This document shows positions 1 to 64,000 of a stretch of DNA of 64,000 bases, piece by piece (within the stretch, counting starts at the first letter, position 1; each line of letters begins with the position of its first letter). A program made the translations under genes and the position numbers. Source of the DNA: Trissonchulus latispiculum (Eukaryota; Nematoda; Enoplea; Enoplida; Ironidae); the NCBI GenBank assembly GCA_030248195.1, contig JASAND010007853.1, positions 27,718 to 91,717 of the forward strand, written 5' to 3'. The notes under the pieces were generated by a model, which did not search any database, had not been told where the DNA came from, and was given only the letters and a program-made list of their open reading frames with translations.

Positions 1-420
1 ATTTTGGCAGAGAAACTCAGAACTTCATATTTTGGTGGGGTATGACTCACTGTCACGTGACCCCTGCCGGACCTGTCCGGACCCTCCAGGTACCAACTGA
101 CAGTCCCAAGTGGCTATAAACATGTCCTAGGAGGTTTTCCAGGGCGCTGAATTCAAATCTGGCATTAGTTTTTCGGTAATTATGGCCTAATACTGACTTC
201 TGGGATCACGTTCACCGTCGGACGGTTCAGCAGCCCGGCTGGTACTACTCAGGTTGGACTACCAGAAGTGCCAGGCAACCTCAAAAACATCGTATATAAG
301 GGTTTTCGAGTGTCGCTGAGCTCGAATTTGACGTTAGTTTTGCTCCAGCTGCTGCTCTGATATCAGTAACAAAATATAAAAATGATTTTTTTTTACAAAA
401 TTTTAACAATAAAAATCACC
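1..420 (+). repeat. Dispersed noncoding repeat, family R, copy 1
   Basis: This stretch shares an ordered set of landmarks with 27355-27720 and 63299-63680: a TCACGTGACC-like start, then GAATTC followed by a GGCATTAG-type block, then GAGCTCGAATTT followed by GCGTTAGTTTT and a GCTGC run. The three copies are diverged but collinear and in the same orientation. No coding potential is visible. The left end lies at or before the window edge. The repeat class is unknown. Confidence 0.6.
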
Positions 421-1352
421 CACCCCAGGATGCCACAGAGGTCCAACTGGGAACTTCTATATATGTATCGATAGCCCACAGTCAGGATATGTCACAAGCA
501 CAATATGGAGTTGCCTAGGGTTTTCCCTTAGTAAATAGCAGCCGAAATTCGAACTTCGGTTATGAACGTTTTTGAGGTCACTTTGGGTACCCTTACTTAA
601 ATGTCTGCCCGAATGCACATGGAGAGGGCCTAGGGGCTCAAACTCTGGACAGGTTTCAATGTTGAGATGTGTGTGGCTATCACCATAAAAATTTGTCTCA
701 TGCGACTTTCCTGTGAGTCAGGTGGGGTTTTTTTTTTTTGTTAAAATTTCGGGTGATTTTTTTTTGTTAAGCTTGCTATACCATATGCAGTAAAAACCTG
801 TGCTCACAAATTCCTGCTCTGTAACTCATTATAAAACGTTTGAAGTATATAAAGCATAATATTTCAAATCAGCAAGCCTGCCTGAAAGCTGATGAATTTA
901 GAACTCAGACACAAATGTCAAATGCGGAGGGAGATGTACTCATGAATATGGGCCAGCCAGCGGCTGGTCTATTAGTGCGCTTAACCTAGTCCTCCCTGTA
1001 TCACGGCAATCCCGGCTCCTCCTATACAATGCGTTTTAAAATCCCAGTCCTCGGTCTGCTTAAGTCCCAGTGTCACCTATATTGCATTTTCGATGCTCCA
1101 TCGGAGCATTTTTATTCTTGTCCTATTTCATTTTTATATTCCTTGCAAAACTTATAAGAATGTTAAAGCTTTATGAAAGAAACTTTAAAAATCTCCAAAT
1201 GATTACGTAACAGTACAACCAAGCCATAGAATAAAGAAGCTTGAAAAGTACCAATTACAAAGTACAAAGATTTTGCCAGAAAAATGCCTATCCACTACAA
1301 ATAAGAATATTTTAGAAAGTTAAAAAGTTATTCGTAGTTTGTTATGAAGTTG
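421..1352. other. Noncoding stretch, no gene seen
   Basis: AT-rich sequence with T-runs near 730-770. No ORF with a recognisable domain and no clear inverted or tandem repeat was found. Confidence 0.5.
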
Positions 1353-1750
1353 GCGCTGTACCTTCAGCAGCACTCTCTACTGCAGCGCAACTAGACGCAA
1401 ACGTCACTGCCAAAAGCGATACTTATACGGTACGATTTCAATGCTAATTCGTACGCCTGCAGAATTTCGACGATTGTAACTTTTCTGTAGCTAAAGGTAG
1501 TCGTGCTGTAATTTCAGCAGCACCTACTGCAGCGCAACTAGACGCAAACGTTAATGCTAAAAAAGGAGACTTATACGGTATTGCTTCCACGTTCTTCTGC
1601 ACGTGGCTGCAGAATTTCAGATTACTGTAAGTTATCTGTAGTTAGCGATAGGCCGTGTTGCATTTCCGCAGTACTCTACTACAGCGCAACCAAAGAGTAA
1701 CATCGTAATAGGTATACGAAACTCATTCATAATAGTTCGTCATGTCCTAA
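1353..1750. repeat. Tandem repeat, about 150-bp unit, three diverged copies
   Basis: The block CTGCAGCGCAACTAGACGC recurs at about 1380 and 1527, and a degraded version at about 1678. The spacings are therefore 147 and 151 bp. Each unit also carries a CTGCAGAATTTC block. There is no ORF across the array. Confidence 0.7.
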
Positions 1751-2638
1751 ACTATCTGTATGCAGAATTTCAAATGCCAGTGATAAATGAATAACGTGTT
1801 ATCGACGGTGCTGTGTTTTAGGACAGCACATACAGCAGAAGTGTAAGCTAGAGAGTGCACCAACTAACATAGCTACAGTTCCCTAACTACAGACACGAAT
1901 TGTCACCAAGTTTAATATGTTTAACCGTTTACAGTGTAAGTCTACAGGACAGCGTGCTATGGTTGCTGCATAACAGTACAGCAAGATATACGTCCCACTG
2001 TATGGCCCAAAACAGCATATTTAGGCCTATTTCTGACTATTTTCTGTGGAGTTGGGACTTAGAAATTTTTCCAAAATGGCCATTTGGCCGGACCAACTTT
2101 GGGCCGGCCGCCTGAACGATCCCGGCCAGATATCGAAAATCGCCTCGGTTATGACACGCTACCCATCTCAAAGTTTCTTATGCAACAAGCCGCGTCTCTC
2201 TAACTTGTTCCCTGGGCCCTGTAGCCGTGACACAAAATTGGCCTTTTTTGGCCATCTTAGCGGTCAGGCCACATTTGGCCGGCCGCACAGGTGGCCGGCC
2301 GGGCCGGACAGCGAAAAATTGTCCAAAAGGTACATTAACACAAATACTACTCTCAGAAAAACCAAACTTCAGCGGCTGAAAATGCCCAGATCGTTCAGTT
2401 TTTGAGTTCGACTAAAACGGCTTCCACAAGCGTGACTTTCACGGAAAAAAACAAACGGACCTAACTTGTCCGGAAGCGAAAACTTTCAAAGTTGAAAATT
2501 TTGACCAAAACTTTTTTGATACTTGTTGTACTCGTCGTGCTGATTCCAACGATACCAAATTTGTCTATTTTGGTTGAGTATTTAGCTGGCACGGTGCTCG
2601 AACGGGTCTCTAAGGGCCGCGCTGAGCCTTTTACACCC
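1751..2638. other. Noncoding stretch with GGCCGG-rich patches
   Basis: GGCCGG/CCGGCC words are concentrated at about 2080-2310. Short ORFs here have no recognisable domain. Nothing else is supported. Confidence 0.4.
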
Positions 2639-2639
2639 A

Positions 2640-3250
2640 TATTATAGTGGGAGCGCTATCGCGCCCCCTATAATATACGTATGTATAACCTCCTCTTTTT
2701 GGGCTACTGGTAAATCGCAATGATCTGCAGATATATGTGCATTCAAACTTGCAAGGTAAATATTGTTGCGGAAATAGCAGCCACAAATAAAATATTTTTT
2801 AAACGGTGCCGTCATCTTAGCTAAAATTAATTTAGCAACAACGTGATTCACAAAGAAGCATCGTCCAAGCCAGGGGGCGCACCCAAGGGGAGTCTGGCTT
2901 ATTTTACCAGGGGAGCGCCCCCATTCGGCGACCTCCCCACGAAAGCCCCCCATACATTTCGACCTCCCCCCCATAACCCTCCGTAACCCAAAAAATTGCC
3001 AAATTTACCATTTTAGCCCTAAATGTTTGCAAAAGTTTTCGGCTTCGCCGATTTTTACCGAAATTTTCACTATTTTAGCGTAAAAAACACCTAAAATTAG
3101 TCATTTTTTTTTAGCGAGTTTTGGCGTTTTGCACAAGAACGTAAAAAATTAGCAAAATGTTTTCAAAATATGCCTCCCCCATTTTTGGTGAGCCGGGGGG
3201 GGCAAATCTCGAGCCCCCATAAACTTTGGCCTATAAAAGCCAGGAGGTGG
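2640..3250. repeat. Hairpin plus G/C-rich repeat family shared with 29140-29400
   Basis: A short palindrome (TATAGTGGGAGCGC against GCGCCCCCTATA) lies at about 2643-2672. From about 2875 the sequence GCGCACCCAAGG, then runs of CCCCC with CATTCGG and AAAGCCCCCCATA, matches the order seen at 29140-29400. That makes this one of two dispersed copies. ORFs inside are composition artefacts. Confidence 0.5.
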
Positions 3251-3409
3251 CAGGGGGCGCCGCCCCACTGCCAGGTGTCGAAGGTGAGAAAAACTTTAGA
3301 AGCAGAAAGGAGAAAAGGGAGAAGAAACGCCTACGGGTCGAATTAACCGCTGTTAGTTTACGCGTTTCGAAAGTAGCACATGAGGTGGGGTGGCTGACTT
3401 TCAATTGTG

Positions 3410-3414
3410 TATAT

Positions 3415-3448
<34 letters not shown>
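3410..3448. repeat. (AT)n microsatellite
   Basis: An uninterrupted AT dinucleotide run. Confidence 0.95.
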
Positions 3449-3453
<5 letters not shown>

Positions 3454-4048
3454 AGCATAGAGTGAAACTGCGCCCAGTGACATAACTGTGACATAATTGT
3501 GTAACTGTATACACTTCTATCATTTGCAATGTGCAACTAAATTGCTTTCACAGCGTATTGTTGTATTGCTACACGGTATTGCTCTGGCAGTCTCTTACGA
3601 TTATGGAGAAGCCACGCGATAATAGTATAAGTGTAAAACTGATGGTACGTTTGACGCACAACTAATTATTTCACATACTGAACTAGCACATAGTGGGACT
3701 TCACTATGTGCGCGCACGGAGTGAGACTACCGTATCTCTTTGTATTTTTGTATTGTGTGAAATTGGAAAACGGAGACAGAGAGAAAGTGTAGACAAAGAA
3801 CACTAAATGACAGTGTTCATAAATAACATTATGACACTGACTAGACTATAATTATTGATGCACAGAATTTAAGTTGTTCAAATTCACTCAAGCGCAATTT
3901 ATTTTGAAAAAACTTTTCAACATTTAGATTTATTTAAAATTTACTCTGTTTTCAGAATAACGTGCGCATTTCGAAGCCATTTGAATTTGTTTAAAATTTA
4001 CTTCCTATTTTACCTACCTACCTTCTTTGTACCTTCTTTGTGGAGACA
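3449..4048. other. Noncoding stretch downstream of the LINE 3' end
   Basis: AT-rich with no gene seen. Its right end, about 4011-4040, carries short repeats of the word ACCTTCTTTGT next to the LINE. These could be the microsatellite-like 3' tail of that element. Confidence 0.4.
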
Positions 4049-4921
4049 TCATGTTATTGATGATTTTAAATGACGGAAGGCAGCCGCACGAAAACCTTGA
4101 GGATTCCGTTTCGAGGCCACTGAGTGAGGCAGTGAGTTCCAGGAACGAGTTGTGCTAGGAATGAAGCTTTTCATATGGTGGCTGGTTCTTGACGGAGGTA
4201 CAAGCCTAGAATATGGATTGTCTGCTGCTCTGGTTCTACCACCTGCTGGGGCTTGTTGTGGCAATAGCGAACTCAATGAGGGAATATCCTGACGATGGAT
4301 AATACTGTGATAGATAGCAAGGGCTCCCGTTGAACATCTGAGCCTGATGGTATCAAACTGATTTCCACAAATCCTGCCTGCCTTTCTGTTGACGATTTCC
4401 AATGCCTCAGTAGCATATTCAGGAGCAGCAGTGCAAACAGGAAGAGAATATTCCATGATAGGACGAATAGCAGCCTTGTACAAATGTGACAAAGCCTTCC
4501 TTGATAGCAAGTCCGTATGTCGTCGCAGCATGCCAAGCAGTCGACTTGCTGAAGCTGCTTTCTGCATCAAGTGTGGGGCCCAGGATAAGTTGCTTGTAAA
4601 GGTTAGCCCAAGCAATTTAATAGAGTCATTGTTCCGTATAGGAACATCCCCCCATGTTATTTGCATTGCCTGATGACGGTCAACTCTTCTTGAAATGAGC
4701 ATCCCCTGCGTTTTAGGTAAGTTAAACTCCATCCGCCAGTTCCTAGCCCAAACGGAGCACTCGAGCAAATCAGCTTCCATAAATGTGGCAACAATGCTTC
4801 GCTCTGTAGGTGATGAAACAGGGGCAAATATAGTCAAGTCATCGGCAAACACGATGCTGCGACATCCCAGTCTAGCTGGTAAGTCATTGATATATATACA
4901 CCAGAAACAGCGTGGGCCCAA
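4049..4921 (-). pseudogene. LINE ORF2, C-terminal part of reverse transcriptase (shifted frame)
   Basis: This frame resumes just past the break with INDLP and the catalytic motif C, FADDLTIFA, then the thumb-like region. It ends with SFIPSTTRSWNSLPHSV, a C-terminal block typical of CR1-like elements. The overlap with the upstream frame lies in a run of TA dinucleotides, so a short expansion of that run is the likely cause of the break. The same WNSLP block occurs in a second LINE remnant at 53505-53702. No start codon of its own is implied; it is the tail of the upstream protein. Confidence 0.85.
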
Positions 4922-6851
4922 GAATAGATCCCTGCGGAACTCCGGATGTCACTGGCCTTGGATTTGAGTAGGCTTCATGTACTCTTACTACCTGCTGCCG
5001 TTGGAATAAGTAATCTTCGAGCCAGGCAAGAAGTTTACCCGATATCCCGTATTTTGTGAGTTTATACAGTAGCCCACGATGCCACACAGAATCGAAAGCC
5101 CCCGCCAGATCAAGGGCCAAGATTTGCACTTCACCATTGCGGTCGAGTTGGTTTGAACACTCCTGGCTCAACAGTAGATTGCAATGCATGGTAGAGCGTT
5201 TTTTGCGGAACCCATACTGTTCATCAGCAAGTAGGGAATTGCTCTCTAGATGTTTCACAAGATGGAAGTTTATGTAAGCTTCCATTACTTTAGACACAAT
5301 AGAGAGGAGTGAGACAGGCCTGTAATTTCCAGGGATTGAACGATCGCCCTTCTTATGGACTGGGGTCACAGTGCTCAGCTTCAAGTCACTGGGTACTACG
5401 CCTGTGGTCATAGATCTGCTAAACAGGATAGAAAGAGGATAGGCGAGTACATCTGCACATTCTCTAAGGACAATTGCAGGAATTCCATCAGGCCCAGTAC
5501 TTTTTGAGATGTCCAACTGACGCAATAGTTTTCGCACAATTCGGGGCTTGAATCTGATGCGATGAATCTTAGACTGTGTAAAGGACTGCAGAAAGGGAGG
5601 ATTTCCGACACCATTATCCACTTTACATTTAGAGACGAATGTCTGGTTCAAAACATTTGCTTTGAACGTGTCGTCTATTACAGCGGAATCATCCACAAAT
5701 AATGGAGGTATTGGAGGTTTGGTGGCGCGTTGCGTTAACTGATTGATAGACTTCCACCACTTGCGGCCAGACTGACCATCCACCTCTAGAGCGACAGCTG
5801 AGGCGTACTCCCTTTTGTATCTGCGTAAACTATGATTGTACATGTTCCTCGCACGTATGTATGTCGCTCTGTCCTCGCTGTTAAGGGAGGCCTTCCATTT
5901 ATTATACGTACGGATCTTAGACCGCAGAAGAAGACGCAGGTGTCGATTGAAATACGGATGATTTCTCTTCGGGTTGATTACCTTGGAAGGAATAAACAAG
6001 TCCATACCATCCAAAATCAACGATTTTATTTCAGCCCATATCGCATTGGGGTCTCTTCTATCCCTCAGAGAAAGCTGCGATAGATAGTATCGTAGGCCAT
6101 CCCAATCAGCACGCCCATAGCATCGGATGGAACGAGGTTCAGGAGGAACAAGCTGTTCACCAAACTCGATGGAGGCAGTAACAAGTCCGTGGTCTGACGT
6201 ACCAATCGGCGTAGTACACGTTTCAAACTTCAACAAAGAAGCCCCATCATCATCGGCATCACTAAATATCAGATCGAGGGTTGCTGGTGTATCACCCAAT
6301 CTAGTAGGTTCCGTTACCAGTTGGGTGAAACCGTTTGAGGCAGCAAAAGCTTCAGCTTCAAGACCAATCTGGCTTGTTGGCCCAGAGAATCTCAACCAAC
6401 GTGAATTGTGCACATTAAAGTCTCCTATTATTGAGATACGGCCATGTGCGTCATTGCTATGAATGCTTTCAATATCCCGATTGAGCGACACAAACAAATT
6501 ATTATCCCTGTTTGGAGGACGGTAACAGACAGCCAAATATAATCTAATGTTACCCAGGCATAACTTGAACCAAGAGTATTCGTGGGTGGATGAGCTTAAG
6601 TATACGCTACATGGAATGGTGTCCCGGGCATATAGCGCAACTCCGCCGCCATGTCCGCGCCGATCATGCCTGTATAAGTTGAACCCCTTGATAAGACATG
6701 TGCTATCATCCATCGTAGCAGTAGACAGGAATGTCTCTGTCAAAGCAATGACGTCAGGAGCACGTTCACCAGCCTCATGAATTCGTGCTAGGAGATGTTC
6801 GTAGTTGGAGATAAGACCACGAATATTAGACAACCATAACAAGATATCCAT
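4884..6851 (-). pseudogene. LINE ORF2, endonuclease and first part of reverse transcriptase
   Basis: The 655-residue frame opens directly in the endonuclease/exonuclease/phosphatase fold. Visible motifs are ALTETFL (metal-site glutamate), GGGVALYAR, YRPPN, IIGDFNVH and TSDHGLV (catalytic histidine), within roughly residues 30-225. The RT follows from about residue 435, with GPDGIP, NYRPVSLLS, ALDLAGAFDSVWH (motif A aspartate) and SGVPQGSILGP (motif B). In the cell this protein would nick target DNA and prime cDNA synthesis from its own RNA. The frame ends prematurely just after motif B, at a short TA run near 4885-4900, and the RT continues in another frame at 4049-4921. The start was chosen because the endonuclease begins within a few residues of it. 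Confidence 0.88.
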
Positions 6852-7939
6852 GCTCGCATCAGCCTCTCCTCCCCCGTTAGGGTTTACAGGAGAAGCGTCA
6901 GCGTTGTTTAAATAAAAAGAACATAAGTGACCTTAGGTAGTTACGTACGTAGATTATTAATATGTAATTTTTATTAGCTAGAAAAATACGCTCTTTGTAT
7001 GCACAACTTTTGCGCGACAATTGCCCTCCTGTTCCTTACGGTAGGAGCTTCCAGCGTTAGTGAGGGAGAGCAATTGTCGCTGGGATTAACAAAGCGGCCT
7101 CCCTTGTTCCTGGCCGAAAATCATGACTAAAAGGAAGAGAAAGGGGCCAGTGAATAAGTGAGCGCCTGAAAAATACAAAATACAAATTTTATAAAAGTTT
7201 ACAGTGACAGTAACACTTAAGATTCATTTTTTCATATTGGGCCCTGAGAGGCCATCATTCTGCATTGTTTCATTTTTCTTTTCATGAAAATTTATATTTT
7301 TATCAGAAACTTTCCCCTTTGGTTACCTTTACGTGTTAACCAAAAAGTCTGGAAAGTTTCTGGAGATTCAGCTCTGGAAATTTCGCACACAAAGGGGTCA
7401 TAATTCTAGACCCCCCATAAATCTCTATTCCGGTGGGCCAGGCGTGCAAACAGCCCACGTCGGGTCTGCACCCACAAAGGGGATTTCCAGAAGAGTCTGG
7501 AAATCCCGTCCACCTCAAAGAAACCGCCAACAGGCGTGAGGTAGACTGACTGGAAATTCAAAATTTCCAGTCAGTCTTTGCTTCAGCTCCGGCCGAGAGC
7601 GGACGTGTATCCCCCCTTCTAGTGCGTCTCCTGGTGTGCTAGCGTTTTGGCCGGAGAACCCCCAACGCACTTTTCACCCCCCATAGGACCACGAGTTAGG
7701 ACCTCCTCTGGCCCACACAGGTCAGAGGAGATGACGTGAGTGAACACGAAGCAAAGACACACAAGATCTAGGGCCACATGAGCGTACTATGCTCGGCCAG
7801 ACACACTAGAAAACACACAGTTTTTAAGGTTTTAGAAGGCCCTTTTTTGGCCTATTTTTTACTATGGGTTTTCGGCCTTCGGGCCTTTAATTTTTTAATC
7901 AAACTATAGCCCTTTTTGGCTCATCATTAACTCAAAATT
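6852..7939. other. Noncoding stretch with one hairpin
   Basis: A hairpin lies at 7014-7080: GCGACAATTG with CCCTCC is mirrored by GAGGGAGAG and CAATTGTCGC. The rest, including Gly/Pro-rich ORFs at about 7333-7540, shows no domain. The first part may include the 5' region of the LINE. Confidence 0.4.
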
Positions 7940-8071
7940 AGCGAGCCCTCGTGGCCAGTATTTTTGTTCTGTTTTTATCCAGCGAGCCCTTGTGGCCAGT
8001 TTTTCATCCTTGTTCAGCGAGCCCTCGTGGCCAGTTTTTACATTTTTCACTCAGCGAGCCCTCGTGGCCAG
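7940..8071. repeat. Short tandem repeat, four copies of a 19-bp block
   Basis: AGCGAGCCCTCGTGGCCAG starts at 7940, 8016 and 8053, and with one change at 7981. The spacings are 41, 35 and 37 bp, and T-rich spacers separate the copies. No coding role is seen. Confidence 0.85.
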
Positions 8072-11000
8072 ACATTTTTACTTTTCACATTTTTTGGGGT
8101 TTTAGTAATGAAGGGATTTTGAGTGGGGACCCACCCTTGAGTTGAGATAGGAGGTCCCTTGGTTACGACCTCATGTTCTGAACTGAGTTAAGTCTAGGAA
8201 ATAATTCTCCCCACAGCCGGCAATTAGGAATTGCCGGCCATATTCGTACAACTAGGCACTACTGAAGTTAAAGAATATTGTTTGTAATCGTGTTATGCCA
8301 TTTGTGTAGGTCGGCTACCTAAAAGTAATAGGACTTAAAACTCAGAAGTTGCTTTAATCGTTAACTATTTAGCCTTTTCGAGGGGAGTGGCCGGCTTCCC
8401 CTATGTTAATTTAATCAAGCTGTCCTTAGCGGAACTGACTGTTGTTGTTTAGTAATAATTGCCGAGCAATTATTACTCGTTAGCTTTCCAACAAAATCCT
8501 CAAAGTCTCAAAGCTTATAGTATCGGTCAAAGTTACAAATTTACAAAATCTGGGCTCCAGACGGAGACCCGTTAATTCCCAAAGCTACAACAAAATGTGC
8601 ATACAAAGAATAGGTAGAATAGGTAGATTTAGGTAGGAAAGAGTTAGGATTTGTATTGTAATGTGTAGCCGTTTGTGTTAATGTTGGTGTGATTGTGCTC
8701 GTAATTGTGTGAATGTGAACCCCAAATTTACGTACCGGGCTTCTTGGGTAAATTCCTTATGGATTATGTATGAGGTTCCAAGCCTAGCCCCTTTTAAGTG
8801 TGAGTTCTGAACCAAAATTGCGTGACTGTGAGTGTGATTGAGGGCAGACCATGTAAATTCCCTTTGTTTGATAAGGGTCTTGGAAATGCCAGAATGGACG
8901 TGTTATTACTCCGATATTAGGCGGGAACTGGGCCAAATTGAGTAGCGATTTGGCCCTTAATTATAAATAATCAGGGATTTGTTTCGGCTAAAGCTTAGAC
9001 GCGTGTTTGACGTAAAATTGCCCGTTTCTGAGTAAATGCAATGTAAAGTTTTGTCTGTTTATTGTTCTGTTGACGGTTAGGGCAGATTCTGCAGTCTAGG
9101 GTCACGGGGACCCCCTATTAGGTCTGCAGGTTTGTCAGATTTCCGGTCATCCGTGTAGGTCGCCCTGCTATTAGGGGACGGATGAGCCGCAACCATGAAA
9201 TCCAATACTAACCAGATTAGACAGGTAGATAATGTATAAAATAGGTAGAAATTTGTCACTAGTAAGAGTCTCACAACAAATGTCCGATTAGCGGACCGGT
9301 AGTTTAGTTAGTTCTAGGTACAGCCTTATAACAAATGTCCGATTAGCGGACTGGCAGTTTAAATTAATAGTTCTAGGTAAGAAAATATATAGTTGCAGTC
9401 CTGTTATATTAATTAGCTGGCATTCTTAATAATTGGGGAAATAGTTAAGTCTAGTTAGGATAGGGATATCAATAGTCTTGGCCTAAAACTCATCATGGGC
9501 TCACGGTCGTTACCGTAACACTCAACTTCCCATGTCAAAGGCCAAAAAACAGGCTAAACTAAAAGAAAAGAAGTAGACCCGTACTGAGGTTCGAACTCAG
9601 GTTCTCTGGATTAATAGGTCCAGTGCTCTTCCATTGAGCTAACGGGTTACAATTAGAACGAGTTCAAGCTAGCCTATATAAGAAAGCAATGTTGCAAATT
9701 AGCACGTGTGCAGTCCAATGAGTACATTATATGTGTTAATTATGCATATGTAGAAACAAACTTTAATGATGTTTTTCTCACTAATTACTTAATATTTTTT
9801 GGTGCTGTAAGCACAAAAATGCTCAGTTTTTCAAGCTCTACAAGAATATATAACTTTTACTTAAATCCGTGTTCATCGAAATTTTGCTAATTTATATGCC
9901 AGTTTTGCACGAGTGCAATTATGTGCTCGTGTGAAAGGGTGGTAGTACGCGCGACTGTCACTCGGCTGGCTGCTGGGGTTGCCAGCACCGGATCGAATAG
10001 CGGTTCGGCACGTCCCCTGTTAGGGCATAGGATAAGGGGCAGGTAGATTTAGAAGTAGACGTAGTTCGGTAGGTCGGTAAGTAGGGACTGCGTAAAATGG
10101 ATGCTGAGACAGTGAGTGAGTGAGTTTTTGCATTTTTGGTAAGAAAACAGTTAATACTAATTATGTGCAAAAACTCACCCACAAAGCAGCCTATTTAATT
10201 ATGTTATCAATATAGGTAGGAAAACTGATTAGCCATAGAACGTTTAATCAAATAAACGGCAGTATTAATTCTTGAGTTAGCATTACGTAGGTTTTAGTAG
10301 TTAATATACATAGGTAAGTAGGCAGTAGCTAGGTTAATTGTAGTAAACGATAAATATCTGACCATCTTCCAACGTTAGAAATTTATGTAAAAACATCAAG
10401 TTTTGTGTACGTTCAGGATTAGCAGCGGGCCACGGGAAACAAGCCTGTTTCCCGTGGCGAATCAACAAAATTGGGCCAGAACTAGGCCAGAAACGCAAGT
10501 TTTGTTCGGTCATTTAATCTGTTCAAGTGAACCTGTGAGTTTCGGTCAGGATCTGTTTGTATTAACCTAAGACGGGCCGGACGGTCCGGTTTGTGCAAGA
10601 AAAAGACGGAAACTAGCAAGATTTTCAAGTAATGTACGAATAGCGAGGTTTACACGTTTCCAAGAGTTGTTTCGTCTAATTGCAAGTCATTAAGACCTGA
10701 TTTGGGTCCAGATGTGAGAACATTACAAATAGTTTTGTCTACGGGAAGAACTACTTCAAGTTTAATCAAAATCACCAAGTAGTAATCTAAAATGGCCACG
10801 GAAGGTTTGTTCTGCAACAAGAAATTACTACGAACAGTTAACGTTGTCAAAAAGGCAATAGCCAGTGGTTTTGTGTCATTTCGTCAATTCACAAGTTCAA
10901 ATAGGGCCCAAAATGCACATTTTGGGCCAGGAAAGCGAAAGAACGAGTAATGGTTGCTGGGTTCGATTCCCGCACCGTGACCTTGTATTAATGGGTTTTA

Positions 11001-11637
11001 ACCCATTTGATTCAGGTGCGCGGATCGTCTCCAGTTCAGAATCGAAGTGGTGAACTAGTCGGCTTGGATCAGTCAGTGGAAGTGCTTAATCGGAGAACTT
11101 TGGTCGTATCAGTAATTGCAGTACATTAGTTGGTTGGATCCGGAAGTGATCCCAGATTTGGAATTATCAGTCAACTTTGGAGCCTAATCACTGTAGGTGT
11201 TTTGTGGACTTAGAACATTAGCTAAGGTCAAGACCAGAGACGATACCGCCGGCGCCTGACATCAACTAGGGTGAACTGACAGCGAACCTTTACGAATCTC
11301 AAACTCGTACCTTAACATTCTCTATTCAAAATGCAATATTCAGTTCTGATCGTCTTCGCCATTTCCGGGGCCCAGTCCCCTCTGTCTCTGGCTTGAGCTT
11401 AGATAGCAGCCGGAAGTCATCGTAACTAGATAGCGAGAAGAAATCAGAGAAGACCCCCCAGTCCTTGAACTTTGTGTAACTGTGTTAATTTTCCGTTAAT
11501 TAGCGATAAGTAAGGAAGGACTACCAAACCCCCAACTGTTTCGCGTTCCTCAAATTCTATCCCACATAGCATCCCTGAACTGAGTGTCGGAGCGAAAGCA
11601 GTGTCCGACTTTCAGGGGCTCACCCAAAGACCGTCCC
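8072..11637. other. Long noncoding stretch, one tRNA-like sequence
   Basis: No ORF with a recognisable domain. A 55-bp repeat (AACAAATGTCCGATTAGCGG) occurs at about 9275 and 9330. Short C- and G-rich palindromic patches lie near 10430-10460 and 10560-10580. A tRNA-like sequence is listed separately. Confidence 0.5.
9576..9649 (-). tRNA. tRNA-like sequence (probable pseudogene)
   Basis: On the - strand the sequence folds with a D arm (GCTC/GAGC), an anticodon stem (CTGGA/TCCAG) and a perfect T arm (CTGAG, loop TTCGAAC, CTCAG). A near-complete acceptor stem pairs ACCCGT with ACGGGT. The anticodon loop appears to be 8 nt rather than 7 and the acceptor/D spacing is off by one. A decayed tRNA or tRNA-derived repeat is therefore more likely than a working gene. 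The anticodon cannot be assigned safely. Confidence 0.45.
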
Positions 11638-12479
11638 TAGGGGCCTTTTCGCGAATGGGTTAAACGAGTTAAATTTAACTCGATCCTTTTCGCAAATGGG
11701 TTAAACGAGTTAAAATTAACTCGCCGAGTTAAGCAGAGTTAAAATTTTTAACTCTACGCTCATTCGCGAAAAGAGTTAAAAATTAACTCTTTTAACTCTA
11801 CTCTTTTCGTGAATGACACGTAGAGTTAAAAACCTGCAGAGTTAAATTTAACTCTACCCTTTTCATGAATGGGTTAAATTTAAGTCTTTTAACTCGCTCA
11901 CGACATTTTACATTGAATTTTAACCCGCGTCTCAGCACGCGGGTTAAACGAGTTAAAATCGTCCATGCTTTACATTGTTATTGCCACATTATGCGCGCGT
12001 AATAAAGCTTTAGAAATGACAAGATAGTCCAGCCAATGAAAGTGCAACACAATTTCATTGGATGGTTCAAAATGCTTCAAAATTACTTAAACATTTGCCA
12101 ACATTCTGCTGAATTATTTACGCTAAAGTAACGAAATAGGCTACTTAGTAAAATAACAATAGATTGAACAAGATATTTTAAAAATGCTGTATTTTTAGAA
12201 ATAATAGTTAAATAAAATTAATTAAGTTAAAATAATTAATTATAATTATAAATAGGCTCTAAATTATTTTTTGTATGTTAATTAACAAGTAACAAAAATG
12301 CTCCGCACAAAAGGGGATAATATGTGTGTTGGGCCTATGTCTGTCGTTTAAATTCCGGTTGAGAAAGCAAGTATATAAATCCGACACAGCAAGTTTGGGT
12401 GGGTGGTTCTATGGCGAAAGTTGCTCAGTTCGATGCAGGACTTCATTTGACTCGAAATTTGACCACTTTTGAAAATTTT

Positions 12480-13070
12480 AATTTTTGACCCAAAATCGCC
12501 TAAGTCCCCACCCCACCACAGCCCTCGACAGCCACTTTAGGTACGCACTTCTATGACAAAAGTTGTTCAGTTCAATGCGGGCTTTCATTTGGTACCAAAT
12601 TTGATCACTTTTAAAAATTTTAATTTTGACCCAAAATCGCCTAAGTCCCCACCCCACCCCACCACAGCCCTCTACAGCCACTTTAGGTGCGCACTTCTAT
12701 GACAAAAGTTGCTCAGTTCGATGCGGGCTTTCATTTGGTACCAAATTTGACCACTTTTGAAAATTTTAATTTTTGACCCAAAATCGCCTAAGTCCCCACC
12801 CCACCACAGCCCTCTACAGCCACTTTAGGTGCGCACTTCTATGACAAAAGTTGCTCAGTTCGATGCGGGCTTTCATTTGGTACCAAATTTGACCACTTTT
12901 GAAAATTTTAATTTTTGACCCAAAATCGCCTAAGTCCCCACCCCCACCCTACCACAGCACTCTACAGCCACTTTGAGCATGCAATTCTATGACAAAAGTT
13001 GTTCAGCTCACTTAGGGCTTTCATTTGGTACAAAATTTGACCACTTTTGAAAAATTTTATTTTTGACCAC
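12480..13070. repeat. Tandem array, about 143-bp unit, four copies
   Basis: The block CAGCCCTCTACAGCCACTTT (variants allowed) starts near 12521, 12665, 12806 and 12955. Each copy carries TATGACAAAAGTTG and CATTTGGTACCAAATTTGA. The same unit recurs in opposite orientation at 29990-30262. Confidence 0.8.
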
Positions 13071-13084
13071 TTGACCCCCTACCC

Positions 13085-13500
13085 GATTTACCCTTCAAAC
13101 GGTAAAGTGGAGCCAGTCCAGCAAAATGGGTGGGTCGGACGGCAAAACGGACTCCGGGGATGAGCTGGGCGCACCAGAAAACCTCTATGGACAAAGTTTT
13201 GAGAGGCCATGCACAGTCCTATATGGTGTTCTTGTAAGTCGGTACCGACTTGACCCTCCCGACAGCAAAGTGGAACCAGCCCAGCAAAATGGGTGGGTCG
13301 GACGGCAAAACGGACACCGGAAATGAGCTGGGCGCACCAGAAAACCCCTATGGACAATGTTTTGAGAGGTCAGGTAGAGCCTACTATGGACCTCCAGGAA
13401 GCGGTTTCCGACTTGACCCTCCCGACAGCAAAGTGGAACCAGCCCAGCAATATGGGTGGGTCCGACGGCAAAACTGCTTACGGGAATCAATTCGCCGTGC
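13085..13500. repeat. Tandem array, 163-bp unit, about 2.5 copies
   Basis: The word AAAGTGGA recurs at 13104, 13267 and 13430, exactly 163 bp apart. Each is followed by AATGGGTGGGTCGGACGGC or a close variant. Long ORFs across the array in several frames follow from a stop-poor unit and are not taken as genes. Confidence 0.8.
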
Positions 13501-15582
13501 CAGAAAACCTTTGTATGAAAGAATTGAGCTTTCTAAGTTGAATACAGCGAGAAATTTCGATTTTTCATTTTTCGAATTTTCACCATTTTTGACCGGCCAC
13601 TGTGGTCGCATGGGAAGTGATAGAGAAACGAGAGTTAGCTATTTAGTTAGTTCAATATATGTAGTTTCTGAATATAAAAAGAAATCGGCTCCAGCTCTTA
13701 ACGTTCGAGCTGCGCAGCGACCACAAAAATGGTCACTTTTCGCTCTGAGCCGACTTTGCGGCGCCGCTGCGGCGCTGTGGCGCACCTGCGGCGCAAAAAA
13801 AGTAGCGATTCTTAAATGGTGCATGGGGTACTACCAGACCCTATACCCCTTTAGGTCCGGCCTCCGCTGCAGATTACGTGAAAGAGGCGGAAAGTCAGGA
13901 CAATACGACCATTAAATAGGAGAAACCGGAAAAAAAAACATCGCCGCCATAACCGGTCCGGGGTGCAACTTTTTAACGGAAAGTGATACGGGGCTGAAAC
14001 TTCGCACACATACTAAACTCGATGTGCTCTACCATTTGCGCATGAAATCTATGCAGGATCTGCGCAGGATTTTGCGCAGCCTCTGCGCAGCTTATTTTAC
14101 GGTGTCTCCAGGGACTTTTGACACATATTATAGGGGTCGCTGCCGCGACCCCTATGACACCACCTATAAATGCAAATTTGAAGTATGTATGAGAGCTGAC
14201 AACATGAAAAGCCAAATCAACGGGACACTTGTGAGCCTCCAAATGAAAGGTATAAAAACTAAGGAGAAAAATCGAGTAACTGGCTAAAGGATGTAATATG
14301 TCACCAATAAAGTGAGAATCAATCAAGAAACAACCAAACAGTTTCATTTTCAAACCAGAAAGCTCAATTTTTTCTCAAAAAGTGGATTAATTAAAGCGGC
14401 AATTTTGCCATGAAAACTACTGTAAACTTTAAAAAATTTGTATTTGTAGACTTTTTGAAAGGACATCTAGATAAATGTTACGCGAAGCAACTGGTTATGC
14501 TCGTAAGAAATGCAGTACAGGATCAATTGTTATCCGAACTGTGATTCTAAGGGCAACCATTTCAATTCAAATTTGAAATCCACTGAATTAATAAACAAAC
14601 ATTTTTCTATTTAATTTTGCTGCACCTATCTGTTTTAGTATCAGTTGAAATTTCCCAAAATTGTTCAACTTTTTAGGAAAAGCAAGAGAATCCGATTTTG
14701 CTGAAAATATGCACAGAGGTTTTTTGAGCCCTGTTGTGGTCTCAGCAAACGAACACCTGTTTTTCGGCTCAACTATTCATTAGCACTTTATTGTAGGCTA
14801 AATTGCAAGCTGGCCAAAGAATCAAAGAAAACCTAGACCGAAACACTGTCTTTAGATTACTTTTCAGCGAACTCTGAAAATATACAACTTTTCATGAAAA
14901 TCGTAAAAAAACTTTGGTTGGCTCCCCTTAAATTGCAGTTTTACCCATGTGGCTAACCCCGTTAAAGCTTAAACTATAAAACTTTGCTGCAGATTGGTCA
15001 ATAATTCGTTGAAATGGATCCATGCTAAATTTCAGCAAAATCGGTTAGAAAATGCAAGTTACACAGGGATTCGCCCGGATCACCCGAGTACAGGATGACG
15101 CTAGATTGAAGGTGTAATAAATGTCTGTTAATGAAATGAAATTAGTAAATATCTTCTTTTGCTGTTTTATTTTATTTAAAATTTTCCAAACGTAAAGAAG
15201 TTTTTTTTTAAAATCTCAAATGGTGAAAAGTTGGCCATTACGTAAGCAAAAATTATATTATTATTTTAACTCTTTTCACATACACATGCAGAGAGTTAAC
15301 TTTAACTCTACCAGTTTTAACTCTTTTAACTCTTTTCGCGAATGCAGAGAGTTAATTTTAACTCTACCAGTTTTAACTCTTTTAACTCTTTTCGCGAATG
15401 CACAGAGTTAATTTTAACTCTGCCAGTTTTAACTCTTTTAACTCTTTGATTTTTAACCCTGCAGAGTTAAAAGAGTTAAAAACGGATAGAGTTAAATTTA
15501 AACCTGCACATTCATGAAAAGGGTTAAAAGTTAATTTTAACTCTACTCTACTCTACTCTACCCATTCGCGAAAAGGCCCTAG

Positions 15583-17095
15583 GCTAATAATTAGTAACTT
15601 AGTTTAGTGTGATATTAGTTTTAACCGTCCTATTGTAAGGGGACGTATAAAGAGTAACAAAGCACGAGCATATAGGGTAACACACAGCATATAGAGAGAT
15701 CGAGTTAGAAAGAGTTAGTAGAGTGAACGGGTGTAAAAGGCGTTAGGAGTATCGACCTTGTCCCAATAACTTAACCAAAGTTTGTAATATTATTCCAAAT
15801 CGGAATAATATTAATAATAACCTAGGAAGGGAAAGTATCTGGCAACTCTGGTACAGTAATCGTGTACGGTATCTAATTACATTGTAACCTACTCGTTAGT
15901 ATTGTAGTAATTGTTAATTTGAACGCACAGAATTGTACGAATCGTAATTCTAGTATTTTCATTAAATTATCAGTGTGTTAGTTACCGAGTCTTATTACAA
16001 GCAACAAAGGCGCGTTCGCCTTCAACTACGGTGCGTTTACCGTACAAGCTTAGTGCAAGCAAACACAGGCGAGTTAGCCTTCACACACGGTGCGTTTACC
16101 GTGCACTACTAGCCACAAGAAAGAACCGAAGATCCAGTGAGGAAGAACTCAACCAAATCCAGTGCTCATCAAGAAAGCAAGTGCTGACCCCGCTTGCTGT
16201 TCATTTGGAAATCATCATCAAGGAAGCAAGTGCTGACCCCTCTTGCTGTCCGATTGGAAATCAACTCAGGAGCCTCAAACGAACTCACCGACAAAGATCC
16301 CTAATAAGGTTGGCCGCAGAGAATCTCTGATTTTGGAACACCACCTTTCAGAGATCTGGTGCTTAAGTCTGTTTCATTGCGAACAGACGTGCTGACCTTC
16401 CGTGTAAAGAAGAGGTGTTTAGAGTGTTTAAAGTTTGGAACAGATCAGAGTTTTGATCTTGCTCACTTCATTACATATTACAGTCCTGTAATTTTGCACA
16501 TTGTGTTGAAAGACCGTAGAGAAACTGCATGTGTGAAGAAAACAAAATGCTATGTTTCAAATTGATTTAGGGTCACGTGATCCATGTGCTAAAATGTCAT
16601 TGGACAAGCCGTCAAATATTTGATGGTTTTTGCGCACTGACCAAACCAATTTGATAGTTTGACAGCAATTTGATGGCAAATTTGACGGAATTTGATGAAA
16701 TTTGATGCCCGTTCAAACCACCAAATTTGGTCAAATTGCCAGTTTGGTCAAATTTGATCAAATTTATTTGACGAAAATTTGATCGTGTGAACCGGCCTTT
16801 ACGGCTTTGAAAGTGGTTTTTTTTCTCTGTATTCAGCATGATTTTTTCGAATTTTGTGTTAACTCGATTTTTCGAACGGCCCATAGGAAAAATTTTTCTA
16901 TACTATTTTTTGATTATCTAGGCAATGGTACTTAGCAAGTTTATGTTTTTTTTCGAATTTCGATCTGGTTCGATTTTATAGATGGTCAAAAATGGGAAAA
17001 ATACCGTTTTTGGACACCTGCAAGCTGAAAAATTTCTTTCTAAGTCCGAAAATTTGAAAATAGTCTAAAAACGGGCAAAAACGGGCGTTTTTCGG
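15583..17095. other. Noncoding stretch with small tandem words
   Basis: GGTGCGTTTACCGT recurs about 60 bp apart near 16030 and 16090, and GCAAGTGCTGACCCC recurs near 16180 and 16225. At 16610-16800 the sequence is a run of TTTGATnnAAATTTG-like words. No gene is supported. Confidence 0.45.
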
Positions 17096-17099
17096 CCTC

Positions 17100-18300
17100 G
17101 GGGTGGTACCCATATACAGTAAATCGGGGTCGCTGAACACGATAAGCATATCGCCGAAGCCGACGGATGTGACCCTCGGTCTGCATGGCGCCCGTGGTTC
17201 CTCGCCCAGGGTCAAAGTTGGGAAAAGTGCCTAAAAACGGCTATTTTTGGTCTTTTGGTGGTGCCTATATATAGTAAATCGGAGTCGCTGAACACGATGA
17301 GCATATCGCCGAAACCGACGGATGTGACCCTCATGCTGCATGGCGCCCGTGGTTCCTCGCCCAGGGTCAAAGTTGGGAAAAGTCCCCAAAAACAACTATT
17401 TTCGGCGTTTTGGTTGGGGCTGGGGGCATATATAGTAAATCGACTATGCTCGTTTCAATGGGCGTATTGTCGAAACCGACGGAAGTGACCACTGGTCACG
17501 ACGGTCTAGGTGGCCTATTGACCACTGGTCAAACCCCCTAAAACAGCGTTTTTCGACGTTTTGGTTGGAGGCATATATAGTAAATCGACTATGCTCGTTT
17601 CAATGGGTGTATTGTCGAAACCGACGGAAGTGACCACTGGTCACTACGGTCTAGGTGGCCTATTGACCACTGGTAAAACCCCCTAAAACAGCGATTTTCG
17701 GCGTTTTGGTTGGACGCACATATAGTAAATCGACTATGCTCGTTTCAATGGGCATATTGTCGAAACCGACGGAAGTGACCACTGGTCACTATGGTCTAGG
17801 TGGCCTATTCACCACTGGTCAAACCCCCTAAAACAGCCTTTTTCGGCGTTTTGGTTGGAGGCATATATAGTAAATCGACTATGCTCGTTTCAATGGGCAT
17901 ATTATCGAAACCGACGGAAGTGACCACTGGTCACTACGGTCTAGGTAGCCTATTGACCACTGGTCAAACCCCCTAAAACATCGTTTTTCGGCGTTTTGGT
18001 TGGAGGCATATATAGTAAATCGACTATGCTCGTTTCAATGGGCATATTTTCGGAACCGACGGAAGTGACCACTGGTCTAGGTGGCCTATTGACCACTGGT
18101 CAAACCCCCTAAAACATCGTTTTTCGGCGTTTTGGTTGGAGGCATATATAGTAAATCGACTATGCTCGTTTCAATGGGCATATTTTCGGAACCGACGGAA
18201 GTGACCACTGGTCTAGGTGGCCTATTGACCACTGGTCAAACCCCCTAAAACATCGTTTTTCGGCGTTTTGGTTGGGGGCATATATAGATCGACTATGCTC
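17100..18300. repeat. Satellite array, 145-bp unit
   Basis: CGACTATGCTCGTTTCAATG starts at 17441, 17586, 17731, 17876, 18021, 18157 and 18290. The periods are 145, 145, 145, 145, 136 and 133 bp. The last two units are shorter through loss of part of the CACTGGTCAC region. Two more diverged units lie at about 17100-17400. Each unit carries CATATATAGTAAATC. There is no ORF. Confidence 0.92.
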
Positions 18301-18326
18301 GTTTCAATGGGCGAATTTTCGAAACC

Positions 18327-19016
18327 GAAAAAAGTTAATATGAGCCATTATGGCCAACATTTAAACATGCTGAGGACAAGATTTAAAATGTTTAATATGA
18401 GCCAACATCTAAATAAGTAGAGGACAAGATGTAAACGTCTAACATGAGCCGCTACGTTTCTCTTGGGCTCATATTGACGCAAATAAAATGGCTAATATAT
18501 TTTTATATATATACAAAGGCTTTCTTCAGATAGTCAAAAGGCATATGCAAGGATGGTATGGCTGGATGAAATCTCACTAGGTAAGTATATATCGTCTGTG
18601 AGAGTTCTAATTTTTATTGCCTTATTCTGGTTTATATTGGTTGCTTTTGTTAATAATTTATATACAGGTATATACATACGTATAGTGAGATCTAGAAGCA
18701 ACGTCGAAAAACAAACAAATGTTTTGAAGCGAAGTTGAAAAATCAGGCAATTCTGATTTTTGCTTAAAATGTATGCGCCAGTATTAATATTCAGTCTTTT
18801 CTGGCTAGGTTTAACAATGTCTGTTTAGAGGACACGTACCACAGGCGTAACCAAAGTGAGCGTCAATATGAGCCCAAGAGAAACGTATCGGCTCATGTTA
18901 GACGTTTACATCTATCTTGTCCTCTACTTATTTAGATGTTGGCTCATATTAAACATTTTAAATCTTGTCCTCAGCACGTTTAAATGTTAGCCATAATAGC
19001 TCATATTAACTTTTTC
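18327..19016. mobile_element. MITE with about 155-bp terminal inverted repeats
   Basis: The left arm from GAAAAAAGTTAATATGAGCC to about 18480 is mirrored by about 18861-19016, which ends GCTCATATTAACTTTTTC. Shared blocks include CTTGGGCTCATATTGACGC and its complement. The interior (18481-18860) is noncoding. It directly abuts the satellite array. Confidence 0.85.
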
Positions 19017-19130
19017 ATGCGACTGCAAGGAGCATTTTTTCCTACTTGTCATAATATAAAGGACATGTGGGCCGAGGGACGTTTTGGATTTGGGTAAGGG
19101 GCTCTAACTGTTCCAAAAAATCCGCATGAT

Positions 19131-19486
19131 GTGCAGAGACACAAATGTTTGCAACTTGGCATTGAGATTTCTCGAAACCAGAAAAGTTCTAGCCCAAACC
19201 AAGAAAATGCCCCTAGGCCAAAATGCGAATTTTATTCTTTTTTGGCCTTTGGTTAAAATCGTTTTTCAACCAAATCTCTAGCTCGAAGCAATCAACTCCA
19301 ACTAATTATTAAACAAATAAAAAATCTCGCCCCAGAATTCCTTCCCCCAGACATTTTTCCAGGAAAAAGCCAGTAGCATTATTATGGCAGTAATTTTGAA
19401 TAAACTGAATTCATTGAACATGGCCACCTTTAAATAAGGAGAGAGATTCGTAGATAGGTGTTTTCTAGGAGTTTATGTATCCCGTA
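19131..19486. repeat. Left direct repeat bracketing the Penelope-like element (A then B)
   Basis: 19131-19434 (block A) reads almost identically to 23602-23900, apart from a small deletion in the latter. 19436-19486 (block B) matches 23551-23601. The order is A-B on this side and B-A on the other, so B is inner and A is outer. Block A belongs to the repeat family also seen at 54904-55914 and 62515-63290. Confidence 0.85.
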
Positions 19487-19844
19487 TTTATGTCATTTAT
19501 GTCATGTATGGACGCTTCAGGCAAGTCTTAACGTTTATGTATTAAACTGTATATTAAGTCAATGGTACTAAATACGGTTATGTGCTACAGACACATTCAT
19601 ACGAGTTAGGTGCATTCACTCGCTGACCACTCTGCCAGACTGATACTAGTATTCGGCGGGCGTCGTCAGTGGCGTACCGACATACTAGTTGCAGCTTTAG
19701 GTTTTTTGAGCCCCCGGAGTAAAAAGGCATTGAAAATCGTTTCTGCCCTGTGGTCCCATACACACGTGTTGTTTAGTGTATGCATGCAAGTAAAAACAAA
19801 AAAAACAAAAAACAAAAACATTTCCCATTATTTCATTAATATAA

Positions 19845-20075
19845 TTATATCTATGGCCTGTGGCCAGTAACTTCATCGAGTGCCAGGCGGCACATAATTA
19901 TATCGGTGGCAAAAAGCCAGATTGCATAGAGGTTTTGATAGTCAGTACTTATATCGGTGGCGTGAAGCCAGTAATTGCATCTATGGCCATATGGCCATTA
20001 ATTATATCTAAGGCCTGTGGCCAGTAATTACATCGAGTGCCATGCGGTACCTAATTGCATCAGTGGTGTGAGCTT
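19845..20075. repeat. Short tandem repeats at the 3' end of the Penelope-like element
   Basis: Variants of ATCTATGGCCTGTGGCCAGT, alternating with ATCGAGTGCCA and TATCGGTGGC blocks, recur about five times just beyond the RT stop. They lie in what would be the element's 3' untranslated region. Confidence 0.7.
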
Positions 20076-21521
20076 TATTCTACCTGGGTTTTTTGGAAAG
20101 TAATAGATGAATGTCGTTGTATCAAATTTTGTGCAAATCCAACTTTTTTGTATTAATGTCCTTTTTAATACTGTTTTGAACAGTTTGTGTGAATATCCTC
20201 TTTCTAATAAGCTTGTTTTTAATGATATTAGTTGTTCATAAAAATACTGTTTGCACGAACATATGATAGCTATTCTGCATATTTGGTTATCTATCATATT
20301 ATTGAAAACTGATTTCGAAATATTTGTAGTTGGATCAGGGAACCGGATTATGCGAAAGTTAAAATCGTCACGTCTATCATACACCTTGGTGTGGAACAAA
20401 TTATGGTTTATGCAAATATCTAAGTCTAGTACATTTGCTCTATCACTTTGTTCGTTTACTTTATTTAGCACTAATTCAGCGGGATAAATGTATTTATAGT
20501 TTAATTCAAGAACATTTTGATCATCTGCCGTGGTTATATCGTCTATGTATCTGAATGTAATCTCTAAATATTCATTTATTGCTAAGTTGTTTTCATTTGT
20601 AACGAATTTGTATTCAAAATGGTGTAATGTTATATTGGCTAAGGTTGGTGCTGCATTTGTTCCCATAGGTATTCCTATTTGTTGTTTAAATATGAGATCT
20701 CCGAGCATGAAGTCTGTGTTATCTATTAAATACCTGCACATATCTATCACTTCCTGTGGGTTTATAGTAGTGAATTTAGGTTCTCCGTTACCCCAGTATA
20801 TTTTATCATTTCTTGTATGCAGTTTGGAATGTAAGGTGTCCTTTACTAGCTCAGAAACTGCTGTGTTTATTGTCCTGTGTTCTACATTAGTGTATAGTGT
20901 GGTGAAGTCAAAAGTATTTATTGTTTTTGCTGCTTTCTTTTTGTTTAAGTGTGTTAAGGTATCAAGGATAGGTTTGTTATTGTTGATTATCCAGAAAGGG
21001 TTACATTTATATTTAGTTTTATATATTTCGCAGAGTTTTTGTCTTTTGGCTAATACTATCTTGAGTATTTTGTCCAGTATTTTTGATAGGTACATTGTGG
21101 GTGCATATTTACTAGCTATTATTGTTCTGAATTTTATAGGCTTTTTGTGAAACTTAGGTATTATGTACATGAAAGGTAACTCTTGGTACTGACCTGTGTG
21201 ATTAAGTTTTTTGTTATACGCTATCATATTGGACATTAATTCTTGCTTTGTTTTGTTGTTTTCCACTATGTATGTATTGTTGTTGTTTGTATTATCAACT
21301 ATTCCTACTTCTTTTAGCATAGAACATACATAAAATTGTTTGCAAATGATGGAAAAGTTTTGAGGTGCCTTATCAGTTAAAGTGAATACAAAATGTTTAC
21401 CTAATTGATTTATTTTATGTTTGAGTTCGTCTACGTTGAAGTTTGATTGAGAATTTGGTATATGAATGGTAGGAACTCTTTTCTTAATAGTTTCACTTAC
21501 GTAGATTGCCCAGTCTCTCAA
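20028..21521 (-). pseudogene. Penelope-like reverse transcriptase
   Basis: About 497 residues are open. Visible RT blocks are YIIPKFHKKP, the motif A block FDFTTLYTNV, the motif B block IGIPMGTNAAPTLANI and the catalytic motif C block FRYIDDI. Later come LDLDICI and an IIRFPDPTTN region. These are the hallmarks of the Penelope RT group, which is related to telomerase. The upstream coding sequence continues in another frame around 21550, so the apparent start at 21521 (a TTG codon) is the edge of a frameshift and not a real initiation site. It would copy element RNA after cleavage by the linked GIY-YIG nuclease. Confidence 0.85.
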
Positions 21522-21866
21522 TTTGTCTATGTCCCATTTGTATTTTTATGTAGTTTAGTTATATATTTAATTAGACCAGTATCAATGTTTCTTAGAGTAT
21601 CCTGTGGTCGAATTTGGCTGTTGATCCTGTATTTTGGGCCATAATTTAGTAGTTGCCTAATTTGATGGTCTTCCACTACATCGAAATTTGAAGTAATTAC
21701 ATGATTATGTATAGGGTCCTTGTAGGGAGAGTTTAAGCAGTTACATGTAAATCCATTTTGATGAAAATTTTCCAGGAAGTCGTTGCATTTTAAGTTTGCT
21801 ACCGTTGCGCGATAATTTAATATGAAGCTAGCAATTGGCTTGTCATATGAAAAGAAGATGCGTGGA

Positions 21867-22925
21867 CTATGTCCTGGTATCAGGATAGGGCCATAAGTGT
21901 TTGCATGTTTCGAAAACTTTTTTAAATTTTATACCATCTATTTGTTTGTTAAATTCTATAACCATATTTTCTTTATTTTTATTTTTATTACATTTGTTTA
22001 TTGTCATTATTTCTGTTCTGAATTCTGTAATGTCCTTAATGAATTCATACAGTACATGACTTTTGAATTGTTCGTTGTGTATAGCTATTCTTTTGACACT
22101 GTTCCATGATGTTGAGGTGATTATCTTGTAAATTTCCTTTCTTGACCTAGTGTGTAAAGACAAGAGTTCATTTTGAGAAATAATTGTGATATTTTTATTA
22201 ATTCGTTTTGTGCGAATCTTTTTACCTGGAGTTTCCATGCGGATTAATAAATTGCGTAATATAGATTTTTTAGGATTTTCTCCATAAAGAAGATCATTTA
22301 AACCATGTGGATACTTGGTTTTTAACTGTTTGATCCAGTACTTTTCTCTCTCTTCTGATTTTTGTATCTAATTCTTTTGAATTTGTGCTTTCAATGATTT
22401 CGATGATTTGTACTGAAAAAGTTTTGCATATTCCCATATTAAAATGAATAGCAAGTCTTTTGCAGCTTGCTCGTAGTGTATTTTTATTAAACTATTCCTG
22501 TGCTCTGCTATTCTCTTAGATAACTGTCTTCCAGTTTCTCCCACGTATTGCATTCCACATTGATCGCAAGTAATTAGATACACTACGTTATGACTTTTAC
22601 AAGAGGCTATCAATACCATCGCGGGAGACTTAATACTATATTCATTGTCATTGTAATATCCCAGTATCATATGACCTTCTTTATAATGCATGCAACATTT
22701 ACAATTATTTCTATGGCATTTGACACCTGTTGTAATGGTCGTTATTGTCGGTGGTTGTGTGTCTAAAATGCTTTCGTCTAAAGATGTGGACCCTGAGTCG
22801 ACGGTATTGGGATCGCCGAGGTCCAAATCCGGAATCCACCAGTTGGGGCATGTATCCTCCTCCCCTGCTACGGAGCCCCCGGAGGCATTATCCATAAGAA
22901 GACTATCCATAAGAAGAAGAAACAA
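21867..22925 (-). pseudogene. GIY-YIG endonuclease and linker of Penelope-like element
   Basis: An acidic leader is followed by a cysteine cluster (CHRNNCKCC). Then comes the nuclease core with VVYLITC, CGMQYVGETG and SKRIAEHRNSL, the last carrying the conserved arginine and EH. An in-frame TAG at 22368-22370 interrupts it. Beyond that, the same frame continues with a block ending in YPHGLND, a segment usual after GIY-YIG in these elements, down to about 21870. There the frame is lost by a shift. I checked the interrupting codon because this clade is known to use selenocysteine UGA: it is TAG, so this is a nonsense mutation and not a recoded site. Confidence 0.82.
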
Positions 22926-22949
22926 CCGCAGGATCAGTGGCCAAAATCC

Positions 22950-23184
22950 AATCCATAGTCCTTAATCGGGTTTGTGTCGACTCAGGGCCAATAGCATATT
23001 TACCATCGCGGTGTTGTGAAATAGTCCAAGTGATAGCTTTGTTAGTAGTGCAAGGGTGAATATAATGTACACCTAGTCTCCCTGAATACGAAGTCAGATT
23101 AATAATTAATAACTAAAAGTAAAATTGTTATCCAACATTAACAATATTTTACTACAATAAACAATAGATATTAGCGTGAACCAC
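22950..23184. other. 5' end region of the Penelope-like element
   Basis: A-rich noncoding sequence between the presumed start of the PLE protein and a G-run element. No feature is recognised. Confidence 0.35.
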
Positions 23185-23361
23185 TAGCGTAGATAGGGGG
23201 GGGGGGCGGGGGGGGGGCCGCCCCCCCCCTAAATTTTTTCAAAAAAGCGTCCGCGCCCCGCCCGCCCGCCAAAAATGCAATAAAAAATTTTCAGAGGGGG
23301 TAGGTACCCCCTCGAAAAAGTCGACCGCCCCCCCCCCGAAATTTTTTCGTACCTACGCTAC
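23185..23361. repeat. Small G-run element with AGCGTAG inverted ends
   Basis: It begins AGCGTAGATAGGGGGG and ends CCCCGAAATTTTTTCGTACC then TACGCT. That gives inverted ends about 12-18 bp long around G/C homopolymers. It is probably a short non-autonomous transposon. Homopolymer lengths may be unreliable. Confidence 0.6.
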
Positions 23362-23550
23362 TGGGTGAACCATCCATACATATTTTGCAAGTGAAAATTT
23401 GTAAGACTGATACGAGTGCACTTATATTAAAAATTGTAAACACCAATTAAAAAATATAGTTTAGTAAGATATGCGTGTAGGACACGCGAAGCCCAACCTC
23501 CAAAGGAAGGAAATCCAAGGGCCGTAAGGAGGCTAGGGCTAAGCACAAAG

Positions 23551-23900
23551 AAGGAGAGAGATTCGTAGATAGGTGTTTTCTAGGAGTTTATGTATCCCGT
23601 AGTGCAGAGACACAAATGTTTGGCATTGAGATTTCTCGAAACCAGAAAAGTTCTAGCCCAAACCAAGAAAATGCCCCTAGGCCAAAATGCGAATTTTATT
23701 CTTTTTTGGCCTTTGGTTAAAATCGTTTTTCAACCAAATCTCTAGCTCGAAGCAATCAACTCCAACTAATTATTAAACAAATAAAAAATCTCGCCCCAGA
23801 ATTCCTTCCCCCAGACATTTTTCCAGGAAAAAGCCAGTAGCATTATTATGGCAGTAATTTTGAATACACTGAATTCATTGAACATGGCCACCTTTAAAAC
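23551..23900. repeat. Right direct repeat bracketing the Penelope-like element (B then A)
   Basis: Block B (23551-23601) ends CCCGTA and passes straight into block A (23602-23900). The latter duplicates 19131-19434 with only a few differences and one roughly 8-bp deletion. Confidence 0.85.
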
Positions 23901-23990
23901 CCGACAATCGTTTCTGACCTGTTAGTACATATGTAATTTCGTAAACGAATAAGAGTCTCATACTCCAACATAAAATAATATAAAACTTAC

Positions 23991-24089
23991 AATGACTCTT
24001 CGTTTTGGCCGAAGCGTTACTTTGATGCCATCAACTGAAATGGTTATAATGACTGGTTGCTTTTTGATGCCCCGGGCCTTGCATTCGTA
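23991..24089 (-). CDS. NOS1AP-like: NOS1AP/CAPON-like PTB protein, exon 3
   Basis: This 99-nt exon lies between an acceptor TTTTGTTTTAG and a donor GTAAGTTTTA. It encodes 33 residues including YECKARGIKK and SVDGIKVTLR. In vertebrate NOS1AP the matching stretch follows AAMRRIR and reads YEFKAKNIKKKK then VSVDGVKVIL. All three exons end in phase 0 and are collinear with the PTB domain. The exon sits 7.98 kb from exon 2, in an intron filled with MITEs. The rest of the PTB domain and the C-terminal tail were not found in 1-23990, so they may lie outside the window or in small exons I missed. Confidence 0.8.
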
Positions 24090-24171
24090 CTAAAACAAAA
24101 TATATTATATACTTCAAATAGCACCAAGAGTAGGCTACGTAACGATAAGAGTACGTATAACAGCAAGAGTA

Positions 24172-25281
24172 TAGCCATGGGGGGAAAAACCCACATTTTC
24201 GGATTTTGGCTGGAACTTTTTTATTATAAGGGGTATCTGAGAACTTTATATACCATCGTACTTGGCGTACTTAGAACTTTCTTTTAAGCCTATTTGCACT
24301 TCTCTAGGTTGTACCGTTAGAGTGGTATAATGCAAAAAGTAGCGGGGGAAAAAAACCCAATGGGGGGAAAAACCCAAATGGGGGGAAAATAAACCCACCC
24401 CTCACAGGTCTTAAAAATTATTCTATCGCAATTCTGACACTTCCAGTGTAAAATTCAACCCTTTTTTAGTTAGTATGAACCAAAAAACCCGATCTAAGTA
24501 GCTTTTATTGAGATCTCATGTGCCGTTGAAAATGCTGCATCAACTAGCCAGGTTTCATAAAGTTTAACACATAAACATAGGGCAATTTTTGAAAAATGCT
24601 AAAAATGATGTAATTTGATAAAACTTATTATTCTATCGTGTAGAGAATGGTTTTTTACGTAGAATTACCTGTTAAAATCCACAATTGTACCTGTATTGGG
24701 TCCTCCAGCAGCGAAATGGCACTTTTAAGGTTTTTAGCCCCTAGCTAGCAAGGGAATCAAAATTGTCCGAATCTGACCGCATAGGATGACGCAGCGTGCT
24801 CGATAGTACCGTGCTATAGTCTCTAATTGTTTCCGTGTTGAGTTGTTAAAAAATTTTGCAAAAAAATTTGGGTGGGTTTTTTTCCCCCCAAAGTGGGTTT
24901 TTTTCCCCGCCACGTTTGGCAATGTGCCAGACTAACGGTACAGCGGATCGGGCTAATTTTGGCTGTGTGCAAAGAGGAAGAGTTGCCATCATTGCAGATA
25001 TTTGCAAAACTTTTCTAACCCAACCCAGTCAAAAGTTACATCGGTCCAAACTTTTTCAAAATTTTGGCATGGTTGGACCAAAAAGTAGTTGTCATTTTCA
25101 AAATGTCATAAAATGAGCAGGAGTGAACCAAATGACTTGATCTTTGCATACATAGGTAAGAAAGAGTCGCGCTTCCAGCTGCTGTGTTTTGGAGCTCATA
25201 TCTCCAACCCATGACCCAGGAGGCGGGTGGGTTTTTTTTCCCCCCCAAAAATGGGGTGGGTTTTTTTTCACCCCATGGCTA
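24172..25281. mobile_element. MITE, about 1.1 kb, TA-flanked inverted ends
   Basis: The left end TAGCCATGGGGGGAAAAA with CCCAC is mirrored by the right end GTGGG, T-run, CACCCCATGGCTA. TATA is present at both junctions, as expected of a Tc1/mariner-type MITE. Further GGGGGAAAAAACCCA blocks near 24340-24400 and 24870-24915 form subterminal repeats. No transposase is seen. Confidence 0.7.
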
Positions 25282-25293
25282 TACATAACAGAT

Positions 25294-26003
25294 AAGAGTG
25301 CGACAGCTGGCAGGCTGTCTGTTATCAGCTCAAGGTATATACATGCTCTGCACGCTAATGGCTGATCCCCCCCCACAAACGTGTACCTAGTGACCCCCCA
25401 CAAATGTGTACCGAGTACACGTTTTCGTACGCTCACTCGCCGTATCTTTACGTGTTAAAGCTCGAAAACAACGCCTGCGTGCGTCCAATTTGTGTCGTCT
25501 GCTTCGAGCTTTAGAACGCAAAGATAGCGTGCGAATTTCTTTGAAGTGAGCACTAGAGATGAGCACGGGCCGTATATTTTTGGCCCGGCCCGGCCCGGCT
25601 GGCTCCAAAATTTTGCTCGGCCCGGCCCGACCCGCCAAAAGAAAATTCCAAATTTTACTGATAATATTATTTCAAAGGCTTCAATGCAATACGGAGAGGC
25701 TAAATTATGCTACGAAATGTTAAATTTTGCCATAAAATAACCAGAATCAGTAAATGTGTAGTTAATTTTAGTGATTTTATAACGTTTTCTAGAGTTGATC
25801 CGGTCCGTTTCGGCCCACTCCGGCCCGCAGTTAAAAAATTTCTCAGCCCGGCCCGGCCCGGCCCACTAACCAATGGAGGTCGGCCCGGCCGACGGGCCGA
25901 AATGCTCATCTCTAGTGAGCACACACATTTGTGGGGGTGGGTCAGCCATAGCGAACAGAGCATGTACCTAGAGCTGATAACAGAGACCGTGTCACACTCT
26001 TAT
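25294..26003. mobile_element. MITE of the GCTCTGCACGCTAA family, interrupted by a hAT-like MITE
   Basis: The left half (ATAAGAGTGCG, ATGCTCTGCACGCTAATGGC, C-run, CAAAC) is mirrored by the right half (TTTGTGGGGGTGGGTCAGCC, AGCAGAGCAT-like, CACACTCTTAT). A closely related uninterrupted copy is at 56094-56474. The insert at 25554-25914 splits it, so this element is the older of the two. Confidence 0.75.
25554..25914. mobile_element. hAT-like MITE with perfect 8-bp TSD GTGAGCAC
   Basis: The ends TAGAGATGAGCA and TGCTCATCTCTA are inverted repeats, and GTGAGCAC is present on both sides (25546-25553 and 25915-25922). The arms are rich in GGCCCGGCC words. The 8-bp duplication is the hAT signature. 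It lies inside the MITE at 25294-26003. Confidence 0.88.
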
Positions 26004-26397
26004 ATTATTGTGTAACCTTGATAACAGCCAGGCTCCCGTTGTCAGATATATCTAAAAGCTAAGCTAAGCTAGGACCTTAAGGGGGGGCGACTAAACTTTT
26101 GCCCAAACATCTTTCGATTTGATTCATTTTTGGTATGAATATAAAGCAGGTGCGTGGCCAAAAAAGTATCCACTCGTTGCTTCTTAGCTGCCTTCCTGTG
26201 GCCCGCTATGCTTCGAAGAACCTGGCCGACCCCCCGATTTTGGTGACACCCAACATAAATGTTCAAAAATTTCTCACAGCTGTTGTGTTCAATGAAAACA
26301 TCTAAGCTTTTGCACAACAAGAGAAGACATATTGGCCAGCATATGCATGACATTAGCTTTGGTGTAGGCCTAACGGTTGGAGACCACTGCTAGCTTA

Positions 26398-28205
26398 GGG
26401 CCAGTATAAAATGCAGACGCAGACGCAGACCAGCAGACTGAGGTATAAAACGCAGACTTTGATGCAGACGCAGACTCGGGTATAAAAAGCAGACGCAGAC
26501 CGTGCTAAAAGTATAAAATGCAGACTTTCTTGCAGACTTGCAGACTAGGGTATAAAAAGCAGACCGGGGTATAAAATGCAGATTTGGGTATAAAATGCAG
26601 ACTTTTGAGCAGACTTACAGACCGAGGTATAAAAAGCAGAGTTGGGTGTAAAAAGCAGACCTTTGAGCAGACTTTTGGTACTGATATAATGTAGGCCAGT
26701 CAGCAGTTAAAGCAGGCTCCGGTATAAAATGTATTACGTACAGGTTTTGCAGATTTTGGTGTAAAATATGCAGTATGGTCGGTAATAACCAGACGCCGGT
26801 ATATATAATTAAAATTCAATTTTAGTTTATTGTATTAAATGCTTACTTTTCTAACAATGTACATACATATAGCAAGGTTCTAGCAACTTTTCTGACAATG
26901 TACATATATATAGCAAAGTTTAATAAAATCAAAAATAGAATTTTTGCTGCCATTTTCGCAAATGAAGTCCGATCGAAATAATTTTGGTGTGTATCAACTG
27001 GTAATGACCCCTGCAAATTTCAAGCCGATAGCGCCCTTGCGTTGTGAGAGTAAAAAATTTTTGTGATTTTTTGTTAACGAATCCACAAAACATCAGCTAG
27101 GAAAATTTTATTTTCATGCATAAATAGAGCATAGTCCCTAGTGTTATTATGTATAAAAATTTGGACCCCTAAGTTTTTAAACAGGCTTAACTTCGAATTT
27201 CGGCTCTGGGTCCCTGGGTCCAAAGTGGCTACCCTTGCCAATTTTCTTAACGCTGTTTATTGACTCGAGGAAGCAAGGAATTTGGTGTTATATTGCTCTC
27301 GTAAGCACAGCGCAAGCAATTTGGTGTAATAATTTTGCATGCTCAAGTGACTTGGTCTAGGATCACGTGACCTTGGTCAAAAATTTCATTTCAAGGAAGC
27401 CTAAAAACTTGCCTATATAGGTTTTTCGGGGTGTAGAATTCATGTTTAGCATTATTTTTCTTGTAGCTTTAGCCCACGTATGTGATCCTGACCTCCCCTT
27501 GGGACAGGTCCGGAGGGTTGGGGGGGGGGTCATGATTAACAGCCGGTCACTGGGTCAGACGGGTCTGAGGTACCTAAAACATGTGCCATATAGGCTTTCG
27601 ACTTCGCAGAGCTCGAATTTGGCGTTAGTTTTGCTGTAGCAGCCACCCCGCACCTTTTTACAACAAGTTGTGGGTGATGTTTTTTGTGAAAAAGTTAGCA
27701 AAAAATCTCCAGCCGTGGGCCAGCACAGAGGTCATGGCAACGTATCCAATACATGGCTAGATAGTGCAGAGTATGGACATGCTACATGCGTAAGATAGGT
27801 TAGCTAAGCGAAGTCCGTAGTGAGTACATAATAGCAAAATTTTCAATTTTGGTTCGAAGTTGTCAGAGGATCGGTTTTGGGGTGGGTCGACTGTTTTGGG
27901 GTACCCTGGTGGAACTAGTTGGACCTCGGCGGATACCCGGGTCTGCAAGTCTGCTCAAAAGTCTGTATTTTATACCCAAGTCTGCTTTGTATACCCGGCT
28001 CTGCAAGTCTGCTCAAAAGCCTGTATTTTATACCCAAGTCTGCTTTGTATACCCGGCTCTGCAAGTCTGCTCAAAAGTCTGTATTTTATACCCAAGTCTG
28101 CTTTTTATACCACAGTCTGCAAGTCTGCTCAAAAGTCTGCATTTTATACCCGAGTCTGTTTTCAGGTCTGCGTTTTATACCCGAGTCTGCGTCTGCATAA
28201 ATACA
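26398..28205. mobile_element. Inverted-repeat element with GGTATAAAA-GCAGAC subterminal arrays
   Basis: The left arm (26398-26690) is an array of TATAAAATGCAGACGCAGAC variants directed right. The right arm (27936-28205) carries the same words in complement (GTCTGC, TTTTATACC). The left edge reads TTA then GGGCC, like the edge at 61588. The right edge has lost the GGGCC terminus. The interior includes repeat family R. No transposase is visible. Confidence 0.7.
27355..27720 (+). repeat. Dispersed noncoding repeat, family R, copy 2
   Basis: It matches 63299-63680 along its length (GCCTAAAAAC, GAATTCA, GCAGAGCTCGAATTTGGCGT, GCACCTTTTTAC) and 1-420 more weakly. It lies inside the inverted-repeat element 26398-28205. 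Confidence 0.7.
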
Positions 28206-28473
28206 TTGCTTTCAATGCATCTGTGTAGTAATTCTGGCGATTACATATATACATCACACAATCCAGCCTCGACCAAGGTCGGGGGCAGTGGCACGAAATT
28301 TCAATTAATCTTTTAAGAGTAAATCTACGAATATTCCAGGTTGCGGTATCGTTACGGAATCCCGAATGGGTAAGCATGGTAGCTTAATCTTCTTATCGGA
28401 ACAAAAGTTGGAGTCTACCTAACTTATTGACAATATATACCAATTTTTTGCCAAAATCCACTAGACAGAATCG

Positions 28474-28521
<48 letters not shown>

Positions 28522-28537
28522 TATACTATATATATAT
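28474..28537. repeat. (TA)n microsatellite
   Basis: TA dinucleotide run with one interruption near 28518. Confidence 0.95.
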
Positions 28538-28938
28538 ATACTCTTCAAAATTTTTCACACCTACTTTATGTTACACTCGTGGAGCTACCTACTCTGCGAT
28601 GAAGGAAAGTCATTGAAGATGTATAGCAGTTTCTTTAGATATATCAATAAGTTAGGTAGACTCCAACTTTTTGCTTTGATGTAGCGCCAGTATGCATACA
28701 AGCTGTTAAGTTATCTCAGCGGTGCAGGCACAAATGTCATTATTCTATAGAAGTGTCACAATTAGGAACCAGTTGCCAATCAAAAGCAGTTAAAAATGGC
28801 ACAGTATATAACTGATTACATCCCTTACATAGACATGTTTTATTAAAAAAGTAGACAAAAGCCTAAAAGGAATAAACTGTTGTTGTGAAATATATAACTT
28901 GTGAAATAACTGTTTAAATGTGCCCCAAATCTGAAACA

Positions 28939-29026
<88 letters not shown>
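28939..29026. repeat. (TA)n microsatellite, about 85 bp
   Basis: A long uninterrupted TA run. Ile-Tyr ORFs on both strands across it are artefacts. Confidence 0.95.
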
Positions 29027-29029
<3 letters not shown>

Positions 29030-29139
29030 CAACAGCAACTCCAAGTTGCTGCTGTCAATTTTCAACGCTGAAAAACAGCTGGCCATGCATCGAACGCGCT
29101 GTCCGAAATAAGATTTTTTCCGGTTTGGAAGTAACCATA

Positions 29140-29400
29140 CCAGGGGCGCACCCAAGGAGAGATGAGTGTGGCTGCTCCCCTCTAGCTTTCATCTACTGGG
29201 GGGGCCTCCCATTCGGAAGGTTCCCCTATTCGAGGAGCCCTTCCATAAAAAGCCCCCCATAAATTTCGACCTCCCCCGATTTTAGCAGTTGTTACACAAA
29301 AACACTTAAAAATTCGCAAAACTTTTTAAAAAAATATGCCCCCAGTTTCGGTTTCCCCCATAAATTTTGGCCTAGAAGTAAGCCAGCCCCTCCACTGCAA
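29140..29400. repeat. G/C-rich dispersed repeat, second copy of the 2640-3250 family
   Basis: It contains GGGGCGCACCCAAGG, CCTCCCATTCGG, AAAGCCCCCCATAAATTTCG and CCCCATAAATTTTGGCCTA in the same order as at about 2870-3245. Confidence 0.65.
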
Positions 29401-29693
29401 AGTATGAAAGATCAGAAAGATTAAGAAGTAGTTGACAGAACAAGTAAAAGAAAAATTCACTATAGTTCCTACCAGAAAACTCTACTACCGTAGTACAAGA
29501 AATGATTATTCTAAGCAAAAATCTTCAAATCTTCTTATGGGAGTGCTGCTGTTCCCAATCGGTCTTGCCCGCACCCAAGATATTGGAAAAGCGGAAAGAG
29601 GGTCCAAGGAACGGCTCAAATTGAACGGAGGGTCTGGAGGCGGAGCCCCCCTCCCCCCAGAAGTGGAAGGAGTTTTTCATTTTTGACCAAAAC

Positions 29694-29828
29694 CAGTTAA
29701 GGATGGATAGCTGGGTTGGCTAGAGCCAGGAAAGCTTTGTGGACTCCCAAGACATAAGATCCAGCTCCACCGACCGTAAGATCGGAAGTTCTGACCAACG
29801 CCTTAGACCACTCGACCATCCCGACTCA
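29694..29828 (-). repeat. tRNA-derived SINE head (partial)
   Basis: On the - strand it has an A-box-like GGGATGGTCGAGTGGT near the 5' end and a tRNA-Leu/Ser-like GGCGTTGGTCAGAA, followed by CCACAAAGCTTTCC and CCAGCTATCCATCCTTAACT. It is nearly collinear with 60751-60880, but the B box is degraded here. Confidence 0.75.
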
Positions 29829-29989
29829 ATTTTTGGGGCTCGGCTAAGCTAATTATTTGGCGTAATACTAGAAATGTTGGAGTTGTAAAATCTTGAATTC
29901 GTTTTCCGATATGCTGCACCATTTTTCGGTACTGGCCCGCCAAAGATGGTGAATTTTGGGTTCGACTATGAACTTTTCGCTTTATTTTT

Positions 29990-30262
29990 CAGGATAAAAT
30001 AAAATAAAATTTTTCAAAAGTGGTCTAACTTGGTATCAAATGAAAGGCCTAAGTGACCTGAGCAATTTTTGTCACAGAAACTACACACATATCCAAAGTG
30101 GCTGTAGAGTGCTGTGATGGGGTAGGGGTGGAGTCTCAGGCAATATTAGACCAAAAATAAAATTCTTCAAAAGTGGTCATATTTGGTATCGATATCGAAT
30201 GAAAGCCTGAGCAACTTTTAGCATAGAATTGCATACCCAAACTGGCTAAGAGAGCTGCGGTG
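29990..30262 (-). repeat. Two copies of the unit found at 12480-13070, inverted
   Basis: CAAAAGTGGT, TTGGTATCAAATGAAAG, CAAAGTGGCTGTAGAG and GGGGTAGGGGTGG follow in the complement order of the 143-bp unit. This shows that the array unit is dispersed as well as tandem. Confidence 0.65.
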
Positions 30263-30535
30263 GGCGGGGGGGCCTAAGCCGACTTTGTTCAATATGAAAA
30301 TTTCTACAATAACGTATGTAAACGGTGGAGCATGTAAAAGAATTGAAGACAAGAAAACAGAAATGCTCCTTCGTCGCCTGTGAAATACATATGAGTCCCA
30401 AGAAGGCAGGTTGTACAATAGCAGAAGACAAGATTCAGCCTGTAAAATACATATGAGTGGAGTGGGATTGTAAAACAATGAAGACAAGCTGGAACGGCGA
30501 AACATATGAGCCTGTCCTATAACAATAACTGCTAC

Positions 30536-31362
30536 TTGGGTCAAAAATTCGGCCCTCACCGATTTTGCTCAAATTATGCCCATTGATACTTCCTACGGAA
30601 TCCAGTAAAATTTGTAACGATTTCTTTTAGGAATAAAAAAGTTGCAATCACTCAGAATTACGAATTCCTATTGAAAATTGTCCAAAATCGGAACTTTAGA
30701 TTTTTCGCTTCTGGCAACGGCAACTTTACTCAAATCTAAACCGTTCAAAACGTTCTATATATAGCTCATTCTGTTGCTAAATATAATACCTATGTCGCAG
30801 AGTGTTTTTCAACATTCGACTTCTAACTTTTCTAGTAATCGTATCCGCGAGAGCCCCAAAAACGCTGAAATTGAAAAATCACGAAGACACGGTTCTTCAC
30901 CGATAACATGAAACTGCTACAAAATGGACGTTTGCGCCAAGAAGAAAAGTTGTTTAGAATTGAAGAAGCTATCGATTGATGTAGATATTGTGCGTATTTG
31001 TAAAGTGCGAAAAAATTCGAAAATGTCACATTTTGACTGAATTTTGGGGTTGCCTCACGAAATAGTTATAAACCGAATTTTGAAAAAAGTCTTCAACAAG
31101 TTTTAGACATTATATGTAACTACAAAATGAGCTATCAAACGTTTCGAACAGTTTTAATTTGTTTAAGTTATCGTTTCCAGAAGCGAAAAATCTAAACCTC
31201 CGATTTTGTGCCATTCTCAATAGGAATAAAAAATTTTGAATGACTAACCTTTTTATTCCTGGAAGTTTTCGCCTCAAATTTCAATGGACTGTATACGGCC
31301 CTAGGGAGTATCAATGGACACAATTTGAGCGAAATCGGTGACGGTCAAATTTTTGACCCAAG
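30536..31362. mobile_element. Palindromic MITE, TA-flanked, about 830 bp
   Basis: TA then CTTGGGTCAAAAATT at the left is mirrored by AATTTTTGACCCAAG then TA at the right. Complementarity extends at least 250 bp inward (ACCGATTTTGCTCAAATT against AATTTGAGCGAAATCGGT; TTTTTCGCTTCTGG against CCAGAAGCGAAAAA). The TA duplication suggests a Tc1/mariner MITE. There is no ORF of note. Confidence 0.85.
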
Positions 31363-31689
31363 TAGTATTTTTGACCTCTCCTGAAGTTCCAAAAAAGTTT
31401 CAGCAACAACTAACAAAAGCCTGGTTTCGGCACCCAGTACACACTGATACTTTATTTATGAAAGATATATTCATTTCCTGCTGGAACAATATGTTCTACA
31501 GAACCACCTTTTCAGATTTTCCCTGTTTTACGCAAAGGAATACTCCTTCACACATCTGATTAACAGAAAAAGAATATACACGCGGCCATTCATCGCAAGT
31601 TTTGTCAACCAAAACAGGTACATGACAACTAATAACGTAAATAAATATTAGCATTACGTATATATACTGCAACCTACTGACTTTTCCCT

Positions 31690-31930
31690 AGGCAAAAATT
31701 TCTGGGGGGAGTCTGGGGGGCGGTACCCCCCAGGTCTGGGGGGGGGGGGCACGGATTTCTGGGGGGTGGAGAAAACTTTTTCAAAATTTACCCTAAAACC
31801 CTATTTTTCCGGGAACTTTAGAGTTCTGGGGGAAGGCCTCAATCCTGGGGGGGGGCAATTCTGGGAGGGGGCGACCCAACTGGGGGGAACCAATTTCTGG
31901 GGGGGCACCACCCCCACCCCCCCCCCCCTG
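31690..31930. repeat. G-run low-complexity segment
   Basis: Repeated CTGGGGGG and GGGGGGC blocks are interleaved with AATTTCTGG. No gene is present, and homopolymer lengths are uncertain. Confidence 0.8.
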
Positions 31931-32072
31931 TAGGAAAAAGTCTGACCTAAAAATACTGCTACGATTGCTACAATTTATTCAAATATTAGGGTATTCCACG
32001 GCAATTAAGGCTTACACAGCACAAACGTACGTAATGGATTTGCCTGTATCTACAAACTAGCTACTTACTTAC

Positions 32073-32144
32073 TCTAACACGACGCATGGCAGCCACAATT
32101 TCTACACGACTGTGAGGTCTCGGAACTTCCATATTTCCAATAAA
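32073..32144 (-). CDS. NOS1AP-like: NOS1AP/CAPON-like PTB protein, exon 2
   Basis: This 72-nt exon, between an acceptor TTCTGTTTTAG and a donor GTAAGTAAG, encodes 24 residues. It includes VPRPHSRVEIVAAMRRVR, nearly identical to the vertebrate NOS1AP stretch VPRPNSRVEIVAAMRRIR in the PTB (phosphotyrosine-binding/PID) domain. NOS1AP is a cytosolic adaptor linking neuronal nitric-oxide synthase and Scribble-type polarity complexes through PTB and C-terminal PDZ-binding regions. That role is known for the family and not shown here. Exon 1 is 156 bp upstream. It was found by reading short frames, because the exon is too small to appear as an ORF. Confidence 0.88.
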
Positions 32145-32300
32145 CTAAAACAGAACGTTAACGAGACTCAACATGACGAAATCCATTACAAAGACACACT
32201 TCTAAGTCGTAATCTAGTTAACCACAAGTAAAATTCTGAAATATTAGGTTAAGTCATCTGTCTATATATAATTAAATCAGTGAGTATGTATAAATCTTAC

Positions 32301-32411
32301 TTTAGCTTCAAAATGTATTCCGTGCTGAAATGCGATATCACTATGTAACGGAACCTGATAATCATAAACGTCTTCGGCAATCACATCATAGGGGCCATGC
32401 CTAGATAGCAT
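32301..32411 (-). CDS. NOS1AP-like: NOS1AP/CAPON-like PTB protein, first coding exon
   Basis: From an ATG at 32411 this exon encodes 37 residues ending HSDIAFQHGIHFEAK, followed at once by a GTAAGATT donor. The vertebrate protein begins with a leader of similar length ending HNEDAFQHGICFEAK, which supports this start codon. The next exon continues in phase 0. A shorter out-of-frame ATG lies just upstream. A possible noncoding first exon, with a GTAAGTTG donor on the - strand at about 34572-34579 close to a GCATAAAAAG box, is only a guess. Confidence 0.82.
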
Positions 32412-33033
32412 TTTAACATTGTTGCTGTCTTTCTAGTTAATTTGGCGGCATAGAACAGTAGTCTGCTACATTCCAGAGATATCGCTGAATAATCTCCTAG
32501 GCAAAACTTTCCCGTCCAACCAGAACAGATAGAAACACTTCCAACCTCCCAATAAGGTAGTATAAGTAGGCTTGAATAATATGATTGGTTCAATTGTTCA
32601 ACTAATTTCCTTCCACAAAATCCATTCATAGCATAATCCCAAACAATTACGCCTCATTCAGTTGACTAGTATAAAGATTGACTGAATTTCACTAAATGGC
32701 ATAACCACCCACAAAAGTCACTGCAACCTAAGACTGTAGAAATATAGTCTTTCACAGCACAGCAAAACCAGGATCACTGCAAAGCTTCAACTAGCAGTCC
32801 TAAAATAGCATTCAATTAAGTCAAGACAATTTATTCAAAGCCCAAATGTAATTTTGGTTCTTCTAAAGGAAAAGGGAAATACTCTGCATTTTTCTTTTGC
32901 CTCATCAGTGTTTCGGAAGATTGGAGCTTAGTGTAGTAAGTAATCATTCTCAGATCTGATCTACATAGAATAGGGAATACAAGCCGCGAAGGTTCAATCT
33001 GTATCTGGACACCAGGGTGGTCATTGACTAACT
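32412..33033. other. Upstream region of NOS1AP-like gene, nothing further seen
   Basis: AT-rich sequence with no recognisable repeat ends or coding exon. It probably contains 5' UTR or an intron of the NOS1AP-like gene. Confidence 0.35.
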
Positions 33034-33041
33034 TACAGTTC

Positions 33042-33490
33042 TAGAGTTGTGCCCGGGCCTTGAATCGGGCCTCGAGCTCCGGGGCGGGCCCGGGCCGGCC
33101 TGCACCGGGCCCGGTTGTTGGAGTGGAAGGGCCGGCCCGGACCCGGGCCCGGTCAGCCGCGCCCGGCCTCAGAAGCCCGGTAGGGCCCGGTGAGGTCCGG
33201 TCAAATTTTTGCTGTGCATATTTCAAAATGTTTCCAAAATACATTCACTAGAAAGTCAAATTTAAACTCCCAGGAGAAGTCTATGTTGTAATAAATAGCA
33301 CTAATTATTATTTGGCACTGTTTTTTGTATGCCGGACCTTCACCGGGCCGACCGGGCCTACACCGGGCCGCCGGGCCCACCGGGCCTACCGGGCCTTGAA
33401 TCGGGCCTCCGGGCCCGGCCCGGCCCGGTTGGTTCAGCATTCCCCCCGGGCAGGGCCCGGCCCGGAAAATTTCTTAACGGCACAACTCTA
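33042..33490. mobile_element. hAT-like MITE with GGGCCC-rich arms
   Basis: The ends TAGAGTTGTGCC and GGCACAACTCTA are inverted. The inner right end has the same GAAA(A)TTTCTTAACGG word as the element at 36951-54018. ACAGTT is present at both flanks but the 8-bp duplication is imperfect here. Pro/Gly/Ala ORFs in the arms are compositional. Confidence 0.75.
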
Positions 33491-36400
33491 CAGTTAACTG
33501 CTTTATATACAGAATCTGAATTTAATATTACATAAATTACGTATAGTCTGTTAAATCTTCACTTATGGACTTCATGTACAAGCTGTTAACAAAGTCAACC
33601 GGAGCTAACTATATATAAACATACGACCGAGTTCCTTTCAGCGAGAAGTAAAGCCGAGCACGACCTTTCGGCCAAAAGTAGACACTTTCTTACTACTTCG
33701 CAACAATCTTCAAACAGCTATGCGAAATTTGAGAAAAATCTCAAAAAGTTATAAACATGGCAGCAAAAATAAACCGAAAAATTTCATAGCTAGAACTGAA
33801 TCGCTGTCTAAATTTAAAGATACAATACTGGGTCTGCAAAATTTCTTCTCAAGTTAGCAGAAGAGGCCTTACTTTTCGGATATCTATCTTGCAAGAAATC
33901 TGACAATTTACCAAAGATTTTTGAGAATCAAAATTGCCAAAACTTTTCTTATTTCCTTTAAACCAGTTACGTATTGGCTTTTCAGAGTCAGGCTTAGTTG
34001 AAAATTAAATTGCAGTTAATATATGCAACACACGCAAACAATTAACATATTTTGTTTACAACGATTATGGACGAAAAATTTCAGCGAACTTCCAAGACAA
34101 TCCTCACAAAGTCATAAAATAAATCTGACCGCCAGATTAACAATTAAATATGGCGGTGGTAAATCGTTAAAATTGCCAAATTAATTTCCTTATCTTTTCG
34201 ACGCAACAGCTACTACTTGTGTCGAAACGAATTTTCTAAAGCCAACAGAGGCAGTATTAAGCAAGCAACACCTACAGCCAACCACCAATTTAAATCCAAT
34301 TACGGGCTTTTGAAAAAAAGAACAAAAGTGGAAACTGACAGCTAAATCAATCTGAAGCAAACTGACACCACAATATAGCATTAAAGTTTTTCACTGCAAA
34401 ATATGACCCTTATGAAGTTGTACATGTCAAGATATCAACGATAAGGCGGGCAGCGCAACAAAGGAATAAAACAAATTTCAGGCATTCTTTCAGCGGTTTC
34501 TGAAAGGGCAAGGTTAAACCCTAATGTGTGTCAACGATTTTCATTACATAATGAAGGCATAAAAAGAGGGCAACTTACGCTATTCACACAGCACACAGCG
34601 CCAGCTCTATCAGTCGAAGTAAGTCTACTAAAGTTGTGCAAGGATAAGCGAACTTTTAGCTAACCGATGCACGAGCAGTGCTGAAAAAAAGGCCGCAGTT
34701 GATGTTGAGCGATGGGGGAATTGTTTTGACGGCAAAGTGTATATGCGTGGAGATGGGGTAGAAAGGACCCCTTCTCTGCGTAACAATTGTCCATCCCAAA
34801 TCCCCTCCATTCGGAAAAACTTAAATATGCTTATATAATTAAATAAGCAGTTTTGACTCACCCCTTTCCTTCCCGTATGACAAAACGTAAAGAGTGAAGC
34901 AAACGCTACCGGACTTTACCACCAACATTTGTAGATATTATGAAAGGTAGCACAAATTTTCACATTCACGAATGCACCTTTGGGTTTCTCCATTATTCGA
35001 TATTCAGAAAAATTTGAAATTTTTACTTAGAATATATATTAAGCGAAGGCAGTTAAAGTTTATGCCATGTTTGTTAAATAGATGAATAAAAGAAAGATCG
35101 AAACAAAGTATACGTTTAACTGAAAACCTTAAAATCTTAAAACCCATTTTATAGTCTGAAACCTCTGAACAGAAGTTCAATTTCAAGCACGACTGTACAC
35201 TATAACTCTATTTGTTAAATAAACTTTGTCAAATCTTAATCAAGTTAGCTACGGTTTGAACTAATGTCAAATGGATCATCATCACGGAAAATTTTATTTC
35301 CAAAAAATTAAAATCTAAGCTTGGACAAAAGAACTTTTCTGAAATGTTGGCTCAGGGGTTTTTAAGGACGCTGAATAAGAATCTGAACTTCCTTTTTAAC
35401 CGTAGTAAGTCAAGCGGTAGACCACTTCATGCCTGAATTAAAAGTTCCTCAGGGATAACAGTTGAACATGACCAGTTTTACATTTTTGACTGCCATTTAC
35501 ACCTAGAGAGATGGGACTGACACCGTTCGATACAGAACAATTTCATTTACATTTTAACTGCATGATTGAAAGGTCTCGGTGCATTCAGAAAAAGGTATAA
35601 GATTCGGGCGAAGTAACTTTCCTTGCAGAAAACCAACTTTACATAGGTGCAAGTTGATTCTGAGTCGGAATAAACTGAGGTTAATTTAATCTGCGTAGCC
35701 TTCACTATCCCCTGGTGGACTGGCTTTGCCGCGGACAAATTATAGTAACCGCCGGATTCTTTCGAATAGAGCGCTTGAACAGGGCTCGAAATTTTCACAA
35801 TTTTCATTGTCAGCGGAAAGCTACAGAAGCTACATTTTTCTAGCACGCGTGGAAATGTTCCCCCAAAATTTGGTAGACGTATTGAAGGAAAAAGAGCGAA
35901 TGACTATACTGAAAACTGGTAGCTGGCTACTGCTCCGGAGGACAATAGATTCAGAAAGACAATCTCCATTTGGGCTATACAGCCCATCCGACATTAAAAG
36001 GTTACATACACTTAAACTCCAGCAAGGTAAACAAACACGAGCTTAAGTTTTGTTCGTCAATAAACAAAACACGACAGAAAAAACCCAGATTTAAATTTTA
36101 AAATCGTCATATAAACCATAACCGGCCATGTTCTACCTATCGCGAATTGCACGGACCAGACTTTTTTAAACCGTGCGCTTCTTAGACTAAACCACGAAGA
36201 TTTGATGTAATCAATTGCTATTCTTATCTGCTATCTACTACTTACATACCTAGTGCCTACATGTGTCGGCGCTGTCGACACGGTCTGTGGGCTTCTTGGG
36301 CTAAAGCATGAACATCAGGCAGTCTAAATTGTTTAAACTAAGCACTAAGGACTTCTACTTCGCATCGCAAGGAGATAGATTGTATATATAGAGCCATCGT

Positions 36401-36942
36401 TTAGCCAAATTAAGCCCAGCTAACGATGGTATGCTTTGTGCTTTCTCGGTTCATGATGGTTTGAAAAGCACAATGCTTTGTGCTTTCTCGTTCATGATGG
36501 TTTTCTGTGCTCTGTGCTTTGGTGTATATACTTTGGGAATGTCTAAAATGTCAAACATTTTGAGTTGTGCTTTCAGTGCTATCCAATCAAAACAGGCCTT
36601 GTTCTATGCTGATTGGTCGAAAACTGAAACTGGAAGTCACCATGAGCAATACAGTATTCCAAATGTTGAATCGAAACTCATTTGGACGAAAGACCACACA
36701 AACTAAAAATTTTTGAGAGCATAAGTATATATTTGATAGTTATCATGAGTTAGCTATAGTAACTAAATAAAGATTTCATGCAAATTAATCTTGTCAATTT
36801 ATTGTTCTGCCTGGAGGCAGAACTATTGTCACGGAAAGTAGCTATGTTTAGCACTGTAGGCACCCTTCTCTACTCTCAGTCGCCCTATCTTCAGCATTGG
36901 TTTTTTTAGCCGAAGGGGGCTTGGTGCTCTAAGAAACAGTTG
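33491..36942. other. Long noncoding stretch
   Basis: No ORF carries a recognisable domain. At 36425-36500 the words TGCTTTGTGCTTTCTCG and TTCATGATGGTTT are repeated twice. Divergent donor-like sites near 34572 and 34618 surround a short segment with a nearby ATAAAAAG box, so a promoter or 5' UTR exon is possible there. Confidence 0.35.
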
Positions 36943-37940
36943 GTTTAGGTTAGGGTTGTGCCAGGGCCGTGAAGCGGGCTTCGGGCTCGGGCCGGGCTCG
37001 GGTTCGGGCTCGGGCCGGCCCGATACCGGCCCGGCCCGAGTTTTTAATGAGACAGCCCGGCCCGAGCCCGGCCCGAGTACTCTGTTGAGCCCGGCCCGAC
37101 TCGGGCCGTTCGGGCCGCTCGGGCCGTTCGGGCCGTTCGGGCCGCTCGGGCCGCTCGGGCCTCTCGGGCTTTCCGGGCTACTTGGGTAGTTTTGTCATTC
37201 ATTGCTGAAAAATATTGATTTTTTCGTTGTGACTTGTGGCTTCCTTTGTTCACACACTGTTGTCTTCTTCGGTGCTTATTCACACATACATACATGCATG
37301 CCAGAAGCGATACATTTGAAGTAAAATATATATAGACAAGTTTAAAACATAATTGTACTATCCAAATGCTATTAGCAAGCAGGTTGTGAAATGCTAAACT
37401 TTATACAAATTTTCTCTATCTGCAAAAAGTTATGGATTAGTTATTGTCGTCAAACAAACAAACATTTGTAAGATTCAGAAGGAACTATTTTAGTTACTCT
37501 GCTACGGCGGTAGACAAACCCTGGTTTGGTACATACAAAGAAGCCAACAAGTATTCAAGTATTCCAACTTTCCAGTTTTTAGTCAGTGGTCAATTGTGTG
37601 TTTAAATCTGCTAAATATTAGCTGCGTGAGTGATTTATTTTCATTCCTTTTTTGGATGATTCAATACTTAACTAAAAATCTTACTTGCAATCTACAAGAT
37701 ACATAGGCTTTATAGCTCCAGTGTGTGGGTCACAAATTAGTGCTCAGAGCATTATCTGAAAATTACGAAATGAAAAGCTTTTAACAATAGCTAATGTTGT
37801 ACTTGATGTTACAGCTAATCGAACCATGTCAGTTCATTTTGGGTTTACCGATGCGTAATACTAATAAATCAACTTTAGTCCAGCTAAATGTAAAGATATG
37901 CATGTGCGCAGGTCAAAACGCTCTGCAAATCTGCCACCTC

Positions 37941-38139
37941 AGTAGTATAAAAACCCAGGTTCCAGCGCACTTAGCTAATAGTTCTGGCTTCTACTGGCTT
38001 TGCGCTTTTACACACTAGTAGCTATAATGAATTCTATACCCTTAGCCTTAAATTGAAATAGCTTTTTACTGCCTAAGGATTGTAACAACTATGACCTTGA
38101 AATTCTAACTAGCCTTAAATCCTAAGTAGTATAGGAGAG
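37941..38139 (+). repeat. Polinton left terminal inverted repeat
   Basis: 199 bp, complementary to 53176-53375. By eye the outer 179 bp are identical, after which one 1-bp gap and a few changes appear before the shared inner end GTAGTATAGGAGAG. The terminal word AGTAGTATA is echoed near the inner edge. It contains TATAAAAA (37946-37953) pointing inward. Confidence 0.95.
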
Positions 38140-38421
38140 TTCAAATGGGACCTGTTTGTACAGGTGTGCTGGCTTCATTCTGGCTTTGACGAATAGGGTA
38201 ATTAATCATACAGGTAAGGTCATTAATCATCGGGTGCAGATGTTCTCAAGGTCATTGTTGGCCAATTTTCTTAGCTTGGATTTAAGCTTTGTAACAGTGT
38301 ATTAAAATTTGTAATAGTGTTATTTGCTTTACCTACGTATTGCCTACGTATTTGCCTAGTTTAGCTAGACTATAGTTTGTTTACCTGTCTAATTAGTGTT
38401 TATTAATTATGTCTAATTAAG
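38140..38421. other. Noncoding segment inside the Polinton left arm
   Basis: Between the left inverted repeat and the nested MITE. No ORF or repeat is seen. Confidence 0.4.
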
Positions 38422-38423
38422 TA

Positions 38424-39015
38424 GGGGAAGTTGCCCAAATATGGCCAAGTGCCGAATATGGCCAACGTTGACTTTGGATAGGTGTGTAGGTTTTTTATCA
38501 AGGTGAATTGAAATAAAACTTTCGCAGTGGCGAGATATACATGTTGCTATTGGAGTGGCCAACTTTCAGCAAAAACTGTCCAGTATTAAATTAAACCAGA
38601 ATTGTTTTCTAATTTTAGTCAACTTTTGATTTTCGAACCAGTTACTTTATGCGGTCGGAAAGTTACTTTTTCAAGACAAGGATTCTCAACTGCAGTTGAG
38701 GTTTAACTAACAATTTTTATATCATTTTATAGAGAATTGTTTGCAGATTATTCCTGCAAAATGTCAAAACTTAAAGTTGACCCAGTAAATTTTTTGTGCG
38801 GAGAACTAATTTAGGTGCCATTTTCAACGATGTGCCCTAATATGGCCAGCCGAAATTTTGTGAGGGCCCAAATATGGTCAATGTAAAATCGGATATTTAA
38901 AAAGGTTTTTTTTTTGTTGTTTTTTTTTTTAGGTGTTGGTAATTATTTTTTTTTTTTATTATAAATTATTTTTTTTTTTTTTTTTTTATTTTTAATTTTT
39001 TATATTTTTTTTATT

Positions 39016-39068
<53 letters not shown>

Positions 39069-39107
39069 TTTTTTTTTTTTATTTGGCCATATTTGGGCAA
39101 CTTCCCC
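38424..39107. mobile_element. TA-flanked MITE nested in the Polinton left arm
   Basis: TA then GGGGAAGTTGCCCAAATATG with GCCA at the left is mirrored by TGGC with CATATTTGGGCAACTTCCCC then TA at the right. Internal copies of AATATGGCCA occur at about 38455 and 38840. A long T-rich stretch fills about 38905-39080. It probably inserted into the Polinton, or was carried with it, and is noncoding. Confidence 0.8.
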
Positions 39108-39399
39108 TACGTAAATTGATTAAGTAACATTTTCAAACTTTTTTCAGACTTTTTATTTACCTGACTGTTTGCCAATGGTGATAGATTCTTACCTATCTAT
39201 CTCAGCAACGTATAGATCAAAAATATTATTGCAAATTTTTTCTTCCCTTATCAACTAAAATTTTCCATTTCTTGTCTCCTATTGAATTTCTTCATCTGGA
39301 CCTTTGTATTAACCTTGAAAAGGAAGACATGTAACAAACACTTAAGGAATCCAAGATTTGTAGTTACGTACTTCAGATGACATGAGTCTCCTGTTAGCT

Positions 39400-40015
39400 G
39401 CCTTTCTGCAGGCTCATAGGAATAACATACTGAGGACTCAAAGCTGTCAAAAGTCTTTCTCCCTGCTAGCTGCCTGCTTGCTTTAAGATTTTTCTCTTCC
39501 TTGCCTTCTAGCAGGCTCATAGGAATAGCATACTGAGGACTCAAACCTGTCAAAAGTCTTTCTCTCCCTATTAGCAGCCTTCTAGCAGGCTCATAGGAAT
39601 AACACACTGAGGACTCGAAGCTGTCAAAAGTCTTTCTCCCTATTAGCAGCCTGCTTGCTTGAAAAATTTTTCTCTTCCTTGCCTTCTAGCAGGCTCATAG
39701 GAATAGCATACTGAGGACTCGAAGCTGTCAAAAGTCTTTCTCTCCCTATTAGCAGCCTGCTTGCAGGCTCATAGGAATAACACACTGAGGACTCGAAGCT
39801 GTCAAAAGTCTTTCTCCCTATTAGCAGCCTGCTTGCTTGAAAAATTTTTCTCTTCCTTGCCTTCTAGCAGGCTCATAGGAATAGCATACTGAGGACTCGA
39901 AGCTGTCAAAAGTCTTTCTCTCCCTATTAGCAGCCTGCTTGCAGGCTCATAGGAATAACACACTGAGGACTCGAAGCTGTCAAAAGTCTTTCTCCCTTTC
40001 CACCAGTGTAATATC
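39400..40015. repeat. Minisatellite with alternating 74/104-bp spacing
   Basis: GAGGACTCGAAGCTGTCAAA (variants) starts at 39432, 39535, 39609, 39713, 39787, 39891 and 39965. The spacings are 103, 74, 104, 74, 104 and 74 bp, so the higher-order unit is about 178 bp. ORFs across it repeat a YSYEPA-type peptide and are taken as artefacts of the array. Confidence 0.88.
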
Positions 40016-40164
40016 ATATTTTTAACATACTGAGGATTCATCAGCTTCTATGTCGCTTAAGTCCTTTATGAAACCTAGCGGTTGTATGTTGCAGGCCCAG
40101 GGTACTGTTATATACGTTAGACAACACTGATGGGTTTACTACAAATGCTTGGATAAATATATGT

Positions 40165-40700
40165 AATTTTGTGACGGTGGTTACGTAAGACTGGGTACAA
40201 ATACCGGATTAATTTTGGTGTCTACTGATAGAGCAAACAGTGAACCAACTTCGGTCACCTATTGATAATTATTGGTCAGCCAGCTAGCTAGTAATAATTA
40301 AATAAAAATGACAATGAAAATATGAAAACTGGTTGAAATTGGTGATTACAATTTTGTGTCAGTAATCACGTAATATTGGGACCACTTATTGGGCTAATTT
40401 TGGTGTCTACGTAATAAACACATATTAAACTAACATCGGTCTACTAATTATGTTTATTCGTTAACTATTTAGTTAGTAGTAATTAAAGTTAACAATGAAA
40501 ATATGAAAATTGATCGAAAATTGGTGATTACAATTATATGTCAGTTATTGCATAAGATTGGGAATACCTGTCAGATTAATTTTGGTTTCAACGTAATAAA
40601 CAAAGGTTAAACTAACTTCGGTCACCTAATTATGTTTATTAATTAACTATTTAGTTAGTAGTAATTAATTAAAACTGACTATAAAAATTGGTTATAAATG
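40165..40700. repeat. Tandem repeat, about 184-bp unit, three copies
   Basis: TAATTTTGGTGTCTAC (third copy TAATTTTGGTTTCAAC) starts near 40210, 40395 and 40577. Each is followed by AACTTCGGTCACCTA and TTAGTTAGTAGTAATTA-type blocks. It lies directly downstream of the - strand gene pair and could include its terminator region. Confidence 0.8.
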
Positions 40701-40783
40701 GAAAATTTTACTATACTGTTGCATACAGTAAACGAAATGTTACGGATAACATTAGTTGCACTGTTGGTATACAAGGTTGTCAG

Positions 40784-41170
40784 TTAGCCATGAAAACACG
40801 GATTTTTGAGCATTTCTGCTTCTAGCCTGTCTAGCATATTGTAGATGGGTTGAATACTTCTGCGATATCTTTTGTATTCACGTAGGTCCCTCATCTTATC
40901 CCTGACTGCATCAATTTCGTAGATATGAGGTCTTGGTGGTAATCCGCATTCACGTCTGATGAGATGTTCGTCGCCGTGACATAACGTACCGTAGGCTTTA
41001 CGAGACACCTCCTCAATGGCAGTACGTGGGTCAGGACATTGTGAGCTTGTCCAGGACTTACTGCCTATAGTCATGACTGCAACATAATGACCGGTAATCT
41101 CAATGCGAATAGGCGGACTTTGGCGCAGGGCCTTTTGTAACAGTTCGTTCAACAGGCTTCGGGCAGACAT
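40784..41170 (-). CDS. Polinton accessory protein, dsRNA-binding-domain-like
   Basis: 128 residues. The N-terminal 64 residues follow the pattern of a dsRNA-binding domain: helix 1 with LLNELLQKAL, then a proline and ITGHYVAVMTIGSKSWTSS as strands. A final basic/acidic helix, AIEEVSRKAYGTL, stands where dsRBDs have the KKxAK helix. The usual KKxAK lysines are only partly kept, so RNA binding is uncertain. The C-terminal half is charged and helical (MRDLREYKRYRR), with no recognisable fold. The ATG is 6 nt after the stop of the TBP-like gene on the same strand, so the two are probably co-transcribed. Antagonism of host RNA sensing is a speculation based on what viral dsRBD proteins often do. 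It is not shown by the sequence. Confidence 0.6.
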   Translation of the reverse strand: MSARSLLNELLQKALRQSPPIRIEITGHYVAVMTIGSKSWTSSQCPDPRTAIEEVSRKAYGTLCHGDEHLIRRECGLPPRPHIYEIDAVRDKMRDLREYKRYRRSIQPIYNMLDRLEAEMLKNPCFHG

Positions 41171-41176
41171 GATGCA

Positions 41177-41671
41177 CTAATGAACTTTAAACCTTATCAC
41201 CTTCTTATTAACTAAAGACCTTGCATCTGATAGGGCAGACTCACTTCGAGCACCAGTTAATATGACCTTGCCAGTGTGGAAAATGAGTGCAGTAACTTTG
41301 GCAATCTTACACGTGAGACCATTAAATAGCTCCGGTTCATAGCAAACTTGATGGGTATGCCTGATACTTTCATATAAATCCCTTAGGTCTATATACCTGC
41401 CAACTGAGAAGGATCCCACCAGGTTCACCACTTCGCCTTCGCGAAGAATACCGACATTAAGAGCGCCTGCTAGTTGACGAATGCACTGATTAGCTCGTTC
41501 GATTGATTTACATCCGAGACAAACAAAACTACCACTAGTGAATAATTGGAAAGTCGCCTCTTCGTGTTTCAGACTACCGCCAATAAATCCACGATAGAGT
41601 CTAATGTTAGGAATGTTCGTTAAGTGAAGTTCCCTGTCAAAGCGTCCACTGAGAACAACATTAACAATCAT
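41177..41671 (-). CDS. TATA-binding protein (TBP) homologue encoded by the Polinton
   Basis: 164 residues forming the two-repeat TBP core without an N-terminal extension. Repeat 1 is about 1-76 and repeat 2 about 82-157. Repeat 2 is unmistakable: NLVGSFSV, CYEPELFNGL and TALIFHTGKVILTGA match the eukaryotic TBP blocks NMVGSCDV, SYEPELFPGL and LLIFVSGKIVLTGA. The four phenylalanines that kink the TATA box in TBP have counterparts at F29, F44, F116 and F131. The core is shorter than cellular TBP (about 180 residues) by small loop losses and is clearly diverged, which argues against a recent host copy. It is the first gene of a - strand pair diverging from the + strand genes. Likely role (inference): recognition of the element's own TATA-like promoters with host RNA polymerase II factors. 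Confidence 0.9.
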   Translation of the reverse strand: MIVNVVLSGRFDRELHLTNIPNIRLYRGFIGGSLKHEEATFQLFTSGSFVCLGCKSIERANQCIRQLAGALNVGILREGEVVNLVGSFSVGRYIDLRDLYESIRHTHQVCYEPELFNGLTCKIAKVTALIFHTGKVILTGARSESALSDARSLVNKKVIRFKVH

Positions 41672-41848
41672 TGTTACTCCCTTGGTATCCTTATTAATAT
41701 CCTCACTTATTAATGTGGAACACTAAGGTATCACCCCACGTCTATAAAAAGCATGGTAGTAGGGCTAATACAAAGACGGCATCTAAATTCTATGGTAATA
41801 AGAAGCGAATAGAGGTACTGTTAAAGTGCGCCGTACAAGATCCTGACT
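41672..41848. promoter_or_regulatory. Divergent intergenic promoter region with TATAAAAA
   Basis: This gap separates the - strand TBP gene from the rightward genes. A clear TATAAAAA lies at 41743-41750 on the + strand, about 100 bp before the ATG at 41849. The - strand side has only AT-rich ATTAATAAG words. No start-site data are available. Confidence 0.55.
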
Positions 41849-42298
41849 ATGGCTACTGGTGCAAATTCCCAAGAAGGGCATTCCTTTTTAAACTATACGA
41901 AACTCCAATTGGTCAAAGGAGTTCCCTGTATAATCACAAGCCTTCTCATAAAATTTTTATTGTCTACGATTGTATTAGCGATTTTGTTGTCACAGCATAC
42001 CCAGTGTAAGCTACCACCACTGAAGGACTCCGTCACGGTAGACAATGCCATCTTTATTCATAATGGTTGGACTGAGCACCTTGTATCACTTGATAGTTTT
42101 CACGAGATCCGCCAATTCATATACAACTGTCTAAACTTCCAGTGCCCAGTCTATATCAACGGATCGATACCATGTCCCTACACGTCCACATATAACGAGA
42201 CAACTCTTTGCCTGGATCAAGATAAGCGTGTCCTTTGTGGCTTTGTTGGTCCTGTCAGTTTTACAGCAGACCAGATATACCAGCTCTATAGTCAATAA
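41849..42298 (+). CDS. Polinton membrane-anchored cysteine-containing protein
   Basis: 149 residues. A hydrophobic segment at about residues 25-48 (IITSLLIKFLLSTIVLAILL) is preceded by a short polar leader. This is followed by a roughly 100-residue domain with six cysteines and N-glycosylation sequons (NGS, NET). That suggests a signal-anchored or secreted protein exposed outside the cell or on a membrane. I do not recognise the family. A second frame (41713-42009) overlaps, but it starts upstream of the TATA motif and lacks features. Neighbours are the TBP gene (divergent) and a small acidic-tailed ORF. Confidence 0.65.
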   Translation: MATGANSQEGHSFLNYTKLQLVKGVPCIITSLLIKFLLSTIVLAILLSQHTQCKLPPLKDSVTVDNAIFIHNGWTEHLVSLDSFHEIRQFIYNCLNFQCPVYINGSIPCPYTSTYNETTLCLDQDKRVLCGFVGPVSFTADQIYQLYSQ

Positions 42299-42346
42299 GT
42301 AGGCCTACGATACTGGTGTAAATACCACTATTCCATATATTGCACC

Positions 42347-42562
42347 ATGGGTATCTATAAGGCACTCCAGAGCCTGATCCGCCTCAGCCGCTATCACAAG
42401 AATAAATGCAGACGATATCCGAGGCAAAAGATAATCATTTCTATTCCTGGCATTGGATGGCGACGAATTCTACATGTCGATATGAAGCAACTGATCAATG
42501 AAGATGAAGTAGTGGAAGAACTTATTCTCGATGATGAAGATATGATGGATACTACCAAATGA
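42347..42562 (+). CDS. Small Polinton ORF, basic head and acidic tail
   Basis: 71 residues. The N-terminal half is strongly basic (RLSRYHKNKCRRYPRQK) and the C-terminus is acidic (EDEVVEELILDDEDMMD). It is not recognised. It lies 48 nt after the membrane protein gene and is followed by an AATAAA at 42705, so it could end the transcript. Because it is short, coding status is uncertain. Confidence 0.4.
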   Translation: MGIYKALQSLIRLSRYHKNKCRRYPRQKIIISIPGIGWRRILHVDMKQLINEDEVVEELILDDEDMMDTTK

Positions 42563-42704
42563 AGAATGACGTGATGATGATATGAAGATTCAACAGTGAA
42601 GAAAGAACACATGTATCAGGAGACAAGAAAAAATATGACACTATGATGACTATATATACTTGTTGATGATCGTTGCATTGAGTATGTGCACTGTATTGTT
42701 GTAC

Positions 42705-42710
42705 AATAAA
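42705..42710 (+). terminator. Polyadenylation signal AATAAA
   Basis: AATAAA stands between the small ORF and the ATPase gene, followed closely by CATATAAACAGC upstream of the ATPase start. It would end the first rightward transcript. Confidence 0.5.
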
Positions 42711-42745
42711 GTCATATAAACAGCGTTGGTGTTTTCATAGTAAGT

Positions 42746-43396
42746 ATGGAGAGAGTTAGGACACCAAAGTTTCAGCATCCGTTCACGTGTATCGTGGCGG
42801 CTCCAACAAAGGCAGGAAAGACCACCTTTGTGTCACGACTGGTAGAACATGCAGATGAAATGATATCAGAACCTCCAGAGAAGATTATTTGGTGTTATAC
42901 TGAGTGGCAAGATGCATATGATAGACTTCCCCAGGTAGAATTTATCAAAGGTCTACCGGATCTAGAGAAATTGAAAACCCCTGACGCAAAATTGGTAGTA
43001 CTTGATGATCTGATGAGCGAAATTAAGCAGCAACCTAACCTTGTTCAACTGTTCACCCGCGGTTGTCACCATTGGTCCTGCAGTGTCATCAATATCACTC
43101 AAGACATCTTCTACGATAGGCAGCGGACTAATAGGATAAATAGTCAGTATATTGTCCTCATGAAGAATCCAGCCGATAAGCTAACCCCGATGAACTTGGC
43201 AAGACAAATGTATCCAGGTAGAGTGAAAGGATTTATGGAAGCTTTTGAGCATGCCACTAGTCGACCGCATGGATATCTACTGATAGACCTAGACCAGAAC
43301 ACACCAGAAAAACTCCGCCTCAGAGGGCATATTTTCCCAGATGATCCTTACACTGACGTATATTCCATAAAAACTGACAATATCAAGAAAGAATAA
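42746..43396 (+). CDS. FtsK/HerA-type genome packaging ATPase
   Basis: 216 residues. The Walker A segment is AAPTKAGKTTF (K25, T26) and Walker B is KLVVLDDLM (D87, D88). A later stretch, SVINITQDIF, places a polar residue after a strand as the sensor in this family. Length and motif order fit the small A32-like packaging ATPases of Polintons and adintoviruses, which drive genome DNA into preformed capsids. It is the first of the closely packed rightward virion genes, and the next ATG comes 2 nt after its stop. The start follows the only in-frame upstream ATG. Confidence 0.9.
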   Translation: MERVRTPKFQHPFTCIVAAPTKAGKTTFVSRLVEHADEMISEPPEKIIWCYTEWQDAYDRLPQVEFIKGLPDLEKLKTPDAKLVVLDDLMSEIKQQPNLVQLFTRGCHHWSCSVINITQDIFYDRQRTNRINSQYIVLMKNPADKLTPMNLARQMYPGRVKGFMEAFEHATSRPHGYLLIDLDQNTPEKLRLRGHIFPDDPYTDVYSIKTDNIKKE

Positions 43397-43398
43397 TC

Positions 43399-43734
43399 AT
43401 GGATCGTTTTGAAAGAAATATCGATACACTGCGACTATTGTGTCGTTGCAAAAGTCGTAAGCAAAGAGAGGCAATTGTTCTTCATGGAAGTTCCGACCTC
43501 ATTAAAGCTATTTGTGACTGTGCAGAAAATATCCTCTCTGGCAACGTAAAGATATCCCAGAAAGACAAGAAGAGATTAGCAAGATATAAACACGCCCTAA
43601 GAGCACTACGAAAGAAACGAGTCAGTCTTAAGAAGAAGAAGAAACTAATCATTCAGCACGGAGGATTTTTACCAGCTCTCCTGGGACCTATTGTAGGTAT
43701 TGTCAGTGGACTGCTCGGAAATCTCATAAGATAA
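43399..43734 (+). CDS. Small basic protein with hydrophobic C-terminus (adintovirus pX-like)
   Basis: 111 residues. The N-terminal helical region has CRCKSRKQREAIVLHG and NILSGNVKIS blocks, then a lysine-rich stretch (LKKKKKLI). It ends with GGFLPALLGPIVGIVSGLLG, an amphipathic or membrane-active tail. This layout recurs between the ATPase and integrase genes of adintoviruses and is compared there with the adenovirus core peptide pX. DNA condensation or membrane disruption during entry are the usual suggestions. The exact role is unproven. Confidence 0.7.
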   Translation: MDRFERNIDTLRLLCRCKSRKQREAIVLHGSSDLIKAICDCAENILSGNVKISQKDKKRLARYKHALRALRKKRVSLKKKKKLIIQHGGFLPALLGPIVGIVSGLLGNLIR

Positions 43735-43749
43735 TAAAAACTGACACTG

Positions 43750-44292
43750 ATGAGCAAAGCAACGATGGAATACTCAATACTAGTTAAGCCAGACTACTTT
43801 GATGAGCACACAAGGGTGTTGGAGAAGGAAGCTAGCAATGTTCTCAAGTCCAAACTACCAGCAGATATCAAGAGTAAATTGTTTAAACAGGCAGACTACA
43901 GGCGTCGAATACTACGAGATAGACCAACGGAGATGACCGTGAAGTCCCATGCTATGCCAGACATTGTATCTACCTTACCACCAACACTGCAACAGAAGGG
44001 TAGGCATCTGATTGAACATATCATGAGTATACCAGGTCTCAAGGTTAACAGTCGAGGTGAAATAGAGTATCAGGGTCAGCCAGCAGTTGGATCTAGAATA
44101 TATGATCTGATTCACGACTTCATTCGTAACAGACCCAGTCAACCACCGGCAACAGGGTGGCAAACATTGGCAAAGGCACTAAGAGACAGCAACGTACCTC
44201 GAGAACTTATCGGAAACCCACGGTACATAAATATACAGACAGGTCAAGGAATTAGGTCAGCCCTAAGAAAACTCAAATGGAAGCGGCACTAG
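43750..44292 (+). CDS. Conserved Polinton protein of unknown function
   Basis: 180 residues, soluble and mostly helical. Notable blocks are LPADIKSKLFKQADYRRRI, IPGLKVNSRGEI and GSRIYDLIHDFIRNR, then GWQTLAKALRDSNVP and a basic C-terminus (LRKLKWKRH). Its place between the pX-like gene and the integrase, and its basic tail, suggest a virion core protein. I cannot assign a function. It overlaps the integrase start by 16 nt in another frame. Confidence 0.75.
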   Translation: MSKATMEYSILVKPDYFDEHTRVLEKEASNVLKSKLPADIKSKLFKQADYRRRILRDRPTEMTVKSHAMPDIVSTLPPTLQQKGRHLIEHIMSIPGLKVNSRGEIEYQGQPAVGSRIYDLIHDFIRNRPSQPPATGWQTLAKALRDSNVPRELIGNPRYINIQTGQGIRSALRKLKWKRH

Positions 44293-45434
44293 AGAATACT
44301 GATAATAATACTAACAATAATAATACTGCTAATGGTAATACTAATAGTGGTCATAATTCCACCTTAGAGAAGATTTACTATGATCCGCAAAGTCCTGCAG
44401 CATTTGGCGGTATTAATCGGGTGTATCAGGAAGCAAAAAGACATGGAATCTCGAGGTCCAAAGTCACTGATTGGTTGGAGAAACAGTACACTTACAGCAT
44501 CCATAAACCAGTTAGACACAGATTCCAAACGAGGAGGTATCAGGTGGCCGGTATCGACGACCTATGGCAAATAGACCTGGCAGATATGGTATCTATAGCA
44601 GACAAGAATGATGGCTACAAGTACCTATTCAACTGCATTGACGTCTTCTCCAAGTACGCATGGGTGATCCCAGTTAAAAGCAAGGGTGGTCAAGAGATGA
44701 CTAGAGCTTTTCGTAAAATATTGGCAGATGGCAGACGACCACAACACCTACAGTCAGACAGAGGCAAAGAATTTTTGAACAAAGATTTCCAGTCACTCCT
44801 CAAGGCGAACCACATCAACTTTTATACATGCAATAATCCAGTGATCAAGTGTAGCCTCGTTGAGCGTTTCAATCGAACCATCAAGACAAAGATATGGAAA
44901 TACTTTACAAAGACCAGATCGTATAGGTACATTGACGACCTTCCTCAACTCGTGGAAGGCTACAACAATGCTCGCCACAGGAGTATTCGTATGACGCCAG
45001 TGGAGGCATCGAAACCTGAAAATATGGAAGAGGTTAACAGGGCACTCAGACGTGCATCCCGTGGAGAAACCCAGCCAAGTGAAAATAAATTAAAGAAGGG
45101 AGATATGGTCCGTATTAGCAAAACAAAAGGTCTCTTTGACAAAGGATACCTCCCTAATTGGTCAGAAGAGTTGTTCCGTATCAGAAGTGTCAGGACAGGT
45201 GACCCACCCATGTACCTCCTAGAAGACTATGGTGGCGAAGAGGTGGTCGGTGGATTCTACCAGCCTGAAGTACAAAAGGTTGACGAACCAGACACCTATT
45301 GGGTAGAAAAGGTTATAAAAACCAGGCGTCGAAAAGGTCGTAAAGAGTATTTTGTCAAGTGGCTTGGATACCCTGACAAGTTCAACAGTTGGATAACTGA
45401 AGACAATGGATTTTTACCTATACCTACCCAGTAA
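44277..45434 (+). CDS. Retrovirus-like DDE integrase with C-terminal chromodomain
   Basis: 385 residues. An asparagine-rich leader (1-30) precedes a small helical domain (about 35-85) without a clear HHCC zinc site. The RVE catalytic core carries D100 (WQIDLADM), D161 (LQSDRGKEF) and E196 (KCSLVERFNR). The D161-E196 spacing gives DD35E. A chromodomain spans about 341-379 (YWVEKVIK, EYFVKWLGYP, SWITEDN). It joins the linear element ends to target DNA, giving 6-bp duplications, which matches the CACCTC observed. The chromodomain may steer insertion to modified histones (inference). It overlaps the next gene by 29 nt. Confidence 0.95.
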   Translation: MEAALENTDNNTNNNNTANGNTNSGHNSTLEKIYYDPQSPAAFGGINRVYQEAKRHGISRSKVTDWLEKQYTYSIHKPVRHRFQTRRYQVAGIDDLWQIDLADMVSIADKNDGYKYLFNCIDVFSKYAWVIPVKSKGGQEMTRAFRKILADGRRPQHLQSDRGKEFLNKDFQSLLKANHINFYTCNNPVIKCSLVERFNRTIKTKIWKYFTKTRSYRYIDDLPQLVEGYNNARHRSIRMTPVEASKPENMEEVNRALRRASRGETQPSENKLKKGDMVRISKTKGLFDKGYLPNWSEELFRIRSVRTGDPPMYLLEDYGGEEVVGGFYQPEVQKVDEPDTYWVEKVIKTRRRKGRKEYFVKWLGYPDKFNSWITEDNGFLPIPTQ

Positions 45435-46170
45435 TACAGCAGACTATCCAACAAACAAACTGCACAATTTCCGAGTCAAACTTCCTCATCGTGTTGACCT
45501 CGAAGGCGAATGGGAGGTGGCACTTGTAGAGCTCGGATATCCTGTCACCTGGTTCAATGTAGGAAACAAGGATGATGCAAAACTTGGAGTGACAGTTGGT
45601 AAGAAGACATTCCACGGGCACATCCCACTAAACAACTATGAGTCAATATTTCAACTCTGTGATGCCATCAACTATACCCTTGAGCTAACAAAGAAGATCA
45701 ATTGTGAATTGGCCTACGATGAACTTCATAGACGTGTCGGACTTAAACCTACTACCCTAGATGAAGAACCAGACTTTAAGGCGTTACACTTTAGTAAACA
45801 ACTCAAGTATATGCTAGGATACTCTGACACAAAGGTCGTACCAAAGGAAAAGACAGTCTCACCACCTAGATACGCAGTGGCCGCTAATGCACCAGACCTG
45901 AGAGGCGGACTATATTCCCTCTTCATATACTGCGACGTGGTGGCACCGCAAATGATAGGAAACACCATTGCTCCCATCATTCGTGTTGTCAGTATCGAGG
46001 GTAAGCATAATGATACTGTTGATCGAATATACAATAATCCACACTATATACCAGTGCTAAGAAAGGAGTTTGATAGTATTGAAATACATATAAAGGATGA
46101 TCACGGTATGGCGGTAGACTTTGAGTACGGAAAGGTCTTTGCTAAGTTACACTTCCGAAAGCGAAGATGA
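45406..46170 (+). CDS. Penton-like minor capsid protein, copy 1
   Basis: 254 residues. It starts MDFYLYLPSN and contains FRVKLPHRVDLEGEWEVALV followed by ELGYPVTW. This block is characteristic of the single-jelly-roll penton of Polintons and adintoviruses. The C-terminal half has LFIYCDVVAPQMIGNT, PHYIPV and VDFEYGKVFAKLHF. It should form the pentameric vertices of an icosahedral capsid. Copy 2 follows with a 4-nt ATGA overlap and the same motif order, including the M-x-FYLY start, which supports both start codons. Confidence 0.9.
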   Translation: MDFYLYLPSNTADYPTNKLHNFRVKLPHRVDLEGEWEVALVELGYPVTWFNVGNKDDAKLGVTVGKKTFHGHIPLNNYESIFQLCDAINYTLELTKKINCELAYDELHRRVGLKPTTLDEEPDFKALHFSKQLKYMLGYSDTKVVPKEKTVSPPRYAVAANAPDLRGGLYSLFIYCDVVAPQMIGNTIAPIIRVVSIEGKHNDTVDRIYNNPHYIPVLRKEFDSIEIHIKDDHGMAVDFEYGKVFAKLHFRKRR

Positions 46171-46952
46171 GTTTCTACCTGTATGTGACCGGAAAGGACG
46201 GAACCTTTGAGAACCAGCTAGCTCACCCTCTGCATCTACATGGCAGGTGGTCCGTTGCAATGGTTGACTTTATCTATCCTCACACTTGGAAAGCCATTAA
46301 TTCTAATGCAGACACATTCATCATAGTCCTATTTGAGGCAGACGAGAGAGCAGTTAGTAATATACCCAGGCGGAGATACTATAACCTTCACGATCTGATA
46401 AATACCATCAACCTTACCATTCAGTCAATTCTTAATGAACGTCAGGAATCACCTCCTATACGTTTCGTCTATGATCAGGAAAAGGATCGAGTCTACCTAG
46501 ACTTATACGAAAATCCAGAACACCTTGAAAGACCCAACTTCGGGTTTATTCAATTTGCTCCTACCATTGTACGCATGCTTGGCTTTGACTCTCAGAAATT
46601 CACAGTAGAGGATGGCAGAGATGCCCTGAGGACAAAGAAATTCTACGCACAACGTCCACCCAGCCTTAACTTTCATTATCTTCAAGTCCATTGTGATATC
46701 GTGAAAGAACAACTGGTGGGCACAACTACCGGCAACCTGCTGGCAGTAGTAAAGGCGGGTGAAGAGTATGGGAATACCATCCAGTACTCTCCTGAACCTC
46801 ACTACGTCCCTGTGAATAAGCATGTGATCAATAGCATTAAAGTCCATATAAACAATCACATTGGCAGGAGTGTACATTTTGAGTATGGTAGTATAGTTAT
46901 CAAGTTACACTTCAAGAAAGATGAGGACCAGATATCATCCAGAAACCGTTGA
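46167..46952 (+). CDS. Penton-like minor capsid protein, copy 2 (paralogue)
   Basis: 261 residues. MSFYLYVTGK at the start, LHLHGRWSVAMVDFIYPHTW, then LQVHCDIVKEQLVGTT, PHYVPV and VHFEYGSIVIKLHF follow the same order as copy 1. The two proteins are clearly diverged, so the duplication is old. They could form mixed vertices, or one may be a vertex spike base. That is inference. The 3' end overlaps the next ORF by 32 nt in another frame. Confidence 0.88.
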   Translation: MSFYLYVTGKDGTFENQLAHPLHLHGRWSVAMVDFIYPHTWKAINSNADTFIIVLFEADERAVSNIPRRRYYNLHDLINTINLTIQSILNERQESPPIRFVYDQEKDRVYLDLYENPEHLERPNFGFIQFAPTIVRMLGFDSQKFTVEDGRDALRTKKFYAQRPPSLNFHYLQVHCDIVKEQLVGTTTGNLLAVVKAGEEYGNTIQYSPEPHYVPVNKHVINSIKVHINNHIGRSVHFEYGSIVIKLHFKKDEDQISSRNR

Positions 46953-47307
46953 AGACTGGCAACTGCACCTGATACAGAGAGGGTCTGGTTTCTACGCCGG
47001 CCAAAGGTATCAGCGAGGAGATGGCCTAGGCAGCCTCTTGAGAGGTATTGGACGCTTTATTTGGCCAGTAGTACGTCGTGTAGGTCTAGAGGCAGGCAGG
47101 CAGGCCTTTCAGACAGCCGGAGATGTGGCTCGTGATTACTTGAATAGAGGTGAAGATCCAAAGGAAGCACTCAAACGACATGGGAAGGCAGCCATTGGAC
47201 GCCTGCTGGAGAACAGTGGAAAGGCAATACAGCAAGGGGAAGGCATTGGAAGCAGACCACATAGACGCAAAGTTAAGAGATTGAAGCGCGATATTTACAG
47301 CCCATAA
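46921..47307 (+). CDS. Glycine-rich, basic virion-type protein (pVI/melittin-like)
   Basis: 128 residues. RGSGFYAGQRYQRGDGLGS is followed by an amphipathic helix (LLRGIGRFIWPVVRRVGLEA), a DYLNRGEDPKEALKRHG helix and a basic tail (RPHRRKVKRLKR). This layout recurs just before the major capsid gene in adintoviruses and has been likened to membrane-lytic proteins such as adenovirus pVI. The GxG stretches could be adenain cleavage sites. The function is inferred from position and composition only. Confidence 0.72.
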   Translation: MRTRYHPETVEDWQLHLIQRGSGFYAGQRYQRGDGLGSLLRGIGRFIWPVVRRVGLEAGRQAFQTAGDVARDYLNRGEDPKEALKRHGKAAIGRLLENSGKAIQQGEGIGSRPHRRKVKRLKRDIYSP

Positions 47308-47352
47308 AAACCCGCCCTATGTAATACCAATTATATACTAATAATTATTTCA

Positions 47353-48672
47353 ATGGCTAAGCAAGTAGATGAACGGTCTATGCCGGGCTTCAAGTCCGAA
47401 ATGGATCTCTTCTCGCTACCTCCAACTCAGGTCAGTGTGGAGAGTGGCTACATGGCAGAAATTTATCCCCTAAATCCTGTAACCAGTAATGGTCCATACC
47501 TATTCCTCGTACCAAAGGATTCTTATATGCTTGACCTGAACCGGAACTACCTTTACCTAAAGCTACGGATAACTGATAGTGATGGAAAGGCAGTAGCAAA
47601 GGCAGCCGACGGAAGTATCTCAGTGGCACCCATCAATATGCTAGCAAAGTCATTCATTAGACGATTAGTGGTCAAACTATCCGACAAGGAAATTTACAAC
47701 AGTGGAGACCTTTATCACTATGGAGCGTACCTGGAGACTATCGCCAACTTTGGGAAAGAAGCAAAGACGTCTCACCTACAGAGTAACCTATTTGCAAAGG
47801 ATAGTGATTTCAACGATATCTCCACTACTGCAGCTAAGCATCGGGGTATACCATTTACGGATGGCCGGTATGTAGTAGTGGCAGGACCCCTTCATTGCGA
47901 CCTCTTCAAGCAAGACCGATACCTCCTGAGTGAATGCCAGTTGAGTCTGGAATTACACCGTAACAGTGACGACATCCTCCTCCAGTCAGCAACCAGTGGA
48001 TACAAACTTTTAGTCGACGATATACGTTGGTATGTGTGGAAAGTCAGACCACAAGACTCTCTCACCATGGCAATTGAGGGTGTACTAAGAGACCATGAGA
48101 CAGCCAAGTATCCAATCAGGAGGACTAAACTGGTGACAAGGCATATCGCTCCTGGTGTGCAGACTGTTGTTGAGAATTCCATATTCACCGGTCAACTCCC
48201 ACGTAGAGTCCTAGTGGCAATGGTCAAGTCAGAGGCATTCAATGGAAGTCAGAAGCATAATCCCCTCGAGTTCCAACACTGTAATGTCAGTGAGATTGCC
48301 CTAAAGTATGGTGATGAGTTTGTCCCAAAGCAGCCAATGAAGATGGCATGGGATAAGTTCCAGTATACGATGCCCTTCATATACCTCTACGAAGGCAACG
48401 ATATGGCAGGATCCACCAAGGGAGCAGACATTTCCTACGAAGACTTTGCCAAGGGATACACTATTTTTGCCTTTGACCTGACACCAGACAATATTGATAC
48501 AGGGGCAATGCAACTGATCAAGGAAGGTGATGTGTCACTGAGGATGCAACTTGAGAAGGCCCTACCAGCCGCCACTTATCCCCAGGGTGTAGAAATCATT
48601 ATATACGGAGAATTTGATAATCTCATATCAATAGACTATAATCGGACACCATTCTTTGACTACGCACTATGA
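47353..48672 (+). CDS. Major capsid protein (double jelly-roll, hexon-like)
   Basis: 439 residues, the usual length for this family. The N-terminus (MPGFKSEMDLFSLPPTQVSV) and the blocks PYLFLVPKDSYMLDLNRNYL, IRRLVVKLSDKEIYNSGD and YHYGAYLETIANFG match the adintovirus/Polinton capsid family, often labelled F54H12.2-like in animal genomes. It should assemble as pseudo-hexameric trimers. CATAAAAA (47303-47310) lies 43 nt upstream. The stop overlaps the protease start as ATGA, so the two are probably translated from one message. Confidence 0.92.
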   Translation: MAKQVDERSMPGFKSEMDLFSLPPTQVSVESGYMAEIYPLNPVTSNGPYLFLVPKDSYMLDLNRNYLYLKLRITDSDGKAVAKAADGSISVAPINMLAKSFIRRLVVKLSDKEIYNSGDLYHYGAYLETIANFGKEAKTSHLQSNLFAKDSDFNDISTTAAKHRGIPFTDGRYVVVAGPLHCDLFKQDRYLLSECQLSLELHRNSDDILLQSATSGYKLLVDDIRWYVWKVRPQDSLTMAIEGVLRDHETAKYPIRRTKLVTRHIAPGVQTVVENSIFTGQLPRRVLVAMVKSEAFNGSQKHNPLEFQHCNVSEIALKYGDEFVPKQPMKMAWDKFQYTMPFIYLYEGNDMAGSTKGADISYEDFAKGYTIFAFDLTPDNIDTGAMQLIKEGDVSLRMQLEKALPAATYPQGVEIIIYGEFDNLISIDYNRTPFFDYAL

Positions 48673-49133
48673 ATACCCGTGAGATCCTTGAGACTTTAAG
48701 GAAAGATTGCAAAGTTCCTCTCCTAGGAGTATTTCCCAGTGATAAGCTACCACGGTACCGCCCAGGATGTCTTGTTGCTAACACTGAGGCATCCGGTGAG
48801 GCTGGAGAACACTGGGTTGCAATGTGGCTAGAGGATAACAGGGTAGAATATTTTGACAGCTACGGACTACCTCCTCTCCTCTTCATGTCATACATTGGCA
48901 GGAGGGAACTACAGTATAATCGCATTCAGTTGCAAGATTTCACTACTGATGTATGTGGGGAGTACTGTATATACTTCCTTCACCACAGGTCCCGAGGAAG
49001 ATCAATGGACTCAATTGTCAACTATCTGAGGCGAAGAAGTGACACTAATGATAACATTGTCAAGACCTTTGTTGATCGGGTGACACTAGAACCCACACCT
49101 TACTGCCAGAAATCCCATAAAAAGTCTGCGTGA
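48669..49133 (+). CDS. Adenain-type cysteine protease (capsid maturation)
   Basis: 154 residues. The catalytic set is H48 (GEHWVAMW), D63 (VEYFDSYG), Q89 (RIQLQD) and C96 (DVCGEYCIYFLHH). The Gln-to-Cys spacing of 7 and the CGxxC pattern are the same as in adenovirus protease. It would cleave capsid and core precursors during particle maturation. A CATAAAAA at 49116-49123 within its 3' end may act as promoter for the next gene. Confidence 0.93.
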   Translation: MNTREILETLRKDCKVPLLGVFPSDKLPRYRPGCLVANTEASGEAGEHWVAMWLEDNRVEYFDSYGLPPLLFMSYIGRRELQYNRIQLQDFTTDVCGEYCIYFLHHRSRGRSMDSIVNYLRRRSDTNDNIVKTFVDRVTLEPTPYCQKSHKKSA

Positions 49134-49167
49134 AGTTTACAGGGATATTATATATACATAAGTTATA

Positions 49168-49506
49168 ATGTTACTACTACTGAGCCTAATCGCTATAGTG
49201 TCTTCTGTAGACATTACAGAGACCGACAATGGTATTCAACTATCTCATGGCAATGTTACCACCGTGTTAGAAAGTGATCACCTATACCACCGACTAGAGG
49301 ACTGCAGTTTACACCTGTGTCGCGAGGGTGATCTAAGTCATAGATCCAGTGCCTGTCACTACATTGAATGGGATCAATGTTGGGAGTACTGTTATGACAC
49401 TGACAGACGCCTTCAGTCTATCCACGATAAGATGACTGGCTTTAAGATTGCCAACACCACAGAACTTGAATACCTACGTGGTGCCCTAAGTGAATACTAC
49501 TACTAA
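49168..49506 (+). CDS. Small secreted cysteine-rich protein
   Basis: 112 residues with a typical signal peptide (MLLLLSLIAIVSSVD, cleavage near residue 14). The mature part has six cysteines, including CSLHLC, SACHYIEWDQCWEYC, and NVT and NTT glycosylation sequons. It is unrelated by eye to the 149-residue membrane protein. No family is recognised. It could be an envelope, receptor-decoy or attachment factor, but nothing in the sequence decides this. Confidence 0.65.
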   Translation: MLLLLSLIAIVSSVDITETDNGIQLSHGNVTTVLESDHLYHRLEDCSLHLCREGDLSHRSSACHYIEWDQCWEYCYDTDRRLQSIHDKMTGFKIANTTELEYLRGALSEYYY

Positions 49507-49754
49507 GTATTTTGTCTAATGTAATGTCTTGTACATTTCGTGTAACTTTATGAAAAATCTAAATTTATAAAAGCAGCCTTTTGTAATATCACAATTTTTA
49601 AATGTCAGCTTTTTTTAAATGTACTGCTAACTTCATGATTACCGGTAAGTGTAAACTAATTTGTTTGTTGTTTGTTGCTTCATGAAATTCAAATTTTCGT
49701 GGTAATAAGAAGGGTATCACATATGTTATTCAGTTCAGTTATTCAGTATTGATA
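49507..49754 (+). promoter_or_regulatory. Upstream region of PolB with TATAAAAG
   Basis: This is the largest gap in the right gene cluster. TATAAAAG at 49566-49573 lies about 180 nt before the PolB ATG. It is the best candidate for a promoter of the replication gene. No start-site evidence is available. Confidence 0.5.
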
Positions 49755-52700
49755 ATGACTTTGCAGCGTCAAGCGGCGTCCTTACGTGGGTACTATCGGT
49801 GGTACCGCATAACACCCGAAGAGTCAACCAATGATCCTAAAGAATTCCTATTGGACTGCACCGAAGCTATTCAGAGCCTCATTGGTGACCGAGCCTTGAA
49901 GATGCAATTGAGACTGCATATTTTATTCATCAACGAGATTACAAATGAAACGATGAGCAGCTATTTTGCCAGCAAACAGACTATCATTATTCCCGGAGAA
50001 GATGTGCCTATGAACTCTATGATTAACCGCATCCTCACCAATATCGAAGAATTCCAACGCAATGGATCAGGATGGGTGATCGATCATGTGCGATACCTGG
50101 ATATTCACCTGGCCAAATACCGTCCACTATATGGATCAACATACGTACCTCTACCGAAGAAACTCCAGGACAAAACAGCAATCATCAATCCGAAGAATAC
50201 TGACAATAGATGCTTCATGTGGAGTATCCTGGCAGGTCTCCATCCAATGAAGACAAATGCTAATAGAGTTTTCAAATATCAACAATTTGTGGATGAACTG
50301 AACTTTGAAGGATTGGAGTTCCCAATGAAACTGACTGATATCCCGAAGTTTGAACGACAGAATGATGTCTCCGTCAATGTCTATGGATACGACAGATCAG
50401 TCCACATCCTATACCTATCCAGAACCAAACGAGAGAAGCATCTTCATCTACTCCTACTGGATAATCGGCACTATTGCCTAATCAAGAATCTTGGAAGACT
50501 CCTGCATGATCAACGGAAGGACAGACACAGAAAATACTTTTGTAATCATTGCCTGTTTCCATTTCCAACAGAAGAAAAGTGTAACAATCACCAGAAACTT
50601 TGTAGTACTGATAATTTACAGATAACAGTAATGCCATCGTCAACTAAACTAAAATTTCAGAATGATCATAGACGTTTAATGCGACCTTATGTGATTTATG
50701 CAGATTTTGAGTGTTTACTGGAGAAGATAGATACTTGTCAACCCAACCCGTATTCCTCCTATACGAATAGGTATGAGAGTCATAGGCCATGTGCATTTGG
50801 GTTAGTAGATGTGCTCCAGTGTTGTGAGGGGATGCCTGTTGTCCGAGGTGAACCATTGATTTACCGTGGGGAGGACGCAGTGCAACAATTCCTTAGAGCC
50901 ATCCTACTGAAAGGCAAACAATATCAGGAACGATTGAATAAATACCCACGATTACCTAAGCGACTCCTTCAGCATGGCACTGAATGTCACCTGTGTTATG
51001 GCACGATTGCAGATGGGGAATCAACCCGAGACCATTGTCACATTTGTGGCACCTTTAGGGGGTATGCCCATAGGCGGTGTAACCTTAAGTATAAACTGGG
51101 TCGGACGGTAACTGTAATGTTCCATAACCTGAGACGATACGACGGACACCTAATTATGCAAGAGATTGGGAAGATTAGCAAAGAGTTTAAGTTAGACATC
51201 ACCTGTGTACCGAAGGGATTAGAAGACTACCTTTGCTTTGAACTGAATGTCGAACAGGAGTGGCGTATTAGATTCATCGATAGTTACCAGTTCCTGAATA
51301 GATCGTTGGATACACTGGCAGACGGACTGACTGATGAAGACTTTACATTCACATCTAGTGTCTACGGAGATAAGCTTTCACTGATGAGAAGAAAGGGAGT
51401 TTACCCATATGAGTACATGGACTCGTGGGATAGATTTAGTGAGACTCAGTTACCACCCATTGAAGCCTTCCACAGCACACTAACTGATAGCGACATTGAC
51501 ATCCGAGACTACGAGCATGCAAAGACTGTGTGGAATGAGCTAGGTATAGAGAATATGGGACAGTATCATGATGAATACTTGAGAACAGATGTCCTACTAT
51601 TGGCAGATGTGGTAGAGAACTTTCGCAAGACTAGTCTGAAAACGTATGGCTTAGATCCTTGCCACTACTGTACTCTACCTTCATTTGCCTGGGACGCCTG
51701 CCTCAAGTATACTGGACAGGAGTTAGATCTTTTGACTGATCCAGATATGTACAAGTTTTTTGAAGATGGTATAAGAGGTGGGGTGGCAATGGTTGCCCAA
51801 CGGTACGCAAAGGCCAATAACCCACTGCTCGATGGGTATGATCCCAAGCAGCCAACCTCTTATATCACCTACGTGGACATGAACAATCTATATGGTTGGT
51901 CAATGGTCCAGAAACTCCCTGTGCGCAACTTTAGGTGGATGGTCAACTTGGAGCAATGGAGAGACGTTCCATGTATCCTTGAGGTTGACCTTGACTACCC
52001 ACAGCATCTACACAACGCTCACAATGACTACCCACTTGCACCCGAGAGAATTACCATCACTGAGCAGATGATATCGCCATACAGTAAGGAGCAAGGAGGG
52101 TACATGCGGTGTGAGAAGTTAGTACCTAACTTACGCAATAAGACTCATTACATCGTGCACAAGCATACCCTGGAGCAATACATAGATCATGGCTTAGTGA
52201 TTAGGAAGATACATAGAGGGGTGACCTTTGAGGAGGAGGAGTGGATGAAGCCTTACATTGAGTTGAATATGGTTAAGAGGGCAGCGGCGAAAAGTAAGTT
52301 TGAAGAAGACCTTTACAAACTGATGAACAATGCGGTATTCGGGAAAACGATGGAGAACGTCCGCAACCATGTAGATGTTAGACTAGTCACGTGCCCGGAG
52401 AAGTTTGAGAAGTTAGTTGCAAACCCTAGGTACAAGGCATGTGAGGCATTTTCAGAAGACCTGGTAGCAGTGCAGATGCAGAAACGTACAGTCAAGCTAT
52501 GTAAACCCGTATATGTAGGATTCACTGTACTTGAACTATCAAAATACCTCATGTACAACTTTCACTACAACTACATGAGGCAGAAGTATGGTGACAGGGT
52601 TAGCTTACTGTACACAGACACGGACAGCTTTTGCTACCATGTGACAACCCCTGATATTTACCAGGATATGAGAGAGGACATTAACCTATTCGATACCAGT

Positions 52701-53078
52701 AACTACCCTAAGGACCACCCACTTTATAGCAGTACTAACAAGAAGGTGATAGGAAAGATGAAGGATGAAGTAAAGGGTAAGCCAATAAGCGAGTTTGTAG
52801 GGTTAAGGGCAAAGATGTACAGCATCAAGTGTGAAGGTGATGATAAGACAGCGGCAAAGGGACTTAATAGGTCAGTTAGACTAAGGCACGAAGATTATAA
52901 GCGAATATTAATGCAGGGAGGTAGAACCCGACATATCATGAGCAGTATAGATAGAAGAGGTCATCAACTGACTACAGTGCAGCGGTGTAAGGTAGGATTA
53001 AGCGCCTATGATGACAAACGTTATATACTTGACGATGGTATCCATTCATTTGCATATGGGCATGTATTGATTGAATAA
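49755..53078 (+). CDS. Protein-primed DNA polymerase B (Polinton type)
   Basis: 1107 residues from the first ATG at 49755. The N-terminal region has C153 in NRCFMWSILAG and H239 in NRHYCLI, a Cys-His pair like that of OTU/papain-type proteases. A zinc-finger-like C-x2-C from C263 follows. Exonuclease motifs are YADFECLL (D317, E319), HNLRRYDGHLI (from H457) and YLRTDVLLLADV (Y608, D612). Between Exo I and Exo II, about 411-450, sits a CHLC plus DHCHICG with RGYAHRRCN unit typical of endonuclease-VII-like zinc folds. Polymerase motifs are DMNNLYGWSM (D708), KLMNNAVFGK (from K855) and YTDTDSF (D955, D957). It replicates the linear genome from a terminal protein. No break is seen. Confidence 0.95.
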   Translation: MTLQRQAASLRGYYRWYRITPEESTNDPKEFLLDCTEAIQSLIGDRALKMQLRLHILFINEITNETMSSYFASKQTIIIPGEDVPMNSMINRILTNIEEFQRNGSGWVIDHVRYLDIHLAKYRPLYGSTYVPLPKKLQDKTAIINPKNTDNRCFMWSILAGLHPMKTNANRVFKYQQFVDELNFEGLEFPMKLTDIPKFERQNDVSVNVYGYDRSVHILYLSRTKREKHLHLLLLDNRHYCLIKNLGRLLHDQRKDRHRKYFCNHCLFPFPTEEKCNNHQKLCSTDNLQITVMPSSTKLKFQNDHRRLMRPYVIYADFECLLEKIDTCQPNPYSSYTNRYESHRPCAFGLVDVLQCCEGMPVVRGEPLIYRGEDAVQQFLRAILLKGKQYQERLNKYPRLPKRLLQHGTECHLCYGTIADGESTRDHCHICGTFRGYAHRRCNLKYKLGRTVTVMFHNLRRYDGHLIMQEIGKISKEFKLDITCVPKGLEDYLCFELNVEQEWRIRFIDSYQFLNRSLDTLADGLTDEDFTFTSSVYGDKLSLMRRKGVYPYEYMDSWDRFSETQLPPIEAFHSTLTDSDIDIRDYEHAKTVWNELGIENMGQYHDEYLRTDVLLLADVVENFRKTSLKTYGLDPCHYCTLPSFAWDACLKYTGQELDLLTDPDMYKFFEDGIRGGVAMVAQRYAKANNPLLDGYDPKQPTSYITYVDMNNLYGWSMVQKLPVRNFRWMVNLEQWRDVPCILEVDLDYPQHLHNAHNDYPLAPERITITEQMISPYSKEQGGYMRCEKLVPNLRNKTHYIVHKHTLEQYIDHGLVIRKIHRGVTFEEEEWMKPYIELNMVKRAAAKSKFEEDLYKLMNNAVFGKTMENVRNHVDVRLVTCPEKFEKLVANPRYKACEAFSEDLVAVQMQKRTVKLCKPVYVGFTVLELSKYLMYNFHYNYMRQKYGDRVSLLYTDTDSFCYHVTTPDIYQDMREDINLFDTSNYPKDHPLYSSTNKKVIGKMKDEVKGKPISEFVGLRAKMYSIKCEGDDKTAAKGLNRSVRLRHEDYKRILMQGGRTRHIMSSIDRRGHQLTTVQRCKVGLSAYDDKRYILDDGIHSFAYGHVLIE

Positions 53079-53134
53079 CTAATTGAATTAAATTACACTT
53101 GTATTGATGAAGTATTGTATGCATATGCTTGTTA

Positions 53135-53140
53135 AATAAA
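53135..53140 (+). terminator. Polyadenylation signal AATAAA after PolB
   Basis: AATAAATAAAG follows the PolB stop by 57 nt and ends just before the right terminal repeat. Confidence 0.6.
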
Positions 53141-53175
53141 TAAAGTTATGTTGTGTTACTGAGCGGTCATTTGTC

Positions 53176-53375
53176 CTCTCCTATACTACTACGGATTTTA
53201 AGGCTAGTTAGAATTTCAAGGTCATAGTTGTTACAATCCTTAGGCAGTAAAAAGCTATTTCAATTTAAGGCTAAGGGTATAGAATTCATTATAGCTACTA
53301 GTGTGTAAAAGCGCAAAGCCAGTAGAAGCCAGAACTATTAGCTAAGTGCGCTGGAACCTGGGTTTTTATACTACT
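53176..53375 (-). repeat. Polinton right terminal inverted repeat
   Basis: 200 bp, complement of 37941-38139, ending TATACTACT at 53375. It begins only 36 nt after the PolB polyadenylation signal, so almost no space is lost on this side. The left arm, by contrast, has 2.6 kb of noncoding sequence. Confidence 0.95.
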
Positions 53376-53504
53376 CACCTCTAGTGGGGAGATGTGTGGA
53401 AGGGATAATAAATTGGATAGTGATGAAATGGATGAAATATTTGAAAGGGAATGGATTGGTGTTGGGGTGTTATTTTTACTTCAGAACTGGCCACGAGCAG
53501 GCCA

Positions 53505-53702
53505 GAGTGGTACCCAGGTCCAATACAAACCACCATCTCAATAGCTTCATCCCATTCGCTACCCGCCTTTGGAACAGCCTGCCTGGGGACATTGTCTTGG
53601 AGATGGATCCCACCACCTTCCGACGCAGAATTCACCGCCACCTACTCAACAACAACTGATCAGCCATGGCTGTCTTCATCTTAAAGTATCTTAAAGTAAG
53701 TA
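53505..53702 (+). pseudogene. 3' end fragment of a CR1-like LINE
   Basis: The frame encodes NSFIPFATRLWNSLPGDIV and a helical RRRIHRHL end, then a stop. This is the same C-terminal block as in the LINE at 4049-6851, but a different family by sequence. ATCTTAAAGT occurs twice after the stop, like the simple-repeat tails of CR1-type elements. It lies inside the hAT-like element, right of the Polinton. Confidence 0.75.
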
Positions 53703-54026
53703 AAATTGCTCGGTAAACTGGATGCGATTTGAGCCATTTTTGGGCCTCTCCGCAGCGGTCAGGCGATCATTGGGCCTCTTGGGCTGCTCGGGTTACCCTC
53801 GGGCCGCTCGGGCCGCACTCGGGCCGTTCGGGCTCTTCGGGCCGCTCGGGCTCGGGCCGCTCGGGCCGTGAATCGGGCTTCGGGCTCGGGCCGTGAAGCG
53901 GGCCTCGGGCTTCGGGCCGGGCTCGGCCCGGGCCCGCCCGGCCCCCACCCCCGCCCGAGAAGGTTGGCTGGCCCGAGCCCGAGCCCGGCCCGAGAAATTT
54001 CTTAACGGCACAACCCTAGTTTAGGT

Positions 54027-54670
54027 TCGTTCAATTTCGCTTTACTATTTGCACGACCTGTCGTGACTTTGCATAGGTTGCAATTTTTTTTCCAGTTTCC
54101 CCCCAAGTCAGGTTTCAAATTCTGCTTCATTGGCATACCCCCCCCATCAAACTTTTGATTTCACAGAATAGTTTTCAAGGGTGTCAATAGTTATGCAAAT
54201 TAGATCAATAACATCTGACAACAGTTTCTAATTAGCATCTTGGCTGATTAGTTGCAACTTCTACATAAACGCTCAAGCTGCTTTTCCGCCAACAACTATA
54301 CAACAGTCAAATTTTACAGAAACAGTCAACTGGACCAAAATCTGACCTCTTGACGTTTAATTGAATTCACTTGCCGATTGACATTAAGGTGTGAGGGACT
54401 AAATTGGAAAACCTAAATCTTCTAATTTTAAACTATTCCAAGAATTTTTCTACAGACCAGAAAATATAAAACTGCAAAAAAGTTTTGAAAATGGGGAAGC
54501 TACTGAACCCAGGATCGGGAATAGGATCAATAGCAGGATCCTTTGCAGAATCCTTCTTTCTAAAATCCGAATCATGCTCATATTGCATCCTGCTTTTATG
54601 ATCGGGGTCTAATATCAGAATCCATGTCAGAATTTGATTCTGCGATTTTTGGTAATGACAATGAACCACA
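54027..54670. other. Noncoding stretch
   Basis: AT-rich sequence with GGATC-type words near 54510-54545. No gene or element end is recognised. Confidence 0.4.
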
Positions 54671-54903
54671 GGGGCCCGTTGCATAAAACTGATTAGTTGA
54701 TTAGTGATTAGTGATTAGTTGATTAGTGTAGCAGTTTTTAGAGAAAAACGTTTGCTGCCGCCCATCGTTTTTGGAGATTTTGGTAGCATATCATAGCTGT
54801 TGAAGTGTTTTATCCAAAAATCATTAAGTATTTAATTTATCATCGCTGACGCATTCAGTCAAAGAAGAAATTTCAACTCAATCTTAATTTCTTTACTTTT
54901 TAA

Positions 54904-55914
54904 GGTGCTGGTATCCTTTTGTGCAATGCTTTTGCTGTGATTTTTCGAAACGCTATAACTTTGGCAATTTTGGGGGTTGGAAAGAGCTTTATACATCGTT
55001 TTAAAGCTTATAATCTGTACATTAACATGAGCTTAAGAAACTAGCAAAATTGGCAAAAAATAGCAAAAAAATTCCGTCATGCTGACATCTGACAGACTGA
55101 ATATAGACCAAAAATTTTTGAACATCGATTTCACAAAACTGCAGAATCGACCAAAATTTATTCTTGTGCCATGATATGAAGGACATGTAGGTCGAGGGAC
55201 ATTTTTTGGATTTGGCTCAACAAGTCTCAGTGCTCCAGAAAATCCGGCAAATGCGCGATGACACGAAATTTCGCAACTTTCCATTCAGTTTTCTCATAAT
55301 TGGAGAAGTTTTAGCTCAAACCAAGAAAAATGTCCCTCCGCAATAGGACGAATTTTCATTCAGCCAAAAATCACGCGAATCCATTGGGCAGTTTTTGAGA
55401 AATCAATGTTCAAAACAAAATAATCGCAATTTTGCCAAAATGGTTTTTCGGCGAATTCCCTAGCTTAAAGCAACGAACTCCAACGGATAGGTATTGATAA
55501 AATTGGACTGTGGAATTGGACGGTGTATCGATTGAGTATAAGTAAGCCGAAATTCTCTGTAAGAGTTGGCAGTAATTTTGAAAAAACTGATTTCGTCAAA
55601 AATGGCCATTCTTTGACCCAAAAATTGTTTTTGGCGTATACTACCTTAACCACTAGAGGTAGCTCAAAAGTTGTAAACGCAAAAATGTTCATTTTGGTGC
55701 CCTCTTTCCAGCCATAACAACCAATCCATTGTAGCGACTACGTACTGAGAGAATAACGGCTAAAACCAAAACTTTCTTATGTTTTCACCTAAAAATCCGG
55801 GACTGGTCCCAGAATGTTAAAGAGCACGAAAATAATGAATTTGGAAAGTTTCATCCACATTCATAAAGAATTGAAGCTTGTAGGGTCGCATTTACACAAA
55901 GCGATACCAGCACC
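54904..55914. mobile_element. piggyBac-like MITE with TTAA TSD
   Basis: TTAA (54900-54903) then GGTGCTGGTATCCTTTTGTG is mirrored by CACAAAGCGATACCAGCACC then TTAA (55915-55918). The TTAA duplication is the piggyBac signature. The interior is homologous to block A at 19131-19434 and 23602-23900 and to 62515-63290. Confidence 0.85.
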
Positions 55915-56093
55915 TTAAGCTCGCATCATTCCAGTTTAAGTTGTATCTTAATTTAGACTTTTGATTTTATTAGAACGCTCAAAGCGCTTCAGTAATATAA
56001 ATTATTGCGTAGCCCATGTGTAGCTTTTATTATTCTCAAAAATTGCTGCACTAATCAACTAATCACTAATCGCTAATCAACTAATCACTTTTA

Positions 56094-56474
56094 TCAAGAG
56101 TACATAATAATAAGAGTATGCCACTAGGCACACTCTATGTTATCAGAGCAAAAACTATGCTCTGCACGCTAACGGCCCACCCCCCCCGCAAATCAGACCC
56201 TAGTGACCCCCCCCCCCCCGCAAATCAGTACCTAGTCGAAACGGGGGTACGCTCACTAGCTCTATGTTTATGTGCTTAAGCTCGAAAACACAAGCAGTGC
56301 GTGCGCGAATTTTGTGCCTGCTTCGAGCTTTAGAACATAAACATAGCGCTCAAAATTCTTTGAAGTGAAGGGTCTAATTTGCGGGGGGGGGGTGGGCCGT
56401 TAGCGAGCAGAGCATAGTTTTTGCTCTGATAACATAGAGTGTGCCTAGTGGCACACTCTTATATTATGTACTCT
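56094..56474. mobile_element. MITE of the GCTCTGCACGCTAA family, intact copy
   Basis: CAAGAGTACATAAT, GTGCC-type and CAGAGCAAAAACTATGCTCT at the left are mirrored at the right (AGAGCATAGTTTTTGCTCTG, ATTATGTACTCTTG). The arms are about 75 bp or more. It interrupts the right end of the 54671-56494 element, so it is the younger insertion. Confidence 0.82.
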
Positions 56475-56494
56475 TGCTTTTATGCAACGTGCCC

Positions 56495-57486
56495 CGGTGG
56501 ACACGGAGGGAAATTCCCCCCTCGGCGAAGTCACCCTCAAGGGGTCTCAAATTTGCTCGCACAAGGGGTAAGAAAAGTGGCCACAAGGGGTAACAAAATT
56601 GCCAAAAAATAGATTTTACGACCAAAATTTCACAAAATTATTTTTCATTAAAAATCACTATTTTTTGCTAAAAAACGTCCAAAAAACGTTGTTTTAGCTA
56701 AAAAATCGCTGTTTTTCGTTAAAACGGCAAAAATCACTTAGAATTCGACTTCAAAAACACGCTTAAGAAAAATCGTTCTCACAAGGTGTACCCAAGTTTG
56801 CTTCCACCCGTTCGGGTATGCAAGGAACTCAAGATAACCTCAAAATAGTTCAGCTAAAAGCTCAACTACTGCTGCATTATATTAGAAATCATCAATTCCC
56901 ATCTTTGATTTGGTTTAGCATTGGTTTCTGGGTGTTCAATTGCAGAACCATACCCCTTTTGGGGGTCTTCTTGTATTAATTATTTTTAATTATTATTGAT
57001 GATGGTTATTATTATTAAATTATAGTTTCAGACGTCAATTGTCAATATAGCCATCCAGATAACGTTTTTTAAAACATCAAAGTTTGAATTCTTCCAAAGT
57101 AACTTGCTTCCGTGACCTGTGCTTTTGATGTTGTACTTTCTCTTCATGAATCATTTGTTTTCTGTCTCCTGAGCCAAAGCACAAAATACAAAAAACGAAA
57201 GCACAAAGCACAGGAGACCAATCACAAACCATTTCATCGTGGTCAAAGCTCACGTGAGCTGGACGCACGAAAATGTTCAATATTGCTCAGATTTTACGGA
57301 CAAACAAACACCTCAATAAGGACAAATTCATTGAATTGAGTGTAACGCAGAAAATCACAAACGGCCAAAGGACAGTATAAACCGGACTTTAGGCATTTTC
57401 TATACAGCAGGTTGGTTCCGAAACGAGAAAACTGGGTATTTTACAAACTGCAACACAATTACGTTTTCTAGACAAAAATGCAATCC
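56495..57486. other. Noncoding stretch between TE nest and NLE1 3' end
   Basis: Short repeats of AAGGGGTAAnAAAA and AAAACGNTGTTTTTCG-type words near 56540-56720. No gene is seen. Confidence 0.4.
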
Positions 57487-57491
57487 CACAA

Positions 57492-57514
57492 TTTATTTAA
57501 AACAAACTTTTATT
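57492..57514 (-). terminator. Polyadenylation signals of NLE1-like gene
   Basis: On the - strand AATAAA occurs at 57514-57509 and again at 57497-57492, about 75-95 nt after the stop codon of the last WD40 exon. Confidence 0.65.
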
Positions 57515-57586
57515 TTGTATAACAACATAAGCAATAAAATTAACAACTGTAAAAGCAAAAACATCAACTAACAAATATATAACTTT

Positions 57587-58005
57587 TCAGTAGCGCCATA
57601 GTTTTAACATCTTATCTTTCCCGCCACTGGCGACACAGTCTCCCCGAGGGCTCCAGTCAACTGCATAAACTTCATCCGCATGACCGGGCAAATCACCCGC
57701 CAGCTTTCCACTGCTTGCATTAAAAAGTTTTAAAGTGGAATCCGCTGAGCCAGATACGACAAGGCGACTGTCGGAGGACCATGCCACCTGATAGACAGCC
57801 TGAACGTGACCACGAAAGGAAGTGATATAGTTTCCAGTTTTACCGCACCACAGCTTAACCGATTTATCAAAGGAAGCCGACACTATCCATCGCCCATCAG
57901 GACTAAATCGAACCTGATTAACAAGCTGCTGATGACCAGTCATACGATTCATTGGTTTTTTGTCAACCGCTGGCTGCCACAAATATAAGGAGAAATCGTC
58001 AGATC
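57587..58005 (-). CDS. NLE1: Notchless homologue (NLE1), last exon, WD40 repeats
   Basis: This is a 419-nt terminal exon after a TTGCAG acceptor, starting GATCTGACG. It encodes the C-terminal WD40 blades: MTGHQQLVNQVRFSPDGRW, ASFDKSVKLW, GHVQAVYQVAWSSDSRLVVS, DSTLKLFNASSGKL, LPGHADEVYAVDWSP and SGGKDKMLKLW. This order and wording match animal NLE1 closely. NLE1 is a nucleolar WD40 protein needed for 60S ribosomal subunit maturation, where the AAA ATPase Rea1/Midasin removes it, and it was first named as a Notch modifier. The stop at 57587 leaves the usual short tail. Confidence 0.93.
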
Positions 58006-58450
58006 CTGCAACACAATACCTCAAAAATCTAAGTAGCCTGCATGTTAACGTATACTCACGTTCCAATCATACACATTATATGAAAATTCTGTAAAAACCG
58101 AATTTATCACGTATTGAAATGCCATGGACGGACACCTTCGTGGGATGTGACCATACCCAGGGCATGCGTACCTTTCCCTATACAATTAGGGAAGTAGAAA
58201 AATGGATTTGGAAAAATGGAGAAAAAATCGGTTACATTATACGTTTCCCCAATTCTAAATGTCTAAAACATCGCAAGTTCGAAAGAAACCAGTCAAATGG
58301 CCCTATCACCCTAACACACACATTGAGTCAACATTCTCAAAAGTATTAATGAATCATCAAACTACAGAAGAAAAGATAGCCGAAAGAAAATTAATTGTAC
58401 AACTCAATGAAGCAGCACTAGTCAAAAGTACAAAATCATGGCAATATTAC

Positions 58451-58688
58451 CCGAAACTAGACGTTCTGGACCAGACCCTTTCGCCTCTGCATAACGGGAA
58501 GCAGCTTGCTGAATGCATTCATGAAACGTCTTGCCGTCCATAGACAGTGACTCTTTCCCTTTCATCATGCAAACAGGATCAAATGAACCACAACGCATCA
58601 CATAGTCAGTATGCAGAGCCATTGTATTTACCCAGTGACCATGACCCTGCAGTACTCTGCAAAGCACGCCGTCCTCACTACGCCACAC
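58451..58688 (-). CDS. NLE1: NLE1 internal exon
   Basis: A 238-nt exon between TTACAG and GTAATATTG. It begins VWRSEDGVL with LQGHGHWVNTMALHTDYV, then a long inter-blade insertion ending ERLVS, as in animal NLE1 before SGSDDF. It ends after one base of a glycine codon that the last exon completes. The intron to the last exon is 445 bp. Confidence 0.92.
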
Positions 58689-59012
58689 CTGTAACAGGGA
58701 ACAGGTACAAAATAAATAACTTGGTTGACTGCTCCTTCCTGCACGTCAAACCAAAATCTCTAAAAAACTTGATAGCTTTTTGCTGGTAAAGTGCAATTGT
58801 ATTTCAGCTAATTTTAGTACAGAAGTATACAGAATCGATTCATTTCGAAATAACAGCTGCAAATCAAAGACTATTTTCATAGGCCAACGCGTCGAACCTG
58901 AAAACTGTCCTGAAACGATACAAAAGCTGAAGCGTGTGCAAGCAAGTCTTGCCCTTCAGCTAAGCTAAACATAAATATAATCCTGATAAAATTATTACTG
59001 TCACGCACAAAC

Positions 59013-59240
59013 CCTAATGGTCCGATCCTGAGAAGCAGAATAGATCAAGCCTTCACCACCCCATTTCAGACAAGTCACTCCTGCAGTGTGTCCTGCCAGT
59101 ACTTTTTGGCATTTACCAAGAATAACATCCCAAATTCTAACATCGCCATCCTTGGATGAACTGGCCATATGGCGGCAACAATCGCCACGAACCAAATGAA
59201 GTGGCTCCCAGGCTAAGCCTGTTATCCATTTCTTATGTCC
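59013..59240 (-). CDS. NLE1: NLE1 internal exon
   Basis: A 228-nt exon after ATAATTTTAG, ending at an AGG/GTTTGT donor. It encodes GHKKWITGLAWEPLHL, a variable loop, ASSSKDGDVRIWDV, AGHTAGVTCLKWGGEGLIYS and ASQDRTIR. The KWGGEGLIY segment is diagnostic for Notchless. It is in phase 0 at both ends. Confidence 0.93.
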
Positions 59241-60564
59241 CTAAAATTATACAAACAAAAAGAAAGAACAATATATAGTAGACAAAAACAAAAATCTAAC
59301 GATTCGTGTTCTGTCGTGTCCCTTCAATCCTCCTCAATGCCATTTGTAGAAATAGAAATTTATGGAACTAGCTCAGGTCTTACGTGTTCAGTAAATTTCT
59401 AATCCTAGTAAATTAGTAATCCTCCAAAAGGCATTCTTAAACCTCTTAAAATCAGCTGCTAAGTACTCACGCACCGTGACACAACATTTCGCTTCAAATG
59501 TCAACTAATCAACCACCCAACCATTCCTGACCTTTATTCTCTGTAATTAACTGATGACATTACGATGTTTTGCTGAGACAAAAATAAAAACTGGACACCC
59601 ACTCAAACACAAAATTGGCTCATTGGCTCATATCAACAACTAAATAATAATCAGTGTCTGAGTTTCACTAGTAATTCAAATTCCAAACTCCAAAGCTAGA
59701 CATCGTCTTCTATTAGCTTCTTTAGGTAAATAGGGTTCAAATAATAGCCACGCCTCTGCCAGAAAGCAACGACAAGACACGTTGATACAAAATTAATTAT
59801 ATCTCCAGGGAAAGCCGAAAATGTTCCGTATTAGTCCATGAACTAATAAGAAATTTGTCTATATAAAATACTGATAATTAAGATGCTACCTATTAAACAA
59901 GTCCTCCAAACCCTGTTATATTCCACAACCACAGCTAAAGTTTTTTGTAGTATATATTCTATGTCTTCAGCGAAACATGCAGTATTATTTTTATGACAAT
60001 GTATTTTTATGATATAGTCAACTTAATCAACTATGATTGACTAGGTATAGCAAAAAGTCACTATCTTAGAGAGCTTATTTTTATTGCGGAGGCATGAAGC
60101 CACCCGGCAATCCAAAACTTCGACAGCCAACGAATTTTTAAATATTGTATCAACAAAGTTGAAGGAAATCTCTTACACTCGCTTACAGACTTCAAAATTT
60201 CAATATACAGCCAAACACCTAGGTTATATTTTAATCAAATTTAATGTAAATGTCACCATCTTAAACAATTTCACATGGAATCTCTCCTTTTTAAGTCGGA
60301 TCGGAAACTCTCCTTTTCAAAATCCTGCCAAGTGGTTGCAAGTCTCGGACTCTATTTAACAAAATGGCAAACCTCTGTCGGGAATGCTTCCTGAGTTTCA
60401 GCAAATAAAAAGAAGTGAAGATTTGAAAAACTAGTTTGAAAAACGAGTTTATGGGAAAAGCAAACTATTTTCAATTTCTATAGTACCAAGTCGCTAACTA
60501 CAGCGCAATGGTCAGCTTTATCATATATCAAATACCATAAGTTGAGCAAAGCTATATGTATTTG
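59241..60564. other. NLE1 intron, left part
   Basis: AT-rich intron sequence with no ORF carrying a domain and no recognisable element ends, up to the SINE at 60565. Confidence 0.5.
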
Positions 60565-60880
60565 GTTAAGGTTTACCCCAGGAGATATCTCCGTCCTGCC
60601 ACAGGACTTGGGTGCCGGTGCTCATCCCCGGATGCTCAGCCGTAGAGCCAGGAGTGTCACCTCAAATGATGACTGCATCCGTGGAAGGGGGGGCGGCCCT
60701 TCTACACAGACTCCTGTTACCTTCCCACCGTAGTGGTACCCATTTACCGACCAGTTAAGGATGGATAGCTGGGTTGACTAGAGTCGGGAAAGCTTTGTGG
60801 CCTCCGGGGATCGAACCACCGACCCTAAGATCGGAAATTCTGACCAGCGCCGTACACCACTCGGCCATCCCGACCCTACG
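60565..60880 (-). repeat. tRNA-derived SINE in NLE1 intron
   Basis: On the - strand, GGGTCGGGATGGCCGAGTGG (A box) and GGTGGTTCGATCCC (B box) form a tRNA-Leu/Ser-like head of about 80 nt. A body follows with CCACAAAGCTTTCC, GGGTACCACTACGGTGGGAA and a cysteine-like G-run region. It is the better preserved copy; a head fragment lies at 29694-29828. It would be transcribed by RNA polymerase III. Confidence 0.82.
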
Positions 60881-61220
60881 TACGTATATGTATTTGCTAT
60901 TTTCTAAATGTTTTTGGCATCAGTACAAAACTTATATACGTTTCAAAGGCTCGCCATTGCGAGATGCCAAAATTCTGTTGGAAATATTTCCTGCGTCATC
61001 ATGTACCCCATGAAAACCTGAGGCTAAGTCAGCTCGACAGCGCGCGTGCCAGTAATTCAGATAGCGAGCGATTTGGCTAAGACTTGGCTAGCTCATAAAT
61101 CTTGCAGTCCTGCACTCTAAAGAAGTTTGCTGCACTGTCCTTCCCCAAAGCGACCGACTGAAGGGGAAAAGTTGAAAATACTCACTCAACAAGAAAATGC
61201 AAAAGAAAGAGGAGCAAAAC

Positions 61221-61477
61221 CTTCAAAGGTGACTGCGGCGACGACTTCCCAGTATGCGGATCCCAGACAAATATTTCACCATTCTTACAGCCTGAAACAA
61301 GACGGCTGCCGTCTGGAGCCCATTCCACACACAAAATCCAATGGCGATGACCCTGGCAGGAGAACTGGGGAGTCTCTGTGGACAGATCCCACAACCGGAC
61401 ACTCTTATCGCCAGAACCAGAAGCCAACTGACTTCCATCATGGCTGAACTGAACACAAGTGATCGCTTCACCATGTC
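61221..61477 (-). CDS. NLE1: NLE1 internal exon, first visible
   Basis: A 257-nt exon after TTCTTTTTTCAG, donor GTTTTGCT. It encodes HGEAITCVQFSHDGSQLASG, DKSVRLWDLSTETPQF, GHRHWILCVEWAPDGSRLVS and GEIFVWDPHTGK. It needs one base from an upstream exon. The N-terminal NLE domain and first exons are not visible up to 64000, so the gene is partial and probably continues beyond the right edge, past the inserted element at 61588. The intron on its 3' side (1,980 bp) contains a SINE. Confidence 0.92.
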
Positions 61478-62197
61478 CTGAAAAAAGAACAACTAAGACA
61501 ATATGAGCAAAAAATGAACGGATTCCCAGCTTTATAGCACTCAAGACCAGCGGTTTAAGACTAGAGAAATCGTTCATTTTTGCCTTAGGGCCTTTTCATA
61601 AAATGATTAAACGGATTAACTTAAAACTTTAATCATTTTATGAATACGCTCACGGATTAAACGGATTAAAGTTTAATCCGTGACTTAAACGGACTAGTTT
61701 AATCCGTCGATGAAAAACCTTTTCATAAAATATCGACGGATTAAACTTTAATCCGTGACGTATTCATAAAATCGCGACGGATTAAAACCATGGCGGATTA
61801 AACTTTAATCCGCGGCCTTTTCATAAAATGATTAAGTTTAATCCGTTTAATCCGTTACTTAAAAAACAGTTCAAAAGCACTAAAGTTTAATCCTTGTTAT
61901 TTGCGGGGATTAAATGGATTAAACATCAATTATAGTAGCGATTCCGTTTGGTGACATCACCTTTGAACTTTTATTGCTCATTCATTGCTTGGAGCTAGGC
62001 AGTCATTTTTGTATCAAAATGCAGCTTAACATTTTCTCTTTTCAATGAATATAATGAAACGTATTTAGCTTTTCTATAATTTTCTTAGCTAATGACAGAA
62101 CGAGTGCAATTTTTCAAATTTTTTGTCGATGGAAGTCATTTTTGGGTAAGACAATGCTTTGATCACTCGATACTTCTATCAAATAACGGAGGATCGC

Positions 62198-62404
62198 TCA
62201 TAGTTATTAATGAAATCGCTCTTCGTTCTGGAAAGTCAGATATTATAATATTTGCGCAACACGAATACAGTCTGTTTTTCTCATCTTTCCCGTGCAACAA
62301 CTTCAGCTAGAAAATAGCAAAATAAAAGCTGCAGCTACGAAAAGGGACTCGTGTAGTAGGTGGTTGTTTCCTCGTGCGCTGTACCTTTACATGTAGTAAC
62401 TTGC
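62198..62404 (+). repeat. Left arm of near-perfect 207-bp inverted repeat
   Basis: It matches the complement of 63794-64000 with a single difference seen (CATGTAG against CACGTAG). The right arm reaches the window edge while still matching, so the true arms are longer. Confidence 0.93.
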
Positions 62405-62514
62405 CCAGTACTCGGAGTTCGAAAGAGATTAGCTTTTGATTGAAGCACATAATATGTACAATATTCTACTACTATTTAAAAACTAGTTCAGTATAGCCAG
62501 TCTGTATACTTTTG

Positions 62515-63290
62515 GTGATGGTATCCTTTGAGTAGTGATTTTTGAAACGCTGTCAATTTTGCCATTTTAGGAGTTGGAAAGAGCTTTAAACGCGGTTTTT
62601 AAGCCTATAATGAGTACATTCATATGATTACAGAAACTAGCAAAATTCCCAAGAAATTTTCTGACATAGTGTACCGGCTAAATATTGTTCGTCAATTTTT
62701 CAACATCGATTTCTCAAAACTGTAGAATCGGCCAAAATTTCTTTTTATGCCTTGATTTGAAGCATATCTGGACATTTTTGGATTTCGCTAACATGTCTTA
62801 ATGCTCCAGAAAATATGCCAAATGTGCGGTGACACGAAATTTTGCAGCTCCCATTAAGTTTTTTCGCAACTGGACATGTTTTAGCTCCAAGCAAAATGTC
62901 CCTCCGCAATAAATTTTCGCCCTGCAGAAAACTACACAAATCTTCATTGGATAGTTTCTGAGAAATCGATGTTCAAAACAAAATATTTACAAAATAGTTT
63001 TTCAGCCAAATCTCTAGCTTAAAGGAACGAACTCTAGCTAGTAGGCATTGATAAATATAGAATTTGATTGTGTGTGAATCGATTGCGTATAAAACAAACT
63101 AAAATTGTCCGTAAGATTTTGGCAGTAAATTTGAAAAACTGATTTCCTGGAAGATGTCCATTTTTGACCCCAAAAATGTGGGGCTGGTTCCATTTAGAAT
63201 GTTAAATTGCACCAAAACAATGCATCTGGAACTGAGCATGTAAGGTGAAATTTACACAAAGAAATTAATTAATTGTTGCAGCACCTTAAA
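62515..63290. repeat. Diverged copy of the piggyBac-like MITE family
   Basis: GGTGATGGTATCCTTT at the left and GCAGCACCTTAA at the right correspond to the ends of 54904-55914. GTTGGAAAGAGCTTTA and GAAATCGATGTTCAAAACAA blocks are shared in order. Confidence 0.7.
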
Positions 63291-63298
63291 CAGCAAAG

Positions 63299-63680
63299 TC
63301 ACATCACCTTGGTCAAGGTCACATGACAGGTCAAAAGTTGTATTACAATGCAAGGCCCTGGAAGCCTAAAAACGTGCCTAGCTAGGTTTTTCAGGACATA
63401 GAATTCAAATGTGGCATTAGTTTCTATGTAGCTTTAGCTCACATATGTGGTCCTGACTGGCTGACTTTGTTCCGTGGGTTGGGGTCATGGCTAACAGCCG
63501 ATCAGTCGGTAGGGGCTGAGGTACTGTACCTAAAAAGATGTGCTACTCAGGTTATAGAGGTCGGAGAGCTCGAATTTGGCGTTAGTTTTACTGTAACAGC
63601 CAACCTGCACCTTTTTACAGAAACTTGTTAGTGATTTTTTCTTTTGTGAAAAAGTTCGCAAAAAAGACTAAAACCGAAAA
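63299..63680 (+). repeat. Dispersed noncoding repeat, family R, copy 3
   Basis: It is collinear with 27355-27720: CACCTTGGTCA, GCCTAAAAAC, GAATTCAAATGTGGCATTAG, GAGCTCGAATTTGGCGTTAG and GCACCTTTTTAC. Confidence 0.75.
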
Positions 63681-63793
63681 AAGTTTTCTTACTGGAGAGT
63701 GCATGCATCACTAGAAGCCATTTCTGTAATATTTGCTGACAATTCAGGACAGAACCGCACGTTTTGGAAATATTGTTACGTGCTTCAATTTTC

Positions 63794-64000
63794 GCAAGTT
63801 ACTACGTGTAAAGGTACAGCGCACGAGGAAACAACCACCTACTACACGAGTCCCTTTTCGTAGCTGCAGCTTTTATTTTGCTATTTTCTAGCTGAAGTTG
63901 TTGCACGGGAAAGATGAGAAAAACAGACTGTATTCGTGTTGCGCAAATATTATAATATCTGACTTTCCAGAACGAAGAGCGATTTCATTAATAACTATGA
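63794..64000 (-). repeat. Right arm of 207-bp inverted repeat, truncated by window edge
   Basis: Complement of 62198-62404, ending CATTAATAACTATGA at position 64000. Confidence 0.93.

Follow-up and report, generated by a model that had tools for sequence, protein, structure and literature searches.

The open reading frame at 41177-41671 of the window (the whole 64,000-nucleotide stretch of DNA analysed here) encodes a two-lobe TATA-binding protein (TBP) with the saddle fold, and this gene belongs to a Polinton (Maverick) lineage in which it is kept by selection. As an initiation factor TBP is nearly universal, and few eukaryotic proteins are more conserved. Relatives of the gene occupy hundreds of places in the host genome, which suggests that these elements may steer their own promoter use; a TBP would let small Polintons steer host Pol II.

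The frame fills 41177-41671 exactly on the minus strand and specifies 164 aa; read on the plus strand, the same interval contains many stops, and when the bases of 40700-41750 are shuffled, 0.1% of 2000 shuffles yield an ORF of such length. Against Pfam PF00352 the product scores 101.9 bits (E=1.7e-29; cut-off 22.9) in two matched stretches, which bears out the preliminary description, where both TBP repeats had been recognised and this profile search proposed; two divergent copies score 90.8 and 88.3 bits. The best PDB sequence match is an archaeal TBP (2z8u, 1.9e-16), and yeast TBP is matched at 3e-14. In the structure prediction, likewise proposed beforehand, the AF2 model, whose input alignment contained TBPs, has a mean pLDDT of 87.9 (lower, 63-72, over residues 21-40) and is aligned by Foldseek to human TBP (7egb) at TM 0.92 (E 4.5e-13). 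The homology is far beyond chance; a missing TBP match by HMM or fold, named at the outset as fatal to the claim, was looked for, and both methods returned the match.

Counterparts of the four DNA-kinking phenylalanines, also claimed earlier, are present as F29, F44, F116 and F131. Among 21 open copies including that of the window, F29, F116 and F131 are each conserved in 21/21, as is N83, and F44 is conserved in 19/21, with Leu in the remaining two (the 64% copies). The first alignment placed Y26, which is also found in 21/21 copies, in the F29 column. A gapless internal register between the lobes, with an offset of 87, supports F29, and related families show YNPKRF, YDPRRF or YTPERF in this region. 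Register, copies and related families together favour F29 over Y26 as the kinking residue, short of proof.

The element in which the gene lies is 15,435 bp long, with 179-bp terminal inverted repeats (TIRs), 100% complementary, at its ends and a 6-bp target-site duplication (TSD), CACCTC, on either side; its earlier placement inside a unit with perfect target duplication is therefore correct. AGTAGT/ACTACT-type ends, a 6-bp TSD, a family B DNA polymerase and an rve integrase mark the element as a Polinton/Maverick. Its features are as follows.

37935-37940: left TSD, CACCTC
37941-38119, plus strand: left TIR, 179 bp, starting AGTAGT, with TATAAAAA at 37946
39308-40668: left-arm tandem repeats, 4 x 178 nt (39308-40018) and 3 x ~184 nt (40151-40668)
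40784-41170, minus strand: u128, 128 aa, 6 nt downstream of the TBP stop
41177-41671, minus strand: two-lobe TBP gene, 164 aa
41743-41750, plus strand: TATAAAAA box between TBP and the rightward genes
41849-42298, plus strand: p41849, a 149-aa ORF with no function assigned
42746-43396, plus strand: A32-like packaging ATPase (Pfam Pox_A32 0.058, below cut-off)
43399-43734, plus strand: p43399, a 111-aa ORF
43750-44292, plus strand: p43750, a 180-aa ORF
44277-45434, plus strand: integrase (rve core 5.7e-15, chromodomain 7.1e-10)
45406-46170, plus strand: first of two paralogues, putative minor capsid protein by position only
46167-46952, plus strand: second paralogue, 30% identical to the first
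46921-47307, plus strand: p46921, a 128-aa ORF
47353-48672, plus strand: major capsid protein (MCP), double jelly-roll-like (Pfam 0.016, below cut-off)
48669-49133, plus strand: adenovirus-type cysteine protease (weak matches: S273R 0.026, adenovirus protease 0.71)
49168-49506, plus strand: p49168, a 112-aa ORF
49749-53078, plus strand: family B DNA polymerase (PolB), 1109 aa (Pfam DNA_pol_B_2 1e-16)
53197-53375, minus strand: right TIR, 179 bp, ending ACTACT
53376-53381: right TSD, CACCTC

One minor capsid gene is usual, whereas two adjacent paralogues stand here at 45406-46952. The tandem-repeat arrays sit between the left TIR and u128, with a T-rich tract at 38906-39106; GC-rich GGGCC repeats flank the element on both sides (36964/53863), and by eye a retroelement-like ORF tail follows directly after the right TSD (53384-53659). 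The best 120 matches of the window PolB include proteins of Gigantopelta, Actinostola, Elysia and Haliotis. Vertebrate Polintons/Mavericks, in the part of PMC8097293 available, share with this element the 6-bp TSD, TIRs, rve integrase, PolB, capsid module and accessory flanks, and AGTAGT/ACTACT ends, identical to those of this element, are the most common among them. In contrast, the main text of that paper nowhere uses the words TATA, TBP or 'transcription factor', whereas in the window family TBP is a regular gene with a co-travelling ORF.

The host assembly (733.8 Mb, 21,732 contigs) contains at least 150 matches to the window TBP (the best 150 of 868 candidates), ranging from 100% down to 58% identity, and in 121 of these 150 the matched part is free of stops. 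MCP has at least 96 matches (the best 96 of 1650 candidates), and in 70 of these 96 a TBP match lies upstream of MCP on the opposite strand, at a distance of 5.8-7.4 kb in 67 pairs and of 2.9, 3.6 and 8.5 kb in the others. For the 26 unpaired MCP copies, 12 expected TBP sites of 2.5 kb were sought; among the 11 that exist (L052-L062), none has TBP, two have pieces of the neighbouring genes, and none shows a complete left arm lacking TBP. Among the 70 paired copies, 18 combine a TBP that is 68-73% identical to that of the window with an MCP that is 94-98% identical.

Selection on the gene was estimated codon by codon, with stop codons excluded, in 20 diverged copies (L032-L051) compared with the window. 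TBP dN/dS is 0.08-0.32 at 15 of the 20 loci (dS is saturated at the other five), values that are unreliable in the nine of these 15 comparisons with dS above 1.5; in the six comparisons with dS 0.13-0.52 the ratio is 0.11-0.32. The TBP median is 0.185, taken over 80 pairs with dS 0.05-1.5. Lower medians are found for protease (0.156), integrase (0.137), ATPase (0.052) and MCP (0.029), and higher ones only for u128 (0.249), p41849 (0.225) and PolB (0.198, from two pairs only). TBP is a maintained gene, yet it is among the less constrained ones of the element.

These results bear on whether TBP is a captured host gene without function, be it a passenger acquired recently or a host insertion, unrelated to the element, in the window copy. 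Diverse accessory-region ORFs are common in Mavericks, according to the part of PMC8097293 available, and would allow for such a passenger. However, the gene is multi-copy and positionally conserved, its dN/dS is low, and the Polinton TBPs form a clade separate from the host TBP. Capture of this kind is accordingly very improbable; for the window TBP lineage it is refuted by the co-location in 70 of the 96 listed MCP copies together with the low pairwise dN/dS, which equally uphold the earlier statement that TBP is part of the mobile unit. A host insertion absent from other copies had been foreseen as the opposing outcome; 70 of the 96 listed MCP copies have the gene in place, and relatives are also present in other Polinton families of this genome.

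In the available part of PMC7221094, two C-lobe glutamates of TBP are described as contacting TFIIB and a basic N-lobe cluster as binding TFIIA, Mot1, TAF1 and Brf; in viral TBPs both surfaces have diverged, and a viral TFIIB mostly accompanies them. The YEPELF loop of the window family would correspond to the TFIIB contact and the helix that carries AARKYARI in host TBP to the regulator surface. The loop glutamates E112 and E114 are present in 21/21 and 19/21 open copies, including the window, and AARKYARI is absent from the corresponding helix of all 21. Given that mapping, the window family (family I; the labels I-V belong to this analysis) would have kept the TFIIB contacts and lost the RKYAR residues. 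The helix segment carries a net charge of +1 or +2 in these 21 proteins, and of +2 in yeast TBP, so the loss concerns particular basic residues and not net charge. Other families have an altered TFIIB loop: FTPEMF, LESELF and LEYEIY (II, IV and V). In IMG/VR rows L013, L015, L016 and L019 the pattern is reversed, with RKY kept and the TFIIB loop altered (FTPDLF or YEDELF).

Viral TBPs are already known from large dsDNA viruses. Those of eukaryotic dsDNA viruses, as far as covered by the part of PMC7221094 available, resemble the window TBP in having two lobes, conserved kinking Phe and a lost N-lobe regulator signature. They differ in that conservation at C.L3.2 is ~40% and nearly every one of the viruses has a TFIIB-like protein, whereas the window family appears, under the mapping above, to keep both glutamates (21/21 and 19/21), with no TFIIB seen: among 16 element ORFs scanned, no Pfam match to a TFIIB-like gene was obtained at E<=0.1. 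The hallmarks of an orthogonal viral TBP-TFIIB system, a viral TFIIB and altered C-lobe glutamates, are thus not those of the window element, and no RNA polymerase gene was seen in these small Polintons.

Promoter-like boxes are found in the element. The motif ATAAAAA[CG], chosen after looking at the sequence, occurs six times on the gene strand to the right of TBP (shuffles 0.78 +- 0.95) and once on the opposite strand (shuffles 0.26); across 20 related, non-independent loci the counts add up to 80 on the gene strand and 4 on the other. These boxes stand 16-105 nt before six annotated starts. Four of these boxes, situated at or close to where the preceding gene stops, might instead be poly(A) signals; such a role is hardly possible for the box at 41744, because no rightward gene precedes it, or for that at 45315, because it lies ~120 nt before the integrase stop. 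A second motif, (T/C)ATATAA(A/G)CA, precedes the ATPase gene at the corresponding alignment position in 13 of 15 copies, the exceptions being L042, which has TATATAAATA, and L032, which has the box only in nearby repeats. The count of TATAWAWR in the element is not significantly raised (9 vs 6.0 +- 2.9 by chance), and TATAWA is absent within 160 nt upstream of TBP itself.

The best explanation, held with slightly more confidence than doubt, is that TBP serves as the element's own core-promoter factor, bringing host TFIIB and Pol II to the TATA-like boxes of the element under less host control. The protein would bend the boxes upstream of element genes, and its conserved YEPELF loop would hand them to host TFIIB and Pol II. 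Key helix residues used by host TFIIA, Mot1, TAF1 and Brf appear to be missing from it, which could make element transcription partly independent of TFIID and host TBP regulators. Virus-controlled promoter choice, as suggested in the preliminary description, is likewise a hypothesis. The question raised is whether an element TBP initiates with host TFIIB, free of control by host TFIIA, TFIID or Mot1.

A match to u128 adjoins TBP in all 20 copies examined (L032-L051); its frame is broken in 7 of these 20, whereas that of TBP is open in every one. The protein has no Pfam, NCBIfam or PHROG match, its best PDB value is 0.1, and its structure model is poor (pLDDT 41.7). To the right of TBP, L033 and L047 are 93-100% identical in 30 of 34 bins of 250 nt (the others are at 68, 84, 86 and 90%), while u128 and most of TBP are 54-66% identical and the left arm beyond is at ~52%. 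L032 and L048 likewise are 60-70% identical over u128 and TBP and 91% in a single bin to the left; to the right most bins reach 90-98%, with lower blocks (56-86%) farther out. In L047 and L048 a junction lies inside TBP near residues 50-60: before it, both share 94-100% nucleotide identity with L032, falling to ~60% just after, and compared with the window they are 64-79% identical before it and 89-100% after.

In these two pairs the identity profiles show that u128 and most of TBP are exchanged as a unit between otherwise largely alike elements. Other blocks are also mosaic in the compared pairs, TBP-u128 being among the most divergent, so recombination is general and not confined to this cassette. 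The joint exchange suggests that u128 may be a partner or modulator of TBP. L033 and L047 have different cassettes and much the same promoters; a change of promoter specificity therefore does not explain the swap.

Cassette exchange and relatively fast evolution resemble the behaviour of conflict genes, and would fit a TBP aimed at the host, one that occupies host TATA promoters or TFIIB and thereby lowers or redirects host transcription with u128 as helper. DNA-binding and TFIIB-contact residues that are kept beside regulator-contact residues that differ are also in line with such a role. Pairwise dN/dS, however, averages well under 1, the DNA-face and stirrup residues are nearly constant, and the TATA-like boxes of the element are strand-biased, which makes an attack on host transcription unlikely compared with service to the element's own promoters.

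TBP is not restricted to the window family. The host TBP is a separate, canonical gene on contig C14517, 76/69% identical to yeast TBP; it belongs to the same protein family as the Polinton TBPs but is split over at least two exons and branches apart from them. A yeast TBP query finds at least 148 further places in the assembly (from the best 150 of 654 candidates), 134 of them stop-free over the stretch that matches. Thirteen of the 148 are among the listed window-TBP matches and 135 are additional, some of which may still be of the window's family, as the comparison list holds the best 150 of 868. Six of the further places, found or chosen because TBP is present and so giving no measure of TBP-less Polintons, were examined (L065, L066=L070, L067, L068, L069 and L071), and all have at least one match to a window Polinton protein within 5 kb, although at L069 this consists of protease pieces only.

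L066 is the clearest case, with the order NADAR, TBP, capsid region and the ATPase upstream; its NADAR-domain protein (L066:1967-2479, minus strand; PF08719, 1.1e-40) lies directly before TBP and represents a second Polinton family. NADAR and TBP share one open frame of 317 aa in L071 (2367-3317, minus strand). A 402-aa ORF in L067 (2330-3535, minus strand) has TBP as its N-terminal half and, as its C-terminal half, a sequence with faint similarity to the minor-capsid-like paralogues (8.1 bits). MCP, protease and TBP follow one another on one strand in L068, and L069 has two identical TBP ORFs in inverted orientation. All five TBP ORFs scanned from these families match PF00352 at 3.4e-24 or better, and the gene, which the preliminary description proposed to seek in Polintons of related species, is thus found in other Polintons of the same genome.

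The Polinton TBPs form one clade in a tree of all rows (86/92), and nine of them do so at 100/99 after the longest branches, PolIII_L067 and P0138, are dropped. The host TBP groups with insect TBPs at 90/90 in the all-row tree, not in the tree without these two branches. This grouping and the animal proteins among the PolB matches are the grounds for regarding the host as probably an animal. Origins of the Polinton clade as sister to the host TBP, to all sampled eukaryotes or to two putative giant-virus IMG/VR TBPs are indistinguishable (AU p 0.24-0.34). A broader proposal, which is tentative and stays below even confidence, is that TBP is an ancestral, core-like Polinton gene in this animal lineage which has diversified into four or more families whose partners differ (u128, NADAR, a capsid-like half), and that co-resident elements trade TBP-u128 cassettes to switch transcription partners or regulators. 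In that case, elements in competition would each be evolving an initiation system of their own around host Pol II. The hundreds of diverged TBPs beside one canonical host gene are a natural series of changeable TBP surfaces.

The partners in these families also bear on a DNA-bending, architectural role in replication, packaging or integration, in which TBP would bind TATAAAAA at both termini or be borne in the particle. TATAAAAA does occur at bases 6-13 of both element termini, the TBP of L067 is fused to a sequence with slight likeness to the minor-capsid-like paralogues, and that of L066 lies between NADAR and capsid-region genes. Yet the TFIIB-contact loop kept in the window family would lack a role, the capsid resemblance is just 8.1 bits, and participation in protein-primed replication has already been proposed for the end repeats (PMC8097293, in the part available). 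Such a function is quite improbable, and the core-promoter role stays preferred.

Beyond the host genome, a search for close TBP relatives in a set of 5.8 billion proteins gave 66 candidates, none at E<=0.001, and a four-row TBP profile retrieved mostly generic fungal, plant, insect and archaeal-type TBPs (best 120 of 7952). Single element proteins had no match in the viral contigs searched; a PolB pattern together with a PolB alignment found one viral contig, without TBP in the 15,558 of 17,398 bases examined. Among phage records PolB had no match, and a halovirus TBP came up at E=0.4. Nine short contigs from prokaryote bins have PolB relatives, and none of the nine has TBP. These Polinton-type polymerase contigs in prokaryote genome bins (L003-L011) are probably eukaryotic contamination; metagenome contig L010 carries relatives of the window ATPase, MCP, protease and PolB.

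The TBP of haloarchaeal virus HJTV-2 and those of IMG/VR contigs are virus-borne, like that of the window, but the stretches concerned (L012-L023) have no match to window Polinton proteins except TBP at E<=1e-3, and their TFIIB loops read YEPEQF, FTPDLF or YEDELF in eight aligned rows, against YEPELF in the window. A paper on an alga places TBP genes in possibly mirusvirus-related elements, in the part of it available. No description of TBP in Polintons, Mavericks, polinton-like viruses or adintoviruses was found in the literature searched, the coverage of which is incomplete, so that a prior printed account is possible.

Inverted pairs of TBP or of MCP genes, with roughly 0.8-5 kb between the members, occur in L069 and in contigs C4513, C3106, C4808 and C18705 of the host assembly (G000), and look as if elements form inverted dimers.
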